The notes under the pieces are model-generated. The model did not search any database and was not told the origin of the DNA. It worked only from the letters and a program-made list of their open reading frames with translations. Of a DNA stretch of 64,000 nt, positions 1 to 64,000 are shown piece after piece. Each line of letters begins with the position of its first letter. Within the stretch, counting starts at the first letter, position 1. Both the position numbers and the translations under genes were made by a program. Origin of the DNA: Desulfosediminicola ganghwensis (GTDB lineage: Bacteria; Desulfobacterota; Desulfobulbia; Desulfobulbales; Desulfocapsaceae); contig NZ_CP050699.1 in NCBI RefSeq assembly GCF_005116675.2, positions 4,955,001 through 5,019,000 on the forward strand, given 5' to 3'.

Positions 1-1
1 T

Positions 2-436
2 CACGTCGCCTGCGGTGACATGGTGACAATGGCATTGATCCAGGGTGTACTCAACACCTTTGTTATCTTCATCTCACGTATGATTGCCAATGCAATCAAC
101 ACTTTCATGAGCGATGAGGAAGGAGGAGGCCTCGGCTTCTTCGGTTATATTGCTGTAACCATCGTCTTAGAACTCGTTTTCGGACTCTTTGCTTCCATGA
201 TCTCCATGTGGTTCTCAAGAAGACGTGAATTCGTCGCTGATAAAGGTGCTGCATATCTTACCAGCAAAGAGAAAATGATTGCTGCACTGCAAAGGCTGCA
301 GACCCACCAGTTACCTTCGAACCTTCCTGAGCAGGTTGCCGCGTTCGGCATCAGGCCTCGTGAGGGTGGAATTGCAAGCCTTTTACGGAGCCATCCGAAT
401 CTCGATGACCGCATTGCGGCATTGCAGAAGCTCTAA
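2..436 (+). CDS. htpX: Protease HtpX, C-terminal part (5' end outside window)
   Basis: HtpX is an inner-membrane M48 zinc metalloprotease that degrades damaged membrane proteins. The reading frame is open from base 2 and runs through HVACGDMVTM, which matches the segment just after the HEISH zinc motif of this family; the motif itself lies upstream of the window. Two hydrophobic stretches follow, then SRRREFVADKGAA, the conserved segment carrying the third zinc ligand (Glu) and an Asp, and the usual tail HPNLDDRIAALQKL. The C-terminus is complete. A hairpin immediately follows the stop. Identification is secure; only the start is missing. Confidence 0.93.
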   Translation, partial: HVACGDMVTMALIQGVLNTFVIFISRMIANAINTFMSDEEGGGLGFFGYIAVTIVLELVFGLFASMISMWFSRRREFVADKGAAYLTSKEKMIAALQRLQTHQLPSNLPEQVAAFGIRPREGGIASLLRSHPNLDDRIAALQKL

Positions 437-446
437 TCCTACCCTT

Positions 447-464
447 CTGTGGGGTCCCCCACAG
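447..464 (+). terminator. Hairpin after htpX
   Basis: CTGTGGGG and CCCCACAG form a perfect inverted repeat 11 bases after the htpX stop, followed by a weak T-rich tract (CCCCTTTCTTT). Probable intrinsic terminator of htpX. Confidence 0.55.
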
Positions 465-509
465 ATCCCCTTTCTTTAAAGCCAAAACACGATAGCCAAC
501 ATACCCCTC

Positions 510-533
510 CAGTCGCCTCTTCGGAGGCGGCTG
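510..533. terminator. UUCG tetraloop hairpin between convergent genes
   Basis: A ten-pair stem (one G-T pair) closes on a TTCG tetraloop: CGCCTC-TTCG-GAGGCG at 514-529, extended outward to 510/533. Such loops are very stable in RNA. It lies between the convergent htpX and degV genes and has no clear T-tract on either side, so it could serve either strand. Confidence 0.5.
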
Positions 534-734
534 CCTACCCTGGCCCGTCAGTAAAACTGATAACACAAACCTCTGGCGGGCCAGCCTTCTCCTATAGCAT
601 TTCTACGTAGGTTGATGCTTCCTGAATGAGCCCTGATGAGCCGTTTAACTCTATCCCAACCCAGGCTCATTAACTGAATTGGTCATCAATCGATACAATT
701 GTAACTTTTACCCGGCATACATGAGAACTGCGCG

Positions 735-1862
735 CTATTCCCATTCTCCAACAGGCAGCCAGGCGATCCCCATAGCCCCCGGCCCGATATGACTACCCAC
801 TGTCGGCCCGAATGAAGTTTTAAGGATGTCAAGGTCAGGAAAGGTCTTCAAAATCATGTCGCGCAAGGCAATAAGTTCCTTATCAGTATCTGCCCCACTT
901 ACTCCTATGCGAACCCTGCCTCTGACTCCGGCAAGCTCTTGGGTCATGTAATCAACCAGCTTTCGTTTCGCTCTGTTGCCGCCGAAGCTTTTTGTTTTTG
1001 CGCTCACAACGCCATCTTCCATGCCCAATATCGGTTTAAAGCCGAAAAAGGAGCCAAGCTTTGCAGAACCATGACCAATCCTTCCACCACGTGCAAGATA
1101 ATCAAGGCTGTCCACCATGAAAAATGCCCGGACTTTGTCAGCCAGCAACTCTATTCGCTCCTTCACAACATCGATCGGCTTGCCAAGCCGTATTCCCTCA
1201 GCCGCCTCCAGAACCAAAAGCCCGCTCCCAATTGAGACGTTTTTGCTGTCCACCAGTTCGATACGGAACTGTTTATCGAGATTCGTATTCCCCTTTCTCT
1301 GCTTCAGGTACAGATTGTAGTTATTCACCACCGCCTGTCGTGCCATCTCAAAAGTGCTGCTCATTTTTTTGGACATAAAAATCCCGAGGATATCATATTC
1401 AGCGATATGACTGCTGAAAAGACGGTGGAAATCCTCAATTGACGGTGGTGTGGTCGAAGGGAAAACGTTCACTGTTCTCAGTTGACCATAAAATTGCTCA
1501 GGAGTTATATCGAACCGATCAAGGTACTTCTTGCCATTAATAATCACCGACATTGGTACCATTACAATATTTTTTTCCCGGATAAGATCGACCGGCAAAT
1601 CAGCACCACTATCAGTTATCAGCAGGATCGGAGCTTTTCTGTCACCCATGAGCTCTGCTCTGATTATTTTTTCTGCTACCAGTCCATCCAATAACTTCTG
1701 GATCTCATCAGATGAGGCCAGGCCACTGCTTACTACTTCCGCTTCCGTTCGTCCTGCACCTATAAAATCGAGTAATTGCCTGACTCTTTCATCGTTCATC
1801 CCCTGAACAACTTCTCCCATCTCCACCGACGATCCTGCAACAACACTGAAAATTCGACCCAT
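735..1862 (-). CDS. DegV family protein with N-terminal extension
   Basis: DegV proteins bind a single fatty acid in a cleft; Gram-positive members (FakB) present it to a fatty acid kinase. The DegV domain begins near residue 80 with PILLITDSGADLP and continues with the family signatures FPSTTPPS, SKKMSSTFEMAR and DYLARGGRIG. The first ~80 residues are an extra helical domain, perhaps a small winged-helix-like unit (VRQLLDFIGAGRTEAEVV). The start is supported by AAAGGAG seven bases upstream. No kinase partner gene lies nearby, so the ligand and partner remain unknown. Confidence 0.88.
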   Translation of the reverse strand: MGRIFSVVAGSSVEMGEVVQGMNDERVRQLLDFIGAGRTEAEVVSSGLASSDEIQKLLDGLVAEKIIRAELMGDRKAPILLITDSGADLPVDLIREKNIVMVPMSVIINGKKYLDRFDITPEQFYGQLRTVNVFPSTTPPSIEDFHRLFSSHIAEYDILGIFMSKKMSSTFEMARQAVVNNYNLYLKQRKGNTNLDKQFRIELVDSKNVSIGSGLLVLEAAEGIRLGKPIDVVKERIELLADKVRAFFMVDSLDYLARGGRIGHGSAKLGSFFGFKPILGMEDGVVSAKTKSFGGNRAKRKLVDYMTQELAGVRGRVRIGVSGADTDKELIALRDMILKTFPDLDILKTSFGPTVGSHIGPGAMGIAWLPVGEWE

Positions 1863-2250
1863 TTTTTGACTCCTTTCAGCGAAACAGCTTTACATCCCAG
1901 ACAGGGATATTCCATCGAACAGTTGAAACTTCGAAAGAGTTGGTTCGCACCAACCTGACACAAACCACAACATAAAAACCCGCACCTAGTTCCAGTTTAC
2001 GTTAAGAACAGCTTACAAGATTTTTGATTTAATTCAAATATTTCATTGATATATCTGGTAACAATTTCCTGACACTTCATAAAATTGCAGATTTGATGAT
2101 CATGTGATCGCCCGCAAACCAGAAATCAGGTTCGATGAGTATGCCGCAGCCACTGCACAACTTCATCAGGATCATTGGTTCGGGCACCTTGCTCACGTCC
2201 ACAGAGAAGCCGAAGCAGCATGAACCGACACAGCCTCAGCCCAGCACTGA

Positions 2251-2472
2251 ATATTTCGGCATATCGGCTCCAAAAAGTTCCAGCCAGGACGCCCGACTAT
2301 TAATGACCTTCGCTCAGCCCTTCTTTTTAGTAGCCCCAAAGGTGCCCGCATAATACTCTGGCTCATCCTCGCCTGCATATTGAGCATGTTCATCTGGGCG
2401 TGGGTTGTCGAAATTGATGAAGTGATAAAGAGCCAGTGTAAAGCAATTCCCTCTTCCCCGCCCTTTCCATAA
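2251..2472 (+). pseudogene. Remnant of HlyD-type membrane fusion protein N-terminus
   Basis: The translated frame reads TINDLRSALLFSSPKGARI, then a hydrophobic segment, then FIWAWVVEIDEVIKSQ and AIPSS. This order (short cytoplasmic tail, one transmembrane helix, then A-EIDEV-x-G-x-G-K-x-IPS) is the hallmark N-terminus of type I secretion periplasmic adaptors (HlyD/LapC). The conserved G-x-G-K has decayed to SQCK, there is no start codon in frame, and a stop follows right after IPSS. No ABC exporter or TolC gene remains nearby. The assignment rests on motif recognition in about 70 residues. Confidence 0.5.
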
Positions 2473-3112
2473 AGCACTATCAGCTGGCCACCTTTCAACG
2501 CACGCCAATTGCCTATATATACTACATTACAGCCAAGCCCTGCTTGTTTATGCGTTAAAACGTATATATGTACCCACGCCTATACGCCTTTGCTTTTTTT
2601 GGTATTTATGTATTTAAGCATTATGAAATATCGGTAAGTACCATGCACATCCCGATATAAAATGGTTCTGAAGCGTATCCAGACAAAAGCTCTCTATCTA
2701 ATTGCTATCGAAACTTCTGTCACCTGCCTAGGATCAGCCATTATGCAAAAGTCATTATCATTTAGCATCAGCCGCTCGTTACCACCTGGCCTATCTAAAC
2801 ATCGAAATGGTGTTCACTCTCCCCTGCCGAAATCATATCCAGATGATCTTCAATACCCTGTAACCATTGGCTGGCTTTCAACATATGCAACAGCAAAGAT
2901 AGGTGAAAATAATCCAACGGTTCATTCTAACTTACTTTTGCTGGTGGACATGCCCCCCTCCATCATTGCATAATGTTTTCCAAAGAGGTATTGAACGTCA
3001 ATTTCGAACAGATTTCGATTACATATCTGTGCTTATAGATAGTAACTTCAGAAAGGCTGACAACATACTCCTTACGTTTATACGTATCGCCACCAATACG
3101 CTCATACCATTA

Positions 3113-3143
3113 TACCTTTTTACCTTTTTACCTTTTTACCTTT
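3113..3143. repeat. Tandem 8-bp repeat (TACCTTTT)
   Basis: Three perfect copies of TACCTTTT followed by a partial fourth (TACCTTT), in non-coding sequence about 460 bases upstream of the DUF2860 gene. A short repeat of this kind can expand or contract by slippage. No function is visible. Confidence 0.8.
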
Positions 3144-3600
3144 ATCCTTTTTTACACTCTTACCCACATACGTGTTATCTGATCTTTTGGGTATCTATTT
3201 TCACACCGTCTGGTGCGCATTTACCCCCTCTATCATGAGAGATCTTCTTCGACCATTACAGACCAGATTTTCCGAAACTTGCTTTGAATTCTAAAATTAA
3301 ACAGCTTGATGCTGCTCCATCTTAAAGTTATGATTATTGAGTGATTTTATTTCCCTTCCGAAACCCAGCGGGTAACGGTCAGGAAAAAGGCGTGAGATAA
3401 CCGGGGCAGAGGGACTCTACGTTGGCTGCTAAGGCTCAACAACTCACGACGCAAGATGTTTGAATGACAACCGGCACAGACGGGGTGTCCCCCTCAACCC
3501 TTTCTGGTACCCCTTACATATTTTTGAGCGAAGGATTGGTGGTAACCAAAAGCAATAATTTCTGAATATATTTTCTACCAACACCCTGAGGAGAGAAAAG

Positions 3601-4632
3601 ATGACACACAAATGTTTTTCCTTGTGGTTGGCACTCACCCTGCTTTCTTTCACCTATAATGCGCAAGGGGTTGAGCCAATTCCTGATGAGTCGGGACTTA
3701 GCGGTTTTGTACGGTTAGGTGGTGGGGTAATGAACTACTCAAACAACACCATCGCAGGAAATTCATTAATGGATGTTGGCACAGACACCATATTCAATCT
3801 GGACGAAACACCAGATTCAGAAACTACAGGAATAGGGGTTTTCAACTTTGAACTTGGTTGGACATTTGCACCACAACGTACTCAGATTGTACTAGGATCA
3901 AACATCGAAGATGTGGCCCGCCTGGATTTTTCACAGCAGTTGGCGGTAAAGAAAGAGTTTGCAGACAAGAGTCTGGTCTCAGTTGGTATTCTCTTTACAG
4001 GATTTCCGACTGAGGTATATGAAGACCCCTTCCTCACCGGATCTCCCCGTCGGGAAACAGACCGCACTTCATATGGGGCACGAATCGCTTACGACAGCTT
4101 TCTGGATTCAAACTTTGAAGTTCGCTACTCATTAAGAAATATCGATATAGATGATGAGAGAAGCGGCGATTCTCTCGATCTTACTCCTCAGGAAAGATCT
4201 CTTTTACAACGTGACGGACTCAGGCACGTGTTTGACCTCAGTTACCGCTACAGGTACGACGGTAAAAATTTGTTTGTTCCTACCATATCATTTTTCTACA
4301 GTGACAGAGATGGTGATGCCATAACTCACTGGGGGACTGATTTTCAGCTTACATACATCTTCAAGGACGACCCTTTTACAGCGGTTATCAATGGCCTGAT
4401 AGGTTTTGCAGATTACGACGAAACGAACCCTGTCTTCAGCAAAAGCCAGGATGATGACCGCTACGGGATCTCCGGCCAATTTTATTATCGGCAGCCGTTT
4501 GGCCTTACACCTTTCGGCAATCAGGATTTCAGTCTGTTTTGCAACCTCTCCTATTTTCTTGTGGAGAGCAATATAGACTTTTATGAAACAGAGGTTATCC
4601 TCGCCACAGCAGGAGTCATGTTTCAATTCTAA
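3601..4632 (+). CDS. DUF2860-type outer-membrane beta-barrel protein
   Basis: 343 residues with a cleavable signal peptide (positively charged start, hydrophobic core, likely cut near NAQG/VEP at residue 24). The rest is rich in alternating amphipathic strands and ends in VMFQF, with the C-terminal Phe typical of BAM substrates. The opening GFVRLGGGVMNYSNN and the segment TEVYEDPFLTGSPRRETDR resemble DUF2860 proteins, known in Vibrio and other marine bacteria and of unknown function. Start supported by GAGGAG upstream; a terminator follows. Monocistronic. The substrate, if it is a channel, cannot be inferred. Confidence 0.75.
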   Translation: MTHKCFSLWLALTLLSFTYNAQGVEPIPDESGLSGFVRLGGGVMNYSNNTIAGNSLMDVGTDTIFNLDETPDSETTGIGVFNFELGWTFAPQRTQIVLGSNIEDVARLDFSQQLAVKKEFADKSLVSVGILFTGFPTEVYEDPFLTGSPRRETDRTSYGARIAYDSFLDSNFEVRYSLRNIDIDDERSGDSLDLTPQERSLLQRDGLRHVFDLSYRYRYDGKNLFVPTISFFYSDRDGDAITHWGTDFQLTYIFKDDPFTAVINGLIGFADYDETNPVFSKSQDDDRYGISGQFYYRQPFGLTPFGNQDFSLFCNLSYFLVESNIDFYETEVILATAGVMFQF

Positions 4633-4640
4633 AGAAAACT

Positions 4641-4678
4641 GGCTGTATGGCTGCCAATGAGCTGTACAGCCTGTTTTT
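4641..4678 (+). terminator. Intrinsic terminator of the DUF2860 gene
   Basis: GGCTGTA pairs with TACAGCC, extended inward by weaker pairs, and is followed by TGTTTTTCT. It starts eight bases after the stop codon. A C9 run lies just downstream at 4691-4699. Confidence 0.75.
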
Positions 4679-4699
4679 CTATGTGCTATGCCCCCCCCC

Positions 4700-5377
4700 T
4701 TATACCCCATAGCCTTCCGGATTAAGACTGCAATATCCGCTGATTTCTTTCTGCACCCCTTTCAATTGATAATACTCCGTTCCAAACAGGTCGAACCGAC
4801 ACAGATCAATGGGAGTGACTTCAGAGCAATTGATGTTACCGATCGCCCCTGCGTATTCCAGGGCGGCCGTTGCAAGTTCAGAACAGAAGAATGCAGCAAA
4901 ATCCTCTCTGTTGTGGGTAACATTTCCTATTATCGGGGTTGAATCAAGAACATCCAATGCTGATTTTACAGCTTGAGGCATATCGTATTCTTTCTGCTCC
5001 TGGTGCAGGAGAAAATCAATAAGTTTCTTGGTATCAAGTCGTTCGCGAATTTTCTCACTGAGTGGCAACCACCACATGTCACCTTCGTAATACTTGAGAC
5101 GGACACTCATTCTGTTTTTCTGTACACCCCGAACTTTCTTGTCGGTTACAGGGTCTTCATACAACGTTGTGGATTCGAAAATATCGACTATCTTGCCACG
5201 TTGAGCTTCGTTGTGCATGAGAACCTTTGATTCGAAAACAATACCTATGTGCGATACTTCCGACCGTGTCACCCACTTGATGATTTCAGAAAAATTCCCT
5301 TTTCCGGAGAAGGCAATAATATCTCCAGGCTGCATCTTATCGCGAACACTCAGATACTCTGCAATTACATGTGCCAT
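4700..5377 (-). CDS. YiiX/YaeF-like permuted papain-fold cysteine peptidase (C92-like)
   Basis: 225 residues resembling the circularly permuted NlpC/P60-like amidases of the YaeF/YiiX type (MEROPS C92). The family's opening PGDIIAFSGKG and the catalytic His in VSHIGIV (His43) are present, and the catalytic Cys lies in FFCSELA (Cys165), in the permuted His-before-Cys order. No signal peptide is seen, so it is probably cytoplasmic, as in many stand-alone members; the substrate (amide, thioester or lipid) is unknown. It converges with the DUF2860 gene. A purine-rich GGGGGTG lies a few bases before the ATG. Confidence 0.78.
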   Translation of the reverse strand: MAHVIAEYLSVRDKMQPGDIIAFSGKGNFSEIIKWVTRSEVSHIGIVFESKVLMHNEAQRGKIVDIFESTTLYEDPVTDKKVRGVQKNRMSVRLKYYEGDMWWLPLSEKIRERLDTKKLIDFLLHQEQKEYDMPQAVKSALDVLDSTPIIGNVTHNREDFAAFFCSELATAALEYAGAIGNINCSEVTPIDLCRFDLFGTEYYQLKGVQKEISGYCSLNPEGYGV

Positions 5378-6111
5378 GCTTCACCCCCAATCAATGTAAA
5401 CCGCGTTTTTCAGTAAACCATCATGACCAGACCAGCACTTGGAGCGCGAAGCTCCTCTTAAGCAGGTGAGTAGAGTTTAGCTTGCTATTATGACAATAAT
5501 CACTGCAATTAGACCTCATGGCAATAGTATTCAATCAGAAAAAGGTGATCGACTTCCCATCTTTAAGCTTCTGGTGGTATCCTGTCAGCAACGTATTCCA
5601 CAAGACATTCCAAACAAACACCATGGTAAAGGATACAAAATTACCTTTTACAAGGGACTTGGAGTAAATATTCAACAAATGAACTTCTAATAGTTTTTTC
5701 AACAGCTTGGATGTAAAATCTGATACTTTTAAAGTCGATAAATTGTCAAAGTTAAAAAAAGTACTGCTTCATGCCCATGCAACACAGCAAAGCATCTTCC
5801 CTTTTACCTGATCGACGAGGTCCAGGCGTTGCTACTCCAATTAGAAAACCCGGTTGCAGGTATTGCGTACCAACGTGGAATTAAAGAGTCGCACCATTTC
5901 TTTCGGAGCTTCAGGAAGAACGTCGGACCCAGGCCCAAAGCCTATCGACAACACAACGGGCAACAGTTAGCCCCATGAATGACGAGTCTTATAAATGCCA
6001 GCAAAAGAAGCATGCCAGACTGGCGAAACATACGAATAGCACCTTGAATATCAGGTAAAATTTCTATCACCTACGATATATCAACAACAGATCTATTCAA
6101 AGGAGAACACA
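5378..6111. other. Spacer with AraC-type remnant
   Basis: About 730 bases without an intact gene. Besides the AraC-like remnant at 5763-5978, an open frame at 5490-5690 has no recognisable similarity or ribosome binding site and was not called. Confidence 0.5.
5763..5978 (+). pseudogene. Remnant of AraC-family regulator, C-terminal DNA-binding part
   Basis: The frame ending at 5978 reads VAGIAYQRGIKESHHFFR then SFRKNVGPRPKAYRQ. This is the second helix-turn-helix of AraC/XylS proteins (consensus V-x-x-IA-x-x-x-GF-x-x-x-S-x-F-x-R-x-FK-x-x-x-G-x-x-P-x-x-YR). Nothing upstream encodes the first helix-turn-helix or an effector domain, and in-frame stops occur before 5739, so only a fragment survives. 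It may once have regulated the aldo/keto reductase gene that starts 134 bases downstream, but this is only positional. Confidence 0.65.
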
Positions 6112-7305
6112 ATGCTTTACAGAACAATGCCCCAAAACGGTGACAAACTCTCTGCCCTTGGCTTCGGAGCGATGAGACTCCAACTCCTCGAAGACGGCTC
6201 GGTTGATGAGCCGCGTGCCATCGCCCAGATCCGCTCTGCCATTGATAATGGCGTCAACTATATAGACACAGCCTACCCGTATCTTGGCGGCCAGAGCGAA
6301 ACCATTGTTGGCAAGGCCATCAAGGACGGCTACCGGGAGAAGGTGAAAATCGCGACCAAGCTGCCACGCTGGCTGGTGGAAAAGCGCGAGGACATGGACC
6401 GCTTGCTTGATGAGCAGTTGAAAAAACTCGATATCGATCATATCGACTATTATCTGGTCCACGCCCTTGACGGCAACTCCTGGGACCACATGGTCGAAGT
6501 CGGCATTATCGACTTCCTCGATACAGCTGTTGCCGATGGACGTATCGGCAATGCTGGTTTTTCCTTCCACGGGGTTGGTGATGACTTTATCCGCATTGTC
6601 GATGCGTACCCCTGGGTATTTTGCCAGATACAGTACAATTTTCTCGATACCCAGAATCAGGCCGGAACCCGTGGTCTGAAATACGCCGCTGAAAAAGGAC
6701 TCGGCGTAATAATTATGGAGCCATTACGTGGCGGCAACATCAGCCTGCCAGTCGCCCCGCCTGAAGTTCAGAAAATCTGGGATACAGCGACTATAAAGCG
6801 CAGTCCGGTTGAATGGGCACTTCGCTGGGTATGGGATGCTCCAGAAGTTACCGTGGTGTTATCCGGCATGAATGAAGAGGCACATATCAAACAGAATCTG
6901 GCCATCGCCTCAGAAGCCGCAGCTCATACACTCACCAAAGAAGAACTGGCATTGATAGAAAAAGCCGCTGCCAAATACGGGGATCTCATGGCAGTCCCCT
7001 GCACCGGCTGTGGCTACTGTGTACCCTGCCCTGTCGGGGTTCGCATCCCGCTCTGCTTTGAAAAACTCAATCATCTCCACATGTTCAAAGATGAGATGAC
7101 TGCCAAATACCAGTACGCGGTACTTCTCAGCGACACCATGGGCACCAATCCCGGCTATGCATCACAGTGTGTGGAGTGCGGTGAATGTCTGGAAAAATGC
7201 CCCCAGCATATTAACATTCCAGAAGTTCTGAAACAGGTTGTCGATGAGTTGGAAAGTGACAACATGGAAGATATGGCCAAAGGCGTGCTCAAGCCCCAAA
7301 AATAG
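6112..7305 (+). CDS. Aldo/keto reductase with C-terminal 2x[4Fe-4S] domain
   Basis: 397 residues. Residues 1-290 form an NAD(P)H-dependent aldo/keto reductase barrel with the expected catalytic set: Asp52 and a Tyr in YIDTAYPY, Lys83 in ATKLP, and His117 in YLVHALD. Residues 297-306 (C-x2-C-x2-C-x2-C) and 353-363 (C-x2-C-x2-C-x3-CP) are ferredoxin-like cluster motifs. This fused architecture is common in strict anaerobes; the substrate and the electron partner of the clusters are not known. Start supported by AAGGAG upstream. A strong inverted repeat separates it from larC on the same strand. Confidence 0.9.
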   Translation: MLYRTMPQNGDKLSALGFGAMRLQLLEDGSVDEPRAIAQIRSAIDNGVNYIDTAYPYLGGQSETIVGKAIKDGYREKVKIATKLPRWLVEKREDMDRLLDEQLKKLDIDHIDYYLVHALDGNSWDHMVEVGIIDFLDTAVADGRIGNAGFSFHGVGDDFIRIVDAYPWVFCQIQYNFLDTQNQAGTRGLKYAAEKGLGVIIMEPLRGGNISLPVAPPEVQKIWDTATIKRSPVEWALRWVWDAPEVTVVLSGMNEEAHIKQNLAIASEAAAHTLTKEELALIEKAAAKYGDLMAVPCTGCGYCVPCPVGVRIPLCFEKLNHLHMFKDEMTAKYQYAVLLSDTMGTNPGYASQCVECGECLEKCPQHINIPEVLKQVVDELESDNMEDMAKGVLKPQK

Positions 7306-7331
7306 TACCTTACCAACCAAACTTCAGCAGT

Positions 7332-7366
7332 TTGCACATCAGGCATGTATTACGCCTGATGTGCAA
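7332..7366 (+). promoter_or_regulatory. 13-bp perfect inverted repeat between the aldo/keto reductase gene and larC
   Basis: The 13-base arms 7332-7344 and 7354-7366 (TTGCACATCAGGC and its complement) are separated by nine bases. The element starts 26 bases after the upstream stop and ends 24 bases before larC. No T-tract follows, so it may be a terminator variant, a transcript-stabilising hairpin or an operator for larC. Confidence 0.6.
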
Positions 7367-7390
7367 CTCTCCAAAAAGAAACACCTTATT

Positions 7391-8602
7391 ATGAAAATCC
7401 TCTATTATGATTGCTTCGCTGGTATAAGCGGCGATATGAACCTGGCCGCGATGGTAGGTCTCGGTGTTGAGCCAGCATTTCTGGCAGCCGAACTCACAAA
7501 ACTCGGCCTTGATGATGAATTCGAGTTACAGGTCGGTTCAGACATGAGAAACGGCATCTCAGGGACCCGGGTGGATGTACTGCTGAAACATCACCACCAT
7601 CACACCGATGGAGACCACCACCATGGTCATCACCGTCACCGTAACCTCGCTGACATTGAGGCAATCATAAATAACAGTACTCTTGATGAACGGATAAAAG
7701 AGACATCTCTGGCGATTTTCAACAGGGTTGCCCGGGCAGAAGCCAAAGTTCACGATAAACCTCTTGATGAGGTTCACTTTCATGAGGTCGGCGCCACAGA
7801 CTCCATTGTCGACATCGTAGGGGCAGCAATCTGTATCCACGCCCTGGAAATAGATGGTGTATGGAGTAGCCCCATTGAGCTGGGTGGAGGATTTGTACAG
7901 TGCGCTCACGGTTTGATTCCGGTACCGGCCCCAGCCACCATGGAGATACTTACCGGCCTGCCCACCACCCGTGGCGCGGGTGAACATGAGAGCACGACTC
8001 CGACCGGTGCCGCAATCCTGGCGGAATTGGTCGACCAGTTCATTGCGACGGTTGAAATGACTGTCACCGATACCGCCTATGGTATCGGCCATCGGCAAAC
8101 CACATTACCCAATGTGCTCCGGGTTCATATCGCCGAAGTTGACACCATAGCTCCACAGGGCAAGCTCCCCACCAGCAAGGCCCGGCTGCTGCAATGTAAT
8201 ATCGATGACATGACTGGTGAAATGCTCGGGGTGACAATGGAAATACTTATGGAGGCCGGGGCGATGGATGTACACTTCACCCCTATCATCATGAAGAAAA
8301 GCAGGCCTGCCACCAGCCTCTCACTGCTCTGCTCTGAAGAAGACGAAGAGAATTTCAAGCGGCTGATCTTCGAAAACACCACCACCTTAGGGATAAAGAG
8401 TTACCCTCTTGATAAGACTGCTCTGGAAATCCGCTTCGAACAGGTCGACACCCCCTGGGGAACTGTGCAGATGAAAAAAGGCATCCTGGACGGTCAGGTC
8501 ATCAATACCAAACCCGAGTTAGAAGATTGCAAGAGAATCGCCAGCGACAACAATCTCACACTGGCCGAAGTGTACGCCCAGATAGGCAAATCGGTCAAGT
8601 AA
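7391..8602 (+). CDS. larC: Nickel insertion protein LarC
   Basis: LarC is the CTP-dependent cyclometallase that inserts nickel into the pincer cofactor of lactate racemase (LarA) and related 2-hydroxyacid epimerases. Family hallmarks are present: ILYYDCFAGISGDM at the N-terminus, DEVHFHEVGATDSIVDIVG, PVPAPAT and a late CNIDDMTGEMLG. The gene is a single continuous 403-codon frame, unlike Lactobacillus plantarum, where larC is read through a programmed frameshift. A His-rich loop (residues 67-83, about ten His) may bind nickel. I chose the ATG at 7391 because the protein's conserved start is there; upstream in-frame sequence overlaps the previous gene. larA, larB and larE are not nearby. Confidence 0.93.
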   Translation: MKILYYDCFAGISGDMNLAAMVGLGVEPAFLAAELTKLGLDDEFELQVGSDMRNGISGTRVDVLLKHHHHHTDGDHHHGHHRHRNLADIEAIINNSTLDERIKETSLAIFNRVARAEAKVHDKPLDEVHFHEVGATDSIVDIVGAAICIHALEIDGVWSSPIELGGGFVQCAHGLIPVPAPATMEILTGLPTTRGAGEHESTTPTGAAILAELVDQFIATVEMTVTDTAYGIGHRQTTLPNVLRVHIAEVDTIAPQGKLPTSKARLLQCNIDDMTGEMLGVTMEILMEAGAMDVHFTPIIMKKSRPATSLSLLCSEEDEENFKRLIFENTTTLGIKSYPLDKTALEIRFEQVDTPWGTVQMKKGILDGQVINTKPELEDCKRIASDNNLTLAEVYAQIGKSVK

Positions 8603-8616
8603 GCCCGATAGCAAAC

Positions 8617-8654
8617 CCAAACTGATCGTGATCGTATTCGACCGATCAGTTTGG
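8617..8654 (+). terminator. Hairpin after larC
   Basis: A 12-bp perfect stem (CCAAACTGATCG and its complement) encloses a 14-base loop, 14 bases after the larC stop. There is no T-tract, so termination is likely but not certain. Confidence 0.5.
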
Positions 8655-9444
8655 ACCAATCCCTGCCTGCCTCCCATCCGCATTTGCCGTCAGACCTGCG
8701 CAACCACGAAAGTACTCCATTGCTCCGATGCCCACCCGAAAGCCCCCCCCCCTCGTACCCATAACATTGCTAACAGACACTGGTAGATTATGAAGTTATA
8801 TCCATCTGAATTATCCCATCAAGCCAATCAGGGTATGGATTCAAGAAGACGCTGCAAGGCGGTGTTCAGTTTTGGCTGTAAGAGCTGGCAAAAGGCGCGG
8901 GGAAACGTATGCCTCCAAGATCGGACACCATGCCAGCCAGCAAAATCTTCCAACCATTTTGCCCTGATAAATGTGTCGCCTGTTTCTGTAATTCCACGAC
9001 CTTTGAATCAGATCTCTTCCTGTTTTACACATGATATGCAAAAATCAGAACCCAGTGGGTCAAGATGATGCTCGACAATGCGGTGTAGTCGGTTACGACT
9101 TTTTGCTAAAATGCACACTGTCTCTCGCAAAGAACAAGGAAACCAACAAATTGTATTCGGAAACATCTGCAATGAGAACAGTAGATCTATTCACTACAAT
9201 GGATGATGAAAAGATTGCATCTTCGATCGGGCAATCTCAACATGCAACTTATCTTTGGAGGCAGTTTAATCGTTTCCGTTACCTTCTTGTCCCTGCATTT
9301 CCAATCTTCCACAAACAACACTTGTCGCTCATCGTTAGCTATATAGCACCCAGATAAATTTCTTAGTCTCAAAGCATTATTCCTGCCTGAGGTTGTCAGA
9401 AACAATAATTTTATCGCTGTGAAAACTACCTCGAAAAGAAACAG
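8655..9444. other. Spacer without recognisable gene
   Basis: About 790 bases. It contains a C10 run at 8743-8752 and several short open frames with no ribosome binding site or similarity that I can see. Possibly decayed sequence. Confidence 0.5.
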
Positions 9445-9495
9445 TTGACAATGTCACTTCACGGTGATAAGAGAATGTCACCACATAGTGACATT
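9445..9495 (+). promoter_or_regulatory. Promoter region and two TetR-type operator palindromes
   Basis: AATGTCAC-6-GTGACATT at 9474-9495 is a perfect palindrome. AATGTCAC-6-GTGATAAG at 9450-9471 is a second, imperfect copy exactly 24 bases upstream. A -35-like TTGACA (9445-9450) abuts the first site; the -10 is weak. The site next to the tetR ribosome binding site suggests autorepression. The same palindrome recurs before the lipoprotein gene at 10228. Confidence 0.7.
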
Positions 9496-9505
9496 GGAGG
9501 GTATT

Positions 9506-10138
9506 ATGGCAAAAAAGAGCAATAGCCTGGCCGATCCGCCGGTAAGAAACAGGGAAGCAACCCGGGGGCAGCTTATCAAAGCGGTTGGTGAGATTCTGGC
9601 AGAGAAAGGTTTTGGAGCTTTAGGAGTAAATGCTGTGGCTCGTCAGGCGAATGTGGATAAAGTTCTTATCTATCGATATTTTAATGATCTTGAAGGGCTT
9701 ACCAAGGCATTCGCGCAGGAGGGTGATTTCTGGCCAAGCATTGAGGAACTGGCCGGAGGCGATATTGCTGCATATCAATTCTTGCCGCTTGAGGAAAAAC
9801 TTATCAACCTAGGGCGAAATTTTATACGAGGTATAAGAGCCAGACCTTTGACCCAGGAAATAATGGCCTGGGAAATGGTTGAGCGAAATAAGCTAACTGA
9901 AGAGCTTGAGAAGGCGCGCGAATTGCAAATGCTGAGATTTTTCGAGCAATTTTTAAGTAAAGAAAACGATAATATCGATCTGGTAGCCATAATGTCGATC
10001 ATCGGAGGCGGACTTAGCTTTCTCATATGCCGGTCTCGGCATATTCAATGGTACAACGGTATCGATTTAAGAAGTGATGAGGGTTGGGCCAGGATTGAGG
10101 GAGGTATTGAGCAGGTCGTCCGAAAGCTTCTGCAATAA
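9506..10138 (+). CDS. TetR/AcrR family transcriptional regulator
   Basis: 210 residues. Residues 17-65 form the TetR DNA-binding domain (RGQLIKAVGEILAEKGFGAL, then the helix-turn-helix VNAVARQANVDKVLIYRYF). The C-terminal half is an all-helical ligand and dimerisation domain without clues to the ligand. I chose the ATG at 9506 because GGAGG lies five bases before it; an upstream in-frame start at 9464 would fall inside the operator. Two copies of an 8-6-8 palindrome precede the gene and one precedes the next, so it probably represses itself and the downstream lipoprotein-nitroreductase genes. Confidence 0.9.
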   Translation: MAKKSNSLADPPVRNREATRGQLIKAVGEILAEKGFGALGVNAVARQANVDKVLIYRYFNDLEGLTKAFAQEGDFWPSIEELAGGDIAAYQFLPLEEKLINLGRNFIRGIRARPLTQEIMAWEMVERNKLTEELEKARELQMLRFFEQFLSKENDNIDLVAIMSIIGGGLSFLICRSRHIQWYNGIDLRSDEGWARIEGGIEQVVRKLLQ

Positions 10139-10227
10139 ACCGGTATAGCGGATTTCGCACGAGGAAGATTTACGCCATGGACTGAAGATCCTGACCGAGA
10201 ACTTGAGCATTCCTTTTTTTTGTTCAA

Positions 10228-10249
10228 AATGTCACCAATCGGTGACTAA
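10228..10249 (+). promoter_or_regulatory. Third copy of the TetR-type operator
   Basis: AATGTCAC-6-GTGACTAA lies 18 bases before the lipoprotein gene. Its left arm is identical to the two sites upstream of tetR and the six-base spacing is the same. This links the regulator to this gene and those downstream. Confidence 0.7.
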
Positions 10250-10267
10250 CATAAAGTCGAGGTTGTC

Positions 10268-10915
10268 ATGAAAAGAGAGGAAAAGAAAATGAAAAGGGCC
10301 CAAATGTTTGCTGTTTCTGCTGTTGTTATTTTTGGATTGATCTCACTTCAAGGGTGTGCAAAACCGGCAGGCAGAACCAATTTTCTTCCCAGTCAGACAG
10401 AATTGCTTCCATGCCAGGGAAACAAGGAGAAACTTTGGTGGGAGCGACCTGGTTTTGACTGGCATTCCTATAAGAAAGTTATAATTGATCCGGTCGTAGT
10501 CGCGGGTGATGCCGCTAGTGGTCGCTCCGCCCATGACCGCACAGAAGTCATCGAACTGGAGAGGCGGTTTCGCGAGATCGTGACTGAGAAGCTTACTCCT
10601 GAATTCTCGGTTGTTACGGAACCCGGGCCGGATGTGCTCAGAATCAAACCTGCCATCACCAGGGTGGACCGAGCGAATCCGTTGCTCAATCTGGTAACGA
10701 CCGCGGCAGTTTTCATGCCATTGGATATGGGTGGAATATCCATTGAAGTAGAGTTTCTTGACTCCCTGACTGGCGATCTTCTCGCGGCAATGGTTGAAAC
10801 CAAATCAGGGACCCCTTTGCAGGTCGTTGCTTCCTTCAGCCAATATGGGCATGCTGAAAATGCAATGGAGGATTGGGCGAGCGAACTGAAAAGAGCCCTC
10901 GTCGACAATCCCTGA
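10268..10915 (+). CDS. DUF3313-like lipoprotein
   Basis: 215 residues. A lipoprotein signal peptide ends in the lipobox LQGC (Cys at residue 30). The mature part starts with TNFLPSQTELLPCQG and contains SYKKVIIDPVVV and a repeat of mixed alpha/beta character, resembling DUF3313 periplasmic lipoproteins of unknown function. Two starts are possible: 10268 (GAGG five bases upstream) and 10289 (AGAGG upstream, giving a shorter and more typical n-region). It follows a TetR-type operator and precedes a Tat-exported nitroreductase, suggesting a cell-envelope response to the ligand of the regulator. Confidence 0.72.
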   Translation: MKREEKKMKRAQMFAVSAVVIFGLISLQGCAKPAGRTNFLPSQTELLPCQGNKEKLWWERPGFDWHSYKKVIIDPVVVAGDAASGRSAHDRTEVIELERRFREIVTEKLTPEFSVVTEPGPDVLRIKPAITRVDRANPLLNLVTTAAVFMPLDMGGISIEVEFLDSLTGDLLAAMVETKSGTPLQVVASFSQYGHAENAMEDWASELKRALVDNP

Positions 10916-10978
10916 TAAAACCCCAGCTAAACACGGTATTCTTGCCTGCAATCCAACATGATTTGAATAGGAATTGAC

Positions 10979-12103
10979 ATGAAAACTCGCCGAAAGTTTC
11001 TTACCGAATTGCTTTTTGCTGGAGTCATTCTGGGTGGCTGCTCCCTTGGTAGCAGCTATTCATTTTTGGGTCGAAATGGCTCACCCGCCCCTGTACAGCA
11101 AGGGCAGATCGAGTGCCAACCCCTTGACATGGCCAGTCAGACGATCCTCCACCATGCCAGTCTTGCCCCCAGTGGTCACAACTGCCAACCCTGGCGGGTT
11201 CGGCTCTGCCAGCACCACAAATGGATCATTGAGGCAGACCCGACTCGACGCCTGCCTTACGTTGATTCCAATAACCGCGAACTGTTACTTTCTCTTGGAG
11301 CTTTTCTCGAAAACCTCTCCATAGCTGCCGCCACGCTTGGCCTGCATGCCGAGATCGAGATACTCGGCAGTGACAGCATGGACCGGGAAATTGCACGGGT
11401 ATTTTTTGAGGAAGGACCCGCTGCCGATTATAATCTTCAGCTTCTGGAAAGAAGACGAACCGTCAGGAAGGGACTAAGCCCTCGCGTTATCAGTCCATCC
11501 GACCTTGCCCGCCTCACAGCCACGACTGAAGGACAAACCATTTATGTCGCTCGTGGCTCTAAGCAATCCACTTATCTTGAGGATTCCGTCGTGGAAGCCT
11601 TTCGTCTGCAGGCACGCAGGGATGATGCGCAGGAGGAATTTGTTCGTTGGCTGCGTTTGAACAAGAATGAGATAATGCGTCACCGGGACGGTATCACAAC
11701 ACAAAGCATGGGGCTGGGAGGTATTGCAGAGTGGTATGTGAGTACTTTTATGTCCCCAGCCGATTTTCTCTCAGATAAAATGCGTCAGAAGGGTGTCGAT
11801 GCCACCGCTGCCCAGGCTAGGGAAGGTGGCGGCTGGCTCCTCTTGACCAACCGGAGCCAGGCTGTTGCCGATCTGCTTACCTGCGGCAGGCGTTTTCAAC
11901 GACTTGCACTGGCGGCCTGTGAACTCGGGATAGCCATTCATCCCATGAGCCAGATCCTTGAGGAAGAGGGCGCGCCATCTCTTGATGGAATACTCAGGGG
12001 TGACTCGAGTATTCCACAATTCGTGTTGCGGGTCGGTTATATTGACAGATATCCAACCTCTGTCCGTCTGCGCAGGCCGGCAGACTGGTTCGTCTATTCA
12101 TAG
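10979..12103 (+). CDS. Tat-exported lipoprotein, Acg-like nitroreductase family protein
   Basis: 374 residues. The N-terminus combines a twin-arginine motif (TRRKFLTELLF) with a lipobox (LGGC, Cys21), so the protein is probably folded with its flavin before export and then anchored by lipid. The rest is a nitroreductase-like FMN fold (LAPSGHNCQPWRVRL; later GGWLLLT and LALAACELGIAIHPMSQ), closest in plan to the Acg-type proteins that carry two half-domains and in mycobacteria may store or bind flavin rather than reduce substrates. It sits between a DUF3313 lipoprotein and a small membrane protein, 63 bases after the former, probably in the same TetR-controlled transcript. Confidence 0.8.
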   Translation: MKTRRKFLTELLFAGVILGGCSLGSSYSFLGRNGSPAPVQQGQIECQPLDMASQTILHHASLAPSGHNCQPWRVRLCQHHKWIIEADPTRRLPYVDSNNRELLLSLGAFLENLSIAAATLGLHAEIEILGSDSMDREIARVFFEEGPAADYNLQLLERRRTVRKGLSPRVISPSDLARLTATTEGQTIYVARGSKQSTYLEDSVVEAFRLQARRDDAQEEFVRWLRLNKNEIMRHRDGITTQSMGLGGIAEWYVSTFMSPADFLSDKMRQKGVDATAAQAREGGGWLLLTNRSQAVADLLTCGRRFQRLALAACELGIAIHPMSQILEEEGAPSLDGILRGDSSIPQFVLRVGYIDRYPTSVRLRRPADWFVYS

Positions 12104-12202
12104 AGGATGATTTACAGCAAGAAGTTTCATAGAGACAGGATGTCGGTGCGGTCTGGTCATCGGGTTAATTTTCAAGGAGATGCAATACAAAAAGGATTGA
12201 TT

Positions 12203-12607
12203 ATGGCATCGCGATTATGGGAGCTGATTATAGTTTGGGGTATTATGCTGCTGTTGTCGGTGGCAAATGGTGCCTGTCGTGATTTCACCTACGGCAGGCA
12301 CATAGGGGAGTTGGCTGCCCATCAGCTGTCGACGGTCACGAGCATTATTGTACTGGGGCTGGTCATATTCACATATATTCGGTTGTATCCGCCGCATTCA
12401 TCCCTGCAGGCCCTTGGTATTGGCCTTTTCTGGATGGTGCTGACCATTGCCTTTGAGTTTTTGTTTTTTCATTATGTCGGTGGGCATTCGTGGTCGAGTC
12501 TCCTCGAAAATTATAATGTGCTCGAAGGCAGAGTCTGGGTGCTGGTTCTCTTGTGGATTGCCATCGCTCCTTATCTGGCCTTGCGCATCTTTCCTCTGAC
12601 AAAGTAA
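12203..12607 (+). CDS. Small membrane protein with four hydrophobic segments, unknown function
   Basis: 134 residues from ATG 12203, preceded by AAAGGA. About four transmembrane helices, starting LWELIIVWGIMLLLSV. Conserved-looking loops include RDFTYGRHIGELAAHQLST and NVLEGRVW. I do not recognise the family with certainty. It is the last gene of the TetR-lipoprotein-nitroreductase group, on the same strand with a 99-base gap. An upstream in-frame ATG at 12107 would add 32 charged residues and lacks a ribosome binding site. Confidence 0.65.
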   Translation: MASRLWELIIVWGIMLLLSVANGACRDFTYGRHIGELAAHQLSTVTSIIVLGLVIFTYIRLYPPHSSLQALGIGLFWMVLTIAFEFLFFHYVGGHSWSSLLENYNVLEGRVWVLVLLWIAIAPYLALRIFPLTK

Positions 12608-12862
12608 GACAAGAGATAGAGGTGGTTCAGTCCGTTAGAACAGACCCAAACCTTCCGTAATTGAAAAGGTACATCCTTCTCGATAACAGTTCCACATCTA
12701 GTCGTATCGGAGATTTCTGCCGTCCATCTAAAACTTACTGAATATTAGACATTTCGAGATGTTTCCTGAGCCGGTAGTGTCTGCCGCAGGCCTATCCGCA
12801 TCATGACGCATACTCAAGTGTGGGCATGTCGCTCATGCAACCCCAACCACAGGAGGTGCACC

Positions 12863-13700
12863 ATGAAAGTTTCCCAAGCGGTAGATTTCCATCTGCAGTA
12901 CCACAGAACCAACTCGAAAAAAAAATACCATAAAGACATGTGAATTCGTTCTCCACAGATTTTCTTCGCAATTTGGTCAACGTGATCTCGCCAGCATCTC
13001 CCAGGAAGAGGTTCTTGATTTTCTCCTTTCACTTACCAAGAACAACCGCCAAGCAACCAAGCGAAACCGGTACTCCGTTTTAGCATCCTTTTATAACTTC
13101 AGTATTAATACCGGATTTCCTGCCCTCACTAACCTCTGCAATAGTTCAGTCATCAGGAAAATCTTCAGACGCCCGCAGGCGATACAGTGGAATATCATAG
13201 ACAAGGAGACTGTTGATGAGATCATCTTCAGGACTACAAACGTTCGGAATAGACTCATACTTGAATTGATGGCCAGGGGAGGGATGAGAGTTGGCGAAGT
13301 TTTGAATCTCACACCAGCAGACATTCAAGAGAGAAATCTGACTATCCAAAATCCCAAAAGCGGTCGAGTTGGCGAGACTGTTTATGTTCCACAGAAAATT
13401 TTGGTAAGGTTAACAGCCTATGCAAATGCCAAGGATATAGACAGCAATGACCGTATATTTCCCATTTCCTATGTCGCCGCCTGGTCGATGGTTAAAAAGG
13501 CTGGCAAGATGGTCAACATAGAACTGCGACCACATGATCTTCGACGCCATGCAGCAACGTATGCCTCAAGATCGGGAACTCCTATAGAAATTGTCAGCAA
13601 GGTAATCCTGCGGCATGCTGATCTTTCAACTACTCAACGATATCTTGGGAAAGTGAACGATACAGAGGCCATCCGGTGGATAGAAACGCTTTACGGATAG
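12863..13700 (+). pseudogene. Tyrosine recombinase (integrase) frameshifted at an A9 run
   Basis: A strong AGGAGG precedes ATG 12863, and the frame stops after 26 codons. Removing one A from the nine-A run at 12917-12925 joins it to a continuous frame to 13700 of about 279 residues. The N-terminal part is a SAM-like core-binding domain; the catalytic part shows Arg in GGMRVGEVLNL, HDLRRHAATY, HADLSTTQRYLG with the nucleophile Tyr. It lacks the usual arm-binding extension. The break may be a real mutation, a homopolymer sequencing error, or an expressed gene using slippage at A9. A hairpin follows the stop. No attachment site repeat was found. Confidence 0.85.
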
Positions 13701-13711
13701 GCGTATCTCAG

Positions 13712-13735
13712 CGGGTGAGGATTGATCCTCTCCCG
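13712..13735 (+). terminator. Hairpin after the integrase
   Basis: CGGG-T-GAGGAT pairs with ATCCTC-T-CCCG (one T-T mismatch, two-base loop core) 12 bases after the stop. No T-tract follows. Probable terminator. Confidence 0.45.
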
Positions 13736-13739
13736 TTGA

Positions 13740-13981
13740 AAGCAACAGTAGGAAGGCGAAATGCTCTTATCATGTCAATATCTTAAGACTTAACTTGGCA
13801 ACATTAAGCTGACGGTAGTTTTGAGATATTCTGCATTTTGAATCAATCTTGCTCTGTTTGAATGTATAAGTAGGGCAACCTTGTAGGAAACCTCCAAGTG
13901 GTTCAAAATGTTTGTATCCGGCAAACATTCTGGTCAATTCCTCTGAAAGGATAGGCCAAAACAACCCACAAGGAGGCCTCC
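13740..13981 (+). ncRNA. Structured leader of the IS110-type element (possible bridge RNA)
   Basis: This 240-base non-coding stretch directly precedes the IS110-type transposase. It contains an 8-bp hairpin (AATGTTTG, seven-base loop, CAAACATT, 13907-13929) and a bulged stem AACCTTG/CAA-GT-GGTT just upstream. IS110 elements encode a bridge RNA in a non-coding end that pairs with donor and target DNA. Which end carries it here is unclear, because the downstream end (15054-15134) is structured too. Confidence 0.25.
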
Positions 13982-15013
13982 ATGGGAATACTTTACTTTA
14001 TTGGTTTGGACATTCACAAGAAAGTGATTGCATATTGCATAAAGACAGAGGATGGCCATTTGGTTGAAACAGGGAAGATCGATGCCAGCAGAAACTCTTT
14101 GGATGAATGGGTAGACAGATTGCCGGGCCCATGGATTGGTGCCATGGAGGCAACCATTTTCACTGGCTGGATCTACGATTACCTTGCACCACATGCCGTG
14201 GGACTGAAAGTAGCACATCCAGAAATGCTGAAAGCTATCACTGCTGCCAAAAAGAAGAATGATCGCGACGACGCCGAAAAAATAACTGATCTCCTGAGGG
14301 TAAAGCTCCTTTCTGAATGTTATATGTTGCCTACTGAAATCCGCGAACTACGGCGCGTTCTTCGATATCGCACTCATGTCGTTCAAACTGCGGTAAGGAT
14401 GCAGAACAAAATGTCTGGATTGCTCATGGAGGTTGGGGCTGGATACAATAAAAAGCGACTGCATGGGAAAAAATATTTCCATAACCTCCTTGAGACATTT
14501 GATGATATCCCGGAATCAGTGAAAGAACTCCTGAAGTTGAGCCGCGCCGGTTACGAGATGTTTCATACGGCTCAGAAACATCTCACAAAGGCCTTACGCA
14601 CCAACCCCCTGATACAGGAGCGGGTACGGCGTCTAATGACAATCCAGGGAGTCGGTGAGGTGACCGCTCTGACCTGGGTACTTGAGATTGGTGACCCCAT
14701 GAGATTTCCTTCCGTTCGCAAGGCAGTCAGCTACTGCGGACTCTGCAGCGCCCAGTGCGAATCAGCAGGTAAAGAGAAACGAGGACCAATTTCTAAGAAG
14801 CGCAACAAACATTTGCAAACCACACTTGTTGAGGCGGCCAAAATTGCTCCGCGGTGGAACACGCAACTAGCTGCCATCCATGAACGGGAATTAAAAAAGG
14901 GAAACAGGAACAGGGCAACGCTTGCCGTTGCCAGAAAAATGGTAGCCTACATGATGGCTGTAGATAAAACTAAAGCCGACTTCTTGGTACCGGAGGAACA
15001 TGCAGTAGCCTAA
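13982..15013 (+). CDS. IS110 family transposase (DEDD recombinase)
   Basis: 343 residues. The N-terminal RuvC-like DEDD domain shows Asp in FIGLDIHKK, Glu in GAMEAT and DRDDAEK, matching IS110-family order. The C-terminal part has the transposase_20 region (RLMTIQGVGEVTALTWVLE, then YCGL, then the conserved Ser region). Start supported by AAGGAGG. IS110 enzymes act with an RNA guide and leave no clear inverted repeats, so element ends cannot be set here. It differs strongly from the second IS110 transposase at 26355. Confidence 0.9.
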   Translation: MGILYFIGLDIHKKVIAYCIKTEDGHLVETGKIDASRNSLDEWVDRLPGPWIGAMEATIFTGWIYDYLAPHAVGLKVAHPEMLKAITAAKKKNDRDDAEKITDLLRVKLLSECYMLPTEIRELRRVLRYRTHVVQTAVRMQNKMSGLLMEVGAGYNKKRLHGKKYFHNLLETFDDIPESVKELLKLSRAGYEMFHTAQKHLTKALRTNPLIQERVRRLMTIQGVGEVTALTWVLEIGDPMRFPSVRKAVSYCGLCSAQCESAGKEKRGPISKKRNKHLQTTLVEAAKIAPRWNTQLAAIHERELKKGNRNRATLAVARKMVAYMMAVDKTKADFLVPEEHAVA

Positions 15014-15526
15014 GAGAAAAACTTCAATTCCCTTGCTAGTTTAAAAAGATCTTCCCGCCAGTCCTTACCGAATCGGGGACTATGCATGCTGTAGACTGGC
15101 AATGCTACATTTGGTCTGTTTCGAGGCTGGCGGGTTGACCCTAACTCAATCTTCTACGGAAGTCATCACAGGTACGAGAAAAGCAGATTCGTATGGACTT
15201 CAAAATGCAGCAAATGGATGTCTGGTCGCATGATCAATGTTGACCATTTGAAGAGGAAAAAAGATCGGATTACAGCAGGAAGAACGAAGAAGCCACGATG
15301 GGTATCTGAGATATCGCAAGGAAACCGCTCCAGTGAAAGATTTGGACGCTCTTGGTGGTTAGAGGAAACCTCCGCTTTCCTCTTGACAATACTTATCATG
15401 GATGTCCCCGATATAATCCAAAGGAGAAAGGAAACATGAGATTCCTATATCGGGTGACAGGGTGACAGAAGGCTTGGGATTATCATATCAATTACAGTAA
15501 TGGCCTCGAAGCTTTGCCAAAAATAA
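15014..15526. other. Structured non-coding region downstream of the IS110-type gene
   Basis: CCCGCCAG (15054-15061) pairs with CTGGCGGG (15127-15134), enclosing about 65 bases that contain smaller stems; this could be the right end or RNA of the element. Further on are AGAGGAAA/TTTCCTCT (15361-15383) and CCCGATATA/TATATCGGG (15407-15454); the latter flanks an AAGGAG and a nine-codon frame. No convincing gene. Confidence 0.45.
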
Positions 15527-15799
15527 TTAGCCTCTGCCCAAAACAGCCTTTTGAGCATTATATTCCTTTTCGTCTATCTCACCAGCAGCAAAACGATTTC
15601 TCAAAATTTCAAGTGCGTTATCATGTTGTTTTGAACGAGTACTGGAAAATAAGCCCCTGATAATGCTCAATGCCAGATAGGCAATCAGGCCCCAGAAGAG
15701 GAGAGGAAATAACCAACCCATAAACCATGGGCCGTGCCCCCAAGGTGGTCCCCAACCGCAAAAAGAGTTGCCCCATTCAGATACGTTAGCTCCCCACAT
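15527..15799 (-). CDS. Small membrane protein with C-terminal SHOCT domain
   Basis: 90 residues. A Trp/Gly-rich N-terminus (WGNSFCGWGPPWGHGPW) leads into one transmembrane helix (near residues 28-48), then a charged linker and the SHOCT motif ALEILRNRFAAGEIDEKEYNAQKAVL. SHOCT domains are short helical modules at the C-termini of many membrane proteins, thought to mediate oligomerisation. The ATG at 15799 follows AAGGAG with a five-base gap and is preferred over an upstream in-frame ATG at 15850. Function unknown; monocistronic. Confidence 0.82.
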   Translation of the reverse strand: MWGANVSEWGNSFCGWGPPWGHGPWFMGWLFPLLFWGLIAYLALSIIRGLFSSTRSKQHDNALEILRNRFAAGEIDEKEYNAQKAVLGRG

Positions 15800-16388
15800 G
15801 ATGACTCCTTGTACGATAAGATGGCAGTAAATGCCTACATGCGTAAGCAATTAATTAAACACTGTTATTGCTATACCACTATGTGCCATGTTTGCACGAG
15901 CAGTTTTGTGAGGTTCCTTTTCACTTTGCGACCGTAGACGATTTTTAGACCTTTTAATCGCAATAGAGAGTTGGTCCCGGTTTATAGAACAGAATTGGGG
16001 TATGATGAAGTTGGGTATAGGCAATTTTAACAGCCAGTAATACATTTCATGTCAAGGTTATTCCTGAGTTTTCTGCTCTGCCCACAGGATGTTACGCAGA
16101 AATTGACTCGACCGGTGAAAATCAGCGTGTCCTTGGTTTGGCCTATGGTCTCCGACACTATTTTGATAGAGTCCCGATGGCAGAAATACTTCTGGGGCTT
16201 TTTGCGCTCCGGTCACAGCTTTTTTAGATGTCGAGCCGCTTAAATGAACTTCTGCCATATTCCTTGGTTCCAAGATCCATCTGGTGTTATATGCATGAGA
16301 ATTTCATGTTTCGGTTGGCTAAACTCGTCTGTGAGGTAGCTCTCCTGTAAAATCTTCTCAAAATGATATGATAACGGGTGGAAAGGGA
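15800..16388. other. Spacer without recognisable gene
   Basis: About 590 bases between divergent genes. Short open frames lack ribosome binding sites and similarity. No strong structure seen. Confidence 0.5.
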
Positions 16389-16814
16389 ATGAACACTCAG
16401 ATAGTGCATGGAACTGCGCATATCAATTGGCAAGACCTTTGTGAATTGATACGACTTGCGCCCCTTGGTGAACGTGACGTGGAAAAAATGCAAAAAGCTG
16501 CGGAAAACAGTTATGCCGTCTGTTCAGCCTATGTCGACAATGAACTGGTTGGCTTTGGCAGGGCGATATCTGATGGCCAGTATCAATCAGCTATTTATGA
16601 TGTGGTTGTATTGCCGCGTTATCAAGGCAAGGGGGTTGGCAGGCTGATAGTTCAATCCCTGCTTGAAAAGCTGCCTGAAGGAGCGCTGTCGCTTATGTAT
16701 GTGGTGCCGGGAAAACAAAAGTTCTATGAGAAGTTCGGGTTCAAGTGTCTGGCCACAGGAATGGGGCGTTTCCCAGACCCCGATAAAGCGAGGCGAAATG
16801 GCTACCTGGTGTAA
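16389..16814 (+). CDS. GNAT family N-acetyltransferase
   Basis: 141 residues from ATG 16389. The acetyl-CoA binding motif is VVVLPRYQGKGVGRLIVQSL (Q/R-x-x-G-x-G/A), followed by the C-terminal FYEKFGFK beta-bulge region. The short length and DNELVGFGRAISDG entry are like small-molecule or peptide acetyltransferases; the substrate is unknown. An in-frame ATG at 16368 lacks a ribosome binding site; GGTGGAAAGGG lies just upstream of 16389. A second, broken GNAT gene follows 25 bases later, suggesting a former tandem pair. Confidence 0.85.
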   Translation: MNTQIVHGTAHINWQDLCELIRLAPLGERDVEKMQKAAENSYAVCSAYVDNELVGFGRAISDGQYQSAIYDVVVLPRYQGKGVGRLIVQSLLEKLPEGALSLMYVVPGKQKFYEKFGFKCLATGMGRFPDPDKARRNGYLV

Positions 16815-16839
16815 TCTGTCAGCTTCGCAAAGGAGCACA

Positions 16840-17412
16840 ATAGATGCATCCCGTTTAGTCTCTGCCCGCTTGGAGTTGGTATTGTTAAGCAGCGATTTTC
16901 TCTATGCTATGAAGGCTGGAGATCGCCATCTTGCAGCACGGATTGGCGGGTTTACTATCCCTGACGATCTCAGCCTCAGTCAGTCATTACTTACCATGCG
17001 ACTGAGTCAGCTTCGCTACATTTCAGTGGAGCAGCACCCATGGTAATTGCGAGCTATTGTCCTTAGAGAATCGCAGACGATGTGTGGCCATATCAACTTT
17101 CACTCTTGTCCCGGACCGGATGATCTGAGGGAAATAGCGGCTGACGGCGTGGAGTTGGGGTATTCGGAAGGAGAAGCTTTTCGTCGCCAGGATTACGCAA
17201 AGGAGGCCGTCTTTACCTTGATGAAGTGGGCTTTTGAGCACCATCAGCAGCACTGCTTCATTCTCTCGATCCGCCCTGACAATGTCGCCTCACTTGCCAT
17301 GGCCCGCTCACTTGGGTTTTCAGAAATTGGTGCCCATGTCGATGAAGAAGATGGATTGGAACTCTATTTCGAGCGACGTATCAGCCATTGGCCTGAAGAA
17401 TGGCGTTCATGA
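16840..17412 (+). pseudogene. GNAT acetyltransferase (RimJ/RimL-like) with in-frame stop and lost start
   Basis: One continuous frame runs from 16840 to 17412 except for a single TAA at 17044-17046, between ...QHPW and LRAIVLRESQTMCGHINFH. Across the stop it reads as a RimJ/RimL-type acetyltransferase: ARLELVLLSSDFLYAMKAGD, then GYSEGEAFRRQDYAKEAV (acetyl-CoA loop, degraded), then SIRPDNVASLAMARSLGF. The expected start, four bases after AAAGGAG, is ATA rather than ATG. Two independent lesions argue for a pseudogene. The downstream part could in principle start at TTG 17047, but would lack the N-terminal strands. Confidence 0.72.
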
Positions 17413-17810
17413 CTCCATGTAACAAATTTAGGATGCTGGTCACCAGCCTCAAGAACTGGAGGGATTAACATGGTTAGTTTTTTCCTGATGCTCTTCAGGT
17501 GGACGGAGGTGCAAAGCCGATCCCAGGCTTTTGCGGATCAGAATCGGCGATGCACAGTAGCCATTTCAACTTCAAGATTCGGTGGAATCTTCAGTCATTC
17601 GGAATGGCTATATTAATCGCGTTATTGGATGGAGCATCTTGTCCCAGCACAAGCCACTTGGAACAGGGGTAATAACGATGTCAGTACAGCCATTATCGGC
17701 CACTATTTAACCGATAATTTAGGCATCCTTAGCATGCCCACAGTATGTCATATTGAAGCAAGCAATGCTGCACCCAGAATGGCCCCAGTATTCAATTTCT
17801 TATGGAAGCA
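17413..17810. other. Spacer without recognisable gene
   Basis: About 400 bases between convergent genes. The phrase GGAGCATCTTGT here recurs at 21362, but nothing longer is shared. No terminator clearly seen. Confidence 0.45.
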
Positions 17811-20336
17811 TCATTCCCGCCAGAGAATAAAATTGATTTCTACAGGCACTGAGGCATCCGCATGATATGGTATCACTCTCGGAGTGTAGTCTTGTGCAGA
17901 TCGCCCTTTTGATACAACTGCATGATATTGATAGCCGATAACAGACCCTGATAGCCTCTCACCACGATCCATGGTGATGCGGACGGGATTCGAATCAGGT
18001 GACAGCGGGTCAGCATACAATTCAACCCTAACTGCTGACGGATGCACCTCACCCAGATAGACTTCAACGAGAAACAAGTTTCGCACGGAAGACTCCTCGA
18101 CAGTGCATTGCCCAAAACGCAGCTGCTGCCAGTGACTAAGAAGAGTAAGATGCCACTCATCCAGGGCGGTTGCAAGACTACCATTGTCTGCGGCCCTCCG
18201 TTGATACGCCGCTGCTGCCGGCACATAGTAATCGCTGGTGTACTCTCGCACCATCCGATTGCAGGAAAATAGTGGCGTCAGTCGTGCCATGCTATGCCGC
18301 ATTCTGGTCACCCATGCCGTGGGAATGCCGCGTTCGTCGCGGGTGTAGAATGCCGGTACCACTTCCTCCTCCAGCAGCATATACAATTCTTCAGCCTCTT
18401 TGGCATCCCAGGCGGGATCGTGATCGTGCTCCTTTCCATCACCAAGTGACCAACCTACTCCAGGTTCATAGGCCTCGGCCCACCAGCCATCAAGTTCGGA
18501 CAAGTTGAGCCCTCCGTTAACCAGCACCTTCATTCCACTGGTACCGCAGGCTTCCCAGGGCCGGCGAGGTGTATTCAACCACAGATCAACACCCTGGACC
18601 AGTTCAGCAGCAAGGCCCATATCATAATCCTCAAGGAAAACTCCATGCTCACGCACTTCCGGTCGGCGCAAATACTCACTCCATTCGCGGACCAGCCTTT
18701 TTCCTTCTTCATCCTGAGGATGTGCCTTACCGGCAATAATAAGCTGAACAGGATGCTGTGGGTGCGTGAGTAGGTGGGTCAATCGTTCCGGGTCGGTAAG
18801 TAGCAACCCTGGTCTCTTGTAACTGGCAAAGCGGCGAGCGAAGCCGATTGTCAGCACATGCGGATCAAGCGTCTCACGGCATTGCCGAAGATCTTTTTCA
18901 GACAGGCGGCAAGCTTCCTGCTGGCAAATTAGACGACGGCGCACCGCTGTAATGAGCGGTTGGCGTGCCTCATTGCGCATAGTCCACAATTTTTCATCGT
19001 CAACGTTTTTCAAGGCATACTCGACGGTTTCCAGGGTGCTGAACCAGCTGCCCTTGCCGCACCGTTCAGTCCAGAGCGTATCGGCAGCCGCAGAATCCCA
19101 CGATGGCACGTGCACACCGTTTGTGACATGTCCTATGGGGATTTCCTGTTGGGGCCAACGGGGAAAGAGGGGACGAAAAATTTGACGGCTCACCTCTCCG
19201 TGCAAGCGACTGACGCCGTTTGTCCTACCGCAGCCCCGGAGTGCGAGATATGCCATGTTAAAGGAATCATGGTTCTCGGCCTCCCGTGAACATCCCAACG
19301 AGAGTAGAGCTTCCATGGATATGCCGAGCGTCTTCGTATATTCGGAAAAATATTGCGTCATAAGCCCTGGTGGGAAACGATCAAAACCTGCTGCTACGGG
19401 CGTATGGGTTGTAAATATATTGCCAGCCCTGGTTGCCTGAAAAGAAATACTGAATGAACGATCATGCTGATCCATAAACCGGCGGGCTCGCTCCAGCACG
19501 ACGAAAGCGGCATGCCCTTCATTGAGATGACATACCGAAGGTGATATCTTCAGTGCGTCCAGCAACCGCCAGCCGCCGATACCCAAAACGATTTCCTGTC
19601 GCAGGCGCATTTCGGTTCCGCCACCATACAATTCACCGGTGATGCCACGGTCGCCCGGCGCATTGAGCAGATCGTTACTGTCGAGCAAATACAGAGGAAC
19701 TCTTCCAACCTGCGCCAGCCAGCCACGTAAATGCAGTGTCCGGCCGGGCAGTTCGACACTGACCCGTAGCCATTCGCCATCCGGGCCCTGGAGAGGGAGC
19801 ACCGGCAGCATGGTGGGATTGTTGAACGGAAAAAATGCCAGCTGTACCCCATTGGTGTCAAGCGCCTGACGAAAATACCCCTGCTGATAGAGCAGTCCAA
19901 TACCCACCACGGGAATACCCAGATCACTTGCAGTCTTGAGGAAATCCCCTGCGAGCACACCCAAACCGCCCGAATAGATGGGCAGTGCATCACTTAAACC
20001 GAATTCCATGCTGAAGTAGACCACAGATCCCAGGCGATCACTTCCATACCTCTCATCATACCATGTGGGCTGTCTCATATACGCCTGTCGATACGCCAGC
20101 TGGTTCCGAAGTTCCTCCATAAAGGCTGGATCGGCAGCCAACGTTTCCAACCGCATTCTCGAAACACTTTCCAGAATCAGCCATGGATCTTCCGTACCTT
20201 CCCAGATCTCCGGATCAATTGCCCGCCATAGAACATCGGCACAATGATTCCAGTTCCATCGCAGATCCAGCGCCAAGTCCGTCAGCCCTTTAAGCGAAGC
20301 TGGTAGAGACCGGGGCAGGTATCGTTCGGGGTTCAT
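17811..20336 (-). CDS. glgP: Alpha-glucan phosphorylase (GT35)
   Basis: Releases glucose-1-phosphate from glycogen or maltodextrin using phosphate and pyridoxal phosphate. 841 residues. An N-terminal DUF3417-type segment (LALDLRWNWNH) precedes the catalytic core: VVYFSMEFGLSDALPIYSGG, VCHLNEGHAAF, TTHTPVAAGFDRF and the PLP site EACGTSGMK near residue 605. This is the short, non-regulated bacterial/archaeal type; about 100 residues after the core form an extra beta-rich domain. AAGGAGG lies six bases before the ATG. It ends a minus-strand stress cluster (gpmA'-ftsH', hsp20, coiled-coil, usp'), suggesting glycogen mobilisation during stress. Confidence 0.93.
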   Translation of the reverse strand: MNPERYLPRSLPASLKGLTDLALDLRWNWNHCADVLWRAIDPEIWEGTEDPWLILESVSRMRLETLAADPAFMEELRNQLAYRQAYMRQPTWYDERYGSDRLGSVVYFSMEFGLSDALPIYSGGLGVLAGDFLKTASDLGIPVVGIGLLYQQGYFRQALDTNGVQLAFFPFNNPTMLPVLPLQGPDGEWLRVSVELPGRTLHLRGWLAQVGRVPLYLLDSNDLLNAPGDRGITGELYGGGTEMRLRQEIVLGIGGWRLLDALKISPSVCHLNEGHAAFVVLERARRFMDQHDRSFSISFQATRAGNIFTTHTPVAAGFDRFPPGLMTQYFSEYTKTLGISMEALLSLGCSREAENHDSFNMAYLALRGCGRTNGVSRLHGEVSRQIFRPLFPRWPQQEIPIGHVTNGVHVPSWDSAAADTLWTERCGKGSWFSTLETVEYALKNVDDEKLWTMRNEARQPLITAVRRRLICQQEACRLSEKDLRQCRETLDPHVLTIGFARRFASYKRPGLLLTDPERLTHLLTHPQHPVQLIIAGKAHPQDEEGKRLVREWSEYLRRPEVREHGVFLEDYDMGLAAELVQGVDLWLNTPRRPWEACGTSGMKVLVNGGLNLSELDGWWAEAYEPGVGWSLGDGKEHDHDPAWDAKEAEELYMLLEEEVVPAFYTRDERGIPTAWVTRMRHSMARLTPLFSCNRMVREYTSDYYVPAAAAYQRRAADNGSLATALDEWHLTLLSHWQQLRFGQCTVEESSVRNLFLVEVYLGEVHPSAVRVELYADPLSPDSNPVRITMDRGERLSGSVIGYQYHAVVSKGRSAQDYTPRVIPYHADASVPVEINFILWRE

Positions 20337-20499
20337 GGTCCGCCTCCTTCAGTCAGTTTGAATACTCCAGTTATCATCTCATAGTCTTTCAAAAAGCTAG
20401 TTTTCAGTTTCTGGATCCGCATCCGTTTACGGTTAGCTGGATTACTTGTAGTTTGTCCTGAGTGACATTCAAGGCAGCTCTTGCTCTCTCAGCACTTGA

Positions 20500-20733
20500 C
20501 TACCTATATGGATTTATAACCAATACCGGGCATGGAGCCTTTCTGAGAAATTGTTCGGAGATACTGCCGAGAACAATTTCACCCTGTGTCTGTTGGCCAT
20601 GGGTCCCGACAATGATCATATCGGCCTTCTGGCTCTCTGCATGGGTGAGAATTTCACTGACAATATCACCAGCTACCACAATTATGTGATATTTTCGGCA
20701 TTCACGGGCAGCATTAATGATGCCCTTCAAAAG
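20500..20733 (-). pseudogene. Universal stress protein (UspA) C-terminal fragment
   Basis: The frame reads LLKGIINAARECRKYHIIVV, then GDIVSEILTHAESQKADMII and the ATP-binding loop VGTHGQ...LGSISEQFLRKAPCPVLVI. This is the second half of a Usp domain including the G-x2-G-x9-G(S/T)-type loop. The first ~70 residues (with the ATP-binding Asp) are missing: upstream sequence belongs to the coiled-coil gene in another frame. A deletion has apparently fused the two loci. No start codon remains at the right place. Confidence 0.75.
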
Positions 20734-21010
20734 TGGAGATGACATCTTGAAGGGAATCCTGCAATGCTTTCCAGGTATCCTCAACCCCTTCCATAATTTG
20801 CTCCGACACACTGTCCTGAGTCCGATTCAATTCGAGCAACCGCTGCTTTGCTTCTTCAATTCTCTGTTCCAGCAAATCAATACGTCCGACATTTTCGGAT
20901 CAAACACTACCTGCTACGCTTTTGATGTTAGCTTTGAACTCAGCAAGTTTGACTTGTGCCAGTTCAACATCGTTTTTAAGCTTTTCCTGTAATTTTTTTT
21001 TATCACTCAT
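20714..21010 (-). pseudogene. Small coiled-coil stress protein gene with in-frame TGA
   Basis: GAGGAG precedes ATG 21010. The frame encodes a charged coiled-coil (MSDKKKLQEKLKNDVELAQV...) and hits TGA at 20900-20902, then continues in the same frame with RIDLLEQRIEEAKQRLLELN and EGVEDTWKALQDSLQDVI to a stop at 20714. Across the TGA it has the layout of short (~80-100 residue) soluble coiled-coil proteins that often neighbour usp and hsp20 genes. The TGA most simply arose from CGA (Arg). Selenocysteine is unlikely in such a protein. Its 3' end overlaps the usp fragment. Confidence 0.65.
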
Positions 21011-21648
21011 TGTATTCTCCTCAAATAAAGAAAGGTGAGACGATCGTATGCGTTCAGCAGCACCCCATCTTCGCACGATCAGGCTGTCGTGCAGAGGACT
21101 CATCTGAATACTCATGGCAGAACCTGTCTTCCACATGAGATGCAGCAGAAGTGTACCTATAATCTTAGTTCAGCAATTCCCATGCTAAGTGCCCGATACC
21201 AGCTCTCTCTACACCCCATCACTCTGCATTTTTAGTATAATTCACTTATGCCGCCTCCTCTGAATGTGTGTCGTCACCCACAGGCTAAAGGTCATATTTA
21301 ACCACTTGGGCAAATATGACCTTTAGACCCTCACTGTCGATGCAGCCATTCCCATTTTATTGGAGCATCTTGTATGCGACGCAATGCTTAGTGCTCACTG
21401 TTGTGCTTCACTTCAAGCTCTCGCAAAGGGAATAAAATATGCGAAAAGCTGACAATGTCATGGCTGTCCTGTAATGCTTCAGTTGGAAATGGAGAATCCA
21501 TTGTTTTGAGTTGGTTGGCCATCCTGATAGCTGGACAAGAGAGTTTATATGATCTTACGTTATCGGCTTGTAAACGTTCAGCAGTGAACCGGCTGGGAAA
21601 AGCAAGTGCTTTTCCCAGGTCCTATTGATAGTTAGAATTCATTTCTTG
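21011..21648. other. Spacer inside the stress cluster
   Basis: About 640 bases without a recognisable gene, probably deletion debris between hsp20 and the coiled-coil gene. It contains the strong inverted repeat at 21285-21326. Confidence 0.5.
21285..21326. repeat. 15-bp perfect inverted repeat
   Basis: Arms CTAAAGGTCATATTT (21285-21299) and its exact complement (21312-21326) flank a 12-base spacer. There is no T-tract. It may be an operator, a hairpin terminator or the end of a small element. No second copy was noticed in the window. Confidence 0.75.
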
Positions 21649-22089
21649 TTACTCTACTTTAATCTCAATGGCTTTTTGCTTTACCTCCTCAGTCTTCAGA
21701 ATCTGCAGGTTCAGCATGCCATCCTTGAACGAAGCCTTGATGTTCTTTTCATCGACATTGTCGGGCAAGGTAAAACTCCGGGTGAAGATTCCGAAAGATC
21801 GTTCGATTCGATGGATTTTTTTTCCTTTCTCCTCTATCTCCTGTTTTCTCTCCCCCCGAATCGTCAAGATACCATTGTCTACTGTAACCTTGACATCTTC
21901 TCTATTTACCTCGGGAATTTCTGCTTTGATTACGAATGCCTTATCGGTCTCAATGATGTCTACACGGGGAGCCCAATCCCCTGCAGCAATAACCTCTTGG
22001 CTTCCCGCTCGAGGTTGCCCTACAGCTCTCGTGTAGCGTTCGACCATATCCTCAATTTCTCGCCATGGATCCCATCGTACTATTGCCAT
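21649..22089 (-). CDS. Hsp20/alpha-crystallin small heat-shock protein
   Basis: 146 residues from ATG 22089 (GGAGG upstream). ATP-independent holdase that binds unfolding proteins. The alpha-crystallin domain spans roughly residues 45-140 (WAPRVDIIETDKAFVIKAEI, GILTIRGERKQE, then the conserved A-x-x-x-GML as ASFKDGMLNLQI). The N-terminus MAIVRWDPWREIEDM is typical of bacterial class A proteins. The C-terminal tail has an I-x-I-like IEIKVE. It lies between the gpmA-ftsH chimera and damaged stress genes and appears intact. Confidence 0.93.
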   Translation of the reverse strand: MAIVRWDPWREIEDMVERYTRAVGQPRAGSQEVIAAGDWAPRVDIIETDKAFVIKAEIPEVNREDVKVTVDNGILTIRGERKQEIEEKGKKIHRIERSFGIFTRSFTLPDNVDEKNIKASFKDGMLNLQILKTEEVKQKAIEIKVE

Positions 22090-22159
22090 AATGAACCTCC
22101 ATATTTGCGGGCATTTGTTTTCCCAACTGGACGATTCCCGCATTCAGCCCATCAGGGGG

Positions 22160-22756
22160 TTACGTGGATTTCTCTGTGTTTCCAGAATGGTCAACATTTT
22201 CATTATCGCTTTTTCCGGCGCTGTTCGAGGATGGCTGCTCGGGAGATATGTTCGCCATTCCCGATGGGGCTACTGACAGCATCTTCCTCAGCTCCTCTCC
22301 CTGCACGCTTTCCTTTTCAAAAAGGATATGGGCCAGATCATTCAAGACACCCTGCGCTCTGAGAGAAGCTTCATTGATAATGTTGGCCAGGTCCGCCCCG
22401 ACAAAACCCGGTGTGCGACCGGCGATTTTGCCGAGGTCGACATCGGGACCAAAAATCACATTTCTGGAATGGATCTTCAGGATGGCTTCACGTCCATGGA
22501 TATCCGGTCGGTCGACCAGGACCTGCCGATCGAGTTCGTCCAAAACGATCCATAGCGTTCGAATAGCTCGCTTGAGTAAAGAGGTGTAGGCGACATCGAA
22601 CCGGTATCCCGCCTCGCGCAAGGCAGCACCAGCCTTATGTGCCTCGGCGATTCCGGCTTCGGCAAGGTCTACGTCTTGCCAACCGGTAAAGCGGTTCTGC
22701 TGGTTCCAGTCACTTAACCCGTGCCGCAGGAGTACAAGTTTGTGCCTGCTCTCCAT
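22160..22756 (-). pseudogene. In-frame deletion chimera: gpmA 5' part joined to two ftsH pieces
   Basis: One open frame of 198 codons with GGGGAG before the ATG. Residues 1-78 are the N-terminus of 2,3-bisphosphoglycerate-dependent phosphoglycerate mutase ([18 protein letters not shown] with the catalytic His, then [15 protein letters not shown]). From about residue 76 it becomes Fts[20 protein letters not shown] and [17 protein letters not shown] (second region of homology and AAA lid). Near residue 135 it jumps again to the FtsH C-terminus ([16 protein letters not shown]). FtsH normally has the same FDRQV phrase, so the first join probably used short homology. Both parent proteins lack essential parts; the chimera is probably inactive. 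Confidence 0.8.
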
Positions 22757-23677
22757 AATTGGCTCCCCTGATCCAGGAGATAAGAATTCAAGATTTTGGG
22801 ATATTGAGCTTTCACTCTGTCAGTTGATCCTGGCCTGCATGCGAGTCATGTGTAGTCATATGCGTCCACCACGAACATGTTGTGCACCAGCATTCACTAT
22901 CTGGGATATTGAATTTTTAGAGCCACCTTTTCGGCCTTTCGCAATTATTAAGCCGAAACCTGATTGGCGGACATGAATCGATGATTTCTAGTTGGGTAAA
23001 TATCGTATTATCGGATAGATGCACTTTCGAGCAATGTTCGCTAATTACCCTTCGGCCTAATACACCACAGTCGTTAAAATTATATAGCCTCTTCTGTATG
23101 TTCTCAAAGAAAAATTCTGATTTCTAGGCTTTAATAAAAGTTGGCCATTGGGTGAAAACTCGACCAACAGCCCTGCTGCATTAGGACTGCTAAGACAGTT
23201 TGCTAAAGCTATTAGCTGCGTACGACCAAAGAGATGGGGGGCGCCGATCCGGACCATCTTCAAACAGTTTGAAGTAGACTCAAGCTTGAAAAGTGATGTA
23301 TATCCCCTGCACAACAGGGTGTGTCTCGTTGGCTTTGGAGCAGTATCATCAGCTCGAACCACCCCGGAACGATTGAAGGAGATGGGGCAGCCATCCTCGA
23401 TGGAGACAGCAATAGATTTATCCTGGCAATACATTGCCGTGGATTCTTCACCTCGGTTTACCTTGTTCCTGAATCTCTTCGAAGGGAAAATATCGGTCAT
23501 GCCGTGGAAAGCTGGATGAGCAATGTCCTCTAAAATACTAGCCGCACAGAAGAAATACTCCGAGCTGCAACCTGGAAAGTGGAAGCTACTATGCTGGCAT
23601 GGCCTGCAGAGAGGGAAGAAATATTGAAAGATAAACGTGCATGAAATACGTGCATAGAAGTGACATGAGAAATGTGC
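22757..23677. other. 0.9-kb spacer without recognisable gene
   Basis: Open frames on both strands around 23057-23533 lack ribosome binding sites and similarity I can recognise. Likely decayed sequence at the edge of the stress island. Confidence 0.5.
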
Positions 23678-24448
23678 TTACATATAGCTGGTCACATCTC
23701 GAACCCTTGCTCGACCGGGCGGGATAGGAACCTCGTTGGGATGACCTAATACCACGACACAATAGACCATATGATAGTCAGGGGCCTGCAGCAATCGACG
23801 CAATCGGCGCTGATCAACCAACTCGCACTGATACATCACGCACGCTCCCAGGCCGAGAGCATGGGCAGCCAAAAGCATATTTTGTATGGCCATTCCCGCA
23901 TCCAGCGCGGGAGCATTTTTTTCCCCATAAAAACGTTCATCTATGGCCACATAGATTTTTATGGGCGCTTTTTGCAGCAGACTCTCATTGCTGCTATCTC
24001 CCTCGATGATGGCCACCGGAATGTTTTCCACCACATAAAAGTGATACGGCATTTTATGGAAAGCACTTGGGGCGTAGAGGGCGGACTCTATTATTTTTTC
24101 TATATCGGCTCGCAGTACCGGCTGTTTTTTCCAGAATCGTATTGAACGTCTATTTCGAATTACGGCAAATATGCCCTGTTCATATTCTTCATAGTGACCA
24201 GCAACGGTGCTTTTCGGCAGAGTAATGTATTTGCCGTCCTTTGAACACCAGAGCGTATAGCGCTTGAGCATCTTCTTTGCCCAGCCGATATCAGGCCCCG
24301 CAGGATAGTCATTTTCCACCCAGGCATTCAGCAGTATTTTTAGAGAGGCATACGCGTCCCGCCCCCCATCTTTATCATCACACTTGGTTGCCATATCGAT
24401 GGCATGTGCTTCACTGCGAATAAACTGGCTCAACTGGTCTTTGTCCAT
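23678..24448 (-). CDS. Nitroreductase family protein with N-terminal helical extension
   Basis: 256 residues. Residues ~95-256 are an FMN-dependent nitroreductase-like domain: FAVIRNRRSIRFWKKQPV (FMN phosphate contact), SALYAPSAFHKMPYHFYVV, APALDAGMAIQNMLLAAHAL-GLGACVM, and a late VVLGHPNEVP. The first ~90 residues (AIDMATKCDDKDGGRDAYAS...) are unrelated helices without a cysteine cluster, so this is not the ferredoxin-fused type. Substrate unknown. No strong ribosome binding site is visible at the ATG. Monocistronic. Confidence 0.85.
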   Translation of the reverse strand: MDKDQLSQFIRSEAHAIDMATKCDDKDGGRDAYASLKILLNAWVENDYPAGPDIGWAKKMLKRYTLWCSKDGKYITLPKSTVAGHYEEYEQGIFAVIRNRRSIRFWKKQPVLRADIEKIIESALYAPSAFHKMPYHFYVVENIPVAIIEGDSSNESLLQKAPIKIYVAIDERFYGEKNAPALDAGMAIQNMLLAAHALGLGACVMYQCELVDQRRLRRLLQAPDYHMVYCVVVLGHPNEVPIPPGRARVRDVTSYM

Positions 24449-24685
24449 GGCTGTCGCTTCACTTGGGGATCCGGGCAGGCGTCCCCCTCCTGCTCCCTCC
24501 TTTCAAGAGATTCGCTCCCGGGAACCCTGCAATCAGACTGCATCACACCAACCTGCCACAATCGTATTTTATCATTGCAATACAATTACATAGATCATAA
24601 CAGCAGTGTAGCACACTTTACAGCCAGCGGGACTTCTTTTTTTATCGACAACACGTTTTCCCTTGAAGAAGTTGAGCAAACAGTG

Positions 24686-24859
24686 CTAGGAGTCTGTCGG
24701 ACTAAGCCCTTTTCGGCCAACTCATCGTTATCGAAGAAAAATCAATGCTCGCAGATAAGCGAACGAAGTGAGACTTCGATATCAATAATATGGCTCCGCT
24801 TAATTTTCCTTCGATGCCTCGATTTGAGTGAAAATCGCAATAGTCCGACAGGCTCCCAG
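24686..24859. mobile_element. MITE-like element with 19-bp imperfect terminal repeats
   Basis: The left end CTAGGAGTCTGTCGGACTA and the inverted right end match at 17 of 19 positions. Inside, ATCGAAGAAAAAT (24730 region) and its near complement (24804 region) make the ends fold together further. About 174 bases, no coding capacity. The ends look like those of a transposon whose transposase is absent. It sits 40 bases before the fadL start and may influence its promoter. No clear target duplication was found. Confidence 0.65.
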
Positions 24860-24899
24860 GATGCCGCCTGATTCCCCTACCTACAGAAAGGATTGATTT

Positions 24900-26111
24900 A
24901 TGAAACAGATAGACAGTAGATTTATTTTCGCAGCTCCATTTATTTTAGGTGCTGCCATGGCCACCAATGTTGATGCGGCAGGATTTCAACTCAGCGAACA
25001 CTCTGCTAACGGCCTGGGACGTGCCTATGCCGGCGAAGCAGCAACTGTGGAAAACAGCAGTGTGATTTTCAGAAATCCCGCAGCTATGAGCTATTTTGAT
25101 CGTACTGCCATCTCGGTCGGTGCCGTCTACATCAAGCCCGCAATTAACATCGACGGGGACTCTGCAATTTACGGGTCTGCCCATCAGAATGACGCAGCCA
25201 ATGGCGGCTTGTTGCCCAACCTCTCAGTGGTGCATCCCCTGAAAAATGATTGGTGGGTCGGTATTTCCTTGGGCTCGAACTTTAATACAGGTGTGGAATA
25301 TGACTCCGACTTCACAGGTTCTCATTTTGGGGATCTTGCTGAAATTACCACGGCAGACATAAACTTCAGCCTTGCCAGAAAGATCACCGACACTTTGAGT
25401 ATCGGTGCGGGATTAAGCGCTATCTGGGGAGAAGGCAGAGTGAAAAGTTCATTGCCACTATCCCTTGGTGGGGCGACTCTTCTCGACCTGGAGGGCGATG
25501 ACTGGACCTGGAACTGGAACATCGGCGCCATGTGGCAGATTAACCGGGACAACCGACTTGGAATTACCTACAAGCATCACGCGACGTTAGATCTGGAAGG
25601 AACGGCTATTTCCGAGGTAGGTTTGCCCTCGGGTAACGGTAAGCTACCGCTTGAACTACCCGCAATGGTTGAGGTTGCAAGTTTTCACCAACTTACTGAC
25701 AGGCTCGCCCTGCACTTTGGTATCAACTGGTCGAGCTGGTCCCGTTTCGAATCTCTCACCGCAGATATCGAAGGTAGCATCGTTGAAGTCAAGCGGGAAG
25801 ACTGGCAGGATACGTTTAAGTTCAGTGTTGGCACTACCTATCAACTTAATGAAGCCATCATGCTGCGTGCCGGTTTCGCGTATGATCAGCCAGCCGCAGA
25901 TGAAGAACACCGTACCATCACCATTCCCGATTCAGACAGGTTCTGGTATAGCGCAGGAATCGGTTACGCCATCAGCACCAATAGCGTAATCGATCTCGGT
26001 CTAACCTATATTCATTTCCTGGGTACTGATATCCACGAGTCATTCACTCCGCCAACGGGAAGCGGGCTTCCTGCCGATGACTTGGACGTCAGTGCCAGCG
26101 GGCATGCCTGA
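24900..26111 (+). pseudogene. fadL: FadL-like outer-membrane protein, 5' part (split by IS3)
   Basis: A FadL/TodX-type transporter for long-chain fatty acids or hydrocarbons. Signal peptide residues ~1-27, then the mature N-terminus AGFQLSEHSANGLGRAYAGE and NPAAMSYFDRTAIS (the NPA motif of the family). The barrel runs normally to SASGHA and then stops in the terminal repeat of an IS3-type element at 26109. Joining across the element and one GCC target copy gives ...SGHAWLIGAQYSYQF and a stop, a perfect FadL ending with terminal Phe. The truncated form lacks the last strand and the signal for outer-membrane assembly, so it is probably non-functional. Confidence 0.9.
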
Positions 26112-26138
26112 TCTTGCAACAATAAAGTGGAACCCTAG

Positions 26139-26342
26139 TTAAGCCGTTTTGTCCCTATCCCACCACTCCTGCTCAAAAAGAGCTGGTGCTTTGTAACCGT
26201 TCGTCGAGTGCTTCCTCTGACGATTAAAATAGACCTCTATATAGTTGAACAGTGAATGCTCGGCTTCCAATTTGTCGCGAAATTTCACGTGATGAGTCAG
26301 CTGTGTCTTCAAAGAGGCAAAGAAGGATTCAGCGACTGCATT
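26139..26342 (-). pseudogene. IS3 transposase orfB, 3' part
   Basis: Reads NAVAESFFASLKTQLTHHVK (with the catalytic Glu of the DDE triad) through the usual IS3 tail FNRQRKHSTNGYKAPALFEQ to a stop at 26139. It joins exactly to the 5' part at 27627 if the IS110 element is removed, giving the canonical GNCWDNAVAESFF. Confidence 0.9.
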
Positions 26343-26354
26343 GACGCTCCTATG

Positions 26355-27413
26355 TCAAGAGGTCAAGGCGGCATCTTCCAAATCAGCCAAAATTAATGGG
26401 TACAATTCTCTGACAATATAACGTTTCAAACAACGATGTATCTCTTTCACGGATTTTCCTTCTGCAGTTCTACGAGCGACATAAACCTGGGTGCGTGGAT
26501 CACTCCTCATGCGTACCATGGCGATCGTCCAGAGAGCATTGTTTGCAGCTCGGTTACCACCTCTATTCAGGCGGTGACGGACTGTTTTCCCAGAAGATGC
26601 TTCCAAAGGGTTAACACCGCACAACGATGCAAGTGCTGATTCACTTCGTAAACGTTCAGGATTATCGCCGGCTACAGATAGCAATATGGCAGCTGTTTGA
26701 GGCCCGACACCAAACTGCTTACGCACCCGCGTAGCTGCTTTTGCAGTCAATTGTTCCAGATCTTTGTCTAATAACTTCAGTTCTTCTGTCAAGTATAACC
26801 AGCGCTTAGCAAGGAGGCGAAGTGTTGTTGCCAAGGTTTTCGACCAGTTTGTTTCACCCAAAGAACGAAGGCGTGCACAGCATTTCGCACACTCGGCAGC
26901 ATTTGATTTCCATAATCTTGATCTTATTTCATCTGGCGCAGAAATTAACAAGCCTCTTAGCTGGTTGATTGTCTGTGTCCTGGATTTAACCGTGCTACGT
27001 CGAGCAACTGAAATAATACGCATTGCTTCTGCTGCACCTGACTGTGATTTTGGAACTGCACAGTCGGTACCTGATAAAACGGTGCGGGCTGCACTCTCAG
27101 CATCTGTTGGATCAGATTTTCCACGAAATCGGCGCATTGAACGATCTGGTCGATTAATTTCCAGAACTAAAACATCCTCCGCAGCAAGATACCTGGCCAG
27201 GCCCGCACCATAAGTTCCAGTACCTTCAATCCCCGCTCTTTGCAGGTCTCCAAAAGATCGAGCCCATTTAGCTAATTGTTTATATCCTTTTGAATTAGCT
27301 GTAACTGATAAATGACCTAAAAGTTTGCCTACGCTATCAATGACGACTCCAATGTGCTGGTCCAAGTGGGTATCAACACCAAGGATTACCTCACGTGTCA
27401 GTTGGCTGCTCAT
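26355..27413 (-). CDS. IS110 family transposase (nested element)
   Basis: 352 residues. DEDD domain: Asp in ILGVDTHLDQHIG, Glu in AGIEGTGTYGAGLARYL, then KSDPTDAESAARTVLSG with the last acidic residues. C-terminal half: FGVGPQTAAILLSVAGDNPE, CGVNPLEASSGKTVRHRLNR-GGNRAANNALW, the transposase_20 region with the conserved Ser. AGGAGG lies a few bases before the ATG. The frame is intact. Ends only 12 bases inside the element's right end. Confidence 0.92.
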   Translation of the reverse strand: MSSQLTREVILGVDTHLDQHIGVVIDSVGKLLGHLSVTANSKGYKQLAKWARSFGDLQRAGIEGTGTYGAGLARYLAAEDVLVLEINRPDRSMRRFRGKSDPTDAESAARTVLSGTDCAVPKSQSGAAEAMRIISVARRSTVKSRTQTINQLRGLLISAPDEIRSRLWKSNAAECAKCCARLRSLGETNWSKTLATTLRLLAKRWLYLTEELKLLDKDLEQLTAKAATRVRKQFGVGPQTAAILLSVAGDNPERLRSESALASLCGVNPLEASSGKTVRHRLNRGGNRAANNALWTIAMVRMRSDPRTQVYVARRTAEGKSVKEIHRCLKRYIVRELYPLILADLEDAALTS

Positions 27414-27626
27414 CGACTACCTCCTAAAAGTTTAGTAGGTATCACCAGCCCGGATTACAGGACAGGACACTCAAGATGCAGGACAAAGCTCCTATTAGGT
27501 CACAAGCAATCGGCCCAGTGATGCATGGGGAACGCCAGGGCCAGCCGACAGGTCAACGCAAAGGCAATAGAGCCAATCCCAGCACGGGTCAGGCTAGCCT
27601 GACATTCAATACCACTATAACTGAGT
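27414..27626 (-). ncRNA. Non-coding left end of nested IS110, candidate bridge RNA
   Basis: 213 bases between the element end and the transposase start. It contains a perfect 16-base palindrome GTCAGGCTAGCCTGAC (27588-27603) near the outer end and further GC-rich stems. In IS110-group elements such as IS621 the non-coding left end encodes an ~180-base bridge RNA whose loops pair with donor and target DNA. The size and position fit; loop pairing with the target was not established here. Confidence 0.35.
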
Positions 27627-28304
27627 ATCCCAACAATTTCCCTTGCGACTCATGCTTTGAATATATCCATTCTGTGTTAGTACAGCCCTGAAACTGGAAC
27701 TTGCATACTGAATGCCACGATCACTATGGATCATCAAACCTGGTGCAGGCCTGCGCCTCATTATTGCTTTTTTAAGTGCATATATTGCAGATTTACTCTC
27801 CAGGGAATCGCTCAGATCCCAGCCAACAATCGCGCGAGAGAATAGATCAATAAACACTGTGAGATAATGCCATTTTGCACCGACCTTGATGTAGGTGATA
27901 TCGCTCACCCAGGCGGTGTTTGGAGCTGAAACTGAGAATTTACGATCGAGCAGATTCGACGCTACAGGTTGCTTATGTTTTGAATCGGTTGTTACTACGA
28001 ATTTCTTTGTTGTTTTGCACCTCAACCCCATTTCTTTCATTAATCGCGCAACGCGAGGCCGACTAACGCTGGAAAATTCACGCTCATCTCGCAAGTCAGC
28101 GGTAACAAGCGGGCTGCCGACCATGCCTTTATGAGCGCTAAAGATTTCCTTCACGCGCTCTTTAATCCGTATATTTTCTCGTTTTCGCGTGGAGATAGGG
28201 GCTTTCTCCCAACGATAGAAACCACTCGGGGTAACTTCTAAAGCCTGGCACATCTTCTTCACCGGAAATGCTGAGCGGTTCTTTTCAATGAATCTATATT
28301 TCAT
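27627..28304 (-). pseudogene. IS3 transposase orfB, 5' part
   Basis: Integrase catalytic domain of an IS3 orfB: HTH_21-like start (MCQALEVTPSGFYRWEKAP), then the DDE residues Asp in WVSDITYIKV and Asp in IHSDRGIQYAS, ending at GNCWD where the IS110 element enters. orfB lies in the -1 frame relative to orfA and overlaps its stop (ATGA). Confidence 0.9.
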
Positions 28305-28603
28305 TTCGGTGCTCTGCTGAAGATGGCCACAGCTTTTTTTAGGATATCTCGTTCCATCTCGGCATCCTTGAGCTTTTTCTCAAGGTCCCTGATTTTCTTT
28401 TCCTGCTCAGTCAGAGCCTCACGACCGTTCCCAGGGAAAGCTAGTTCTTCTTTGGCTCGAAACTCACGCCTCCACTTGTAGAGAAGGTCTTTAGAGATAC
28501 CGAGACTGTCGGCTACATCTTGCACTGACCTGCCGGGATCATCGGTCAGCTGAACTGCATTGCGCTTGAAATCTGGATCGTATCTTCTTCTTTGAACACT
28601 CAT
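28301..28603 (-). CDS. IS3 orfA, with A7 slippage site for OrfAB
   Basis: 100 residues: an HTH of the IS3 orfA type (RRRYDPDFKRNAVQL...SVQDVADSLGISKDLLYKWRR) and a leucine-zipper-like helix (EKKIRDLEKKLKDAEMERDI). Near its end the minus strand has CT-A7-G; a -1 shift there enters the orfB frame, which is open from that point, as expected for programmed production of the OrfAB transposase. Intact, but the element cannot make a full transposase because orfB is split. Confidence 0.9.
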   Translation of the reverse strand: MSVQRRRYDPDFKRNAVQLTDDPGRSVQDVADSLGISKDLLYKWRREFRAKEELAFPGNGREALTEQEKKIRDLEKKLKDAEMERDILKKAVAIFSRAPK

Positions 28604-28669
28604 ATCTTCCTCCTGCCAATCTCTTTAATATTGGCTTATCTGAGTGTCCACTCTTTTATAGCAGGATCA

Positions 28670-28708
28670 GCCTGGTTGATTGGCGCGCAGTACAGTTATC
28701 AGTTCTAA
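28670..28708 (+). pseudogene. fadL: fadL 3' end beyond the IS3 element
   Basis: After the GCC target duplication the sequence reads WLIGAQYSYQF and stops at 28708, the missing final beta-strand of the FadL barrel at 24900. The reading frame is conserved across the insertion, so precise excision would restore the gene. Confidence 0.88.
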
Positions 28709-28724
28709 GCGGTGTAATGAAAGG

Positions 28725-28766
28725 CCAGCAGACCTGAGAGGATACACCTCATACCCGGTCTGCTGG
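28725..28766 (+). terminator. Hairpin downstream of fadL
   Basis: CCAGCAGACC (28725-28734) pairs perfectly with GGTCTGCTGG (28757-28766), 16 bases after the original fadL stop. No T-tract follows. Probable transcript end of the unsplit fadL. Confidence 0.5.
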
Positions 28767-29046
28767 GCACTGCTTCACAATAGAAAAAAATTATTTTCTT
28801 CCCGCAGCCTGCGGAATATCAACCAGCATCCTGTTTTATATGACAGATTGATAACAGCAGCCTGGTTCTCATCTCATTTCCCCTCTAAACGACTCACCAA
28901 CGAAAGCTATAGACATTGATTTTACAGGCCAAATCTGAGACGATACTGTTACTCTTTGAAGTCAATTACCTTGGCTTAAATACGAGCACAGGATCATAAC
29001 GTTTCAGGGGTGTATCCATCCCCTGCCCACGGAGGAGGGAGCGACA

Positions 29047-29451
29047 ATGACCAGGCGGCTCAGAAAGCATTTTTTGTCGGCAACTCTGCTGGCACTCGTA
29101 ATGGTTTGCGGATGCGCCACCACGGAAGGCTATAAGGACGTGGTGAACGCCTGGGTGGGGCAGCCGGAACTGGAACTCACCCAAACCTGGGGACCGCCCC
29201 AACGAACCTACGAAACGGAAGAATCAAAATTTCTCGTTTACTATTTTCAACGGGATATATACTTTCCCGGCTCACCCACCACCTACCAGAACTATTTTGA
29301 TGAGAGCGGCACTGCCTTCCGCCAATCTTATGGTGGTGTACCGGACCGCACTCAAACCTATAGCTGCGAAACATTATTCGAGGTTATCGACGGGATTATA
29401 GTGTCGTGGAGTTTCCGGGGAAACGACTGTATTGCCGAGGAGCAGGAGTAG
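29047..29451 (+). CDS. Small lipoprotein, unknown function
   Basis: 134 residues. Lipoprotein signal with lipobox VCGC (Cys23). The mature part YKDVVNAWVGQPELELTQTW-GPPQRTYE is a pattern I have seen in several proteobacterial lipoproteins of about this size (W-x-G-x-x-x-x-x-L-x-x-x-WG-P-P), resembling the start of SmpA/OmlA-like folds, but I cannot name a family. Two further Cys (CETLFEV, NDCIAEE) may pair. Start supported by GGAGGAGGG. It is convergent with the thi operon. Confidence 0.75.
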   Translation: MTRRLRKHFLSATLLALVMVCGCATTEGYKDVVNAWVGQPELELTQTWGPPQRTYETEESKFLVYYFQRDIYFPGSPTTYQNYFDESGTAFRQSYGGVPDRTQTYSCETLFEVIDGIIVSWSFRGNDCIAEEQE

Positions 29452-29512
29452 TCACGATATTTCGAAAGCAATCAATCCGCAATTATTTGAATTAATAGAG
29501 TTAAGAGACCAA

Positions 29513-30259
29513 TCAAACCAGTAGATTCTCGCCCCAGTTCTCCTGCCTGGCTATTGTGACTTTCTGAAACATATTGGTCAGTAAATCGATAAGCATTAAC
29601 TCTCCTGAAAGCGGAGTACCCACACCAGTAATAAGCTTGATCGTTTCTGAACCCTGCAAGTTGGCAACAATTCCCGGCAACACCCCCATCACCCCTTGCG
29701 GCTGGGTTGCATTTTTTACCAACTCGCTATACGGGTACAGGCAGCGATACGAAGGCCCCCCCTGGAAATTAAAGACGCTTACCTGACCACTATACTCACG
29801 GATAGCACCATAAACATACACTTTGCCGAGCCTGACACAGGCATCATTTATCAGATACCTGGTGAAGAGATTGTCACAGCCGTCCACTATAATATTGTAA
29901 TCTTGAACTAACTCCAGAGCGTTCTCTTCGAGGAGTCTGCATTCATTCGCCCTGATGGTGATATGCGGATTGAGTGCCTGCAGCTTTTCTCTGGCAACGT
30001 TCACCTTGGAGTGGCCGACATCTTCTGACGAATAGAGTACCTGCCGTTGCAGGTTCGAGACTGAGACCAGATCATCGTCTACCAGCCCGAGCGTGCCAAC
30101 CCCTGCCGCTGCCAGGTATAGAGACAGCGGCGAACCGAGGCCCCCTACTCCCACAATGAGCACCCTGGCCTTTTTCAACTTCTGCTGACCGGCTTCACCG
30201 ACGCCATCCAGGATAATATGACGGGCATATCTCTCTTTTTCCTGCTCCGACAATATCAT
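29513..30259 (-). CDS. thiF: ThiF-like adenylyltransferase lacking key cysteines
   Basis: Adenylates the ThiS C-terminus in thiazole synthesis. 248 residues: E1-like fold with GVGGLGSP (37-44), DDDLVSVSNLQRQ (61-73), SKVNVAREKL and IVDGCDNLFTRYLIND. However, the usual zinc site is absent: P-C-YRC is PSYRC and the second C-x2-C near the C-terminus is missing, and the NC-A/x-x-GV cysteine that forms the acyl persulfide is replaced (KNATQPQGV). It could act as an adenylase only. Last gene of the thi operon; its ATG overlaps the thiH stop by four bases. Confidence 0.88.
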   Translation of the reverse strand: MILSEQEKERYARHIILDGVGEAGQQKLKKARVLIVGVGGLGSPLSLYLAAAGVGTLGLVDDDLVSVSNLQRQVLYSSEDVGHSKVNVAREKLQALNPHITIRANECRLLEENALELVQDYNIIVDGCDNLFTRYLINDACVRLGKVYVYGAIREYSGQVSVFNFQGGPSYRCLYPYSELVKNATQPQGVMGVLPGIVANLQGSETIKLITGVGTPLSGELMLIDLLTNMFQKVTIARQENWGENLLV

Positions 30260-31386
30260 TCCTTCTCCTCTGCACCAGCTGTCATTATGCTATCCCAATC
30301 TTTCCAGACCGGCTCATACCCCTGGGCTCGAATCATCTCTGCGACCTCTGCCGGGCTCCTGTCATCATCTATGGTAAACTGCTCCAGCTCACCGCCGGGA
30401 TTGGCATAACCACCGGGCTCGGTGCTCGAACCCGCACTGAATGAGGTAGCCCCCAGCCGAACCACATTATCACGAAACCTTCTTCCCTCACGGGTGGAAA
30501 TAGATATTTCCATCTCAGGGGCAAAGAGCCGGTATGCACAGATCAACTGGACCATCTGCCTGTCATTGATAGGATGATTTGCTTCGTAACCGCCAGCATG
30601 CGGCTGCAACCGGGGCAGGGAAATAGAGTACCGGGTTCGCCAGTACGTCTTCTCCAGATAATGTAGATGCATGGCTGTAAAAAAGGAATCGGTGCGCCAA
30701 TCCTCCAGCCCGAGAAGACAGGCCAAACCAATTTTGTGAATCCTGGCCCTGCCGAGCCTGTCGGGAGTTTCCAGCCTGTAACGAAAGTCCGCCTTACTGC
30801 CGAAAGGGTGATATTCGCCGTATTTTTCCCGGTTGTATGTCTCCTGGTAGATACAGACAAAATTCAGACCTGCTGCTGCCAGCTTTTCATATTCGTGCTG
30901 CTGAAGCGGCTGCACTTCAATTGCCAACTGGGAAAAATCATCACCAATTTCCCTGAGCACTTTAAGAAAATAATCGGCGTCCGCAACCTGGGGCGCCTCG
31001 CCACTGACCAGCAGAATATGGGAATATCCAAGCTTCTTTATCGCCTCGATTTCCTGTCTTATTTCCTCCATATTCAATTTCTTTCTACCTATGGCGGTCT
31101 TGCAATTGAAACCACAGTAGACACAACCGTTAGTACAGTAGTTGGAAAGATAGAGCGGAATATAGAGCTGGATGGTTTTACCAAATCTTTTCTGGGTAAG
31201 CTGCATCGAGCGCTGGGCCATCTCTTCGAGAAATGGCGCAGCCGCAGGGGAGATCAGAGCCTTAAAATCATCAAGCCCAAGACGTTCTTTGGCCAGGGCT
31301 CCCCGCACATCACTTTCCGTTTTAGCAACAATTGAATCGCTGGTTGCCTGCCAGTCATGGCGGATTAATTCATCATAAAAACTCAT
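30256..31386 (-). CDS. thiH: 2-iminoacetate synthase ThiH
   Basis: Radical SAM tyrosine lyase that makes dehydroglycine for the thiazole ring, the oxygen-independent route used by anaerobes instead of glycine oxidase ThiO. 376 residues; the cluster motif C-x3-C-x2-C is at residues 84-91 (YCTNGCVYCGF), followed by GYSHILLVSGEAPQ and the late SISTREGRRFRD. Starts 9 bases after the thiG stop; overlaps thiF. Confidence 0.95.
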   Translation of the reverse strand: MSFYDELIRHDWQATSDSIVAKTESDVRGALAKERLGLDDFKALISPAAAPFLEEMAQRSMQLTQKRFGKTIQLYIPLYLSNYCTNGCVYCGFNCKTAIGRKKLNMEEIRQEIEAIKKLGYSHILLVSGEAPQVADADYFLKVLREIGDDFSQLAIEVQPLQQHEYEKLAAAGLNFVCIYQETYNREKYGEYHPFGSKADFRYRLETPDRLGRARIHKIGLACLLGLEDWRTDSFFTAMHLHYLEKTYWRTRYSISLPRLQPHAGGYEANHPINDRQMVQLICAYRLFAPEMEISISTREGRRFRDNVVRLGATSFSAGSSTEPGGYANPGGELEQFTIDDDRSPAEVAEMIRAQGYEPVWKDWDSIMTAGAEEKE

Positions 31387-31395
31387 AACACCCCC

Positions 31396-32175
31396 TTACT
31401 CATTATCAAGAAAGGCAGTTAAGGGGCTGCTCGCCTCGGCATTGTCGCGTACCTCTGCCAGTCTCGCTTCATATGCCATACGACCGGCTTCAACCGCCAT
31501 TTTAAAAGCTTGTCCCATCTGCACCGGGTTAAGTGAAACGGCAATTGCGGTATTGACCAATACAGCATCGGCACCAAGCTCCATTGCATACGCGGCATGG
31601 GATGGAGCCCCTATTCCCGCATCAACCACAACCGGCACCTGTGATTGCTCGATAATGATTTTCAACATCTCTGCAGTCTGGATACCTTTATTGGTGCCAA
31701 TTGGTGCTCCTAGGGGCATAACAGTTGCCGCCCCGGCCTCTTCCAGCCTCTTGCAGAGAACAGGATCTGCCTGGATATATGGCATAACGATGAACCCCTG
31801 TTTTACCAACTCCTCGGTAGCCAGAAGCGTCTCAACCGGATCAGGCAGCAGGTATTTAGGGTCGGGGTGAATTTCTAGTTTCAGCCAATTGGTACCAAGT
31901 GCCTCTCTCGCCATCTGGGCCACAAAAACAGCCTCCCTGGCATTACGCACGCCAGAAGTATTTGGCAGCAACTGAAGCCTCGGATGATCGAGATGACGCA
32001 AAATATCATCATTGTTATCTGCCAGATCGACACGCTTCAGCGCCACCGTCACCAACTCACTCTCCGACGCGATGATGGCATTGCGCATCAGATTGTTTGA
32101 AGCGAATTTGCCGGTTCCCGTAAAAAGACGAGACTCAAATGTGCAATCTGCTATTTTCAAAGAACTTCCACTCAC
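31396..32175 (-). CDS. thiG: Thiazole synthase ThiG
   Basis: Joins 1-deoxyxylulose-5-phosphate, dehydroglycine and ThiS thiocarboxylate into the thiazole phosphate. 259 residues from GTG 32175, chosen because AGGAG lies seven bases before it; an upstream ATG at 32205 lacks a site. Signatures: [14 protein letters not shown], the Schiff-base Lys in [23 protein letters not shown] and [31 protein letters not shown]. Confidence 0.96.
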
Positions 32176-32254
32176 GATTCTTCTCCTGAGATATAGAGTA
32201 ACCACGCATAATACGCATATATGATTTTGGGATTACAAAAAATGCTGCGTAAAC

Positions 32255-32881
32255 TTATGAAACCTGTTGCCTGATGGCAGCTATCCTGCTCTGGGGATTT
32301 TCGGCATCAAGAATGAGTGATGAAATGGCAACACCATGGACACCTGAAGAAATAAGCGGTGCGATATCTTCAACCGCAATTCCGCCAATGGCGACAATTG
32401 GAGTTGTAATCCCCCGCCGCCGGCATTCCTGCATTATGGTCCGATACCCCTCAAGCCCAAGAGTCGGGCTCAGATTCTTTTTGGTTGAGGTAAATCGATA
32501 CGGCCCGAGCCCGATATAATCGACGCCTTGCTTGTGTCTCAGCTCAATATCTGCAAAAGTATTGCATGTCCCGCCAATGATCGCCGAGCTACCGAGCAAA
32601 TCCCTGGCCATTTGAGGCTCACCATCATCCAGGCCGAGATGAACGCCGTCGGCACCAAGTTCCGCAGCCAGCTCAATGTCGTCGTTGACCATAAATGTTG
32701 CCTTGAAACTCCGGCAAATCTCGGCCACCTCCTTACCTACTGAAAGCTTCTCATCCCGATCGGCATCTTTAAAACGAAACTGCAACCAATCTATCCCTGC
32801 GCGACAAACGACCTCCGCTTGCTCCACAAGACTGGAATCAGGGCGTGGGTCTGTAATAAACTGAATTTTTCCAGCAATCAT
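32255..32881 (-). CDS. thiE: Thiamine-phosphate synthase ThiE
   Basis: Couples HMP-PP and thiazole phosphate. 208 residues with WLQFRFKD (QxR/K), MVNDDIELAAELGADGVHLG, GGTCNTFADI (the family's GxS/TxH region, altered), YIGLGPYRFTSTKKNLSP and IVAIGGIAVED. A second ThiE-like protein is encoded just upstream. Confidence 0.93.
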   Translation of the reverse strand: MIAGKIQFITDPRPDSSLVEQAEVVCRAGIDWLQFRFKDADRDEKLSVGKEVAEICRSFKATFMVNDDIELAAELGADGVHLGLDDGEPQMARDLLGSSAIIGGTCNTFADIELRHKQGVDYIGLGPYRFTSTKKNLSPTLGLEGYRTIMQECRRRGITTPIVAIGGIAVEDIAPLISSGVHGVAISSLILDAENPQSRIAAIRQQVS

Positions 32882-32945
32882 AATAATTCTATTTTTATAA
32901 GAAATTTAAGGTACTCTAATCATAGCGACCAGACAGAATCGTGGC

Positions 32946-33539
32946 TCAGATTCGGTCGGCAATCTTCTGCAAATTTCGAAAAGCACTTACCCGCTCGACC
33001 ACTCCTTCATGCTGCCAGATAGTGCCAAGAGCGGCAGCACCCCAGCAAATACTGGAGGAAAGTTCAGGAAGCTTTTGTGCAGTTATACCCCCCAGGGCAA
33101 CCAGTCTTCTGCCGGAACTGTTCGTACAGTTGTGCAGTTCATCAACAGAAACTGCCGACAAATACCCCTGCTTGGACACCGAATCAAAAACCGGGCTGAT
33201 AAAGAGATATTCATAGATACCGGCCAAACACTCGACTTCTTCTATGGAATGGCAGGACCTGCTGCGACTGTAAGCAGGCGTGGTGCTACACGGATGAATC
33301 GATCTGGAGGGAAGATGAGCTCCGCGAAGCTGGTATTTTTCCAACAAATCATAATTGGAATGGATCATTATCCTGGGGTGGTGAGCCGGATCAATCCCAT
33401 CCAGCAACTCAGCCATCTGAAGATTACTCCACCCAGGTTTACGCAGGTGTAAAATCTCAAGACCTGCTGAAAATAATGCGTTAATTGTCTCTGTCTCCGC
33501 ACCATCAAAACCGGGAGTGGAAATAACCAGCAGTTTCAT
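32946..33539 (-). CDS. Second ThiE/TenI-like protein
   Basis: 197 residues from ATG 33539, one base after the thiS stop, so translation is probably coupled. ThiE/TenI fold: LEILHLRKPGW, RIMIHSNYDLLEKYQLRGAHL, YLFISPVFDSVSKQGYLSAV and LVALGGITAQKLPEL. Pyrophosphate-binding residues are less complete than in the ThiE encoded downstream (the QxRxK motif is HLRK), so it may be a thiazole tautomerase (TenI) or a regulator-like paralogue. The pair of ThiE-like proteins is consistent with one synthase and one tautomerase. Confidence 0.85.
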   Translation of the reverse strand: MKLLVISTPGFDGAETETINALFSAGLEILHLRKPGWSNLQMAELLDGIDPAHHPRIMIHSNYDLLEKYQLRGAHLPSRSIHPCSTTPAYSRSRSCHSIEEVECLAGIYEYLFISPVFDSVSKQGYLSAVSVDELHNCTNSSGRRLVALGGITAQKLPELSSSICWGAAALGTIWQHEGVVERVSAFRNLQKIADRI

Positions 33540-33540
33540 C

Positions 33541-33741
33541 TCAGCCCCCCTGAGTCGCCATAACAAGCATTACCACATCGCCGTCAGACAGCACATGGAC
33601 TGGCCAATTATTCTTGGGGATAACTGCATAGTTGACGGCTACAGCGAGACCTTCTTCCGTCATATTCAGCAAATGCAGAGCATCCTTTACGGTGGCCTCT
33701 TCGGCCAGCGCATACTTCTGATCATTAATTACAACGTGCAT
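33541..33741 (-). CDS. thiS: Sulfur carrier protein ThiS
   Basis: 66-residue ubiquitin-like protein ending in the required Gly-Gly (MATQGG), which is adenylated by ThiF and converted to a thiocarboxylate. Internal signature VAVNYAVIPKNNW and DGDVVMLVMATQ. First gene of the operon, about 120 bases after the TPP riboswitch. Confidence 0.93.
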   Translation of the reverse strand: MHVVINDQKYALAEEATVKDALHLLNMTEEGLAVAVNYAVIPKNNWPVHVLSDGDVVMLVMATQGG

Positions 33742-33858
33742 GATTTACTCTTATTCATTGTGCTGAATGTTAATAGCTTACAAACTTTGCCGCAAAAGGC
33801 GAAAAACAGAGACCAACACAATTCAAATCGAGGGGGGGGGAGGAGGTGGAGAAAAACA

Positions 33859-33932
33859 ATGATTCCCTACGCCGGCATTACCCGGATCAGGTTAAGGGTA
33901 TAATCTCAGCTCGTAATCCACGGGCACCCCTG
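33859..33932 (-). promoter_or_regulatory. TPP riboswitch (THI element)
   Basis: On the minus strand: GGGGTGCCC, then GCTGAGATTATACCC, then ACCTGATCCGGGTAATGCC and GCGTAGGGAA. These are the conserved CUGAGA and ACCUGAUCUGG-UAAUGCCAGCGUAGGGAA blocks of the aptamer. It precedes thiS and should turn the operon off when TPP is plentiful. An unusual G9 run (C9 in the transcript; 33832-33840) lies in the expression platform; a terminator is not obvious, so control may be at translation. Confidence 0.95.
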
Positions 33933-34066
33933 TTCTTTGAAATGTAGCTTGTTTATTACTGTATAGAGCAAAAGAAAGCTCGAAAAAAACTGACACAAAT
34001 TGATGAGCGAAATTGGACTGGCTTACAATTATTTGTTTCAACAAACTTAAAATTTTAACCCAAAAT

Positions 34067-34092
34067 GGGCCATGGATATGGATCCATGGCCC
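34067..34092. repeat. 11-bp perfect palindromic hairpin
   Basis: GGGCCATGGAT and its complement surround a four-base loop. It lies between the TPP riboswitch and the GlsB-like gene, upstream of the thi promoter region. Role unclear: second terminator, operator or cruciform. Confidence 0.7.
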
Positions 34093-34151
34093 CTCCAACT
34101 CTCTCTGAATTGTAACGCATAAAATTTTCTAAATTATAACTACAAAGAAAA

Positions 34152-34187
34152 ACAGGCCCTTTATCATAACATTGATTAAGAGCCTGT
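34152..34187 (-). terminator. Intrinsic terminator of the GlsB-like gene
   Basis: ACAGGC/GCCTGT, CTT/AAG and ATCA/TGAT pair in register with two single mismatches, 13 pairs in all. On the minus strand the hairpin is followed by TTTTTCTTTG, as expected for termination of the gene at 34297. Confidence 0.75.
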
Positions 34188-34296
34188 ATATACATCAAAA
34201 TGTTTTCTGATTACCCCTGAGAACCAGCAACCACTGGCCGGGAGTGAGGCGTGGGGCATCACATTGATGTGTGAATGAACCGGCAACTACGACAAG

Positions 34297-34545
34297 CTAT
34301 TTTTTTATCATTCGATACCCTAAAAGTAATAAAACGGCACCACCAGTAGCTATGAGCAAGCTGGAGAAGTTGAAACCGGTTACGGTGCCGAAGCCAAGCC
34401 TGGTTGAAATGAAGCCACCCACAAAGGCACCTACAATTCCGATAATAATTGTTACGATAAAGCCACCGGGATCAGCCCCCGGCATAATAAATTTCGCTAA
34501 CAAGCCCACAACCAGGCCAAGGAAAACCCAAGAGAGAATACCCAT
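34297..34545 (-). CDS. GlsB/YeaQ/YmgE family membrane protein
   Basis: 82 residues from ATG 34545 (GGAGG seven bases before). Three hydrophobic helices with the family's Gly-rich pattern: LVVGLLAKFIMPG, GFIVTIIIGIVGAFVGGFI and LLIATGGAVLLLLGYRMI. Members are transglycosylase-associated stress proteins of the inner membrane of unclear biochemistry. Monocistronic with its own terminator. Confidence 0.88.
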   Translation of the reverse strand: MGILSWVFLGLVVGLLAKFIMPGADPGGFIVTIIIGIVGAFVGGFISTRLGFGTVTGFNFSSLLIATGGAVLLLLGYRMIKK

Positions 34546-35614
34546 ATCCTGCCTCCATAATTTAGCACCACTTTCATTTGAAATGACTTCTCGAAATAGA
34601 TGTAGAGGACTCACGTCTCGACAAGTCCCATCTTGCTATTATCACGAAAGAGCAAAAGCTTGCCCACATAGCCTAACATTAAAAACGCTTTCACTCATGT
34701 CCAGCAGGCATTTGTCATACCCCAGTGGCAGAATCGGCCAGTGCACATTTGATAAAACACTGCAATTCCCTGCCACCAGCCTATATCGAGAAATAATACT
34801 ATGAGATTGCTATATTACATAACCTAGAGCCACTCCGGAGGAGGAGTAACACCGGTAATGATGCAGTAAAGAAAAATTATTTCAACGGGCCTTTTTTACC
34901 GAGTCATGTCTTCAATTGCCAGAAACCAGCTTTGGCTCCGGGTGTCTCACACTTCGAATCTGACGGTATGACACCAATGGGCCCAATTTCGATTATCCAG
35001 AGCCTTTCTAATAATAGACCCTTAATACATGCCACGAACCACACCACATTTTCGACCTGTCGTGCGATACCTCTCTTGATATTTTTCAGATTAGCTCTGA
35101 AGCTCAGCAAAAGCTGGTCAGGAGTTAGGCGTGAGATGGCAGGCGATTACACCGTGAACATTGAATTCAATCTGTTCTTCACTTCATACGCTGAATGTTA
35201 CATCGTAAAATCGTTGCAACCAAAGATGGCGGTGATGTAGTCCTTCCTCCCCCCCTTTCATCTCCCATCACAAATCGTAATCTGAGGTTCAATCGCAATA
35301 TAATTTTTTTTTAAAATTTTTCCGTCACTTACACAACCATCAAACCACCTGCAATTCGAGGCAATTCAAGCGATAGTTGCCTAACAACTTAAATCCGTTT
35401 AACAAGTAGGCCGTATTTTACATTGACACTACATCAATTTGTTATAAATATAACTACACCTAACTATTATCAAGAGCATCTACGACTATTTACACGAACT
35501 ACAATATAAAGAGAGCATTATCCGCCAAAACCTCCATTGCTCTTGCACCCCCAAAGACCTTAAAAGGACCGTGGAAAATAGAAACACCCAAATAAAACAG
35601 AGGGAGAATATGAA
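34546..35614. other. 1.07-kb spacer, promoter region of the surface lipoprotein gene
   Basis: No gene recognised. From about 35280 the sequence is AT-rich. TTGACA at 35423-35428 followed by AT-rich hexamers (TATAAA region) about 15 bases later is a possible promoter, giving a ~165-base leader. A run CCTCCCCCCC lies at about 35246. Confidence 0.4.
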
Positions 35615-36505
35615 ATGAAACTTTTACAGGCTTTCTCAGTTGTTAGCTGCAGCTTGGGCCTTTTGACTCTGACAGGTTGTGGCGGTGGCGGCAGTTCAAC
35701 CGATACAGCCAATGACATAGCCCCCCAACCTTTTTCTGAATCAGGATTATCCGCCGGATTTGATGTTGAGATAAGTGACGGTACTGTTACCGTTACAGAC
35801 CAAGGTATCAGCTCTAATTCCACAGCAGAAATTGAATATAATTCCAATGGCGATGTGCAAAGTGTGTCAGTCACCACCCCTAAGGGAACCATTGATTGGA
35901 ATGATAATTCCGGCACAATAAACCCTATCACAGATAATTCAGTGATACTTGTTTTAAGCGACGATAGATCCAAGCTGGGAGCATTTTCAGATCCATATAA
36001 TGCAGGCTTCGACTATCAGACTTTTGGTATATGGTTTAACAAAGTTGACGATTCCAACAGGTCTTTTGAGGCAATCACAATAGGTACACTAACGCCTGAC
36101 AGCGCAATCCCCTCGACAGGAAGTGCGACATTTAATGGATCAACAACTGGTTTTTATATAGATACGGGATATGACGATCCGTTTCTTACGCAAAGTGATT
36201 TGGAACTTACCGCAGATTTCGAGAATAGAAATGTAACCTTCACTACAAGTAATACTCAAAAGTACAATTTGGCCGATACTGGTGGATTCACCGATGCTTC
36301 AGACCTTGATATAACCAAAAATACCTTAAGTATTAGTGAGGGATCCAATAAATTTTCAGGGCAATTAACGACGGATAATGGACTTACAGGCGGTGCAGAA
36401 GGAAAGTTTTACGGGCCAAATGCTGAGGAAGCCGGTGGAGTTTTCTCATTGGTTAGCACATCAGGCGATTCAGGATATGTTGGTAGCTTTGGAGCAGTAA
36501 AATAA
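35615..36505 (+). CDS. Surface lipoprotein, likely Slam substrate (TbpB-like C-terminal domain)
   Basis: 296 residues. Lipoprotein signal ending LTGCGGGGSS (Cys22), with the Gly-rich tether typical of surface lipoproteins. The body is beta-rich and Ser/Thr/Asp-rich. The end GAEGKFYGPNAEEAGGVFSL and YVGSFGAVK matches the C-terminal eight-strand barrel motif of TbpB/FHbp-like proteins (G-x-F-x-GP-x-A-x-E-x-GG-x-F ... G-x-FGA-x-R/K), the part recognised by Slam translocons. A Slam gene follows after 23 bases. The ligand is unknown; no TonB receptor lies nearby. AGGGAG precedes the ATG. Confidence 0.85.
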   Translation: MKLLQAFSVVSCSLGLLTLTGCGGGGSSTDTANDIAPQPFSESGLSAGFDVEISDGTVTVTDQGISSNSTAEIEYNSNGDVQSVSVTTPKGTIDWNDNSGTINPITDNSVILVLSDDRSKLGAFSDPYNAGFDYQTFGIWFNKVDDSNRSFEAITIGTLTPDSAIPSTGSATFNGSTTGFYIDTGYDDPFLTQSDLELTADFENRNVTFTTSNTQKYNLADTGGFTDASDLDITKNTLSISEGSNKFSGQLTTDNGLTGGAEGKFYGPNAEEAGGVFSLVSTSGDSGYVGSFGAVK

Positions 36506-36528
36506 GTCAATAAATTGAAATTTGCTCT

Positions 36529-37749
36529 ATGACATTCAAAAGCCTCTTTTTTCTGGCTATGCTTTTACTGGGAAGCGGAGGCTTCTTTTTTCCAGCATCT
36601 GCTGTCGCCGCGCAAAAGGTAGTTCTCCAATCTGACGCAACAGACCCACTGCAGGTTCTCTTTGAGGTTGGTCTTGTGGAGCTCAACAAGGGGAACACCG
36701 AATCCGCAGTTCAGATATTTCAGGCCCTGGCCCAGCAATCACCAAGCCCTCGGGTTCAGCTCGAACTGGCCAGGGCTCTCTACCTGGATCACAAATACCG
36801 ATCAGCGAGAGAACTCTTTAACAGCGTACTGGACAGGCCGAACATCCCCTGGGCCGTCAGAAGAAACATTGATGTCTATCTTGATGAGATAGACTCACGA
36901 CTTGGCTTTGTACACCTCGATTTCGCCCTGGTAAGTGACAGCAACCCCTGTAATTTCACCGACAAAAAAATTATTACCATCCTGGGACAGCCCATGGAGG
37001 TTATTGAGCCTGAGAATAATGAACAAATTTGGGGAATCAATTATTCACTGAGAGCTGCCCGTGCCCATTTCGATGATAACTGGTTGGTCACATATGTAGA
37101 CGCTTTTTTTACCGATTATGAAGGAGGTGATTTCGATAGATTCGGCGCGAACGTGGGAATTCAGGTTACACCTCCAGCATTTCCTGAAATGCGATTTAAG
37201 GCAGGGCTCAATGAAAACTTCTACGCTGGTGATCATTTTTATGAATACCCATATGGAAATATCATATATTCGCCAAATAAGTTTTTAAATTACGACCTTA
37301 AATTTGACTTCGAACTAGGCTATCTCAAAGTCATAGACGCAAGTTATCTCGATGCGGTCAATACAACTCTCACAACCAGCCTTAGCACCAGAAACTTCGG
37401 GAAGATCCGCTGGACTGCGGATCTCTATCTCGAAGGTTCCCACACTGATGAAAAGGCCTATACATATTACGGGGGCTCAATAGGTGCGACTCTCTATTAC
37501 TCCATTATTGATTCCCTGGAACTCCGCCCATCGTTGTCTTTCGGCAAACGTACCTACCAGGGAACCGATCCTTTCTGGGGACAAACCCGAGACGATGATA
37601 TTATCAAGATCAGCTTTTCAATAGTTAAAAGCAACCTGCAGATATTCGGCTATACCCCTGAAGTTGGTATCGCCTATCAGGAGAACTATTCCAACATAGA
37701 TTACTACAACTACTCCAAGGTTGCGCTCATCACAAACTTCACCAGATAA
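36529..37749 (+). CDS. Slam-type surface lipoprotein assembly modifier (DUF560, type XI secretion)
   Basis: 406 residues. Signal peptide (~1-27, ...ASAVAAQ), then a TPR-like periplasmic domain (VGLVELNKGNTESAVQIFQA, LELARALYLDHKYRSARELF, VLDRPNIPWAVRRNIDVYLD), then a beta-barrel ending in VALITNFTR. This is the plan of Slam1/Slam2: TPR followed by a 14-strand barrel. Slams move TbpB-like lipoproteins to the cell surface. The neighbour upstream is a fitting substrate, so the two are probably one operon. The C-terminal residue is Arg after Phe-Thr, slightly unlike a classic terminal Phe. No strong ribosome binding site is seen. Confidence 0.87.
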   Translation: MTFKSLFFLAMLLLGSGGFFFPASAVAAQKVVLQSDATDPLQVLFEVGLVELNKGNTESAVQIFQALAQQSPSPRVQLELARALYLDHKYRSARELFNSVLDRPNIPWAVRRNIDVYLDEIDSRLGFVHLDFALVSDSNPCNFTDKKIITILGQPMEVIEPENNEQIWGINYSLRAARAHFDDNWLVTYVDAFFTDYEGGDFDRFGANVGIQVTPPAFPEMRFKAGLNENFYAGDHFYEYPYGNIIYSPNKFLNYDLKFDFELGYLKVIDASYLDAVNTTLTTSLSTRNFGKIRWTADLYLEGSHTDEKAYTYYGGSIGATLYYSIIDSLELRPSLSFGKRTYQGTDPFWGQTRDDDIIKISFSIVKSNLQIFGYTPEVGIAYQENYSNIDYYNYSKVALITNFTR

Positions 37750-37831
37750 TCCTGCCTTTATGAATCACGGTGAGAACTCTGATTCACCCTGAAACATCAA
37801 CCACGCCACTGATCCATCCCGCACCAGAGCA

Positions 37832-38438
37832 TTACACAAGGTTTACCTCAGCCGGCCCGGCTGTTTTTCTGGCAAGCCCCCGGAAATCATTCAGTAGAAT
37901 GGGGTTGGATGGGTCAAAATCCCGTGCGCCCAGAATGATTTCCAGGGCCCTGCCAAGCCCGGCCTGCCGTGCCATGCGTGAAGCGCCACCGCCGCAGGGC
38001 AGAATGCCCATGCCAACCTCCATCTGCATAAACTTCGCCTTGCCGCGAGCGGCAAAACGCATATAGCAGGCCAGGGCAAATTCGTGACCGCCACCCCGCG
38101 CAAACCCCTCGATTTTGGCAATGGTGGCCTGGGGCAGTTTACTGATTCTCTCCAGCGTGGTCTGCAGATAGAGTAGCTCAACTTCTTCACGGGAGACCGC
38201 TTTGGTCGACATATCCTTCAAAAAATTTGTGTCGGCATGTGCCACGAAAATCTCAGGGTGCACAGACTGAAACACCACGACCTTGACACTGCGATCTGCC
38301 TCAAGCAGTATCGGCCAGGCGATTCAGGTCGTCAAGCATTGGAATGCCCTGAATAATTACCGGCGGATAATCAAAAGAGACGGTGAGAATTGCATCTTTT
38401 TGTTCAGCCTTGAATGTCGTAAACCCTTGGTAATTCAT
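37832..38438 (-). pseudogene. Enoyl-CoA hydratase/isomerase, frameshifted and truncated
   Basis: ATG 38438 follows GGGGAG; the frame encodes a crotonase-like start (TVSFDYPPVIIQGIPMLDDL) and stops at LADTA near 38310. The next frame continues VKVVVFQSVHPEIFVAHAD, then ATIAKIEGFARGGGHEFALA (oxyanion-hole region) and MEVGMGILPCGGGASRMARQ. After ILGARDFD the similarity ends abruptly in unrelated residues, so the C-terminal third is missing too. Two lesions make it a pseudogene. It is divergent from the HxlR gene, which may once have controlled it. Confidence 0.82.
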
Positions 38439-38677
38439 CTGCTCCCCCTTACATCTTTTTTGTGAAATATAAATAATTCAAATTTCCAGGCGACAGTTCC
38501 ACTCTGCAGATTGTTCACCCAACAAATTCAGATCATACCCAACCCTGCACCCTCCTCTGCCGAGTGAGCATAACGGTTATTTGTTGACCACATGAAGTAT
38601 AGGAAGTACATGCTTGACGTGCAAGTAGGCATAATTTAATTACGTAGTATCAAAAAACATACTATTGCGGAAAATCA

Positions 38678-39004
38678 ATGCGTCACGACACATATAAATG
38701 CAACCAGGGATGCCCGGTTGAGGCAACTTTGGAATTGATTGGTGGAAAATGGAAAGGGGTTATGCTCTACCATTTACTGGAGAAGACATATCGTTTTGGT
38801 GAATTGAAGCGGATGATGCCGGGAATAACCCAGCACATGCTGACCAAACAGCTCCGTGAACTGGAAGCTGACGGAATCATCTCGCGCAAGGTCTATGCGG
38901 AGGTACCGCCCAAAGTGGAATACTCGCTGACCGAGTGTGGAGAGAGTCTGCGGGAGATAATAACGCTGATGCGTGACTGGGGCAGAAAACACTTTGAGCT
39001 GTAA
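38678..39004 (+). CDS. HxlR family transcriptional regulator
   Basis: 108 residues: NQGCPVEATLELIGGKWKGVMLYHL, then FGELKRMMPGITQHMLTKQLRELEADGIISRKVYAEVPPKVEYSLTE in order, the winged helix of HxlR proteins. Cys10/Cys14 near the N-terminus may sense electrophiles or redox, as in HypR/YodB-type members. Palindromic sequence TAGTAT-8-ATACTA (38645-38664) lies upstream and may be its operator. Confidence 0.92.
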   Translation: MRHDTYKCNQGCPVEATLELIGGKWKGVMLYHLLEKTYRFGELKRMMPGITQHMLTKQLRELEADGIISRKVYAEVPPKVEYSLTECGESLREIITLMRDWGRKHFEL

Positions 39005-39019
39005 TGCCCTTTAATCTCT

Positions 39020-39208
39020 TTACTTGTCAGACACCCTCTTATACCTCTCAACGACATCTGCCCGGTTCTCTTCCGGTAACGCGTTCAGATAGCGTTTCCA
39101 GCCTGGGCACCAACCAATGTGCCAGTGCCACAGGCGTCCCAGCAATGACTTTGGGTTATTATCGTACCTCGCTCTGAATCTGCAGTTTTCGCAGTTATGT
39201 TTTTTCAT
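39020..39208 (-). CDS. Small Cys/Trp-rich protein, unknown function
   Basis: 62 residues from ATG 39208 (AAGGA eight bases before). MKKHNCENCRFRARYDNNPK with C-x2-C, then LLGRLWHWHIGWCPGWKRYL. I recognise this as a short conserved protein found in various anaerobes, without known function; the cysteines and His suggest a metal site. Convergent with the HxlR gene. Confidence 0.75.
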   Translation of the reverse strand: MKKHNCENCRFRARYDNNPKSLLGRLWHWHIGWCPGWKRYLNALPEENRADVVERYKRVSDK

Positions 39209-39282
39209 CGAATTTTTCCTTATGGTCATAGCTTAGAAGTTAGAGGGCAGAAGTACCCTAAATCTCACGTCCACCATCCAAC

Positions 39283-39307
39283 CCCCTTCTCCCCTCTCAC
39301 CTCTCAC
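39283..39307 (-). repeat. Heptamer repeat containing a stop codon
   Basis: On the minus strand TGAGAGG-TGAGAGG-GGAGAAGG begins at the TGA stop of the molybdoenzyme gene. A similar array (TTAGAGG units, then TGAGAAGG) covers the stop of the GH4 gene at 49426-49446. Confidence 0.6.
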
Positions 39308-41670
39308 GGCCTTCCAACATCCAACGTGCCTTCCCCCACCTTCTCAACCCGACAACGGACATAACGGTGCAATGGAGTTGCAGCCAGCCTGTCGCGATGG
39401 GTGTTTTTGGTCAGACGATTCACATTGATACCGTGTACTTCACCGCGATATTTGAGTCCGAAGCCATGGGGAATCAACACCTGCCCCTGACGTACTTCCC
39501 CTGTTACCTCCAACTCAATACGTTCCTGACCCGCTTCGGTGATGACTTTGACCGTCTCGCCATCAACGATGCCCAATGATTCTGCATCCACCGGGTTCAT
39601 CGCCAGCGTACAAGTTCTACGCCCCTCATTCCAATCCGGCTTGCGCATCAGGGTATTGGCATTTTCAGGCTTATGGCGGCCGGCGTTTAAAACAAATGGG
39701 TAGTCAGCATCCTGCTGCAGTGCCTTCTCTTCCAGTTCCGGCTGGATCTCTTTTATCCACTCTGCCATTTCCGGAATATAGAGATTAACCATTTTATCTT
39801 TGGTCATCAGTTCCGCAATATTGTCATCACCTGATTTGCCGAGCCATAGTCCTGAAGGACTTTCGACAACTTTATTGAACAATTTCTCAGCAAAAGAGAC
39901 CTGGGGGGTAAGAATGGCCAGCGGGGCAACGGAACGATAGTTGATAACCCCTCTTACGGCTCTTAATATCTTTCGCAGATTTCCAAATGCTCCAAATTTT
40001 GAAGAAGAAACAACTCCGGCCCTGGCAACATTCCTTTTAAGGCTTGGTGGAGAAACCAGAAACAAACTCCAGAGCGCGTCGAGGTTTATCGACTCCGATC
40101 CTTTTTTCCTGGTTTCGGCAATGATCAGTGGCATCAATTTCGAGTACTTGCGGTTTCGCTGGAGCCAGGTAAGAAGTGCCATGGTGTATTCCAAACGATC
40201 TTTTTCACCTGCTTCGTAAAGGTAGTCCGGTAATTCAGGTAACAACCCTGCCGCCTTGCCGATCGCCGCAAGAATAGTGCCCGACTCCCTGGTTTCCGGC
40301 TCTGGTTCCACCACTGGATGGCGCATCTGAAAAAAGATTTCAGGGTAATTCCAGGTGAAAAATGATGCATCATATGACTCGTATGCAGTTCGGGCAGGTA
40401 AAACGTAATCAGATAACTCAGCAGTCTCGCTCATGGTTATCTCCACAGTCACCAGTAGATCAAGCTCTTTAAAAGCTTTCTCATAAGCACTCGTGTCGGC
40501 ATAAGAACGTACTGGATTTGAAGAGCTTACCACCACAGCCCGCAACCGATCATCTTTTCCGGAGAGGATCTCCTCAGGCATCACGTTGGGCGGAAAGCAA
40601 CCCAAGATAGCGGGAAAATCCGTCTCGACAGTGCGCCAGGTCCTGGCCAGCCGTTCATCGCTATGGCTGCCAATCGGCATTACCGCGCCAGGGATGACAT
40701 TACCGCCGGGCACACAAAATCTGCCGCAGACTGCCAGCAACAGCATATGCAGATAGGTGGCAAGCGTAGAGTGCCTGTTCATGTAAACACCGAGGTCAAA
40801 ATGCAGACACCAGGATCTGCTGGTCATCTCCCGGCAGACATTTCGCACCTGTTCAAAATCAACGTGACATACCTCGAGCGCCTTATGAATATCGAAATTT
40901 TCAAACCAGCCACGGATCTCTTCAAAGCCGGTACAAAAATTATCGAGATATTCACTATCCTCCCACCCTTCCTGCAAAATTATAGCAATCATGGCTCTGG
41001 TAAACAGGGCATCCGTGCCCGGCCGAAGCGGGACATGGATGTTCGCCTCTTTGGCCGTCCTCGACTCCCTTGGGTCGATGATAACCAGCAGCTTATCAGG
41101 ATTTTTGGCAAATTCCCGTATCACCAGGGGCGCTCTGGGCATCTGATGGCTCTCCATGCCGTTCCAGCCGATACCGACCAGCATATCCGCTTGATGTTCA
41201 TCCGGTATTGGGAACCTGTTCTGCCTACCCAGCATCCTGCCTGCGCACCAGAAAAAACCGGTCAGCTCCTGAGCCAGCGCATTATAGTGATAGTGCGAGC
41301 CTAGCCCCCGCATAAGTGAAGTACCAAAAGCCGCCTCAAAATGATTGGCCTGCCCTCCACCACCCATAAATGCATAGGATCGCGGGCCATGGGTACCGAC
41401 AATGCTGCGGAGCCTCGCACCTATTTCAGTCAAAGCCTGTTCCCAGGAGATCTCAACAAATCCTTCCGCAGTCTTTTTCAACGGTTTGGTCAATCGTTCC
41501 GCATGATGCTGGAAATTTGCTATATTCTGGCCTTTGCGACAGAGATAGCCGGCACTGCGTGGATTGTCCCGATCCCCTTTCACATTTACAATCCGGTTGT
41601 TTTCCACCTTCACCAGTAAACCGCAATTCTGTGCGCATAATGCACAGCTCGTGGGCAGCCATCTACTCAT
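39304..41670 (-). CDS. Molybdopterin-dependent oxidoreductase (DMSO reductase family)
   Basis: 788 residues. N-terminal [4Fe-4S] motif C-x2-C-x3-C (SCALCAQNCGLL) with the fourth Cys in YLCRKGQN, then MGD-binding domains (ISWEQALTEIGARL; VGIGWNGMESHQ; IDPRESRTAKEAN; LRPGTDALFTRAM) and the C-terminal cap (FVLNAGRHKPENANTLMR, ATPLHRYVRC). No Tat signal, so cytoplasmic. At the usual Mo-ligand position (N-A-R-x-C/S/U) the sequence is NALAQELTGFFW, with no Cys, Ser or Sec. GAGG lies six bases before the ATG. A GlxA-type regulator is divergent. Substrate unknown; no partner subunits adjacent. Confidence 0.88.
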   Translation of the reverse strand: MSRWLPTSCALCAQNCGLLVKVENNRIVNVKGDRDNPRSAGYLCRKGQNIANFQHHAERLTKPLKKTAEGFVEISWEQALTEIGARLRSIVGTHGPRSYAFMGGGGQANHFEAAFGTSLMRGLGSHYHYNALAQELTGFFWCAGRMLGRQNRFPIPDEHQADMLVGIGWNGMESHQMPRAPLVIREFAKNPDKLLVIIDPRESRTAKEANIHVPLRPGTDALFTRAMIAIILQEGWEDSEYLDNFCTGFEEIRGWFENFDIHKALEVCHVDFEQVRNVCREMTSRSWCLHFDLGVYMNRHSTLATYLHMLLLAVCGRFCVPGGNVIPGAVMPIGSHSDERLARTWRTVETDFPAILGCFPPNVMPEEILSGKDDRLRAVVVSSSNPVRSYADTSAYEKAFKELDLLVTVEITMSETAELSDYVLPARTAYESYDASFFTWNYPEIFFQMRHPVVEPEPETRESGTILAAIGKAAGLLPELPDYLYEAGEKDRLEYTMALLTWLQRNRKYSKLMPLIIAETRKKGSESINLDALWSLFLVSPPSLKRNVARAGVVSSSKFGAFGNLRKILRAVRGVINYRSVAPLAILTPQVSFAEKLFNKVVESPSGLWLGKSGDDNIAELMTKDKMVNLYIPEMAEWIKEIQPELEEKALQQDADYPFVLNAGRHKPENANTLMRKPDWNEGRRTCTLAMNPVDAESLGIVDGETVKVITEAGQERIELEVTGEVRQGQVLIPHGFGLKYRGEVHGINVNRLTKNTHRDRLAATPLHRYVRCRVEKVGEGTLDVGRP

Positions 41671-41925
41671 CTCTCACCTCAAATCTGAAATTGGTCGGAT
41701 TGCCGCATTTGCCAATCCTCGATAAGCGAACAGTTATCTATTTGTATTGAATATATTTAATCATTTGTTTTTCACTACAAACATTACCTTCCCGGAGTAT
41801 CCGTGCTACACTTTTAACGTAAACGTAAAATACACTTTGCGAATTTTTTGTGAAAGAGGCATATGTGACATATTGCGTGCAAAACCGGCCATAAAACAGT
41901 CTCAAACTTCGCCTACTTCCTCTCT

Positions 41926-42909
41926 ATGAAAATGATCACGATTCTTGCCACAGACGGCTGTCTTTCTTCCAGCATTTCCAATATGGTCGACACCTTTGCC
42001 ATCGCCAACGTCTGGCATCGCACCCTCACCAAAAGCAAAGACAACAGATTTGTAACAAAGATCGTCACTGCAGATGGCAACCCCGTCACCTGCAGCAATT
42101 GTATGCAAATCCTGCCACAATTCGCTTTCACCGACGCAGTACAATCAGACTACCTGATCATCCCTGCACTGTTTCCAATCCCCGACTCAGGCAGCCTGCA
42201 TAACTCTCCAACCATCGAATTCATACAGCAACAGCATGCTTCAGGAACCACTGTGGCTTCAATCTGCACAGGATCATTCCTGCTGGCCGAAACAGGCTTA
42301 CTGAACGGCAGGCAGGCCACGACCAACTGGCAGTTTGAAAAAAAGTTCCGGTTCCGTTATCCGGAGGTCGATCTGCAGATCGGCAAAATTCTCACCGAAC
42401 AGGACAATATAATCTGCTCTGGGGCCATGAGCGCCCTGATGCACCTCGCCCTCAGGATCATCCGACGGGAGGGCACCAGCAAACTCGCCTCAGCCTGCGC
42501 CAAGGCAATACTGGTCGACCCGAATAATGACAGTCAAACGCCATACGCCACCTGTCAGTTCACCGAAAATCATAAAGATTCCGATATACTCAAAGCTGAA
42601 CGGTTTATGCGTGATCATCTTGCCCGTTCAATATCCATCGATCAGGTAGCGGAGTTTGTCTGCCTGAGCCCACGCCACTTTAAAAGACGATTTAAAAACG
42701 CCACCGGCGAATCCCCTTTGAACTACCTGCAAAAATTACGAGTTCAGAGTGCCAGGGATCGGCTGGAAAACTCACTGGACAACATCGAGGAAATAAGCCG
42801 CTGTATCGGTTATGAAGACAGCAGCGCGTTTCGTCGACTCTTCAAACGCCATACAAGTTTATCGCCTAAGGAATATAGAAGCAGGTTTTTAATGCTGGAA
42901 GAGCGGTGA
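41926..42909 (+). CDS. GlxA family transcriptional regulator (DJ-1/PfpI plus AraC HTH)
   Basis: 327 residues. Residues 1-190 are a DJ-1/PfpI-like domain with ASICTGSFLLAETGLLNGRQATTNW; the nucleophile-elbow Cys is in ICTG. Residues ~220-320 are the double AraC HTH (SISIDQVAEFVCLSPRHFKRRF; NIEEISRCIGYEDSSAFRRLFKRHTSLSPKEYR). Divergent from the molybdoenzyme gene with a 255-base shared promoter region, so it is its likely regulator. No ribosome binding site is evident; ATG 41932 is an alternative start. Confidence 0.92.
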   Translation: MKMITILATDGCLSSSISNMVDTFAIANVWHRTLTKSKDNRFVTKIVTADGNPVTCSNCMQILPQFAFTDAVQSDYLIIPALFPIPDSGSLHNSPTIEFIQQQHASGTTVASICTGSFLLAETGLLNGRQATTNWQFEKKFRFRYPEVDLQIGKILTEQDNIICSGAMSALMHLALRIIRREGTSKLASACAKAILVDPNNDSQTPYATCQFTENHKDSDILKAERFMRDHLARSISIDQVAEFVCLSPRHFKRRFKNATGESPLNYLQKLRVQSARDRLENSLDNIEEISRCIGYEDSSAFRRLFKRHTSLSPKEYRSRFLMLEER

Positions 42910-43251
42910 ATTGGAAGGTGTGAGCCAACTGCAGAGAATGGAAACAAACAGAATGCTGCAGGCTATTGCTTTGCATTAATCTACGTTGCAGCAAGTGCCC
43001 GGGGGCTCAGCATCCCTGCCGGCTCCTGACAAAATCCCTCAAATGGTGCGTTTTTCCGCGCAATGTGGTAATAAACACAGTTTTGCCAGTAATTCATACT
43101 CTGCACCGATTTATCCGAAAGGCTTACAATTCCAACGATATAGTTGCACTTCTCGCCTTTTTCATGAATCATTTATCATAGCACAGAGACGGTCCTTTCA
43201 GCTCCAGGGGAACTGAGGAAACCGTCCAACAATGAAAGGAACTATTCCCAG
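42910..43251. other. Spacer with a weak hairpin
   Basis: No gene recognised. GACGGT (43188-43193) and ACCGTC (43221-43226) form the base of an imperfect hairpin 25 bases before the TSCPD gene, perhaps a leader structure or the terminator of glxA. Confidence 0.4.
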
Positions 43252-43542
43252 ATGTACAGCTACAAACCAACCGGCGTTTGCGCCAAACTGATTGAGTTCG
43301 AAATCGAAGGAACCACCCTGAAAAATCTCTCATTCACCAGCGGATGTCCAGGCAACCTCACCGGTATTGCCAACCTCGTCCAAGGTATGGAGATCGATGA
43401 AGTGATTACCCGTCTTAAAGGCATCACCTGCGGTAGAAAAACAACCTCATGCCCCGACCAGCTGACCAATGCGCTTGAAGATGTTAAAGCAGGCATTCTC
43501 GAAGAAAGTTCTGATCAGCCTAAGTTGAAAATGGCGATGTAA
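43252..43542 (+). CDS. TSCPD domain protein (TIGR03905-like)
   Basis: 96 residues. YKPTGVCAKLIEFEIEGTTL, FTSGCPGNLTGIANLVQGM, and ITCGRKTTSCPDQLTNAL: the C-terminal TSCPD module that in other proteins is fused to class II ribonucleotide reductase. Stand-alone copies are common in anaerobes; the four Cys suggest metal binding. Function unproven. Confidence 0.9.
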   Translation: MYSYKPTGVCAKLIEFEIEGTTLKNLSFTSGCPGNLTGIANLVQGMEIDEVITRLKGITCGRKTTSCPDQLTNALEDVKAGILEESSDQPKLKMAM

Positions 43543-43684
43543 CTCCCGATATTCGAAAACAGGCCGATACGACAGAAAAGAAAGTGTGTCGGCCTTATCT
43601 ACACTTTTACCCCATACTTGCTATAATCAGACAGAGGTTCTTTATACAATTTTCTTGTACCACTGAATATTCAGGAGTTTTTCG

Positions 43685-44692
43685 ATGGAACAAGTTGAGC
43701 TGCATAAGGTGCTGAATAGTTATACCCTTCCCAGTACCAGGAGATCTCTTGTACAGACAACCGTTGCCTTAGGGATATACTTTACTTCCGTCACCCTGTT
43801 GATTGTATTTGTGCATTATCAGGTCCCTTTCTGGATCATTTTGCCCCTGTCATTGTGTACAGCCCCTATTGTCGTACAGATCTTCATTATTTTTCACGAC
43901 TGTTGCCACACTTCCTACTTTACATCCCGCAGGGCCTGTTCCTGGCTTGGCCACATACTCGGCATCCTGACCTTCACCTCGTACTTTGACTGGCAGCGAA
44001 CCCATGCCCTGCATCACCGATTTATGGCAAACCTTGAGAAAAGGGGTATTGGTGATATATGGCTCATGACTTTGGATGAATACCGTCAGGCTGAAAAATG
44101 GACCAGATTTCGCTACAGACTGTACCGAAACCCGTTGGTGATAATTTTTGTCTCAGCACCATTTCTCTTCCTCATCCTCAACAGGTTTCCCTCAAAAGGA
44201 TTCCGTGCCCGGGAGATGCAGAGTGTACTCTTTACTGATTGCATGCTCCTGTTTCTCATAACCTGCCTGGTAGTCTCAATCGGCTGGAAAGCTGTGATTC
44301 TCATCTTTCTGCCCATGATGCTGGGAGCAAGCATGCTTGGCGTCTGGCTATTTTATGTTCAGCATCAGTTTCGTAATGTCTACTGGTCCCATAACAGTGA
44401 ATGGAATCGTCTCAAGGCAGCCATGGAGGGCTCTTCGTTCTATATGTTGCCCTCTTTCCTGCGTTGGCTCAGTGGCAATATCGGCTACCACCACATCCAT
44501 CACCTCGCCCCCCGCATCCCTAACTACAGGCTGAAAGAGTGTTTTGATGAAGTCCCGGCATTGCAGGAAATTGATCCGATCCCATTCTTGAGTGGCTTGC
44601 GAAATCTCTCCCTGAGTCTTTGGGATGAGCAAAGTGGCCTTCTGATAAGTTTTGCAGAAGCCAGGTCAATCATGAAAAATTCTGACCTTTAA
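43685..44692 (+). CDS. Fatty acid desaturase (membrane, di-iron)
   Basis: 335 residues with the three His boxes of acyl-lipid/acyl-CoA desaturases: HDCCH (71-75), HALHH (107-111) and HHIHH (269-273), between hydrophobic helices. It resembles delta-12/omega-3 type enzymes. It needs oxygen and reduced electron carriers, notable in an otherwise anaerobic gene set. CAGGAG lies seven bases before the ATG. Monocistronic. Confidence 0.92.
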   Translation: MEQVELHKVLNSYTLPSTRRSLVQTTVALGIYFTSVTLLIVFVHYQVPFWIILPLSLCTAPIVVQIFIIFHDCCHTSYFTSRRACSWLGHILGILTFTSYFDWQRTHALHHRFMANLEKRGIGDIWLMTLDEYRQAEKWTRFRYRLYRNPLVIIFVSAPFLFLILNRFPSKGFRAREMQSVLFTDCMLLFLITCLVVSIGWKAVILIFLPMMLGASMLGVWLFYVQHQFRNVYWSHNSEWNRLKAAMEGSSFYMLPSFLRWLSGNIGYHHIHHLAPRIPNYRLKECFDEVPALQEIDPIPFLSGLRNLSLSLWDEQSGLLISFAEARSIMKNSDL

Positions 44693-44905
44693 TAAAGAGA
44701 TCAAGGTCAGCAGGTAAGTGGGATTCGAAGTGCTTAATTCCAAAGGGCATCAGTAAATACCACAGTACTTGAAAATATCTACAAGTGTGAGATCCGCCAC
44801 CAGCAGCAGAGCCACCCCGACCAAAGGTGGAAGATTGTGATGTAGCATAATTTCAGTATTCATTCAAAAATGCCCTGGAAAAACCCTAAGGCCAATCCCG
44901 CCCGA

Positions 44906-46156
44906 TCAGCCTGCCAATTGTGAGCCGGTAGCATATTCCTTATATTCAGCGCCCTGATAGTCAGTTAACTCCGTAAGGATGTTTTCTCTGACCGAGTTCA
45001 TCGCAACCGCTGCCTGTGTTTCTCTGGTAAGAAGAATTTCCACCCCCGCATTACCGAATACAAGGGCCGGACCTTTACCGGTCTGATCGTGATTTGTAAT
45101 CAAAATGTCGATTCCGGATCGTAATAGCCAGTTGGCTGTTTTTATTCCCCTGCCTTTCTCCTCATTTGCATGGGGATTTACCAGAACATGCTCATCGGTA
45201 ACTCTTCCGGTATCAAGGGTAAAATGAAGAATATGAAACAGAGGCGCCCCGCCAAAATGTTCTGACAGAGTCTTGCGGTCCGTTTGTAATGGTGCTGCCA
45301 GCACAAAATGATCATGAACCTCAGGCTGGTAATGGATGAGCACCCGATCTACCTGCTTAATGTTCATTTTAATCCTGTTTTCAATTTCCTCAGCTATCCT
45401 GTGACCTTTCTCCAGGTCTTTCACGCACAGAGTCAGATCAAGCTCGACAAACTTGTATCTCCCTGCATTCCGCCCCCACAATCCGTTGATTTTCCTTACC
45501 CGGGCATCGGAGAGGACCAGTTCACGAATCCGGGTCATAGTGTCATAGTCAAGAGAAGCATCCAGAAGAACCCGCATCGAATTAATGAAAATGGAAGCCG
45601 CAGAGCGCACAATAAAGAAGATGACAATCACCGCACAGTATCGGTCTATATTAAAGCCTGAGGCGCTGCCGATAAGTGCTGTCAGAATTACCAGAGAAGA
45701 GAACACGTCAGACAAAATGTGCTGCGCGTCAGCCACCAGGCTTGGCGACAGGGCTTCTCTCCCCTTTCGCAATTCATAACAGGAAAAAAGAAAAGCTATG
45801 CAGATAGTGAGAGAAATCCCTGCAATTGCCTGGGGGATATTTGTTGGTAAGTCACGTGGTGAAGCAGAAAAAACCTCTCTGCCGATTTCATAGCCTGCCA
45901 CTGCAATGAGCAGAGAGGTACCCATGGCTATAAGGTTTTCAACTTTATAAAGTCCGTATGGAAAATGACGAGAGCGGCGCTTTGATATCTTGATACCGAT
46001 CAAAATGACAACAGATGAGATAACATCTGTCACTGAATGCAGAGCATCAGCTTTAACCGCCAGACTACCCGAAAATAGTGCGACAATGATTTTAATGGCC
46101 ACAAGAATGAAGTTCGCTAAAATAGAAAGGAAAGCTGTTTTCTCTGAAATCTCCAT
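44906..46156 (-). CDS. CDF cation efflux transporter fused to a NifX/NafY-like domain
   Basis: 416 residues from ATG 46156. N-terminal CDF: six helices with metal sites ADALHSVTD and DAQHILSD, then the cytoplasmic ferredoxin-like domain (HRIAEEIENRIKMNIKQVDR-VLIHYQPE). Residues ~310-416 are a dinitrogenase-cofactor-binding-like (NifX/NifB C-terminal) domain: LQTDRKTLSEHFGGAPLFHI ... LLRSGIDILIT ... PALVFGNAGVEIL. This fusion occurs in anaerobes; the extra domain may sense metal or an Fe-S cofactor. Three more upstream starts are possible but the CDF fold begins at MEISEKTAF. Confidence 0.88.
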   Translation of the reverse strand: MEISEKTAFLSILANFILVAIKIIVALFSGSLAVKADALHSVTDVISSVVILIGIKISKRRSRHFPYGLYKVENLIAMGTSLLIAVAGYEIGREVFSASPRDLPTNIPQAIAGISLTICIAFLFSCYELRKGREALSPSLVADAQHILSDVFSSLVILTALIGSASGFNIDRYCAVIVIFFIVRSAASIFINSMRVLLDASLDYDTMTRIRELVLSDARVRKINGLWGRNAGRYKFVELDLTLCVKDLEKGHRIAEEIENRIKMNIKQVDRVLIHYQPEVHDHFVLAAPLQTDRKTLSEHFGGAPLFHILHFTLDTGRVTDEHVLVNPHANEEKGRGIKTANWLLRSGIDILITNHDQTGKGPALVFGNAGVEILLTRETQAAVAMNSVRENILTELTDYQGAEYKEYATGSQLAG

Positions 46157-46377
46157 GAGGCTTCCCTTAAGAAATTGGGGCTGGACCGAATGGCGCATAC
46201 CCAGGAGGATTACGTCAATCGTCGCCCTATCACCTTGAGTCAAATTCGGCATGAGAGAAAACCTGCTACTGCACCTATTATCCCAATCGGCAAAAAAGAT
46301 TGCAATTCTGGGCTGCCCAGGACTTATGGGCGGGTGAGGTTTGAGCTAAAAGGCCAAACCAAAGAGGAGCATTAAAT

Positions 46378-46731
46378 ATGACAACATTCAGTTTGAGCCC
46401 CTGCCCCTTTTGCGGGAGTGAGGCAAAGCTTTATGAGTTTCATGAAGTTCCGGCTCTTGGCGGGTCTCACTCAAGATTTAATCCTGGGTGTGCAAATGAC
46501 GGTTGCTTCATAGAGGGTTGGATTGATGCCTGGTTCAAGAGCAAGGAGGAAGCTGCTGCAGCCTGGAATTCTCGTGCTATCCCCCTGAAGGCAATTTTGA
46601 CAGTAAAAGATGCGCTCAAGGATGCCATTGTTGAAGGACATGCCGAAGTTCAAGACCAACAGCTTAAAAAGGTCCTGCAAAGCCTGGCCGAGATTGATGC
46701 ATGGCTGGAGGGGATGAAGCCAAGCATATAG
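46378..46731 (+). CDS. Lar-like zinc-ribbon protein (restriction alleviation type)
   Basis: 117 residues. LSPCPFCGSEAKLYEF, then NPGCANDGCF, then KSKEEAAAAWNSRA: the layout C-x2-C ... C-x4-C ... EA-x-x-x-WN-x-R is that of Lar/phage zinc proteins. Residues after ~75 add a helical tail (ILTVKDALKDAIVEG...EIDAWLEG) often seen in phage proteins. Lar of Rac prophage relieves EcoKI restriction; whether this one does is unknown. GAGGAG precedes the ATG. No other phage gene is adjacent. Confidence 0.8.
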   Translation: MTTFSLSPCPFCGSEAKLYEFHEVPALGGSHSRFNPGCANDGCFIEGWIDAWFKSKEEAAAAWNSRAIPLKAILTVKDALKDAIVEGHAEVQDQQLKKVLQSLAEIDAWLEGMKPSI

Positions 46732-47230
46732 GTCAGAGGAATCGATATCATACCCAAAAGACACCGCTGCCAACAGGCCAACGTGCTGCTACAGCAGCCT
46801 GAGGTCTGTCCCTGAAATATTATTGATCAGCGCCCCATGGAATTGTACCGGCCCTGGAAAATGAAATCATTGGCTATAGACTTGATTTTGTTCTTTTGCT
46901 GGAATAAAGATGTTTGTGCCCTACATATTTTCACTCATTCGACAATACACACGGCAATGCCCCGGAATGGCAGGGGAACAAAGATCTGGTTGAATACCCG
47001 GGCGCCTCTGAGAGGTAGGAACCATTGATCTGGGAGTTGATTACCTCAGGGGTGGAAAGGGTAAGCACTTTATTGCTACAGGCTCTGCACTACCTGAAGG
47101 AAACAACGTTGCAGTAGTACGGACGGAATGGGTAAGTGATACACGTTCGATTGTTGCTGCCGGTACCGGGACATATTTGATGGGGTAGTTTTTGATATTG
47201 CTCTGACCCTTTTGTTTAATGTGATTTTTT
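46732..47230. other. Spacer with a thioesterase remnant
   Basis: No intact gene. Holds the fragment at 47012-47188; an open frame at 46837-47028 has no recognisable similarity. Confidence 0.5.
47012..47188 (+). pseudogene. PaaI-like hotdog thioesterase, C-terminal remnant
   Basis: The frame between stops reads VGTIDLGVDYLRGGKGKHF, then ATGSALPEGNNVAVVRTEWV and IVAAGTGTYLMG. This is the second half of a PaaI/YigI-type hotdog domain (D-L-x-V-x-YLRP...G...G...V-x-x-GT-x-TYL). The first half with the catalytic Asn/Asp region is absent. Confidence 0.7.
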
Positions 47231-48121
47231 ATGAATAGTGCTGCATTTCTCTACGCTTTTTTATCCGCAATCCTGATGGGGACTATCGGGGTATTTTCCA
47301 AACATACTGGCCTGTCCGCCGAAATCATAACCTTTTTCAGGCTGATTCTGGGCTCCGCCTTCATGCTGCTTTTCCTGGTCGCTGTCGGAAAAATTCGACT
47401 GGCGAGAGTCTGGCCCTCCTGGCCAGTTATCGTCAATGGCGGTTTTCTGGCAGGGTTTATTATCTTTTATGTTCAGGCCATGAATTACACTTCCATGGCC
47501 AACGCAATTATGCTGATTTATCTGGCCCCGCTTGCGGCCTCAATTACGGCCCATTTCTTTCTCGGAGAGCGGCTGAACAAAGCCGCACTTGGCCTGATTT
47601 GCATTGCACTCTTCGGTTTTGCGATGATGATGGAGTTCAGGATCGATATCACTCAAGGTAGCGACGAGCTCATCGGCATCGGTTTAGGGGTTCTGGCTCT
47701 GACGTGCTATGCAGGCTTTATCCTCATCAACCGGATCATCGACCCAGGCATTCATGTCTATACCCGCACCTTCTGGCAGCTTTTTGTCGGCGGTTGCGTG
47801 ATGATACCACTGGTTATCTTTTCTCTTGATGAGGTGAATATAGGGCAAAGTGGCTGGCTGCTGGCCATCGGCTTTTTCCCGGGCTTTCTGGCAATTCTGT
47901 TCGCCATTATTGCCCTCAGCCGTTTACCTGTAGCGGTTTTCGGAACCATTGCCTACAGCGAACCTGTGGCGGTGGTGATTTTTGGCTGGACCATGTTTCA
48001 TGAGACACTCAGTCCCATGCAGATGGCAGGCTGTATGTTCATCATTGCCAGCGGTATAGCCAAAACAGTTCTGGAAAACAGAGTCACGCATCAAAATCAA
48101 AACGCATCAATCACTACTTGA
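47231..48121 (+). CDS. DMT superfamily transporter (two EamA domains)
   Basis: 296 residues, about ten transmembrane helices in two EamA repeats; the first ends LAASITAHFFLGERLNKAAL-G, the second AYSEPVAVVIFGWTMFHETL-S, both with the usual E-x-L near a helix end. Drug/metabolite exporter-like; substrate unknown. No good ribosome binding site upstream of ATG 47231. Confidence 0.9.
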   Translation: MNSAAFLYAFLSAILMGTIGVFSKHTGLSAEIITFFRLILGSAFMLLFLVAVGKIRLARVWPSWPVIVNGGFLAGFIIFYVQAMNYTSMANAIMLIYLAPLAASITAHFFLGERLNKAALGLICIALFGFAMMMEFRIDITQGSDELIGIGLGVLALTCYAGFILINRIIDPGIHVYTRTFWQLFVGGCVMIPLVIFSLDEVNIGQSGWLLAIGFFPGFLAILFAIIALSRLPVAVFGTIAYSEPVAVVIFGWTMFHETLSPMQMAGCMFIIASGIAKTVLENRVTHQNQNASITT

Positions 48122-48377
48122 AAAGGTAGCCCTGTCACAGGCAAAGCCTAATGCACGTTATCTTGTCACTATCTAGACCCTCGCATGACAGGGAAGAGGA
48201 ATAACGTGCCAGGATAAGGACGGAACTCGAAAACGATTAGAGAACTCTTATCGTTTCCTGCCCATCTTGGGAAAACAAATCTCTCCCTCACCTTGACCTT
48301 CTCCCACCAGGTCCATACGTTTTCCTCCAGTAAAGACCTTATCTCAACAACACCACCAGATCCATATGGAGGACCCC

Positions 48378-48686
48378 ATGAAGATCCTTCCCACTGTCAA
48401 AATCTTCCCAGGCATGCTCTTCGTGACCTCTGCCGCTATTATACTGTTGGGTTTGAGCGCCGGCTGTACCAGTTACAACCCCCACAGCGGCACTTACGAA
48501 CATGATCCAGGCAAAACCATGGTGGTGGTAGGCGCTGCCGCACTTGCCGGATCTGTTATCTACCACGAAAATAATCGCGACCACTACTATCGACCGCCAC
48601 ATCATCATCACAAGCAATATCGTCGTCCACCGAATCATTACCACTACCATCGGTCACCACCGAGACGGTATCCATATCGACGGTGA
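48378..48686 (+). CDS. Small lipoprotein with His/Arg/Tyr-rich tail
   Basis: 102 residues from ATG 48378 (GGAGG five bases before). Lipobox LSAGC; a short hydrophobic Gly/Ala stretch (VVVGAAALAGSVIYH) suggests a glycine-zipper-like segment. From about residue 60 the tail is rich in His, Tyr, Pro and Arg (clusters PPHHHHK, HYHYHR), likely to bind metal ions or to interact with the outer membrane or peptidoglycan. Family not recognised. Confidence 0.72.
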   Translation: MKILPTVKIFPGMLFVTSAAIILLGLSAGCTSYNPHSGTYEHDPGKTMVVVGAAALAGSVIYHENNRDHYYRPPHHHHKQYRRPPNHYHYHRSPPRRYPYRR

Positions 48687-48820
48687 TGTATCACTTTCTG
48701 GCGCCTGAAGCTGTAGTGAAATAAACGGATTCGGTATAGAGAGAAACAGCAAGTGGATGTAAGCCCGCCAATAATTGAGATCGGTCAAATAACATCATGA
48801 TAAACAAAAGGAGACTTGCG

Positions 48821-49276
48821 ATGAAAATTGTACACCTTCTACTCATCCTGCTCTTGATTTCAACCACCAGCAGCATGGCGGAAGACGATCCACTTCCCGT
48901 CCTTGACCAAATCAGCCCGGCCTGGGAGCGACTTGACATACTGACCCAGAGCTACCTGACCGATGAGCAGCAGATAAGTCTGCAAAAACTGGCTTTTGCA
49001 GCTGCCGTGGCAGATATTTGTGACGGGTTCGAGGTGAATGGCGAGAAGTTCATCGCAGCCTTTCAGAAATTTGACAGTGTTAAAGAAAAAGAGCCTACCA
49101 ACGGACAGGGATATTGGTATGAAAGAATGCTGGTGGCTTATGGTATCGCCACCGGTCTATTTACTGCCGAAGGCTTGCTGGTCAGTGAACAATTCTGCAA
49201 GGCTGCCGAAGAGTTGAAAAGCACCTCAACAGATCATTATTGGAAATCAGAAAATTTAGCGTTAGATCAAAACTAA
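48821..49276 (+). CDS. Secreted protein, unknown function
   Basis: 151 residues from ATG 48821 (GGAG seven bases before). Signal peptide ~1-20 (hydrophobic LLLILLLISTTSS, likely cut after SMA). The mature part is helical and acidic, with two Cys (DICDGF and EQFCKAAEEL) that could pair. No motif recognised. Follows the His-rich lipoprotein by 134 bases on the same strand. Confidence 0.7.
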   Translation: MKIVHLLLILLLISTTSSMAEDDPLPVLDQISPAWERLDILTQSYLTDEQQISLQKLAFAAAVADICDGFEVNGEKFIAAFQKFDSVKEKEPTNGQGYWYERMLVAYGIATGLFTAEGLLVSEQFCKAAEELKSTSTDHYWKSENLALDQN

Positions 49277-49436
49277 ATCTGATTACCCATAATCTTCAGC
49301 TCGAAAAGATGAGGTGATAAACTTGATGGGTAAGATGTGACCGATTGGCCAGGAGGCTGCCCCTTGAATAATTGTAATCGACTTGTAGAGAAAAACTTTT
49401 GGGCTTCAAGTAGTTACTCCTTCTCACCTCTAACCT

Positions 49437-50798
49437 CTAACCTCTCGTATAATATCCTTTTAACCACTGTTGTTGTGCATCCAGCAGTTCATCGAACATT
49501 GCTTTAATTTGATCAAGGGTACATAAAGCAGCTGTCAGCGGATCTAAACAGAGGGCGTGAAACGCAGAATCAAGATTTTTTGTGAGGGCAGCTTCAACCA
49601 CAAGCTCCTGAACATTAATATTTGTCTTATTCAGGGCGGCACATTGAGTTGGCAATGCGCCTATTGCTGTGGGGTGTAGACCACCTTTGTCTACATAAAT
49701 TGGTACTTCAACAACACAATCTGATGGAAGATTGGGTATAAGACCGTTGTTTTTTACGTTACCGTTTATCTTGGCAACTTCGCCAGTACACATCGCATGT
49801 ATTATTTTTGGAGCATTTAAAACACTCTTTTCAACACGGATTGGCAGTGTGCTATCAAGCTGTCTCTGGATATTTTTGCTATCGCGCTGATGGATTGTTT
49901 CGGCAAGCTGCAGCAGGTTCCAACGACGAGGGAGGTACCTATTGATCATTGCCTCATTTTTTCGAAAATATGGGACATAATCGGTGAAATGCCAGTGGTT
50001 TTCAGTGGACCAGTAACCAAAATGTTTAAACACCTCACAACGTACACCATCTGCATCGTAAATATCTTTTCGATGGATTATCTTTTCAATTTCATTTGTT
50101 TTGTCTATACCATCAACAAGGATTTTTAAAATCCATGTCATGTGGTTTATTCCACCAAAGGTAACATCAATATTATCCGGGATCGGTGAATACATGAGTT
50201 TATCCCAATCTTCAGGACTATGTGGATGTTCAACCCATGGCCCAAGCCCCATATATCCCGCAAGCTGTGCAACCGTATAGGTTACGCCATAACAGAGCCC
50301 AATTGATGAGATCTCAGAGTATTCTGTTGCTGCCCATGTGAGTGGAGCAAGCGGATTGGCATAATTTATGAACAAGGCGTTTGGACATAGTTCTGCCATA
50401 TCATCCAGGATTGAAAGTACTGCAGGAATGTGACGCAGAGCACGAAAGATTCCACCTGGCCCCAAGGTATCACCAACTTCCTGATCAACCCCATATTTAC
50501 GTGGAATTTCAACATCGAGTTTCCAAGGTTCCAGCCCACCGACCTGGATACAATTTATCACAAAATCCGCTCCCGAAAGAGCTTCTCTGGGATTGTTTGT
50601 AGCGCTGATAAGGTTTGGATCGAGGCCTTCTTGCTCAAGCATTTTTCGGGCGAGATCAAAAGATCTTTGCAATGCTTTGGTATCAATATCTTCCAGTACA
50701 ACCTGTAATCCTGCAAGCTCTTTATGGCAGTACAGTGACGAGAGAAGTTGTCGGGTGAACATGGTGCTACCGGCACCGATTATTGCGATTTTTTTCAT
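49437..50798 (-). CDS. GH4 family glycosidase (alpha-galactosidase/glucosidase type)
   Basis: 453 residues. NAD- and Mn-dependent hydrolase acting by an oxidation-elimination route. Rossmann start IAIIGAGSTMFTRQLL, then NPREALSGADFVINCIQVGG, FINYANPLAPLTWA, the metal-site region SIGLCYGVT and FGGINHMTW. Specificity (alpha-galactoside, glucoside or glucuronide) cannot be told. Last gene of the ABC transporter operon, 31 bases after the permease, so it probably cleaves the imported sugar. A heptamer repeat covers its stop codon. Confidence 0.92.
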   Translation of the reverse strand: MKKIAIIGAGSTMFTRQLLSSLYCHKELAGLQVVLEDIDTKALQRSFDLARKMLEQEGLDPNLISATNNPREALSGADFVINCIQVGGLEPWKLDVEIPRKYGVDQEVGDTLGPGGIFRALRHIPAVLSILDDMAELCPNALFINYANPLAPLTWAATEYSEISSIGLCYGVTYTVAQLAGYMGLGPWVEHPHSPEDWDKLMYSPIPDNIDVTFGGINHMTWILKILVDGIDKTNEIEKIIHRKDIYDADGVRCEVFKHFGYWSTENHWHFTDYVPYFRKNEAMINRYLPRRWNLLQLAETIHQRDSKNIQRQLDSTLPIRVEKSVLNAPKIIHAMCTGEVAKINGNVKNNGLIPNLPSDCVVEVPIYVDKGGLHPTAIGALPTQCAALNKTNINVQELVVEAALTKNLDSAFHALCLDPLTAALCTLDQIKAMFDELLDAQQQWLKGYYTRG

Positions 50799-50829
50799 TA
50801 TAATATTATCAATTGTTGTAATCAGGGTC

Positions 50830-51795
50830 TTAAATGCGCCTGGTTTTGAAAGCTACCGCATAGAGAGACACGGACACAATAATAACCAGACCATAGACAA
50901 GTCGTGTCCAGTATCCTGATAGCCCGGCACTGATAATGCCGGCCTCTATGATACCAATTATTACTGAACCAATTACAGTTCCCCAGATAGTACCTTGCCC
51001 ACCGAACACAGAAGTTCCGCCAAGAAAAATAGCCGCAAAGACAAGCAGAAGATAACCTTCACCTTGAGTCGGCCACCAGTTTGCCATTTCAAGGCAAACC
51101 ATTACTGATGTAAATGCGCTGATAAGCCCCATGAGGACAAAGAGTGAAATTCGTACCTTATCAGTATCTACACCCATCATTTGTGCGGTCTTTATGTCGT
51201 CACCTATAAAGCGAATATCGTCACCGAAGACATGGCGATTCAGGAGAAACCAGAACAAAACGGCCAGGGCAACACACCAGAGAGTCTGGGCTGGAATCCA
51301 ATCGAACAAACGGCCGACAAAGATGTGGTGAAAAGTGGTATCACGGACTTCGGTGAGGTTCAGGGCTAATCCATCTGCGAGTAGGGTGCTTGCTCCACGC
51401 CAGAAAAATTGTGTCCCGATTGTGGCTATGATTGCCGGAACACCAATTTTGACAACTATCAAGCCGTTACATAATCCAGCGAAAGCACCTGTGGCAAGGG
51501 CGGCAATAAATCCTAATGATGCCCATCCGGTTGCCTCAAAAACGACAGAAAAGCTCAAACCGGAAATGACCATGATGGAGGGAAATGATAAATCCAGTTC
51601 TCCGGCAATAATGAGAAGGGTCAGGCCAAGGGCTAAAAGCGTTGGGAACGGAATAGTTGACATGAATGCAACGTAAATTCGCTGGTGCATAAATGTCTGT
51701 GGGCTAAGAAACATGAAAAGGCTGAGAAGACTGATAAGAAGACCCAATATGCCAATTTGAAATCTATATTTGAAGAGAGAGTTTTCAATTTTCAT
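50830..51795 (-). CDS. Sugar ABC transporter permease (RbsC-like)
   Basis: 321 residues, about nine or ten hydrophobic helices, BPD_transp_2 type: LALGLTLLIIAGELDLSFPS, GVPAIIATIGTQFFWRG, and a late AIFLGGTSVFGGQGTIWGTV-IG, the typical EAA-like region of ribose-type permeases. A homodimer is expected, since only one permease gene is present. Nine bases after the ATPase stop. Confidence 0.92.
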   Translation of the reverse strand: MKIENSLFKYRFQIGILGLLISLLSLFMFLSPQTFMHQRIYVAFMSTIPFPTLLALGLTLLIIAGELDLSFPSIMVISGLSFSVVFEATGWASLGFIAALATGAFAGLCNGLIVVKIGVPAIIATIGTQFFWRGASTLLADGLALNLTEVRDTTFHHIFVGRLFDWIPAQTLWCVALAVLFWFLLNRHVFGDDIRFIGDDIKTAQMMGVDTDKVRISLFVLMGLISAFTSVMVCLEMANWWPTQGEGYLLLVFAAIFLGGTSVFGGQGTIWGTVIGSVIIGIIEAGIISAGLSGYWTRLVYGLVIIVSVSLYAVAFKTRRI

Positions 51796-51804
51796 AGTAA
51801 TGAT

Positions 51805-52575
51805 TCAAACCCCGTCTTCATGGATTGGTGCCATTGATAATTCTTCAAGTTTTTCAAAAAGCTCATTCACGGACATAGAGTTACGATGACATTGATGAAC
51901 AATTCTTCCACGGTTAACAAATACAAAACGATCAGCAACTTCATGGATATGGTGCAGGTTATGAGAAATAAACAGGGCCGAATTACCTTTTTCAGGAATT
52001 GAACGAATGAAATCCAACACCCGTCGTACTTCCTTAATGGAAAGAGCGGTTGTCGGTTCGTCTAAAATTGTGAGCTGAGAGTCAAAATACATTGCTCGAC
52101 TGATGGCAAGACCTTGTCGCTCACCACCTGATAATGAACCGACAAGTGCCTCTGAAGATATTCCAACACCTTTTAAGCCAATACTATTTTTCAACATGCC
52201 AAGGGTGAGATCTTTTTCTTTTTGTACCTGGATAAACCCGAATTTGTTTTTGATATGTCGGCCAACGAATACGTTTCGCCATAGAGGTTGCTTTTCTGCC
52301 AAAGATCGTTCTTGATAAACAGTTTCGATACCGAGCGATCTGGCTGATCGAACGGTGTGGCTGCGTAAGTCTACATCTTTGCCATTTATAAATAACTTCC
52401 CGGAGTCAGGGCGTAATGCCCCGGAGAGAATCTTGATGATTGTGGATTTTCCTGCACCATTATCACCAATGAGAGCAACGATTTCCCCTTTATCAATGGA
52501 AAAACTGATATCCTGCAGGGCTTGAATAGGGCCAAATGACTTATTGATCGAAACGGCCTTTAGAACTTCTGTCAT
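51805..52575 (-). CDS. Sugar ABC transporter ATP-binding protein, single domain
   Basis: 256 residues with one nucleotide-binding domain: Walker A GDNGAGKSTIIKI, Q-loop region ETVYQERSLAEKQPL, signature LSGGERQGLAISRAM, Walker B QLTILDEPTTAL and H-loop LFISHNLHHI. Ribose-type systems usually have a two-domain RbsA; this half-size version acts as a dimer. Its ATG abuts the arm of a 24-bp perfect hairpin and no ribosome binding site is visible. Confidence 0.93.
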   Translation of the reverse strand: MTEVLKAVSINKSFGPIQALQDISFSIDKGEIVALIGDNGAGKSTIIKILSGALRPDSGKLFINGKDVDLRSHTVRSARSLGIETVYQERSLAEKQPLWRNVFVGRHIKNKFGFIQVQKEKDLTLGMLKNSIGLKGVGISSEALVGSLSGGERQGLAISRAMYFDSQLTILDEPTTALSIKEVRRVLDFIRSIPEKGNSALFISHNLHHIHEVADRFVFVNRGRIVHQCHRNSMSVNELFEKLEELSMAPIHEDGV

Positions 52576-52636
52576 AACACAACTTGAATCAGATAAGGGA
52601 CAGTATTTCTGCCCCTTATCTGATTCAAGTTGTGTT
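52576..52636 (-). promoter_or_regulatory. 24-bp perfect hairpin between binding-protein and ATPase genes
   Basis: Arms 52576-52599 and 52613-52636 are exact complements, with a 13-base loop. It starts five bases after the binding-protein stop and ends at the ATPase start codon. In the transcript it may block 3' decay of the binding-protein mRNA and limit expression of the downstream genes, which is the usual need in such operons. No T-tract is present. Confidence 0.8.
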
Positions 52637-52641
52637 GTTTG

Positions 52642-53640
52642 TTATCGTAAACCTTTTTTCGCAAGTGGAGCGATAAGGTCAACGTTGTCCGCATGGACAA
52701 ATCCGCCACCTGTTTCGATAACAAGGCCGGAAAAGCCAAACCGCTTTGATAAAGCAATCTGCATTACAGGAAGATAGCCTTGCAAGTATGGCTGGCCGTC
52801 TCCAACGAGATCGACATATCCTGTTTTAATTGCTGATGCGGTAGCAGGAGACAAACTAAATCCTGCCCCTACGATCTCATCAGGTTTAACACCAGCGGCA
52901 CGAAAAAAGTTTTCAAGTTGAGCAGTGAGAGCGCCGTGATCGGTAACCACAATGTCGCAGTCGGGATTAGAAGACAGGTATGCTGTGATAACAGGGGTGC
53001 CGAGGCTTGCATCTTTGTCAATTTCCGGGGTGATTTCCATATAATCAACTTCTAAACCAGCCTTCTCGAAAGTTTCAATCAATGCTTTGGAGCTTAAACC
53101 ACGAGTTGGTTGACTTTTAAGTCCCCAAACAAGCGCTTTGTTGCCTTTTTTGAGACCAAAACGATTAATCGCTTCGGTAGCCAGGGCTTTGCCTCGAGCA
53201 TAATTGCTGACACCGGCATAACCAAATCCTGTTGACTGATATTTTTCGATTAATGCCGGGAGCTCAGTATCGGCCGCAGTTACGATTATTCCCTTGCCAG
53301 CTGCTTCTTCGACAAAAGGTGCAAATGCGTCGTCGCCGGGGTGTCCCATAACAACAATTCCATCTGGATTTGCCGAAAGAGCCTTCTTAAAATTCTCGAT
53401 CATTTTCTGTGGACTCCAATCGGAGTACATAAATTCGATATCGCAACCCAGGTCAGTTGCCGCTTGCTGAGCACCATTTTGAACGATGGTGTTGTAGGTT
53501 CCTCCGACGGGTCCACCAGTATCGAACCAGATTTTTAATCCTTTACCGCTTTGTTCAAGTGCAGTTCCCGCAAATGCATTGGTGCTGAAAATCAACAGTG
53601 CCAAAAATGATAAGAATACGTTCGCTTTTCTAAATCCCAT
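52642..53640 (-). CDS. Sugar-binding protein of ABC transporter (periplasmic, Peripla_BP_4)
   Basis: 332 residues. Signal peptide cut near NAFA/GTA (residue 24). Two-lobe ribose-binding fold: IWFDTGGPVGGTYNTIVQNG, PDGIVVMGHPGDDAFAPFVE, GIIVTAADTEL, ALVWGLKSQPTRGLSSKALI, DIVVTDHGAL. Ends on the strand of RbsB-like proteins. GGGGGA precedes the ATG. First gene of the operon binding protein, ATPase, permease, GH4 glycosidase. Confidence 0.92.
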   Translation of the reverse strand: MGFRKANVFLSFLALLIFSTNAFAGTALEQSGKGLKIWFDTGGPVGGTYNTIVQNGAQQAATDLGCDIEFMYSDWSPQKMIENFKKALSANPDGIVVMGHPGDDAFAPFVEEAAGKGIIVTAADTELPALIEKYQSTGFGYAGVSNYARGKALATEAINRFGLKKGNKALVWGLKSQPTRGLSSKALIETFEKAGLEVDYMEITPEIDKDASLGTPVITAYLSSNPDCDIVVTDHGALTAQLENFFRAAGVKPDEIVGAGFSLSPATASAIKTGYVDLVGDGQPYLQGYLPVMQIALSKRFGFSGLVIETGGGFVHADNVDLIAPLAKKGLR

Positions 53641-54310
53641 TGCTATCCCCCTTTAGTTAAAAAAAAAGTTTTACTCTGAATATTTTCAGCCGAATAAATA
53701 CTAGAGGGAGTTGTTTCACACCAATATTTAAAATGAATGAATACCCAGCATGGTATAGGATATGCCGATCTATCACATATAATTTTCTCTAATTATCAGC
53801 AAGTAACAAATAACCTTGTAGTGTTATATCTTCATAAAATCACTACATGTTACTCCAGGGTCGAAACAAACATTTCCACATCAATGTGACCAGATAGGAA
53901 TAGAAACTATAATATTATGGTTCTTCACCACTTGAAGGGGCTTTCAGTTTTGCGCTGTCATGACTGACGATCATATAGGGCGTTGCAATGGAGGTCTTCT
54001 TGGTTCGTTCCAACTCGTTCCGATGGCTCCCCTGAATTTCCTGAAAGAACTCTCCTCTCTTGTCCGGGCAGTGACCTGTATAAATAACAATCGGCAAGCT
54101 ACACTTATTGAAAGTTAGGTCAGAAAGAGATCTCTTTCAAAAAGATTGAAAAAATCCTGATAAAGTTTAGTATAACCCTTTTTTTCTGTGAGCGACTAAC
54201 CTAAGTCTGCTTAAACTCGTTATAAATTCGTCGAGGTATGTGTTGCAGGACGGGAAGCCTGATTTGCCAGAAATGGACGGCCTATCTCATAACTCTATGT
54301 AGGAGGATTT
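53641..54310. other. Divergent promoter region of sugar and purine operons
   Basis: 670 bases. Nested inverted repeats at 53802-53854: AGTAAC/GTTACT outside and TGTAGTG/CACTACA inside, with a 17-base AT-rich centre; a likely binding site or cruciform. The right end holds the possible leader structure at 54233-54288. No gene recognised (a 60-codon minus-strand frame at 53915-54097 was not called). Confidence 0.5.
54233..54288 (+). promoter_or_regulatory. Possible three-way-junction leader RNA of the purine operon
   Basis: GAGGTA (54233-54238) pairs with TATCTC (54283-54288) as a closing stem. Inside are CAGG/CCTG (54246-54261) and CCA-GAAA-TGG (54267-54276, GNRA loop). The layout of one closing stem and two hairpins, 13 bases before the GGAGG of a purine deaminase gene, suggests a ligand-sensing leader. 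It does not show the canonical purine riboswitch loop-loop or junction bases. The stems are short, so this is tentative. Confidence 0.3.
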
Positions 54311-56095
54311 ATGCAAATGAGTAAAGATAGGTTGAAGCACCGAATTCGTGCAGGCCGTGGCCTTGTACCGGCCGACAGAGTTGTAAAGGGAGGTAACCTG
54401 GTCAATGTCATGTCAAGTGAGGTATATCCTGCAGATGTAGCCATTCATGATGACATTATCGTCGCAATTGGTGATGTCCAAGATTACATCGGTCCCGAAA
54501 CAGAGATAATCGATGCTACAGGCAAATATCTGGTTCCCGGCTTGATTGATGGTCACTTACACAGTGAGTGTAGCAAGTTAAGCATTACCAGCTTTGCCAA
54601 AGCCGTGGTTCCCTGTGGTACAACCAGTATTGTTTCCGGGCTTGATGAATATATTTCCGTTTCCGGAATGGAAGGTCTTCAGGAAGTTTTTGCAGAAATT
54701 AAGAACAGCCCCCTCAAAGTCTTTTGGGGAGCCCCATATAAGACCCCTTATACTTTCCCGAAATCTACAGTAGCTTTTAACTTCACCCAGAAAGTTCACA
54801 AAGAAGTACAGCAGTGGCCAGAGTGTTTTGGTGTTTGGGAAACTGTGCGCGAAGCTGTCATTGAAGAAGATGATGACACCCTCGGCGCCCTTGCCGAAGC
54901 GCATAACAACAGAATGCCTATTTTTGGCTGCGCTCCCATGGCAAGAGGTAAGGATCTGAACGGTTATCTCTGTGCCGGCGTACGACTTGACCATGAAAGT
55001 TATGATCATGAAGAAGTTGTCGAAAAGATGCGTAACGGCATGCACATGCTCATCCGCGAGTCTTCTGTCACCCACTTTTTACAAGAAAATATGCGGGCAG
55101 TGACCGAAGTAAACCCACAGCTTGCGAGAAGGGTGAGTTTTTGTACCGATGATGTAACAGCCACCGATGTATTAGAAAAAGGCCATATGGATCATGTGGT
55201 TCGCCTTGCTATCAAAGAAGGTGTCGATCCAATGATCGCAATCCAAATGGCGACTATTAACAGTGCCGAAGCCTATAGAATAGATCACTTAGTCGGTTCT
55301 ATTACTCCTGGTAAAATTGCCGATATCGTGCTGGTAGATAGCCCTGAGAGCTTTAATGTTGATGCTGTTCTAACAGACGGCAAATTTGTTGCGCAAAACA
55401 AAGAACTCACCTATGAACTCAAGTCTCCAAAGCGTAGTGCAATCCTCAGTAGCGAATTGAAGTGCGCGAAAACCACTCCAAAAGACTTCGAGTACCGGGT
55501 TGATATGGAAACTGGTGAGGCAGAAGTGCTCTCCATGAATGTTGTTGGCCCATTTGTTCGCAAGCGCCGCGATGTCACTTTGAAAGTTGAGAATCATATT
55601 GTTCAGCCAGATACTGAACAAGATGTGTTGATGGTTTCCGTGCTCGAAAGATTCGGCCGCAATGGCAACAAGTCATTAGCCTTCTGTTCCGGCTGGAAAT
55701 TGAAAAAAGGTGCCATGGCCTCCTCTGCCGCGCCGGATGATAACAACATTGTTGTTATGGGTGCTGATGCAAACGATATGTCCATTGCTGTGAATCACCT
55801 CATTGAAAACGGTGGTGGTCAGGTCATCGTTGCAGACGGTGAAGTCATTGAATTCCTCTCACTTCCTGTTGGCGGTATTGTCAGCGATCTGGATGCCCGG
55901 GAGATTGCCTCCCGGGAAGTAGAGCTGACTAAAGCAGCAAACGCCCTTGGCTGCGATCTTCCAGATCCACTCATGTACATGTTCTTTTTACCTATTACTG
56001 CAATCCCTGATTACGCAATCACCGATGTGGGCCCAGTGGACTGTATTGCTCTCACAACCTTCGACCCGATTCTTGGTCTTAATCCAAGCAAGTAA
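54311..56095 (+). CDS. Adenine deaminase paralogue, divergent active site
   Basis: 594 residues, amidohydrolase fold plus adenine deaminase C-terminal domain. It keeps the first metal motif H-x-H (GHLHSE, His82/His84), VSFCTDD and HMDHVVRLAI...MATINSAEA. But relative to its neighbour two conserved motifs differ: DPHEIANV is GLDEYISV and GHSPGVSG is GCAPMARG, losing two His. So it may act on another purine or be regulatory. GGAGG is five bases before ATG 54311 (ATG 54317 is an alternative). First gene of the operon; 11 bases before the next. Confidence 0.88.
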   Translation: MQMSKDRLKHRIRAGRGLVPADRVVKGGNLVNVMSSEVYPADVAIHDDIIVAIGDVQDYIGPETEIIDATGKYLVPGLIDGHLHSECSKLSITSFAKAVVPCGTTSIVSGLDEYISVSGMEGLQEVFAEIKNSPLKVFWGAPYKTPYTFPKSTVAFNFTQKVHKEVQQWPECFGVWETVREAVIEEDDDTLGALAEAHNNRMPIFGCAPMARGKDLNGYLCAGVRLDHESYDHEEVVEKMRNGMHMLIRESSVTHFLQENMRAVTEVNPQLARRVSFCTDDVTATDVLEKGHMDHVVRLAIKEGVDPMIAIQMATINSAEAYRIDHLVGSITPGKIADIVLVDSPESFNVDAVLTDGKFVAQNKELTYELKSPKRSAILSSELKCAKTTPKDFEYRVDMETGEAEVLSMNVVGPFVRKRRDVTLKVENHIVQPDTEQDVLMVSVLERFGRNGNKSLAFCSGWKLKKGAMASSAAPDDNNIVVMGADANDMSIAVNHLIENGGGQVIVADGEVIEFLSLPVGGIVSDLDAREIASREVELTKAANALGCDLPDPLMYMFFLPITAIPDYAITDVGPVDCIALTTFDPILGLNPSK

Positions 56096-56106
56096 GAGGT
56101 GAACAC

Positions 56107-57837
56107 GTGGAAAGAAAAGATCTCAAACACTTGATAGACGTTGCTGCCGGCCGAGAAGAAGCCGATTTAGTTATCAAAAACGCCAAAGTGGTCGATGTTT
56201 ATAACGGCCAGGTCATCGAGGGCGATATTGCCGTGGTCGATGGCCTGATTGCCGGTGTTGGTGACTATTCCGCTACAAACGAGCTGGATGCCGAGGGGCA
56301 GTACGCCACTCCCGGCTTTATCGATAGCCACATTCATATCGAATCATCCTATGTGAGCCCCGAAGAATTGGGCCGCTTGGTGGTTCCCCACGGTACGACC
56401 ACCATCATTGCCGACCCCCATGAGATCGCCAATGTTTGTGGTTTGAAGGGGCTTGATTACATGATTGATGCCTCGAAGGAAACCGCCCTTGATGTGCAGA
56501 TGATGTTGCCATCATGTGTGCCGGCCACACCTTTTGAGCATGCCGGTTGCACTATTGATGCAGAGGCCATGGAAGCCCCAATCAAGCGCGAGGAAGTGCT
56601 TGGTCTCGGAGAATTCATGAATTTCCCTGGTGTTATCAATGGATTCGATGACGTTTTGGATAAACTGATTGTGGCCAAAAACGCCGGCAAACCGATTGAT
56701 GGCCACAGCCCGGGTGTTTCCGGCAATGCCCTTAACGCCTATGCAAGCGCCCAGATCAAAACAGATCACGAGTGTTCTACTGTCGAGGAAATGCATGATC
56801 GTATCGCACGGGGAATGTACGTTCTTCTGCGTCAGGGATCAGCCTGCCATGACCTTAAAGAACTGCTCAAGGGTGTTACCCCGACTAACAGCAAACGCTG
56901 TTTGTTCTGCGCCGATGATTGCCAGCCGAAGACTATTCTCAGCATCGGCCATTTGGATAATCACCTGCGCATTTGTGTTGAGGAAAAGATCGATCCGATC
57001 ATGGCAATTCAGATGGCGACCCTGAATGCAGCTGAATGCTTCGGCTTAAAAGATCGTGGCGCCATAGCCCCCGGTCTCAAGGCAGATATTGTACTGGTTG
57101 ACAATCTTACCGACTTTACCGTTCAAAAGGTATGGGTCGATGGAGAGATGGTGGCTGATAAGGGAGATTATCTTCCTGAAATAAAACGTCATGATATCGC
57201 CTCCACCAAGGGGAGTTTCAAGGTTAAAGACTTTTCGGTAGAGAAGTTGAAACTTGTTATTCAATCTGAAAAAGCCCATGTCATCAATATATTGCCCGGC
57301 GGCGTGGTTACCAGCAAAGAAGTTGTCGAGATTGCAAGAAAAAGTGACAACGAATTTGTCTACAACAAGGAGCAGGACGTTGTAAAGGTTGCCGTGGTAG
57401 AACGCCATCAAAATACTGGCAATGTAGCTGTTGCTTTGCTTCAAGGGTATGGAATCAAGCAGGGAGCCATTGCTCTTTCTGTGGCCCATGACTCTCACAA
57501 TATCATCGTGGTAGGTGTAAATGATAAGGATATGGCTTTTGCCGTAGAATCCCTGATTGCTCAGGATGGCGGCATTGTCCTTGTTAACGATGGGCAGGTG
57601 CTGGAGAGCATGCCAATGCCGATTGCAGGCCTTATGAGTGATCAGAGTGGCGAATGGGTGGACGCACGACTCACAGCCATCCATGAAAAGGCCCACGATG
57701 TTCTTTCCGTAAGCCCTGATGTTGAGCCGGTGATGACCCTCTGCTTTATGTCACTTGCTGTTATTCCTGAAATAAAACTGACAGATATGGGTCTCTTTGA
57801 TGTGACCAAATTTGATTTTATTTCCATTGAAGCATAA
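56107..57837 (+). CDS. ade: Adenine deaminase
   Basis: Converts adenine to hypoxanthine and ammonia. 576 residues from GTG 56107 (GAGGTG upstream). All expected motifs are present: FIDSHIHIESS (His75, His77), ADPHEIANV, DGHSPGVSG, TDHECS and CADDC, then the C-terminal domain (MVADKGDYLPE...; VAVALLQGYGIKQGAIA; VAHDSHNIIVVG). Translation is closely coupled to the upstream paralogue. Confidence 0.95.
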   Translation: MERKDLKHLIDVAAGREEADLVIKNAKVVDVYNGQVIEGDIAVVDGLIAGVGDYSATNELDAEGQYATPGFIDSHIHIESSYVSPEELGRLVVPHGTTTIIADPHEIANVCGLKGLDYMIDASKETALDVQMMLPSCVPATPFEHAGCTIDAEAMEAPIKREEVLGLGEFMNFPGVINGFDDVLDKLIVAKNAGKPIDGHSPGVSGNALNAYASAQIKTDHECSTVEEMHDRIARGMYVLLRQGSACHDLKELLKGVTPTNSKRCLFCADDCQPKTILSIGHLDNHLRICVEEKIDPIMAIQMATLNAAECFGLKDRGAIAPGLKADIVLVDNLTDFTVQKVWVDGEMVADKGDYLPEIKRHDIASTKGSFKVKDFSVEKLKLVIQSEKAHVINILPGGVVTSKEVVEIARKSDNEFVYNKEQDVVKVAVVERHQNTGNVAVALLQGYGIKQGAIALSVAHDSHNIIVVGVNDKDMAFAVESLIAQDGGIVLVNDGQVLESMPMPIAGLMSDQSGEWVDARLTAIHEKAHDVLSVSPDVEPVMTLCFMSLAVIPEIKLTDMGLFDVTKFDFISIEA

Positions 57838-57866
57838 ACACTGATTGATTTAACGAGATTTATTAA

Positions 57867-59423
57867 ATGAAAACCAAGCTTCCCTTATTCTGCAAGGGCG
57901 ATGTTGGTGGTCTGACCTATATTCTGGCCAACAACATAGTCAACTATATTATTGTTATTGCTACATTATCCGGCGTTCTTGGCTGGCCGGATGAAATCGT
58001 TTATGGTCGCGTTATTCCAGGTCTGTCTATGGGACTCCTGGCAAGCGGCTTGTATTATGCCTACAGCGCACATCGTCTTGCCCAAAGAACCGGTCGCACC
58101 GATGTGACTGCTCTGCCTTCAGGTGTTTCCACTCCGGCAATGTTTGTTATTCTGTTCGGTGTGATCATGCCTTTGCATTATGCGCTTGATAATCCCGAGC
58201 TTGAGTGGGCAGCAGCAGTTGCCGCTTGTTTTATCGGTGGTTTCATTGAGCTGTTAGGTGGTTTTATCGGTCCATGGCTCAAAAAGAGAATTCCGCGGGC
58301 AGCACTTCTTGGTACCGTTGCCGGTATCGGTTTTATCTGGATGTCTACCCAGGGCGTATTTGATCTCTATAGTGACCCGATAGTCGGTCTGCCAATTCTT
58401 GCAGTTGCCGTTATGGGGCTCTTTGGCGGCTACCTCTTTCCAAAGAAAATCCCACCTTTTGCAGTGGCAATTATCGGTGGTATTGTCTACGCCTACATTT
58501 TGGGTCGAACCGAAATTGATTTCAGCGGCATAGGCTTCTATGCACCAAATCCGGTAAATGGCTTCGAAGCCCTGTTAAGCGGCTTTGCCATAGTGCTTCC
58601 CTATCTCTCGGTAATTATCCCAATCGAAGTATATAACTTCATCGAGACCATGGATAATGTCGAATCGGCAAATGCAGCTGGCGACAACTATAATGTGCGA
58701 GAGGCACAGTTTGCAGATGGTATCGCAACCATGATCTCTGCCCTCTTCGGTGGTGTTGTCCCGAATACCGTATGGCTTGGACACGCTGGTCTTAAAAAGG
58801 CCGGTGCATGTATCGGCTTTTCATGGGTTGGTGGTCTCCTGCTTGGCTTTTCCGGTATTTTTGGTTTGTTTACCTTTTTCAGCGGTCTGGTACCGCCGGC
58901 CGTAGCCGCCATCACCTATCTCTGGTGTGCAACCATCATGCTTTCACAGGCTTTCAGGGCCTGTGAGCCCAAGCACTATGCAGGTGTCGGTATTGCCATG
59001 GTTCCGCCGATTGCAGATTACCTCTACACCCAGGTTACAGGTGCTGTCGGCACCACCGGCGTCTGGGCGGAGCCTCAGCCATCAGGACTTTCAGGTTATG
59101 GGGCAGAACTGACCCAGAATCTGCTGGAAGCAGGCGTTATGTGGAATGGTGTGCCTGCGGTTAAGGCCGGGTCCATCATTATCGGCATTATCCTGGGCAC
59201 CTTTGTGGTGGCTGTTATCGATCGACGTCTCGATAAAGCTGGTATTGTCGCATTTGCAGCGGCTGGTCTTTCCATGTTCGGTCTGATCCACAGCGCATTG
59301 CTTGGATTCTATCCGACATCTCCATTTGTTCTTGCCTACATCATTATGGGTTGTATCTGTCTGCTGCTGCATACAGGTCGTGACAAATGGTTTGATTCAG
59401 ATAAAGACTTTGACTATGTGTAA
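57867..59423 (+). CDS. NCS2 family purine permease
   Basis: 518 residues, about 12 to 14 hydrophobic helices. NCS2/AzgA-like features: GDVGGLTYILANNIVNYII at the start, TDVTALPSGVSTPAMF, IPIEVYNFIETMDNVESANAAGD (the Q/E-x-F-x-D-x-x-GT-equivalent region) and GVVPNTVWLGHAGLKKAGA. With two deaminase genes in front, adenine or a related base is the likely substrate. Only a weak ribosome binding site is visible. Followed by a strong terminator. Confidence 0.9.
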   Translation: MKTKLPLFCKGDVGGLTYILANNIVNYIIVIATLSGVLGWPDEIVYGRVIPGLSMGLLASGLYYAYSAHRLAQRTGRTDVTALPSGVSTPAMFVILFGVIMPLHYALDNPELEWAAAVAACFIGGFIELLGGFIGPWLKKRIPRAALLGTVAGIGFIWMSTQGVFDLYSDPIVGLPILAVAVMGLFGGYLFPKKIPPFAVAIIGGIVYAYILGRTEIDFSGIGFYAPNPVNGFEALLSGFAIVLPYLSVIIPIEVYNFIETMDNVESANAAGDNYNVREAQFADGIATMISALFGGVVPNTVWLGHAGLKKAGACIGFSWVGGLLLGFSGIFGLFTFFSGLVPPAVAAITYLWCATIMLSQAFRACEPKHYAGVGIAMVPPIADYLYTQVTGAVGTTGVWAEPQPSGLSGYGAELTQNLLEAGVMWNGVPAVKAGSIIIGIILGTFVVAVIDRRLDKAGIVAFAAAGLSMFGLIHSALLGFYPTSPFVLAYIIMGCICLLLHTGRDKWFDSDKDFDYV

Positions 59424-59466
59424 CAGCAGGTAACGCCACACCAGTTGAATACAACGTCTTTCCTTT

Positions 59467-59507
59467 AAGCAGAAAGTGATGTTTGACATCACTTTCTGCT
59501 TTTTTTT
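59467..59507 (+). terminator. Strong intrinsic terminator of the purine operon
   Basis: A 15-bp perfect stem (AAGCAGAAAGTGATG and its complement) with a five-base loop, followed by a run of T to 59507. Textbook rho-independent terminator. Confidence 0.95.
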
Positions 59508-59711
59508 GCTCAGACACTCGCTGCCAAATACCACTCCCCTTTTGACCAGTTACGACAGGTATGATCCCACCTAAAACATGAATTGGGTCATCAATGATAT
59601 GTATTGTCGAAGCTCAAGCGGAGCTGTACCCTCAAGCCGGTCTCATATGATGGGTAGGTTCCAATCTATAGGTTTTTCCTATTTGCCACATCGGTATATT
59701 TATTTTAGCAT

Positions 59712-59767
59712 CAGGGAGTTTTGCAGAATGCACAGTACTCACAGAAAGTACTGTCGACAACTCCCTG
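59712..59767. repeat. Nested inverted repeats
   Basis: Outer arms CAGGGAGTT and AACTCCCTG (59712-59720, 59759-59767) enclose inner arms ACAGTACT and AGTACTGT (59732-59739, 59747-59754) with a seven-base loop. It lies in the 430-base spacer between the terminator and the AhpD-like gene, about 90 bases before that gene. No gene is otherwise seen in this spacer. Confidence 0.7.
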
Positions 59768-59856
59768 CTTTTCGCCCAGTAGTGTCCGGGTTCGGGGAAA
59801 CAGTAGAAGTAAACCTAATGGACAAGCATGAATCAATAACCGGCAAGGAAAATAAA

Positions 59857-60198
59857 ATGACAAACGCAAGAGAGATAGTCCAGCACTTCAAGAAAGGAAT
59901 GGGAACTCTGACCGATGCAATGCCCGAGACAATCCCCGCCATGGCTGGCTTTATGGGAACTGCCGCCAAAGACGGCGCATTGACCTACCGAGAGAAGGAA
60001 CTTGTGGCAATCGGCGTCGCTTTGTATACGCGCTGCCCCGAATGTATCGCCGTTCACTGCCAAAAGGCCCTTGAGGCAGGCTGTACCCGGGAGGAGATAC
60101 TCGAGGCTGCGGGCATGGCAATGGTTTTTGGCGGTGGCCCTGTTCTTGGATCCAGCGCTACGTTGTTGCTGGAGTGTCTGGATGAATTTGCGAAATAA
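59857..60198 (+). CDS. AhpD-like carboxymuconolactone decarboxylase family protein
   Basis: 113 residues from ATG 59857 (AAGGAAAATAAA before it). The AhpD/CMD core with the redox motif C-x2-C-x3-H-C (RCPECIAVHCQKAL) and the proton relay Glu in YREKELVAIGVAL, ending in a Gly-rich helix (AMAMVFGGGPVLGSSATLL). Likely a thiol peroxidase or disulfide oxidoreductase, not a decarboxylase. Longer upstream frames lack similarity. The IscA-like gene follows 92 bases later. Confidence 0.92.
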   Translation: MTNAREIVQHFKKGMGTLTDAMPETIPAMAGFMGTAAKDGALTYREKELVAIGVALYTRCPECIAVHCQKALEAGCTREEILEAAGMAMVFGGGPVLGSSATLLLECLDEFAK

Positions 60199-60290
60199 CT
60201 TAAAAGAGCAGACACTGGTCGAATGTGGCGGAATATCAATTACATTTCATAACATCCAGATAACCAATCAACTTTACCAGAGTGAAAACC

Positions 60291-60632
60291 ATGTTAAACG
60301 TTAGCGATCTCGCAGTCGATAAACTGCACGAATATTTGCAAGCCAATAATATCTCTTCACCTCTCAGGGTGGCACTTTTACCTGGGGGATGCGCAGGTCA
60401 GACGCTCGGCCTTGCTCTGGATGACGAGAAAGCGACTGATGAGTCCTTCAAAAAAAACGAGATTACCTTTCTGGTGGAGAAAATCCTGCTTGAGCAGTGC
60501 GGTTCCATAACCGTAGATTATGTGGAGGCCGGTGCAAAATCCGGTTTCAGCATCAGCACGACAAAGCCATTGCCAACTACAGGGGGCGGATGCAACTCCA
60601 CATCCTGCGGAACAGGTGGATGCAGTTGTTGA
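60291..60632 (+). CDS. IscA/HesB-like Fe-S protein with Cys-rich tail
   Basis: 113 residues from ATG 60291. HesB/IscA-type fold: LNVSDLAVDKLHEYL, RVALLPGGCAGQTLGLALDD, NEITFLVEKILLEQCGSITVDY. Only one Cys of the usual A-type carrier trio sits in the core (GGCAG). The tail GGGCNSTSCGTGGCSC supplies four more in C-x-x-x-x-C-x4-C-x-C, so it may carry or deliver iron by another geometry, as in HesB-like proteins of anaerobes. A GTG at 60282 is a possible alternative start. Confidence 0.88.
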   Translation: MLNVSDLAVDKLHEYLQANNISSPLRVALLPGGCAGQTLGLALDDEKATDESFKKNEITFLVEKILLEQCGSITVDYVEAGAKSGFSISTTKPLPTTGGGCNSTSCGTGGCSC

Positions 60633-60658
60633 CCGAATGAGGATACACACCTCACCGA

Positions 60659-60700
60659 CGGGTAAGCTGAGGGCGCCCTGGGCGGCCCGCCGCTTACCCG
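60659..60700 (+). terminator. GC-rich hairpin after the IscA-like gene
   Basis: CGGGTAAGC and GCTTACCCG form a 9-bp stem around a GC-rich loop that can pair further. It starts 27 bases after the stop. No T-tract. Confidence 0.55.
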
Positions 60701-61060
60701 CATCTAGTTGAAATTGCCATATCGAAGATCAGAAATTCTTCCAGTACTACCTATATACCACCTTCCTCTTGTTCACCTCTAAAACAGCCTTGTTCTGGGC
60801 ACCCTTATAATCACATTCTGTGAAAACTAGAGCCGATTAAGAGTTAGCTTCATCATGTCTAACGAATATTATACAAATACTGGGGGCAGACCATTGTTTA
60901 GAGTGAAACTGATGGCTGGAGAGATTGCCACATACACCCTTCAGATAAGTTCTTGAACAGAAATTGTCCAATTATTTGAATTATTGTGATTTTTACTTGA
61001 CCACGTCATCCCTACAGCATCATGCAAAGAGGAGAGTCAGAATCAATCGTGGTCTGTCCC
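60701..61060. other. Spacer ending at an IS4 insertion
   Basis: No gene recognised. The right end holds AGAATCAATCG (61039-61049), the left arm of the palindrome into which the IS4 element inserted, and the target copy TGGTCTGTCCC (61050-61060). Confidence 0.55.
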
Positions 61061-62624
61061 GAATGGCGCTAGTTTAAGCCTTTTTTTCATATCTGCTCCG
61101 ATGCTGTATTTCGACCATTTCACTCCTAGGTTTGTTGAGTAACTGATAAGGTTTTGGTCTTCGCTTAAGACACCGCGGATCGCTTCGTCCAGGCCTGTCG
61201 AAAACTTTGCAACGAGCCACGACAAAGGATAAATCTGAGAGCATGTTTTGTCTTTCATTTGTGCTCAACCTAGAGGACCCCAACCGTGGTTCCCAACTTC
61301 TAATAGCCTGTAGACTTCCTTTGAAACTGATAGACCGGATATCAATGTCTACCAGCTGTGTCGCTTGTAACATTATGCGCCGGATGCAGTTGTACGCTAT
61401 GAAGTACATTAAAATTTCTTTCTTTATCATTTCAGGCGATTGGCACCGGAGGATATCAAATCCCATCGTTGTCTTGATATCACGAAAGAAAAGTTCGACA
61501 TCCCAACGCTTAAGGTATAACGCTGCAATTTCGTCTTTCAGGTACTGATCTTGATCGATTAGCGTGGTAACAATATGAAATTCTTTTGTTCTAAACCCTG
61601 ATTGAGTCACCTTTACTTTGATTTGTCTCATAACGAGTTTGTCGGGAAGGTCCTCCCAGGTTTTCCGCGAATACGACACCATTTCCCTGTATACTGGTTT
61701 TTTCCATTCAATCAGTAGATCATCAGGAGCGAATTCTTTAATGCAGTTTTTCCTACCGACTGGTTTTCTACGAGCAAGTGTTATCACACTATCAACACAG
61801 CGTTTTTTCAGCTCGGCTAAATCGAAGTAACTACAAAAACCTTTATCACCAAGAAAGATATCACCAGCCTCAAAGGTGGACCACTGCTTACGGAACAATG
61901 GAAGTTCGTTACTCTTTTTATTACCGATGGCATAGCTGAGCATTGTTCCGGTTTGCAATGAAAAGTATGCGCATATTCGTGCTGAGGGGAAGCCGCATCC
62001 TGGTTTCTGGTTCGATGACTGTGGCCAAAGCTCTTGATTTTCTGCTGTATCCGCCATTGTAACACCTGTCCCATCAACAACAATTACCTGGCGATCATTT
62101 AATGAATGAGATGCACGTCGTGCTCCGGACCATTTAGCAGTATGTTGAAACACCTCAACAAGCAGATTTTCATCTAATTTCTTACGTGCACAGCAATATG
62201 AAGCGGTAGATGATGATGGAAGCCGAAGGCCGTGGTTAGATGCATATGATTGCAACTTTTTTACAGCTTCTCTACATCCACCGTCTGCATCAAGGACTTG
62301 GCCTAAGAAGGACCAAAAAGTGTTTTCCTTGGTAAACAAACGTCGTCTGCTCATCTTTCCCGAAGGATCCTGTTTGAGCAATTTCGTGGGAATGAATTGC
62401 CCAAAAATCTCTCCTATCTGTTTAAAAGAGTTCTGTCTGAGGGAAGTGATTTTTCGAGCAAATTTTTGTTGTTGGCTATGAGGTTTTCTACCTCGTTTGG
62501 GAAGGTGAAAACCGGGCAACATTGGCATGATTTGGTGTTGGTTTCGCATAGCAAATTATACCAATTTTTGCCAATATATTCAGTTGCTTTTCACCTATAA
62601 AACACGCTTAAACTAGCGCCATTC
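61061..62624 (-). mobile_element. IS4-family element with 11-bp target duplication
   Basis: 1564 bp. The 19-base ends (GAATGGCGCTAGTTTAAGC, 61061-61079, inverted at 62606-62624) are perfect. The direct repeats TGGTCTGTCCC at 61050-61060 and 62625-62635 are the target duplication. Before insertion the target was AGAATCAATCG-TGGTCTGTCCC-CGATTGATTCT, an 11-bp palindrome with the duplicated 11 bases as loop. The transposase stop codon lies inside the left end. Confidence 0.92.
61074..62549 (-). CDS. IS4 family transposase
   Basis: 491 residues, intact. DDE catalytic domain of the IS4 type: Asp in VIVVDGTGVTMADT, Asp in IFLGDKGFCSYFD and Glu in LYLKRWDVELFFRDIKT (the Y-(2)-R-(3)-E-(6)-K signature). 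An N-terminal domain precedes it (FTKENTFWSFLGQVLDADGG). With perfect ends and target duplication the element may be active. Confidence 0.94.
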   Translation of the reverse strand: MRNQHQIMPMLPGFHLPKRGRKPHSQQQKFARKITSLRQNSFKQIGEIFGQFIPTKLLKQDPSGKMSRRRLFTKENTFWSFLGQVLDADGGCREAVKKLQSYASNHGLRLPSSSTASYCCARKKLDENLLVEVFQHTAKWSGARRASHSLNDRQVIVVDGTGVTMADTAENQELWPQSSNQKPGCGFPSARICAYFSLQTGTMLSYAIGNKKSNELPLFRKQWSTFEAGDIFLGDKGFCSYFDLAELKKRCVDSVITLARRKPVGRKNCIKEFAPDDLLIEWKKPVYREMVSYSRKTWEDLPDKLVMRQIKVKVTQSGFRTKEFHIVTTLIDQDQYLKDEIAALYLKRWDVELFFRDIKTTMGFDILRCQSPEMIKKEILMYFIAYNCIRRIMLQATQLVDIDIRSISFKGSLQAIRSWEPRLGSSRLSTNERQNMLSDLSFVVARCKVFDRPGRSDPRCLKRRPKPYQLLNKPRSEMVEIQHRSRYEKKA

Positions 62625-62648
62625 TGGTCTGTCCCCGATTGATTCTAC

Positions 62649-63472
62649 ATGGACACAGTTTACCATGCAAGGCGATGGGCGAAAAGATGGTCAGGTTTAA
62701 CTTGCACTGAGATAACTATTGAACTAATAACAGAATTGAGGGACGAACGAAGCAAAATATCCAATCAAACTGCTAACAAAGAGTTAAGACACCTTCGTTC
62801 TCTCTTTAACTGGGGAATCAAGAAAGGCTATGTTCAACATAACCCCGCCTCAGTTGTTGACATGATGAGAGTAGAAAAACGAAAAGTTTATGTACCATCT
62901 CAGCATGATATCGATAAGGTGTTCGCTGTAGCCAGCGCGGAACAACTCGATTACTTGTGGTGCTTGCGTGATACACTTGCCCGATCACGTGAGATTAACC
63001 GATTGAAGTGGGAGGACATCGACTTTGAAAACAACACTATTACTCTCCATACTCGCAAGAAAAAGCACGGCACCAAAACTCCTCGTCTCATACCTATGAC
63101 CCAAAAACTCTGTGAGGTACTTACTCGTAGATGTGATATGCGAAGCCAAGCAATACCATGGGTATTTTGGCACAGGTATTATTCTCGAAATGAAGGTAAA
63201 GTTGTAACTGGACCATATAAAGATCGTAAAAGATTCATGCGCTCTCTGTGTGAAAAGGCAGGTGTTAAATACTTTCGGTTTCACCCTCTACGGCATGCAG
63301 GTGCTAGCCTGATGGAAAACATCAATATACCCGTCACTCATATCCAAGAAATTCTTGGACATGAAAACAGGAAAACAGGAAAACTACAGAAACATATATC
63401 CATGCTATCAACAAGGCCAAGCATGAAGTTATAAGACAATTTGAGGCGGCCAGAATAGATATCAGCCAATAA
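62649..63472 (+). pseudogene. Tyrosine recombinase (integrase) frameshifted by an 8-bp duplication
   Basis: The frame from ATG 62649 encodes a core-binding domain (TANKELRHLRSLFNWGIKKG) and catalytic domain with Arg in LARSREINRLKW, then HPLRHAGASLMENINI and HIQEILGHENRKT. Here AAAACAGG is present twice in tandem (63365-63380); dropping one copy continues TETYIHAINKAKHEVIRQFE to a stop at 63472, restoring the nucleophile Tyr. The unrepaired frame ends at 63434 without Tyr. The N-terminus is short; an earlier part may be lost. Next to an IS4 element and an AAA ATPase gene. Confidence 0.85.
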
Positions 63473-63572
63473 AATGTTAATCAACTAAAGATACTCCAGT
63501 CGTTTTTTTAAAAAATCAATACATCAATCACATATCCCCGCATCCAAAATCAATGCCAGTGAGAAAGAAGCT

Positions 63573-64000
63573 ATGATAACGAGAATTAATCTAAGAAATT
63601 TCAAAGCCTTTGAAAGATCATCACTACGATTAAAACCAATTACAATTTTACTGGGGCCTAATAATTCCGGAAAATCATCAGTTCTTGCATCGTTGAGAAT
63701 GTTGTCGCAAACACTGGAAAGTTATGACACTAACGTACCATTGCTCTTAAATGGTAACATGGGTGATTTTGGTACCTACAAGGATGTAGTATTCAACAAT
63801 AATACTAGAAGGCATTTTGAAATAACACTATCGCTTAAGTCTTCTGGAGGTAGAGCTGCTACAGGAGTACGAAGATTTGCACGTAAAGGTGATCGAATCA
63901 GGGTTAACTTAAAGTACAAATACAGATCGTCAATTAGAGAAGTTATACTTAAAGAAATTAAATTTTTTAGAAATGGAATAGAAATATTTCATTCTCACTA
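63573..64000 (+). CDS. AAA family ATPase (SMC/OLD-like, AAA_15 type), cut by window end
   Basis: At least 142 residues from ATG 63573, open to the window end. ITRINLRNFKAFERSSLRLK followed by Walker A LLGPNNSGKSSVLASLRMLS is the start of the RecF/OLD-like ATPases (AAA_15/AAA_21, DUF3696 proteins). LLLNGNMGDFGTYKDVVFNN matches the family's 'LNG...DLGS-x-KD' segment. Such ATPases drive several anti-phage systems (for example PARIS AriA, Septu, Gabija and retron effectors), but also exist alone. The partner gene, if any, is downstream of the window. It follows a degraded integrase. Confidence 0.8.
   Translation, partial: MITRINLRNFKAFERSSLRLKPITILLGPNNSGKSSVLASLRMLSQTLESYDTNVPLLLNGNMGDFGTYKDVVFNNNTRRHFEITLSLKSSGGRAATGVRRFARKGDRIRVNLKYKYRSSIREVILKEIKFFRNGIEIFHSH

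Follow-up and report, generated by a model that had tools for sequence, protein, structure and literature searches.

A probable type XI (Slam) secretion cassette with a TbpB-fold lipoprotein cargo in a putative sulfate reducer without a detected TonB system

Slams, the outer-membrane translocons of type XI secretion, were reported in 2017 from every clade of Proteobacteria and also from free-living species. According to that survey a gene with a lipobox adjoins 185 of 353 Slams, and of the 185 Slam clusters with a lipoprotein gene 120 contain TonB receptor genes (PMC5449769). The seven type XI secretins reported as experimentally verified belong without exception to the animal-associated cluster 1 (PMC12282271). 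A role of Skp has been shown for the cargo TbpB (PMC9090332), and for the cargo NilC the authors propose a binding of glycans in colonisation (PMC9100927). The pair of genes described here is of an already known kind, since Slams are reported from all these clades and from free-living bacteria too; the statement in a preliminary description of this DNA, made from the sequence alone, that Slams are known mainly from Neisseria, Moraxella and their relatives is overtaken by the 2017 survey. What is less usual is to find a TbpB-fold lipoprotein in a cell without a detected TonB system.

The DNA analysed, here called the window, is a stretch of 64,000 nucleotides from Desulfosediminicola ganghwensis. 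A Slam and a surface lipoprotein had been proposed to lie side by side in it, and both open reading frames are present as proposed, on the plus strand with a gap of 23 bp, and both match curated families (Table 1). In our view the two genes very likely form a compact cassette for type XI (Slam) secretion. A site scan found no terminator-like site between the cargo and Slam genes. The promoter scan gave 14 sites compared to 7.9 expected, and its result was set aside, the nearest upstream site on the plus strand ending 404 bp before the cargo gene.

Table 1. Features of the Slam-cargo locus, in positions of the window
Feature	Position	Strand	Basis
Cargo, surface lipoprotein of the TbpB_B_D family (PF01298), 296 aa	35615..36505	+	Pfam match, AlphaFold model
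Signal peptide and lipobox LTGC with lipidated Cys22, then GGGG	35615..35680	+	sequence, by eye
Variable N-terminal part of the cargo, a handle-like domain (residues 44-157)	35744..36085	+	eight strands, moderate pLDDT
C-terminal eight-stranded barrel, residues 165-296, presumed Slam-targeting domain	36107..36502	+	Pfam, AlphaFold
FYGPNAEE motif inside the cargo barrel	36407-36430	+	kept across relatives in cargo alignment A2
Intergenic gap between cargo and Slam, 23 bp	36506..36528	+	presumed co-transcription
Slam, type XI secretion outer-membrane translocon, 406 aa	36529..37749	+	PF04575, AlphaFold
Predicted TPR domain of the Slam, short and periplasmic (five helices, residues 40-125)	36646..36903	+	TPR_Slam score, AlphaFold
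14-stranded barrel of the Slam, residues 126-405	36904..37743	+	AlphaFold
Decayed remnant of an enoyl-CoA hydratase (ECH) gene, flank	37832..38440	-	comparison with same-genus genome

The cargo ends in a TbpB-like barrel, as had been described. Its residues 165-296 match the Pfam family TbpB_B_D with 43.5 bits, as compared to a curated cut-off of 26 (E 5.7e-11), and the AlphaFold model, made from the cargo and 12 relatives (alignment A2; mean pLDDT 78.7), has eight high-confidence strands within residues 170-295. The NCBIfam model slam_lipo (NF041636) gives 38.5 bits, which is below its cut-off of 80. The anchor of one Cys and four Gly could also be found by eye, with LTGC as residues 19-22 and GGGG next to it. 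In front of the barrel, the model shows no structure for residues 1-43 and a strand-rich part of moderate confidence for residues 44-157, the block pLDDT being 58-80 across residues 41-130. When the model was compared to the PDB with Foldseek, the top match was the TbpB C-lobe 5kkx (E 1.7e-8, 273 columns, TM 0.58 by target, rmsd about 8 Å), and LbpB, hemophilin, HphA, NHBA and fHbp were also among the 50 matches listed. In view of these neighbours the N-terminal domain, as modelled, looks like a small TbpB-lobe handle. With an alignment of that length to 5kkx, it is not clearly the new class of ligand-binding domain that it had been suggested to be.

The next gene has the barrel of a Slam, with a probable TPR domain in front of it. 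Residues 134-404 match Slam/SlipAM (DUF560), PF04575, with 46.4 bits (cut-off 22, E 4.8e-12), and the AlphaFold model from the Slam and six relatives (alignment A3; pLDDT 84.7) shows 14 long strands in residues 126-405, preceded by five TPR-like helices in residues 40-125; the TPR_Slam model PF24575 scores 31.1 bits there, below its cut-off of 35.2. The preliminary description had proposed structure prediction and HMM searches as checks. Both PF04575 and the TbpB barrel model score above their curated cut-offs, and neither a Slam lacking the barrel or the TPR nor a cargo lacking the eight-strand barrel was found. Searches of the PDB by sequence, with E values up to 10, gave no more than weak matches for both the cargo and the Slam (best 0.0019 and 0.0031).

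It could be argued that the barrel protein belongs with the TPR-porins of a different family (DUF2860-like or BcsC/PelB-like) and exports a polymer, and that the lipoprotein is its periplasmic accessory. The same protein matches DUF2860 with 27 bits (cut-off 22.9), a score that is exceeded by PF04575, and the adjoining gene encodes a TbpB_B_D barrel, as Slam cargo typically has. Among the 50 Foldseek matches listed for the Slam model BcsC comes first, porins, PelB, 4y25 and OmpG are also present, and no entry is named Slam, so the polysaccharide exporters BcsC, PelB and 4y25 do speak for such a porin. These matches also agree with a Slam, OmpG being a 14-strand barrel and BcsC and PelB TPR-barrel exporters. 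A scan of 34 window proteins revealed no recognisable gene for polymer synthesis, however, and the pairing recurs in distant relatives; we find a polymer exporter very improbable.

The genome is a single contig of 5.65 Mb with one match to PF04575 and two to PF01298, and for that reason it is very unlikely that cargo and Slam adjoin by chance. The other TbpB_B_D cargo lies at C1:1867571, unlinked to the pair, and no Slam is found within the 16 kb fetched around it. The two cargoes are 47% identical across the barrel and 28% across the N-terminal domain, as would be expected of cargoes whose barrels are read by the same translocon and whose N-terminal domains do the binding. Judging from the sequences, the single Slam may serve this unlinked second cargo as well. 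In the cargo tree, where branches are long and 3 of 17 forks are starred, the two cargoes are joined at 80/12 only, so a duplication is no more than a possibility.

The preliminary description was right that no TonB receptor neighbours the pair, and this extends to the whole genome: the receptor plug (PF07715), the receptor barrel (PF00593) and TonB (TonB_C, PF03544) have no match in it, and each of these models matches in 3 of 14 control genomes. Nor did a scan of 34 window proteins reveal a receptor. The FadL-type protein encoded at 24900-26111 scores 24.4 bits with PF00593, below the cut-off of 27, as compared to 353.1 bits with the FadL family PF03349, and was not counted as a TonB receptor. 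Hemophilin-type hemophores have His as haem ligand. The mature cargo is acidic, with a pI of 4.05, and contains no His and no Met; its sole Cys is the lipidated one. The lack of His and Met, together with the lack of a detected TonB system, argues against capture in the manner of TbpB or a hemophore, where the cargo would bind haem, a metal or a siderophore and hand it over to a TonB-dependent receptor. Such nutrient capture would agree with TbpB, LbpB, hemophilin and HphA being among the fold neighbours listed, with the receptor genes in many of the surveyed Slam clusters and with the receptor beside the pair of one relative, Pasteurella testudinis. The lack of a TonB_C match in the genome speaks further against it, and we regard it as highly improbable. 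The earlier suggestion that the cargo has another ligand than the usual host proteins is supported indirectly, by no TonB system being found.

The host had been presumed to belong to Desulfobacterota, which is supported by a DsrA of 577.9 bits (cut-off 392.85). The best solved relative of this protein is a dissimilatory sulfite reductase (698.9 bits); a DsrA above the cut-off and near the solved dissimilatory sulfite reductases fits a sulfate reducer.

From what is known of the family, the cargo would cross the inner membrane by Sec, be lipidated at Cys22 and reach the outer membrane through Lol, helped by a holdase (Skp, for instance, which has been shown for TbpB). The eight-strand barrel at its C-terminus would then be recognised by the TPR domain and the 14-strand barrel of the Slam, and the cargo, once passed to the outside of the cell, would remain attached there by its lipid. 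The N-terminal handle domain would be the variable, ligand-binding part. Since neither TonB nor a receptor that depends on it was detected in the genome, the ligand is most likely bound without being imported via a receptor; it could for instance be a glycan or a surface polymer, and the binding could serve adhesion or contact between cells. A NilC-like, receptor-independent role in binding or adhesion is a guess by analogy, which we put forward tentatively; the guess at the ligand builds on an absence and one precedent. The pair would have come in horizontally, and its single Slam would probably handle the cargo at C1:1867571 too.

Related loci were searched for with the Slam protein alone, which gave no relative, and with an alignment of the two cargoes, which gave 14 loci. 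The nearest cargoes outside the genome are from Pseudomonadota: Amphritea balenae, Thiobacillus, Paracoccaceae and Pasteurella testudinis. The order of cargo followed by Slam is also seen at two Amphritea balenae loci and in a Thiobacillus and a Paracoccaceae MAG, and in the pairs from these three no adjoining receptor gene was recognised by eye (the Thiobacillus contig being only 5 kb). In Pasteurella testudinis (L081) the cargo and Slam, in the same order, stand behind a gene for a TonB-dependent receptor. Sequence identity is 31-38% between the cargo and the relatives compared, and about 30% between the Slam and its nearest one.

These comparisons suggest that the pair was probably gained horizontally, from Pseudomonadota or from a shared donor, because the Slam groups with those of Pseudomonadota, the family lacks a convincing cargo and the corresponding flank in the same-genus genome G002 is free of the pair. 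The tree was made from 52 Slams, has long branches and an arbitrary root. In this tree the window Slam joins the second Amphritea Slam, L111 (100/97), and L087 from Burkholderiaceae (100/98), and a group of 15 rows (98/85) contains the window Slam and the high-scoring Slams of Pasteurellaceae and Neisseriaceae, apart from the Slams of its own order. L107 (Yoonia) falls outside this group with weak support. AU tests, for rows picked after the tree had been seen, reject placing the window Slam with 13 Slams of its own order and phylum together with L112 (p 2.3e-60), and also a clade of 14 Pseudomonadota Slams without the window copy (p 4.8e-4); the Pseudomonadota rows were found through the cargo search, so the sample leans towards the kin of the window pair.

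An explanation without transfer would be that the pair was inherited vertically within the phylum and has diverged beyond recognition. PF04575 is indeed found in 11 of 21 genomes of the same order, and L082 and L112, both from a MAG labelled 'Proteobacteria', are on the side of the phylum's Slams in the tree, so taxon and side of the tree do not fully correspond. The placement in the tree and both AU tests speak against this explanation, and so does the survey of the family, where PF04575 was found in none of 36 other genomes and a search of 92 other genomes with the two cargoes gave no convincing cargo match. The sole weak match in the family, in G490 (E 3.4e-4, profile 37-128, off the barrel), was dismissed as chance or low-complexity similarity. 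Furthermore, the Slam systems of the order differ in architecture and the syntenic flank of the same-genus genome is without the pair, and we find vertical inheritance very improbable.

The matching locus in G002 has the order ECH, a dehydrogenase-like gene (by eye) and an HxlR-type regulator, all of them full-length frames, and the Slam pair is absent from the 10 kb fetched. In the window the ECH gene is a truncated and interrupted remnant, there is no match to the dehydrogenase-like gene, and the DNA homology to the G002 locus ends at 37913, 164 bp past the Slam stop codon. The two other genomes of the genus match further downstream only or in short pieces. Upstream of the pair are thiamine genes (ThiF, radical SAM/BATS, ThiG and two of TMP-synthase type) and downstream is a molybdopterin oxidoreductase, neither of which hints at the ligand of the cargo. 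Transposases are present elsewhere in the window. Composition was dropped as a sign of transfer; the GC3 of the cargo is low, 0.34, but a value close to it, 0.357, was obtained for a glycosidase in the window. Neither the likely horizontal origin nor the second cargo was foreseen in the preliminary description.

The phylum also has Slam loci of its own. In a sample of 395 genomes PF04575 was found in 49 and PF01298 in 15, and in 10 of these 15 the two are within 4 kb of each other on the same contig, the genome of the window being included in all these numbers. The other five are as follows. At L065 and L067 the neighbour matches PF04575 below the cut-off (16.5 and 19.5 bits), the L067 gene being in two frames; at L064 the neighbour is cut by the contig end and matches only the TPR part of our home-made Slam model; L066 has a TPR-plus-FecR frame with no barrel match, and the L071 stretch stops at a contig end. 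We fetched 64 stretches, consisting of all the PF04575 places found among same-family, same-order and phylum genomes, except the window's own and three of the four in G271, and five chosen via PF01298. With the home-made models a Slam-like frame was seen in 60 of the 64, in 55 over the barrel part and in five (L064, L066, L067, L152 and L162) over the TPR or N-terminal part only; the Slam model contained many of these same Slams, and reversed frames gave no matches. No Slam-like frame was seen in L071, L126, L150 and L164. For L126 the likely cause lies in the frame caller, which retained another frame that overlaps a PF04575 match of 47.8 bits.

A FecR-type frame lies within 500 bp in 34 of the 60 stretches, and a CHASE2/cyclase-type frame within 6 kb in 28. 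A TbpB_B_D-like partner is present in 15, of which 12 also match FecR and 6 match by construction, the models being built partly from the same proteins; none of the 15 partners is shorter than 400 aa. Pfam found FecR and TbpB_B_D in a single protein in all three such proteins scanned (L060, L077 and L067), CHASE2 and a cyclase in L060, and a VWA-TbpB_B_D fusion in L064, and the CHASE2 cyclase of L090 was confirmed. FecR adjoining CHASE2 kinases has been published for Burkholderia (PMC5192318); the available part of that paper makes no mention of 'outer membrane' or 'tetratricopeptide'. The main text of PMC12282271 and PMC8406197 likewise makes no mention of Desulfo-, deltaproteobacteria, FecR or CHASE2. 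The type of Slam locus that is characteristic of the phylum, with FecR proteins and cyclases as partners, is a distinct kind and worth a study of its own.

It is conceivable, and we would hold it as a possibility of less than even chance, that in this sulfate reducer without TonB one acquired Slam displays two TbpB-fold lipoproteins with differing N-terminal domains. Display of the TbpB fold would then be a general, receptor-independent module for surface binding, used by an anaerobe in adhesion or partner recognition, and the phylum's own Slams would export, as surface-exposed sensors, FecR-TbpB_B_D proteins that are coupled to CHASE2 cyclases. The pair is a clean example for this purpose: with no TonB system detected in the cell, its TbpB fold should act in something other than receptor-coupled import, and the ligand of the cargo would reveal the role of this surface module outside hosts.

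Among the systems compared, the closest Slam-cargo pair found is the second Slam locus of Amphritea balenae (L111, L116), a 290-aa lipoprotein that is 37.8% identical to the cargo, followed by a 403-aa Slam (30%); the host differs in being a member of Oceanospirillaceae. The loci of the phylum also have a Slam-family barrel adjoining a protein that ends in TbpB_B_D, but the partner is 495-1171 aa long with a FecR domain, a cyclase is a neighbour, and their Slams form a separate clade. Slam1 and TbpB of Neisseria agree with the pair in a Slam of 14 strands behind a TPR domain, which in the window is a predicted one, and in a lipoprotein of handle and TbpB_B_D barrel (PMC5449769, PMC9090332). 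TbpB, however, has two lobes and a TonB-dependent partner, whereas the window cargo has one lobe, and of the features of the TbpB/LbpB type neither receptor nor TonB was found in the genome. The hemophilin/HphA/HrpC class (6om5, 8glo) has the same one handle and one C-terminal barrel, but these are secreted, soluble haem carriers (PMC8406197), in contrast to a lipoprotein without His in a genome where no receptor was found. NilB and NilC of Xenorhabdus nematophila are again a Slam-family outer-membrane protein and its lipoprotein cargo, and the role proposed for them is an interaction with glycans in colonisation, not iron piracy (PMC9100927). Their host is a host-associated Gammaproteobacterium, and they are likened to the window pair by description, not by sequence. 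On that analogy, and as far as the published accounts seen go, NilC would be the best parallel to the window cargo.

In genomes of the same phylum we repeatedly found a locus where a Slam-family barrel occurs together with a FecR-domain protein and a CHASE2-cyclase (examples are the fetched loci L059-L062, L067-L069, L073, L075, L077 and L122, and there are others). The FecR-domain protein is 495-1171 aa long, in some cases with a TbpB_B_D domain at its C-terminus. Among the 60 loci with a Slam-like frame, home-made models built partly from proteins of these same loci picked up FecR no more than 500 bp from the Slam at 34 and a CHASE2/cyclase no more than 6 kb away at 28, and matched FecR and TbpB_B_D in a single protein at 12.

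Two further proteins were also seen beside Slam-like frames. One (L064:152-3454, 1100 aa) has a VWA domain and a C-terminal TbpB_B_D; the contig breaks off within the adjoining frame, whose match to the Slam model is in the TPR part. The other, a 1230-aa frame adjoining a Slam (L145:907-4599), gives matches to the FecR model as well as to the CHASE2/cyclase model and is possibly a fusion of the two.

Further features of the D. ganghwensis genome
Feature	Position	Remark
Second TbpB_B_D lipoprotein	L058:7557-8570 (C1:1867571)	unlinked to window pair
DUF2860 protein	window 3601-4632	189.6 bits
Four transposase genes	window 13982-15013, 26355-27413, 27615-28304, 61074-62549	

The second cargo is flanked by a methyltransferase-domain gene and, on the other side, an esterase-type gene (DUF676). 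The transposases are two of IS110 type, one with rve/HTH_21, which we take to be IS3-like, and one DDE_Tnp_1, presumably IS4-like. The window Slam likewise matches DUF2860, as do three related Slams that were scanned (20.5-35.7 bits), which suggests that these barrels are related.

In a Campylobacteraceae MAG (L090:105-2990), a barrel-type cargo end, 29% identical to residues 133-278 of the window cargo (tblastn), is followed by a CHASE2-guanylate cyclase protein (CHASE2, 215.6 bits), an order like that of the phylum-typical Slam/FecR/CHASE2 loci.
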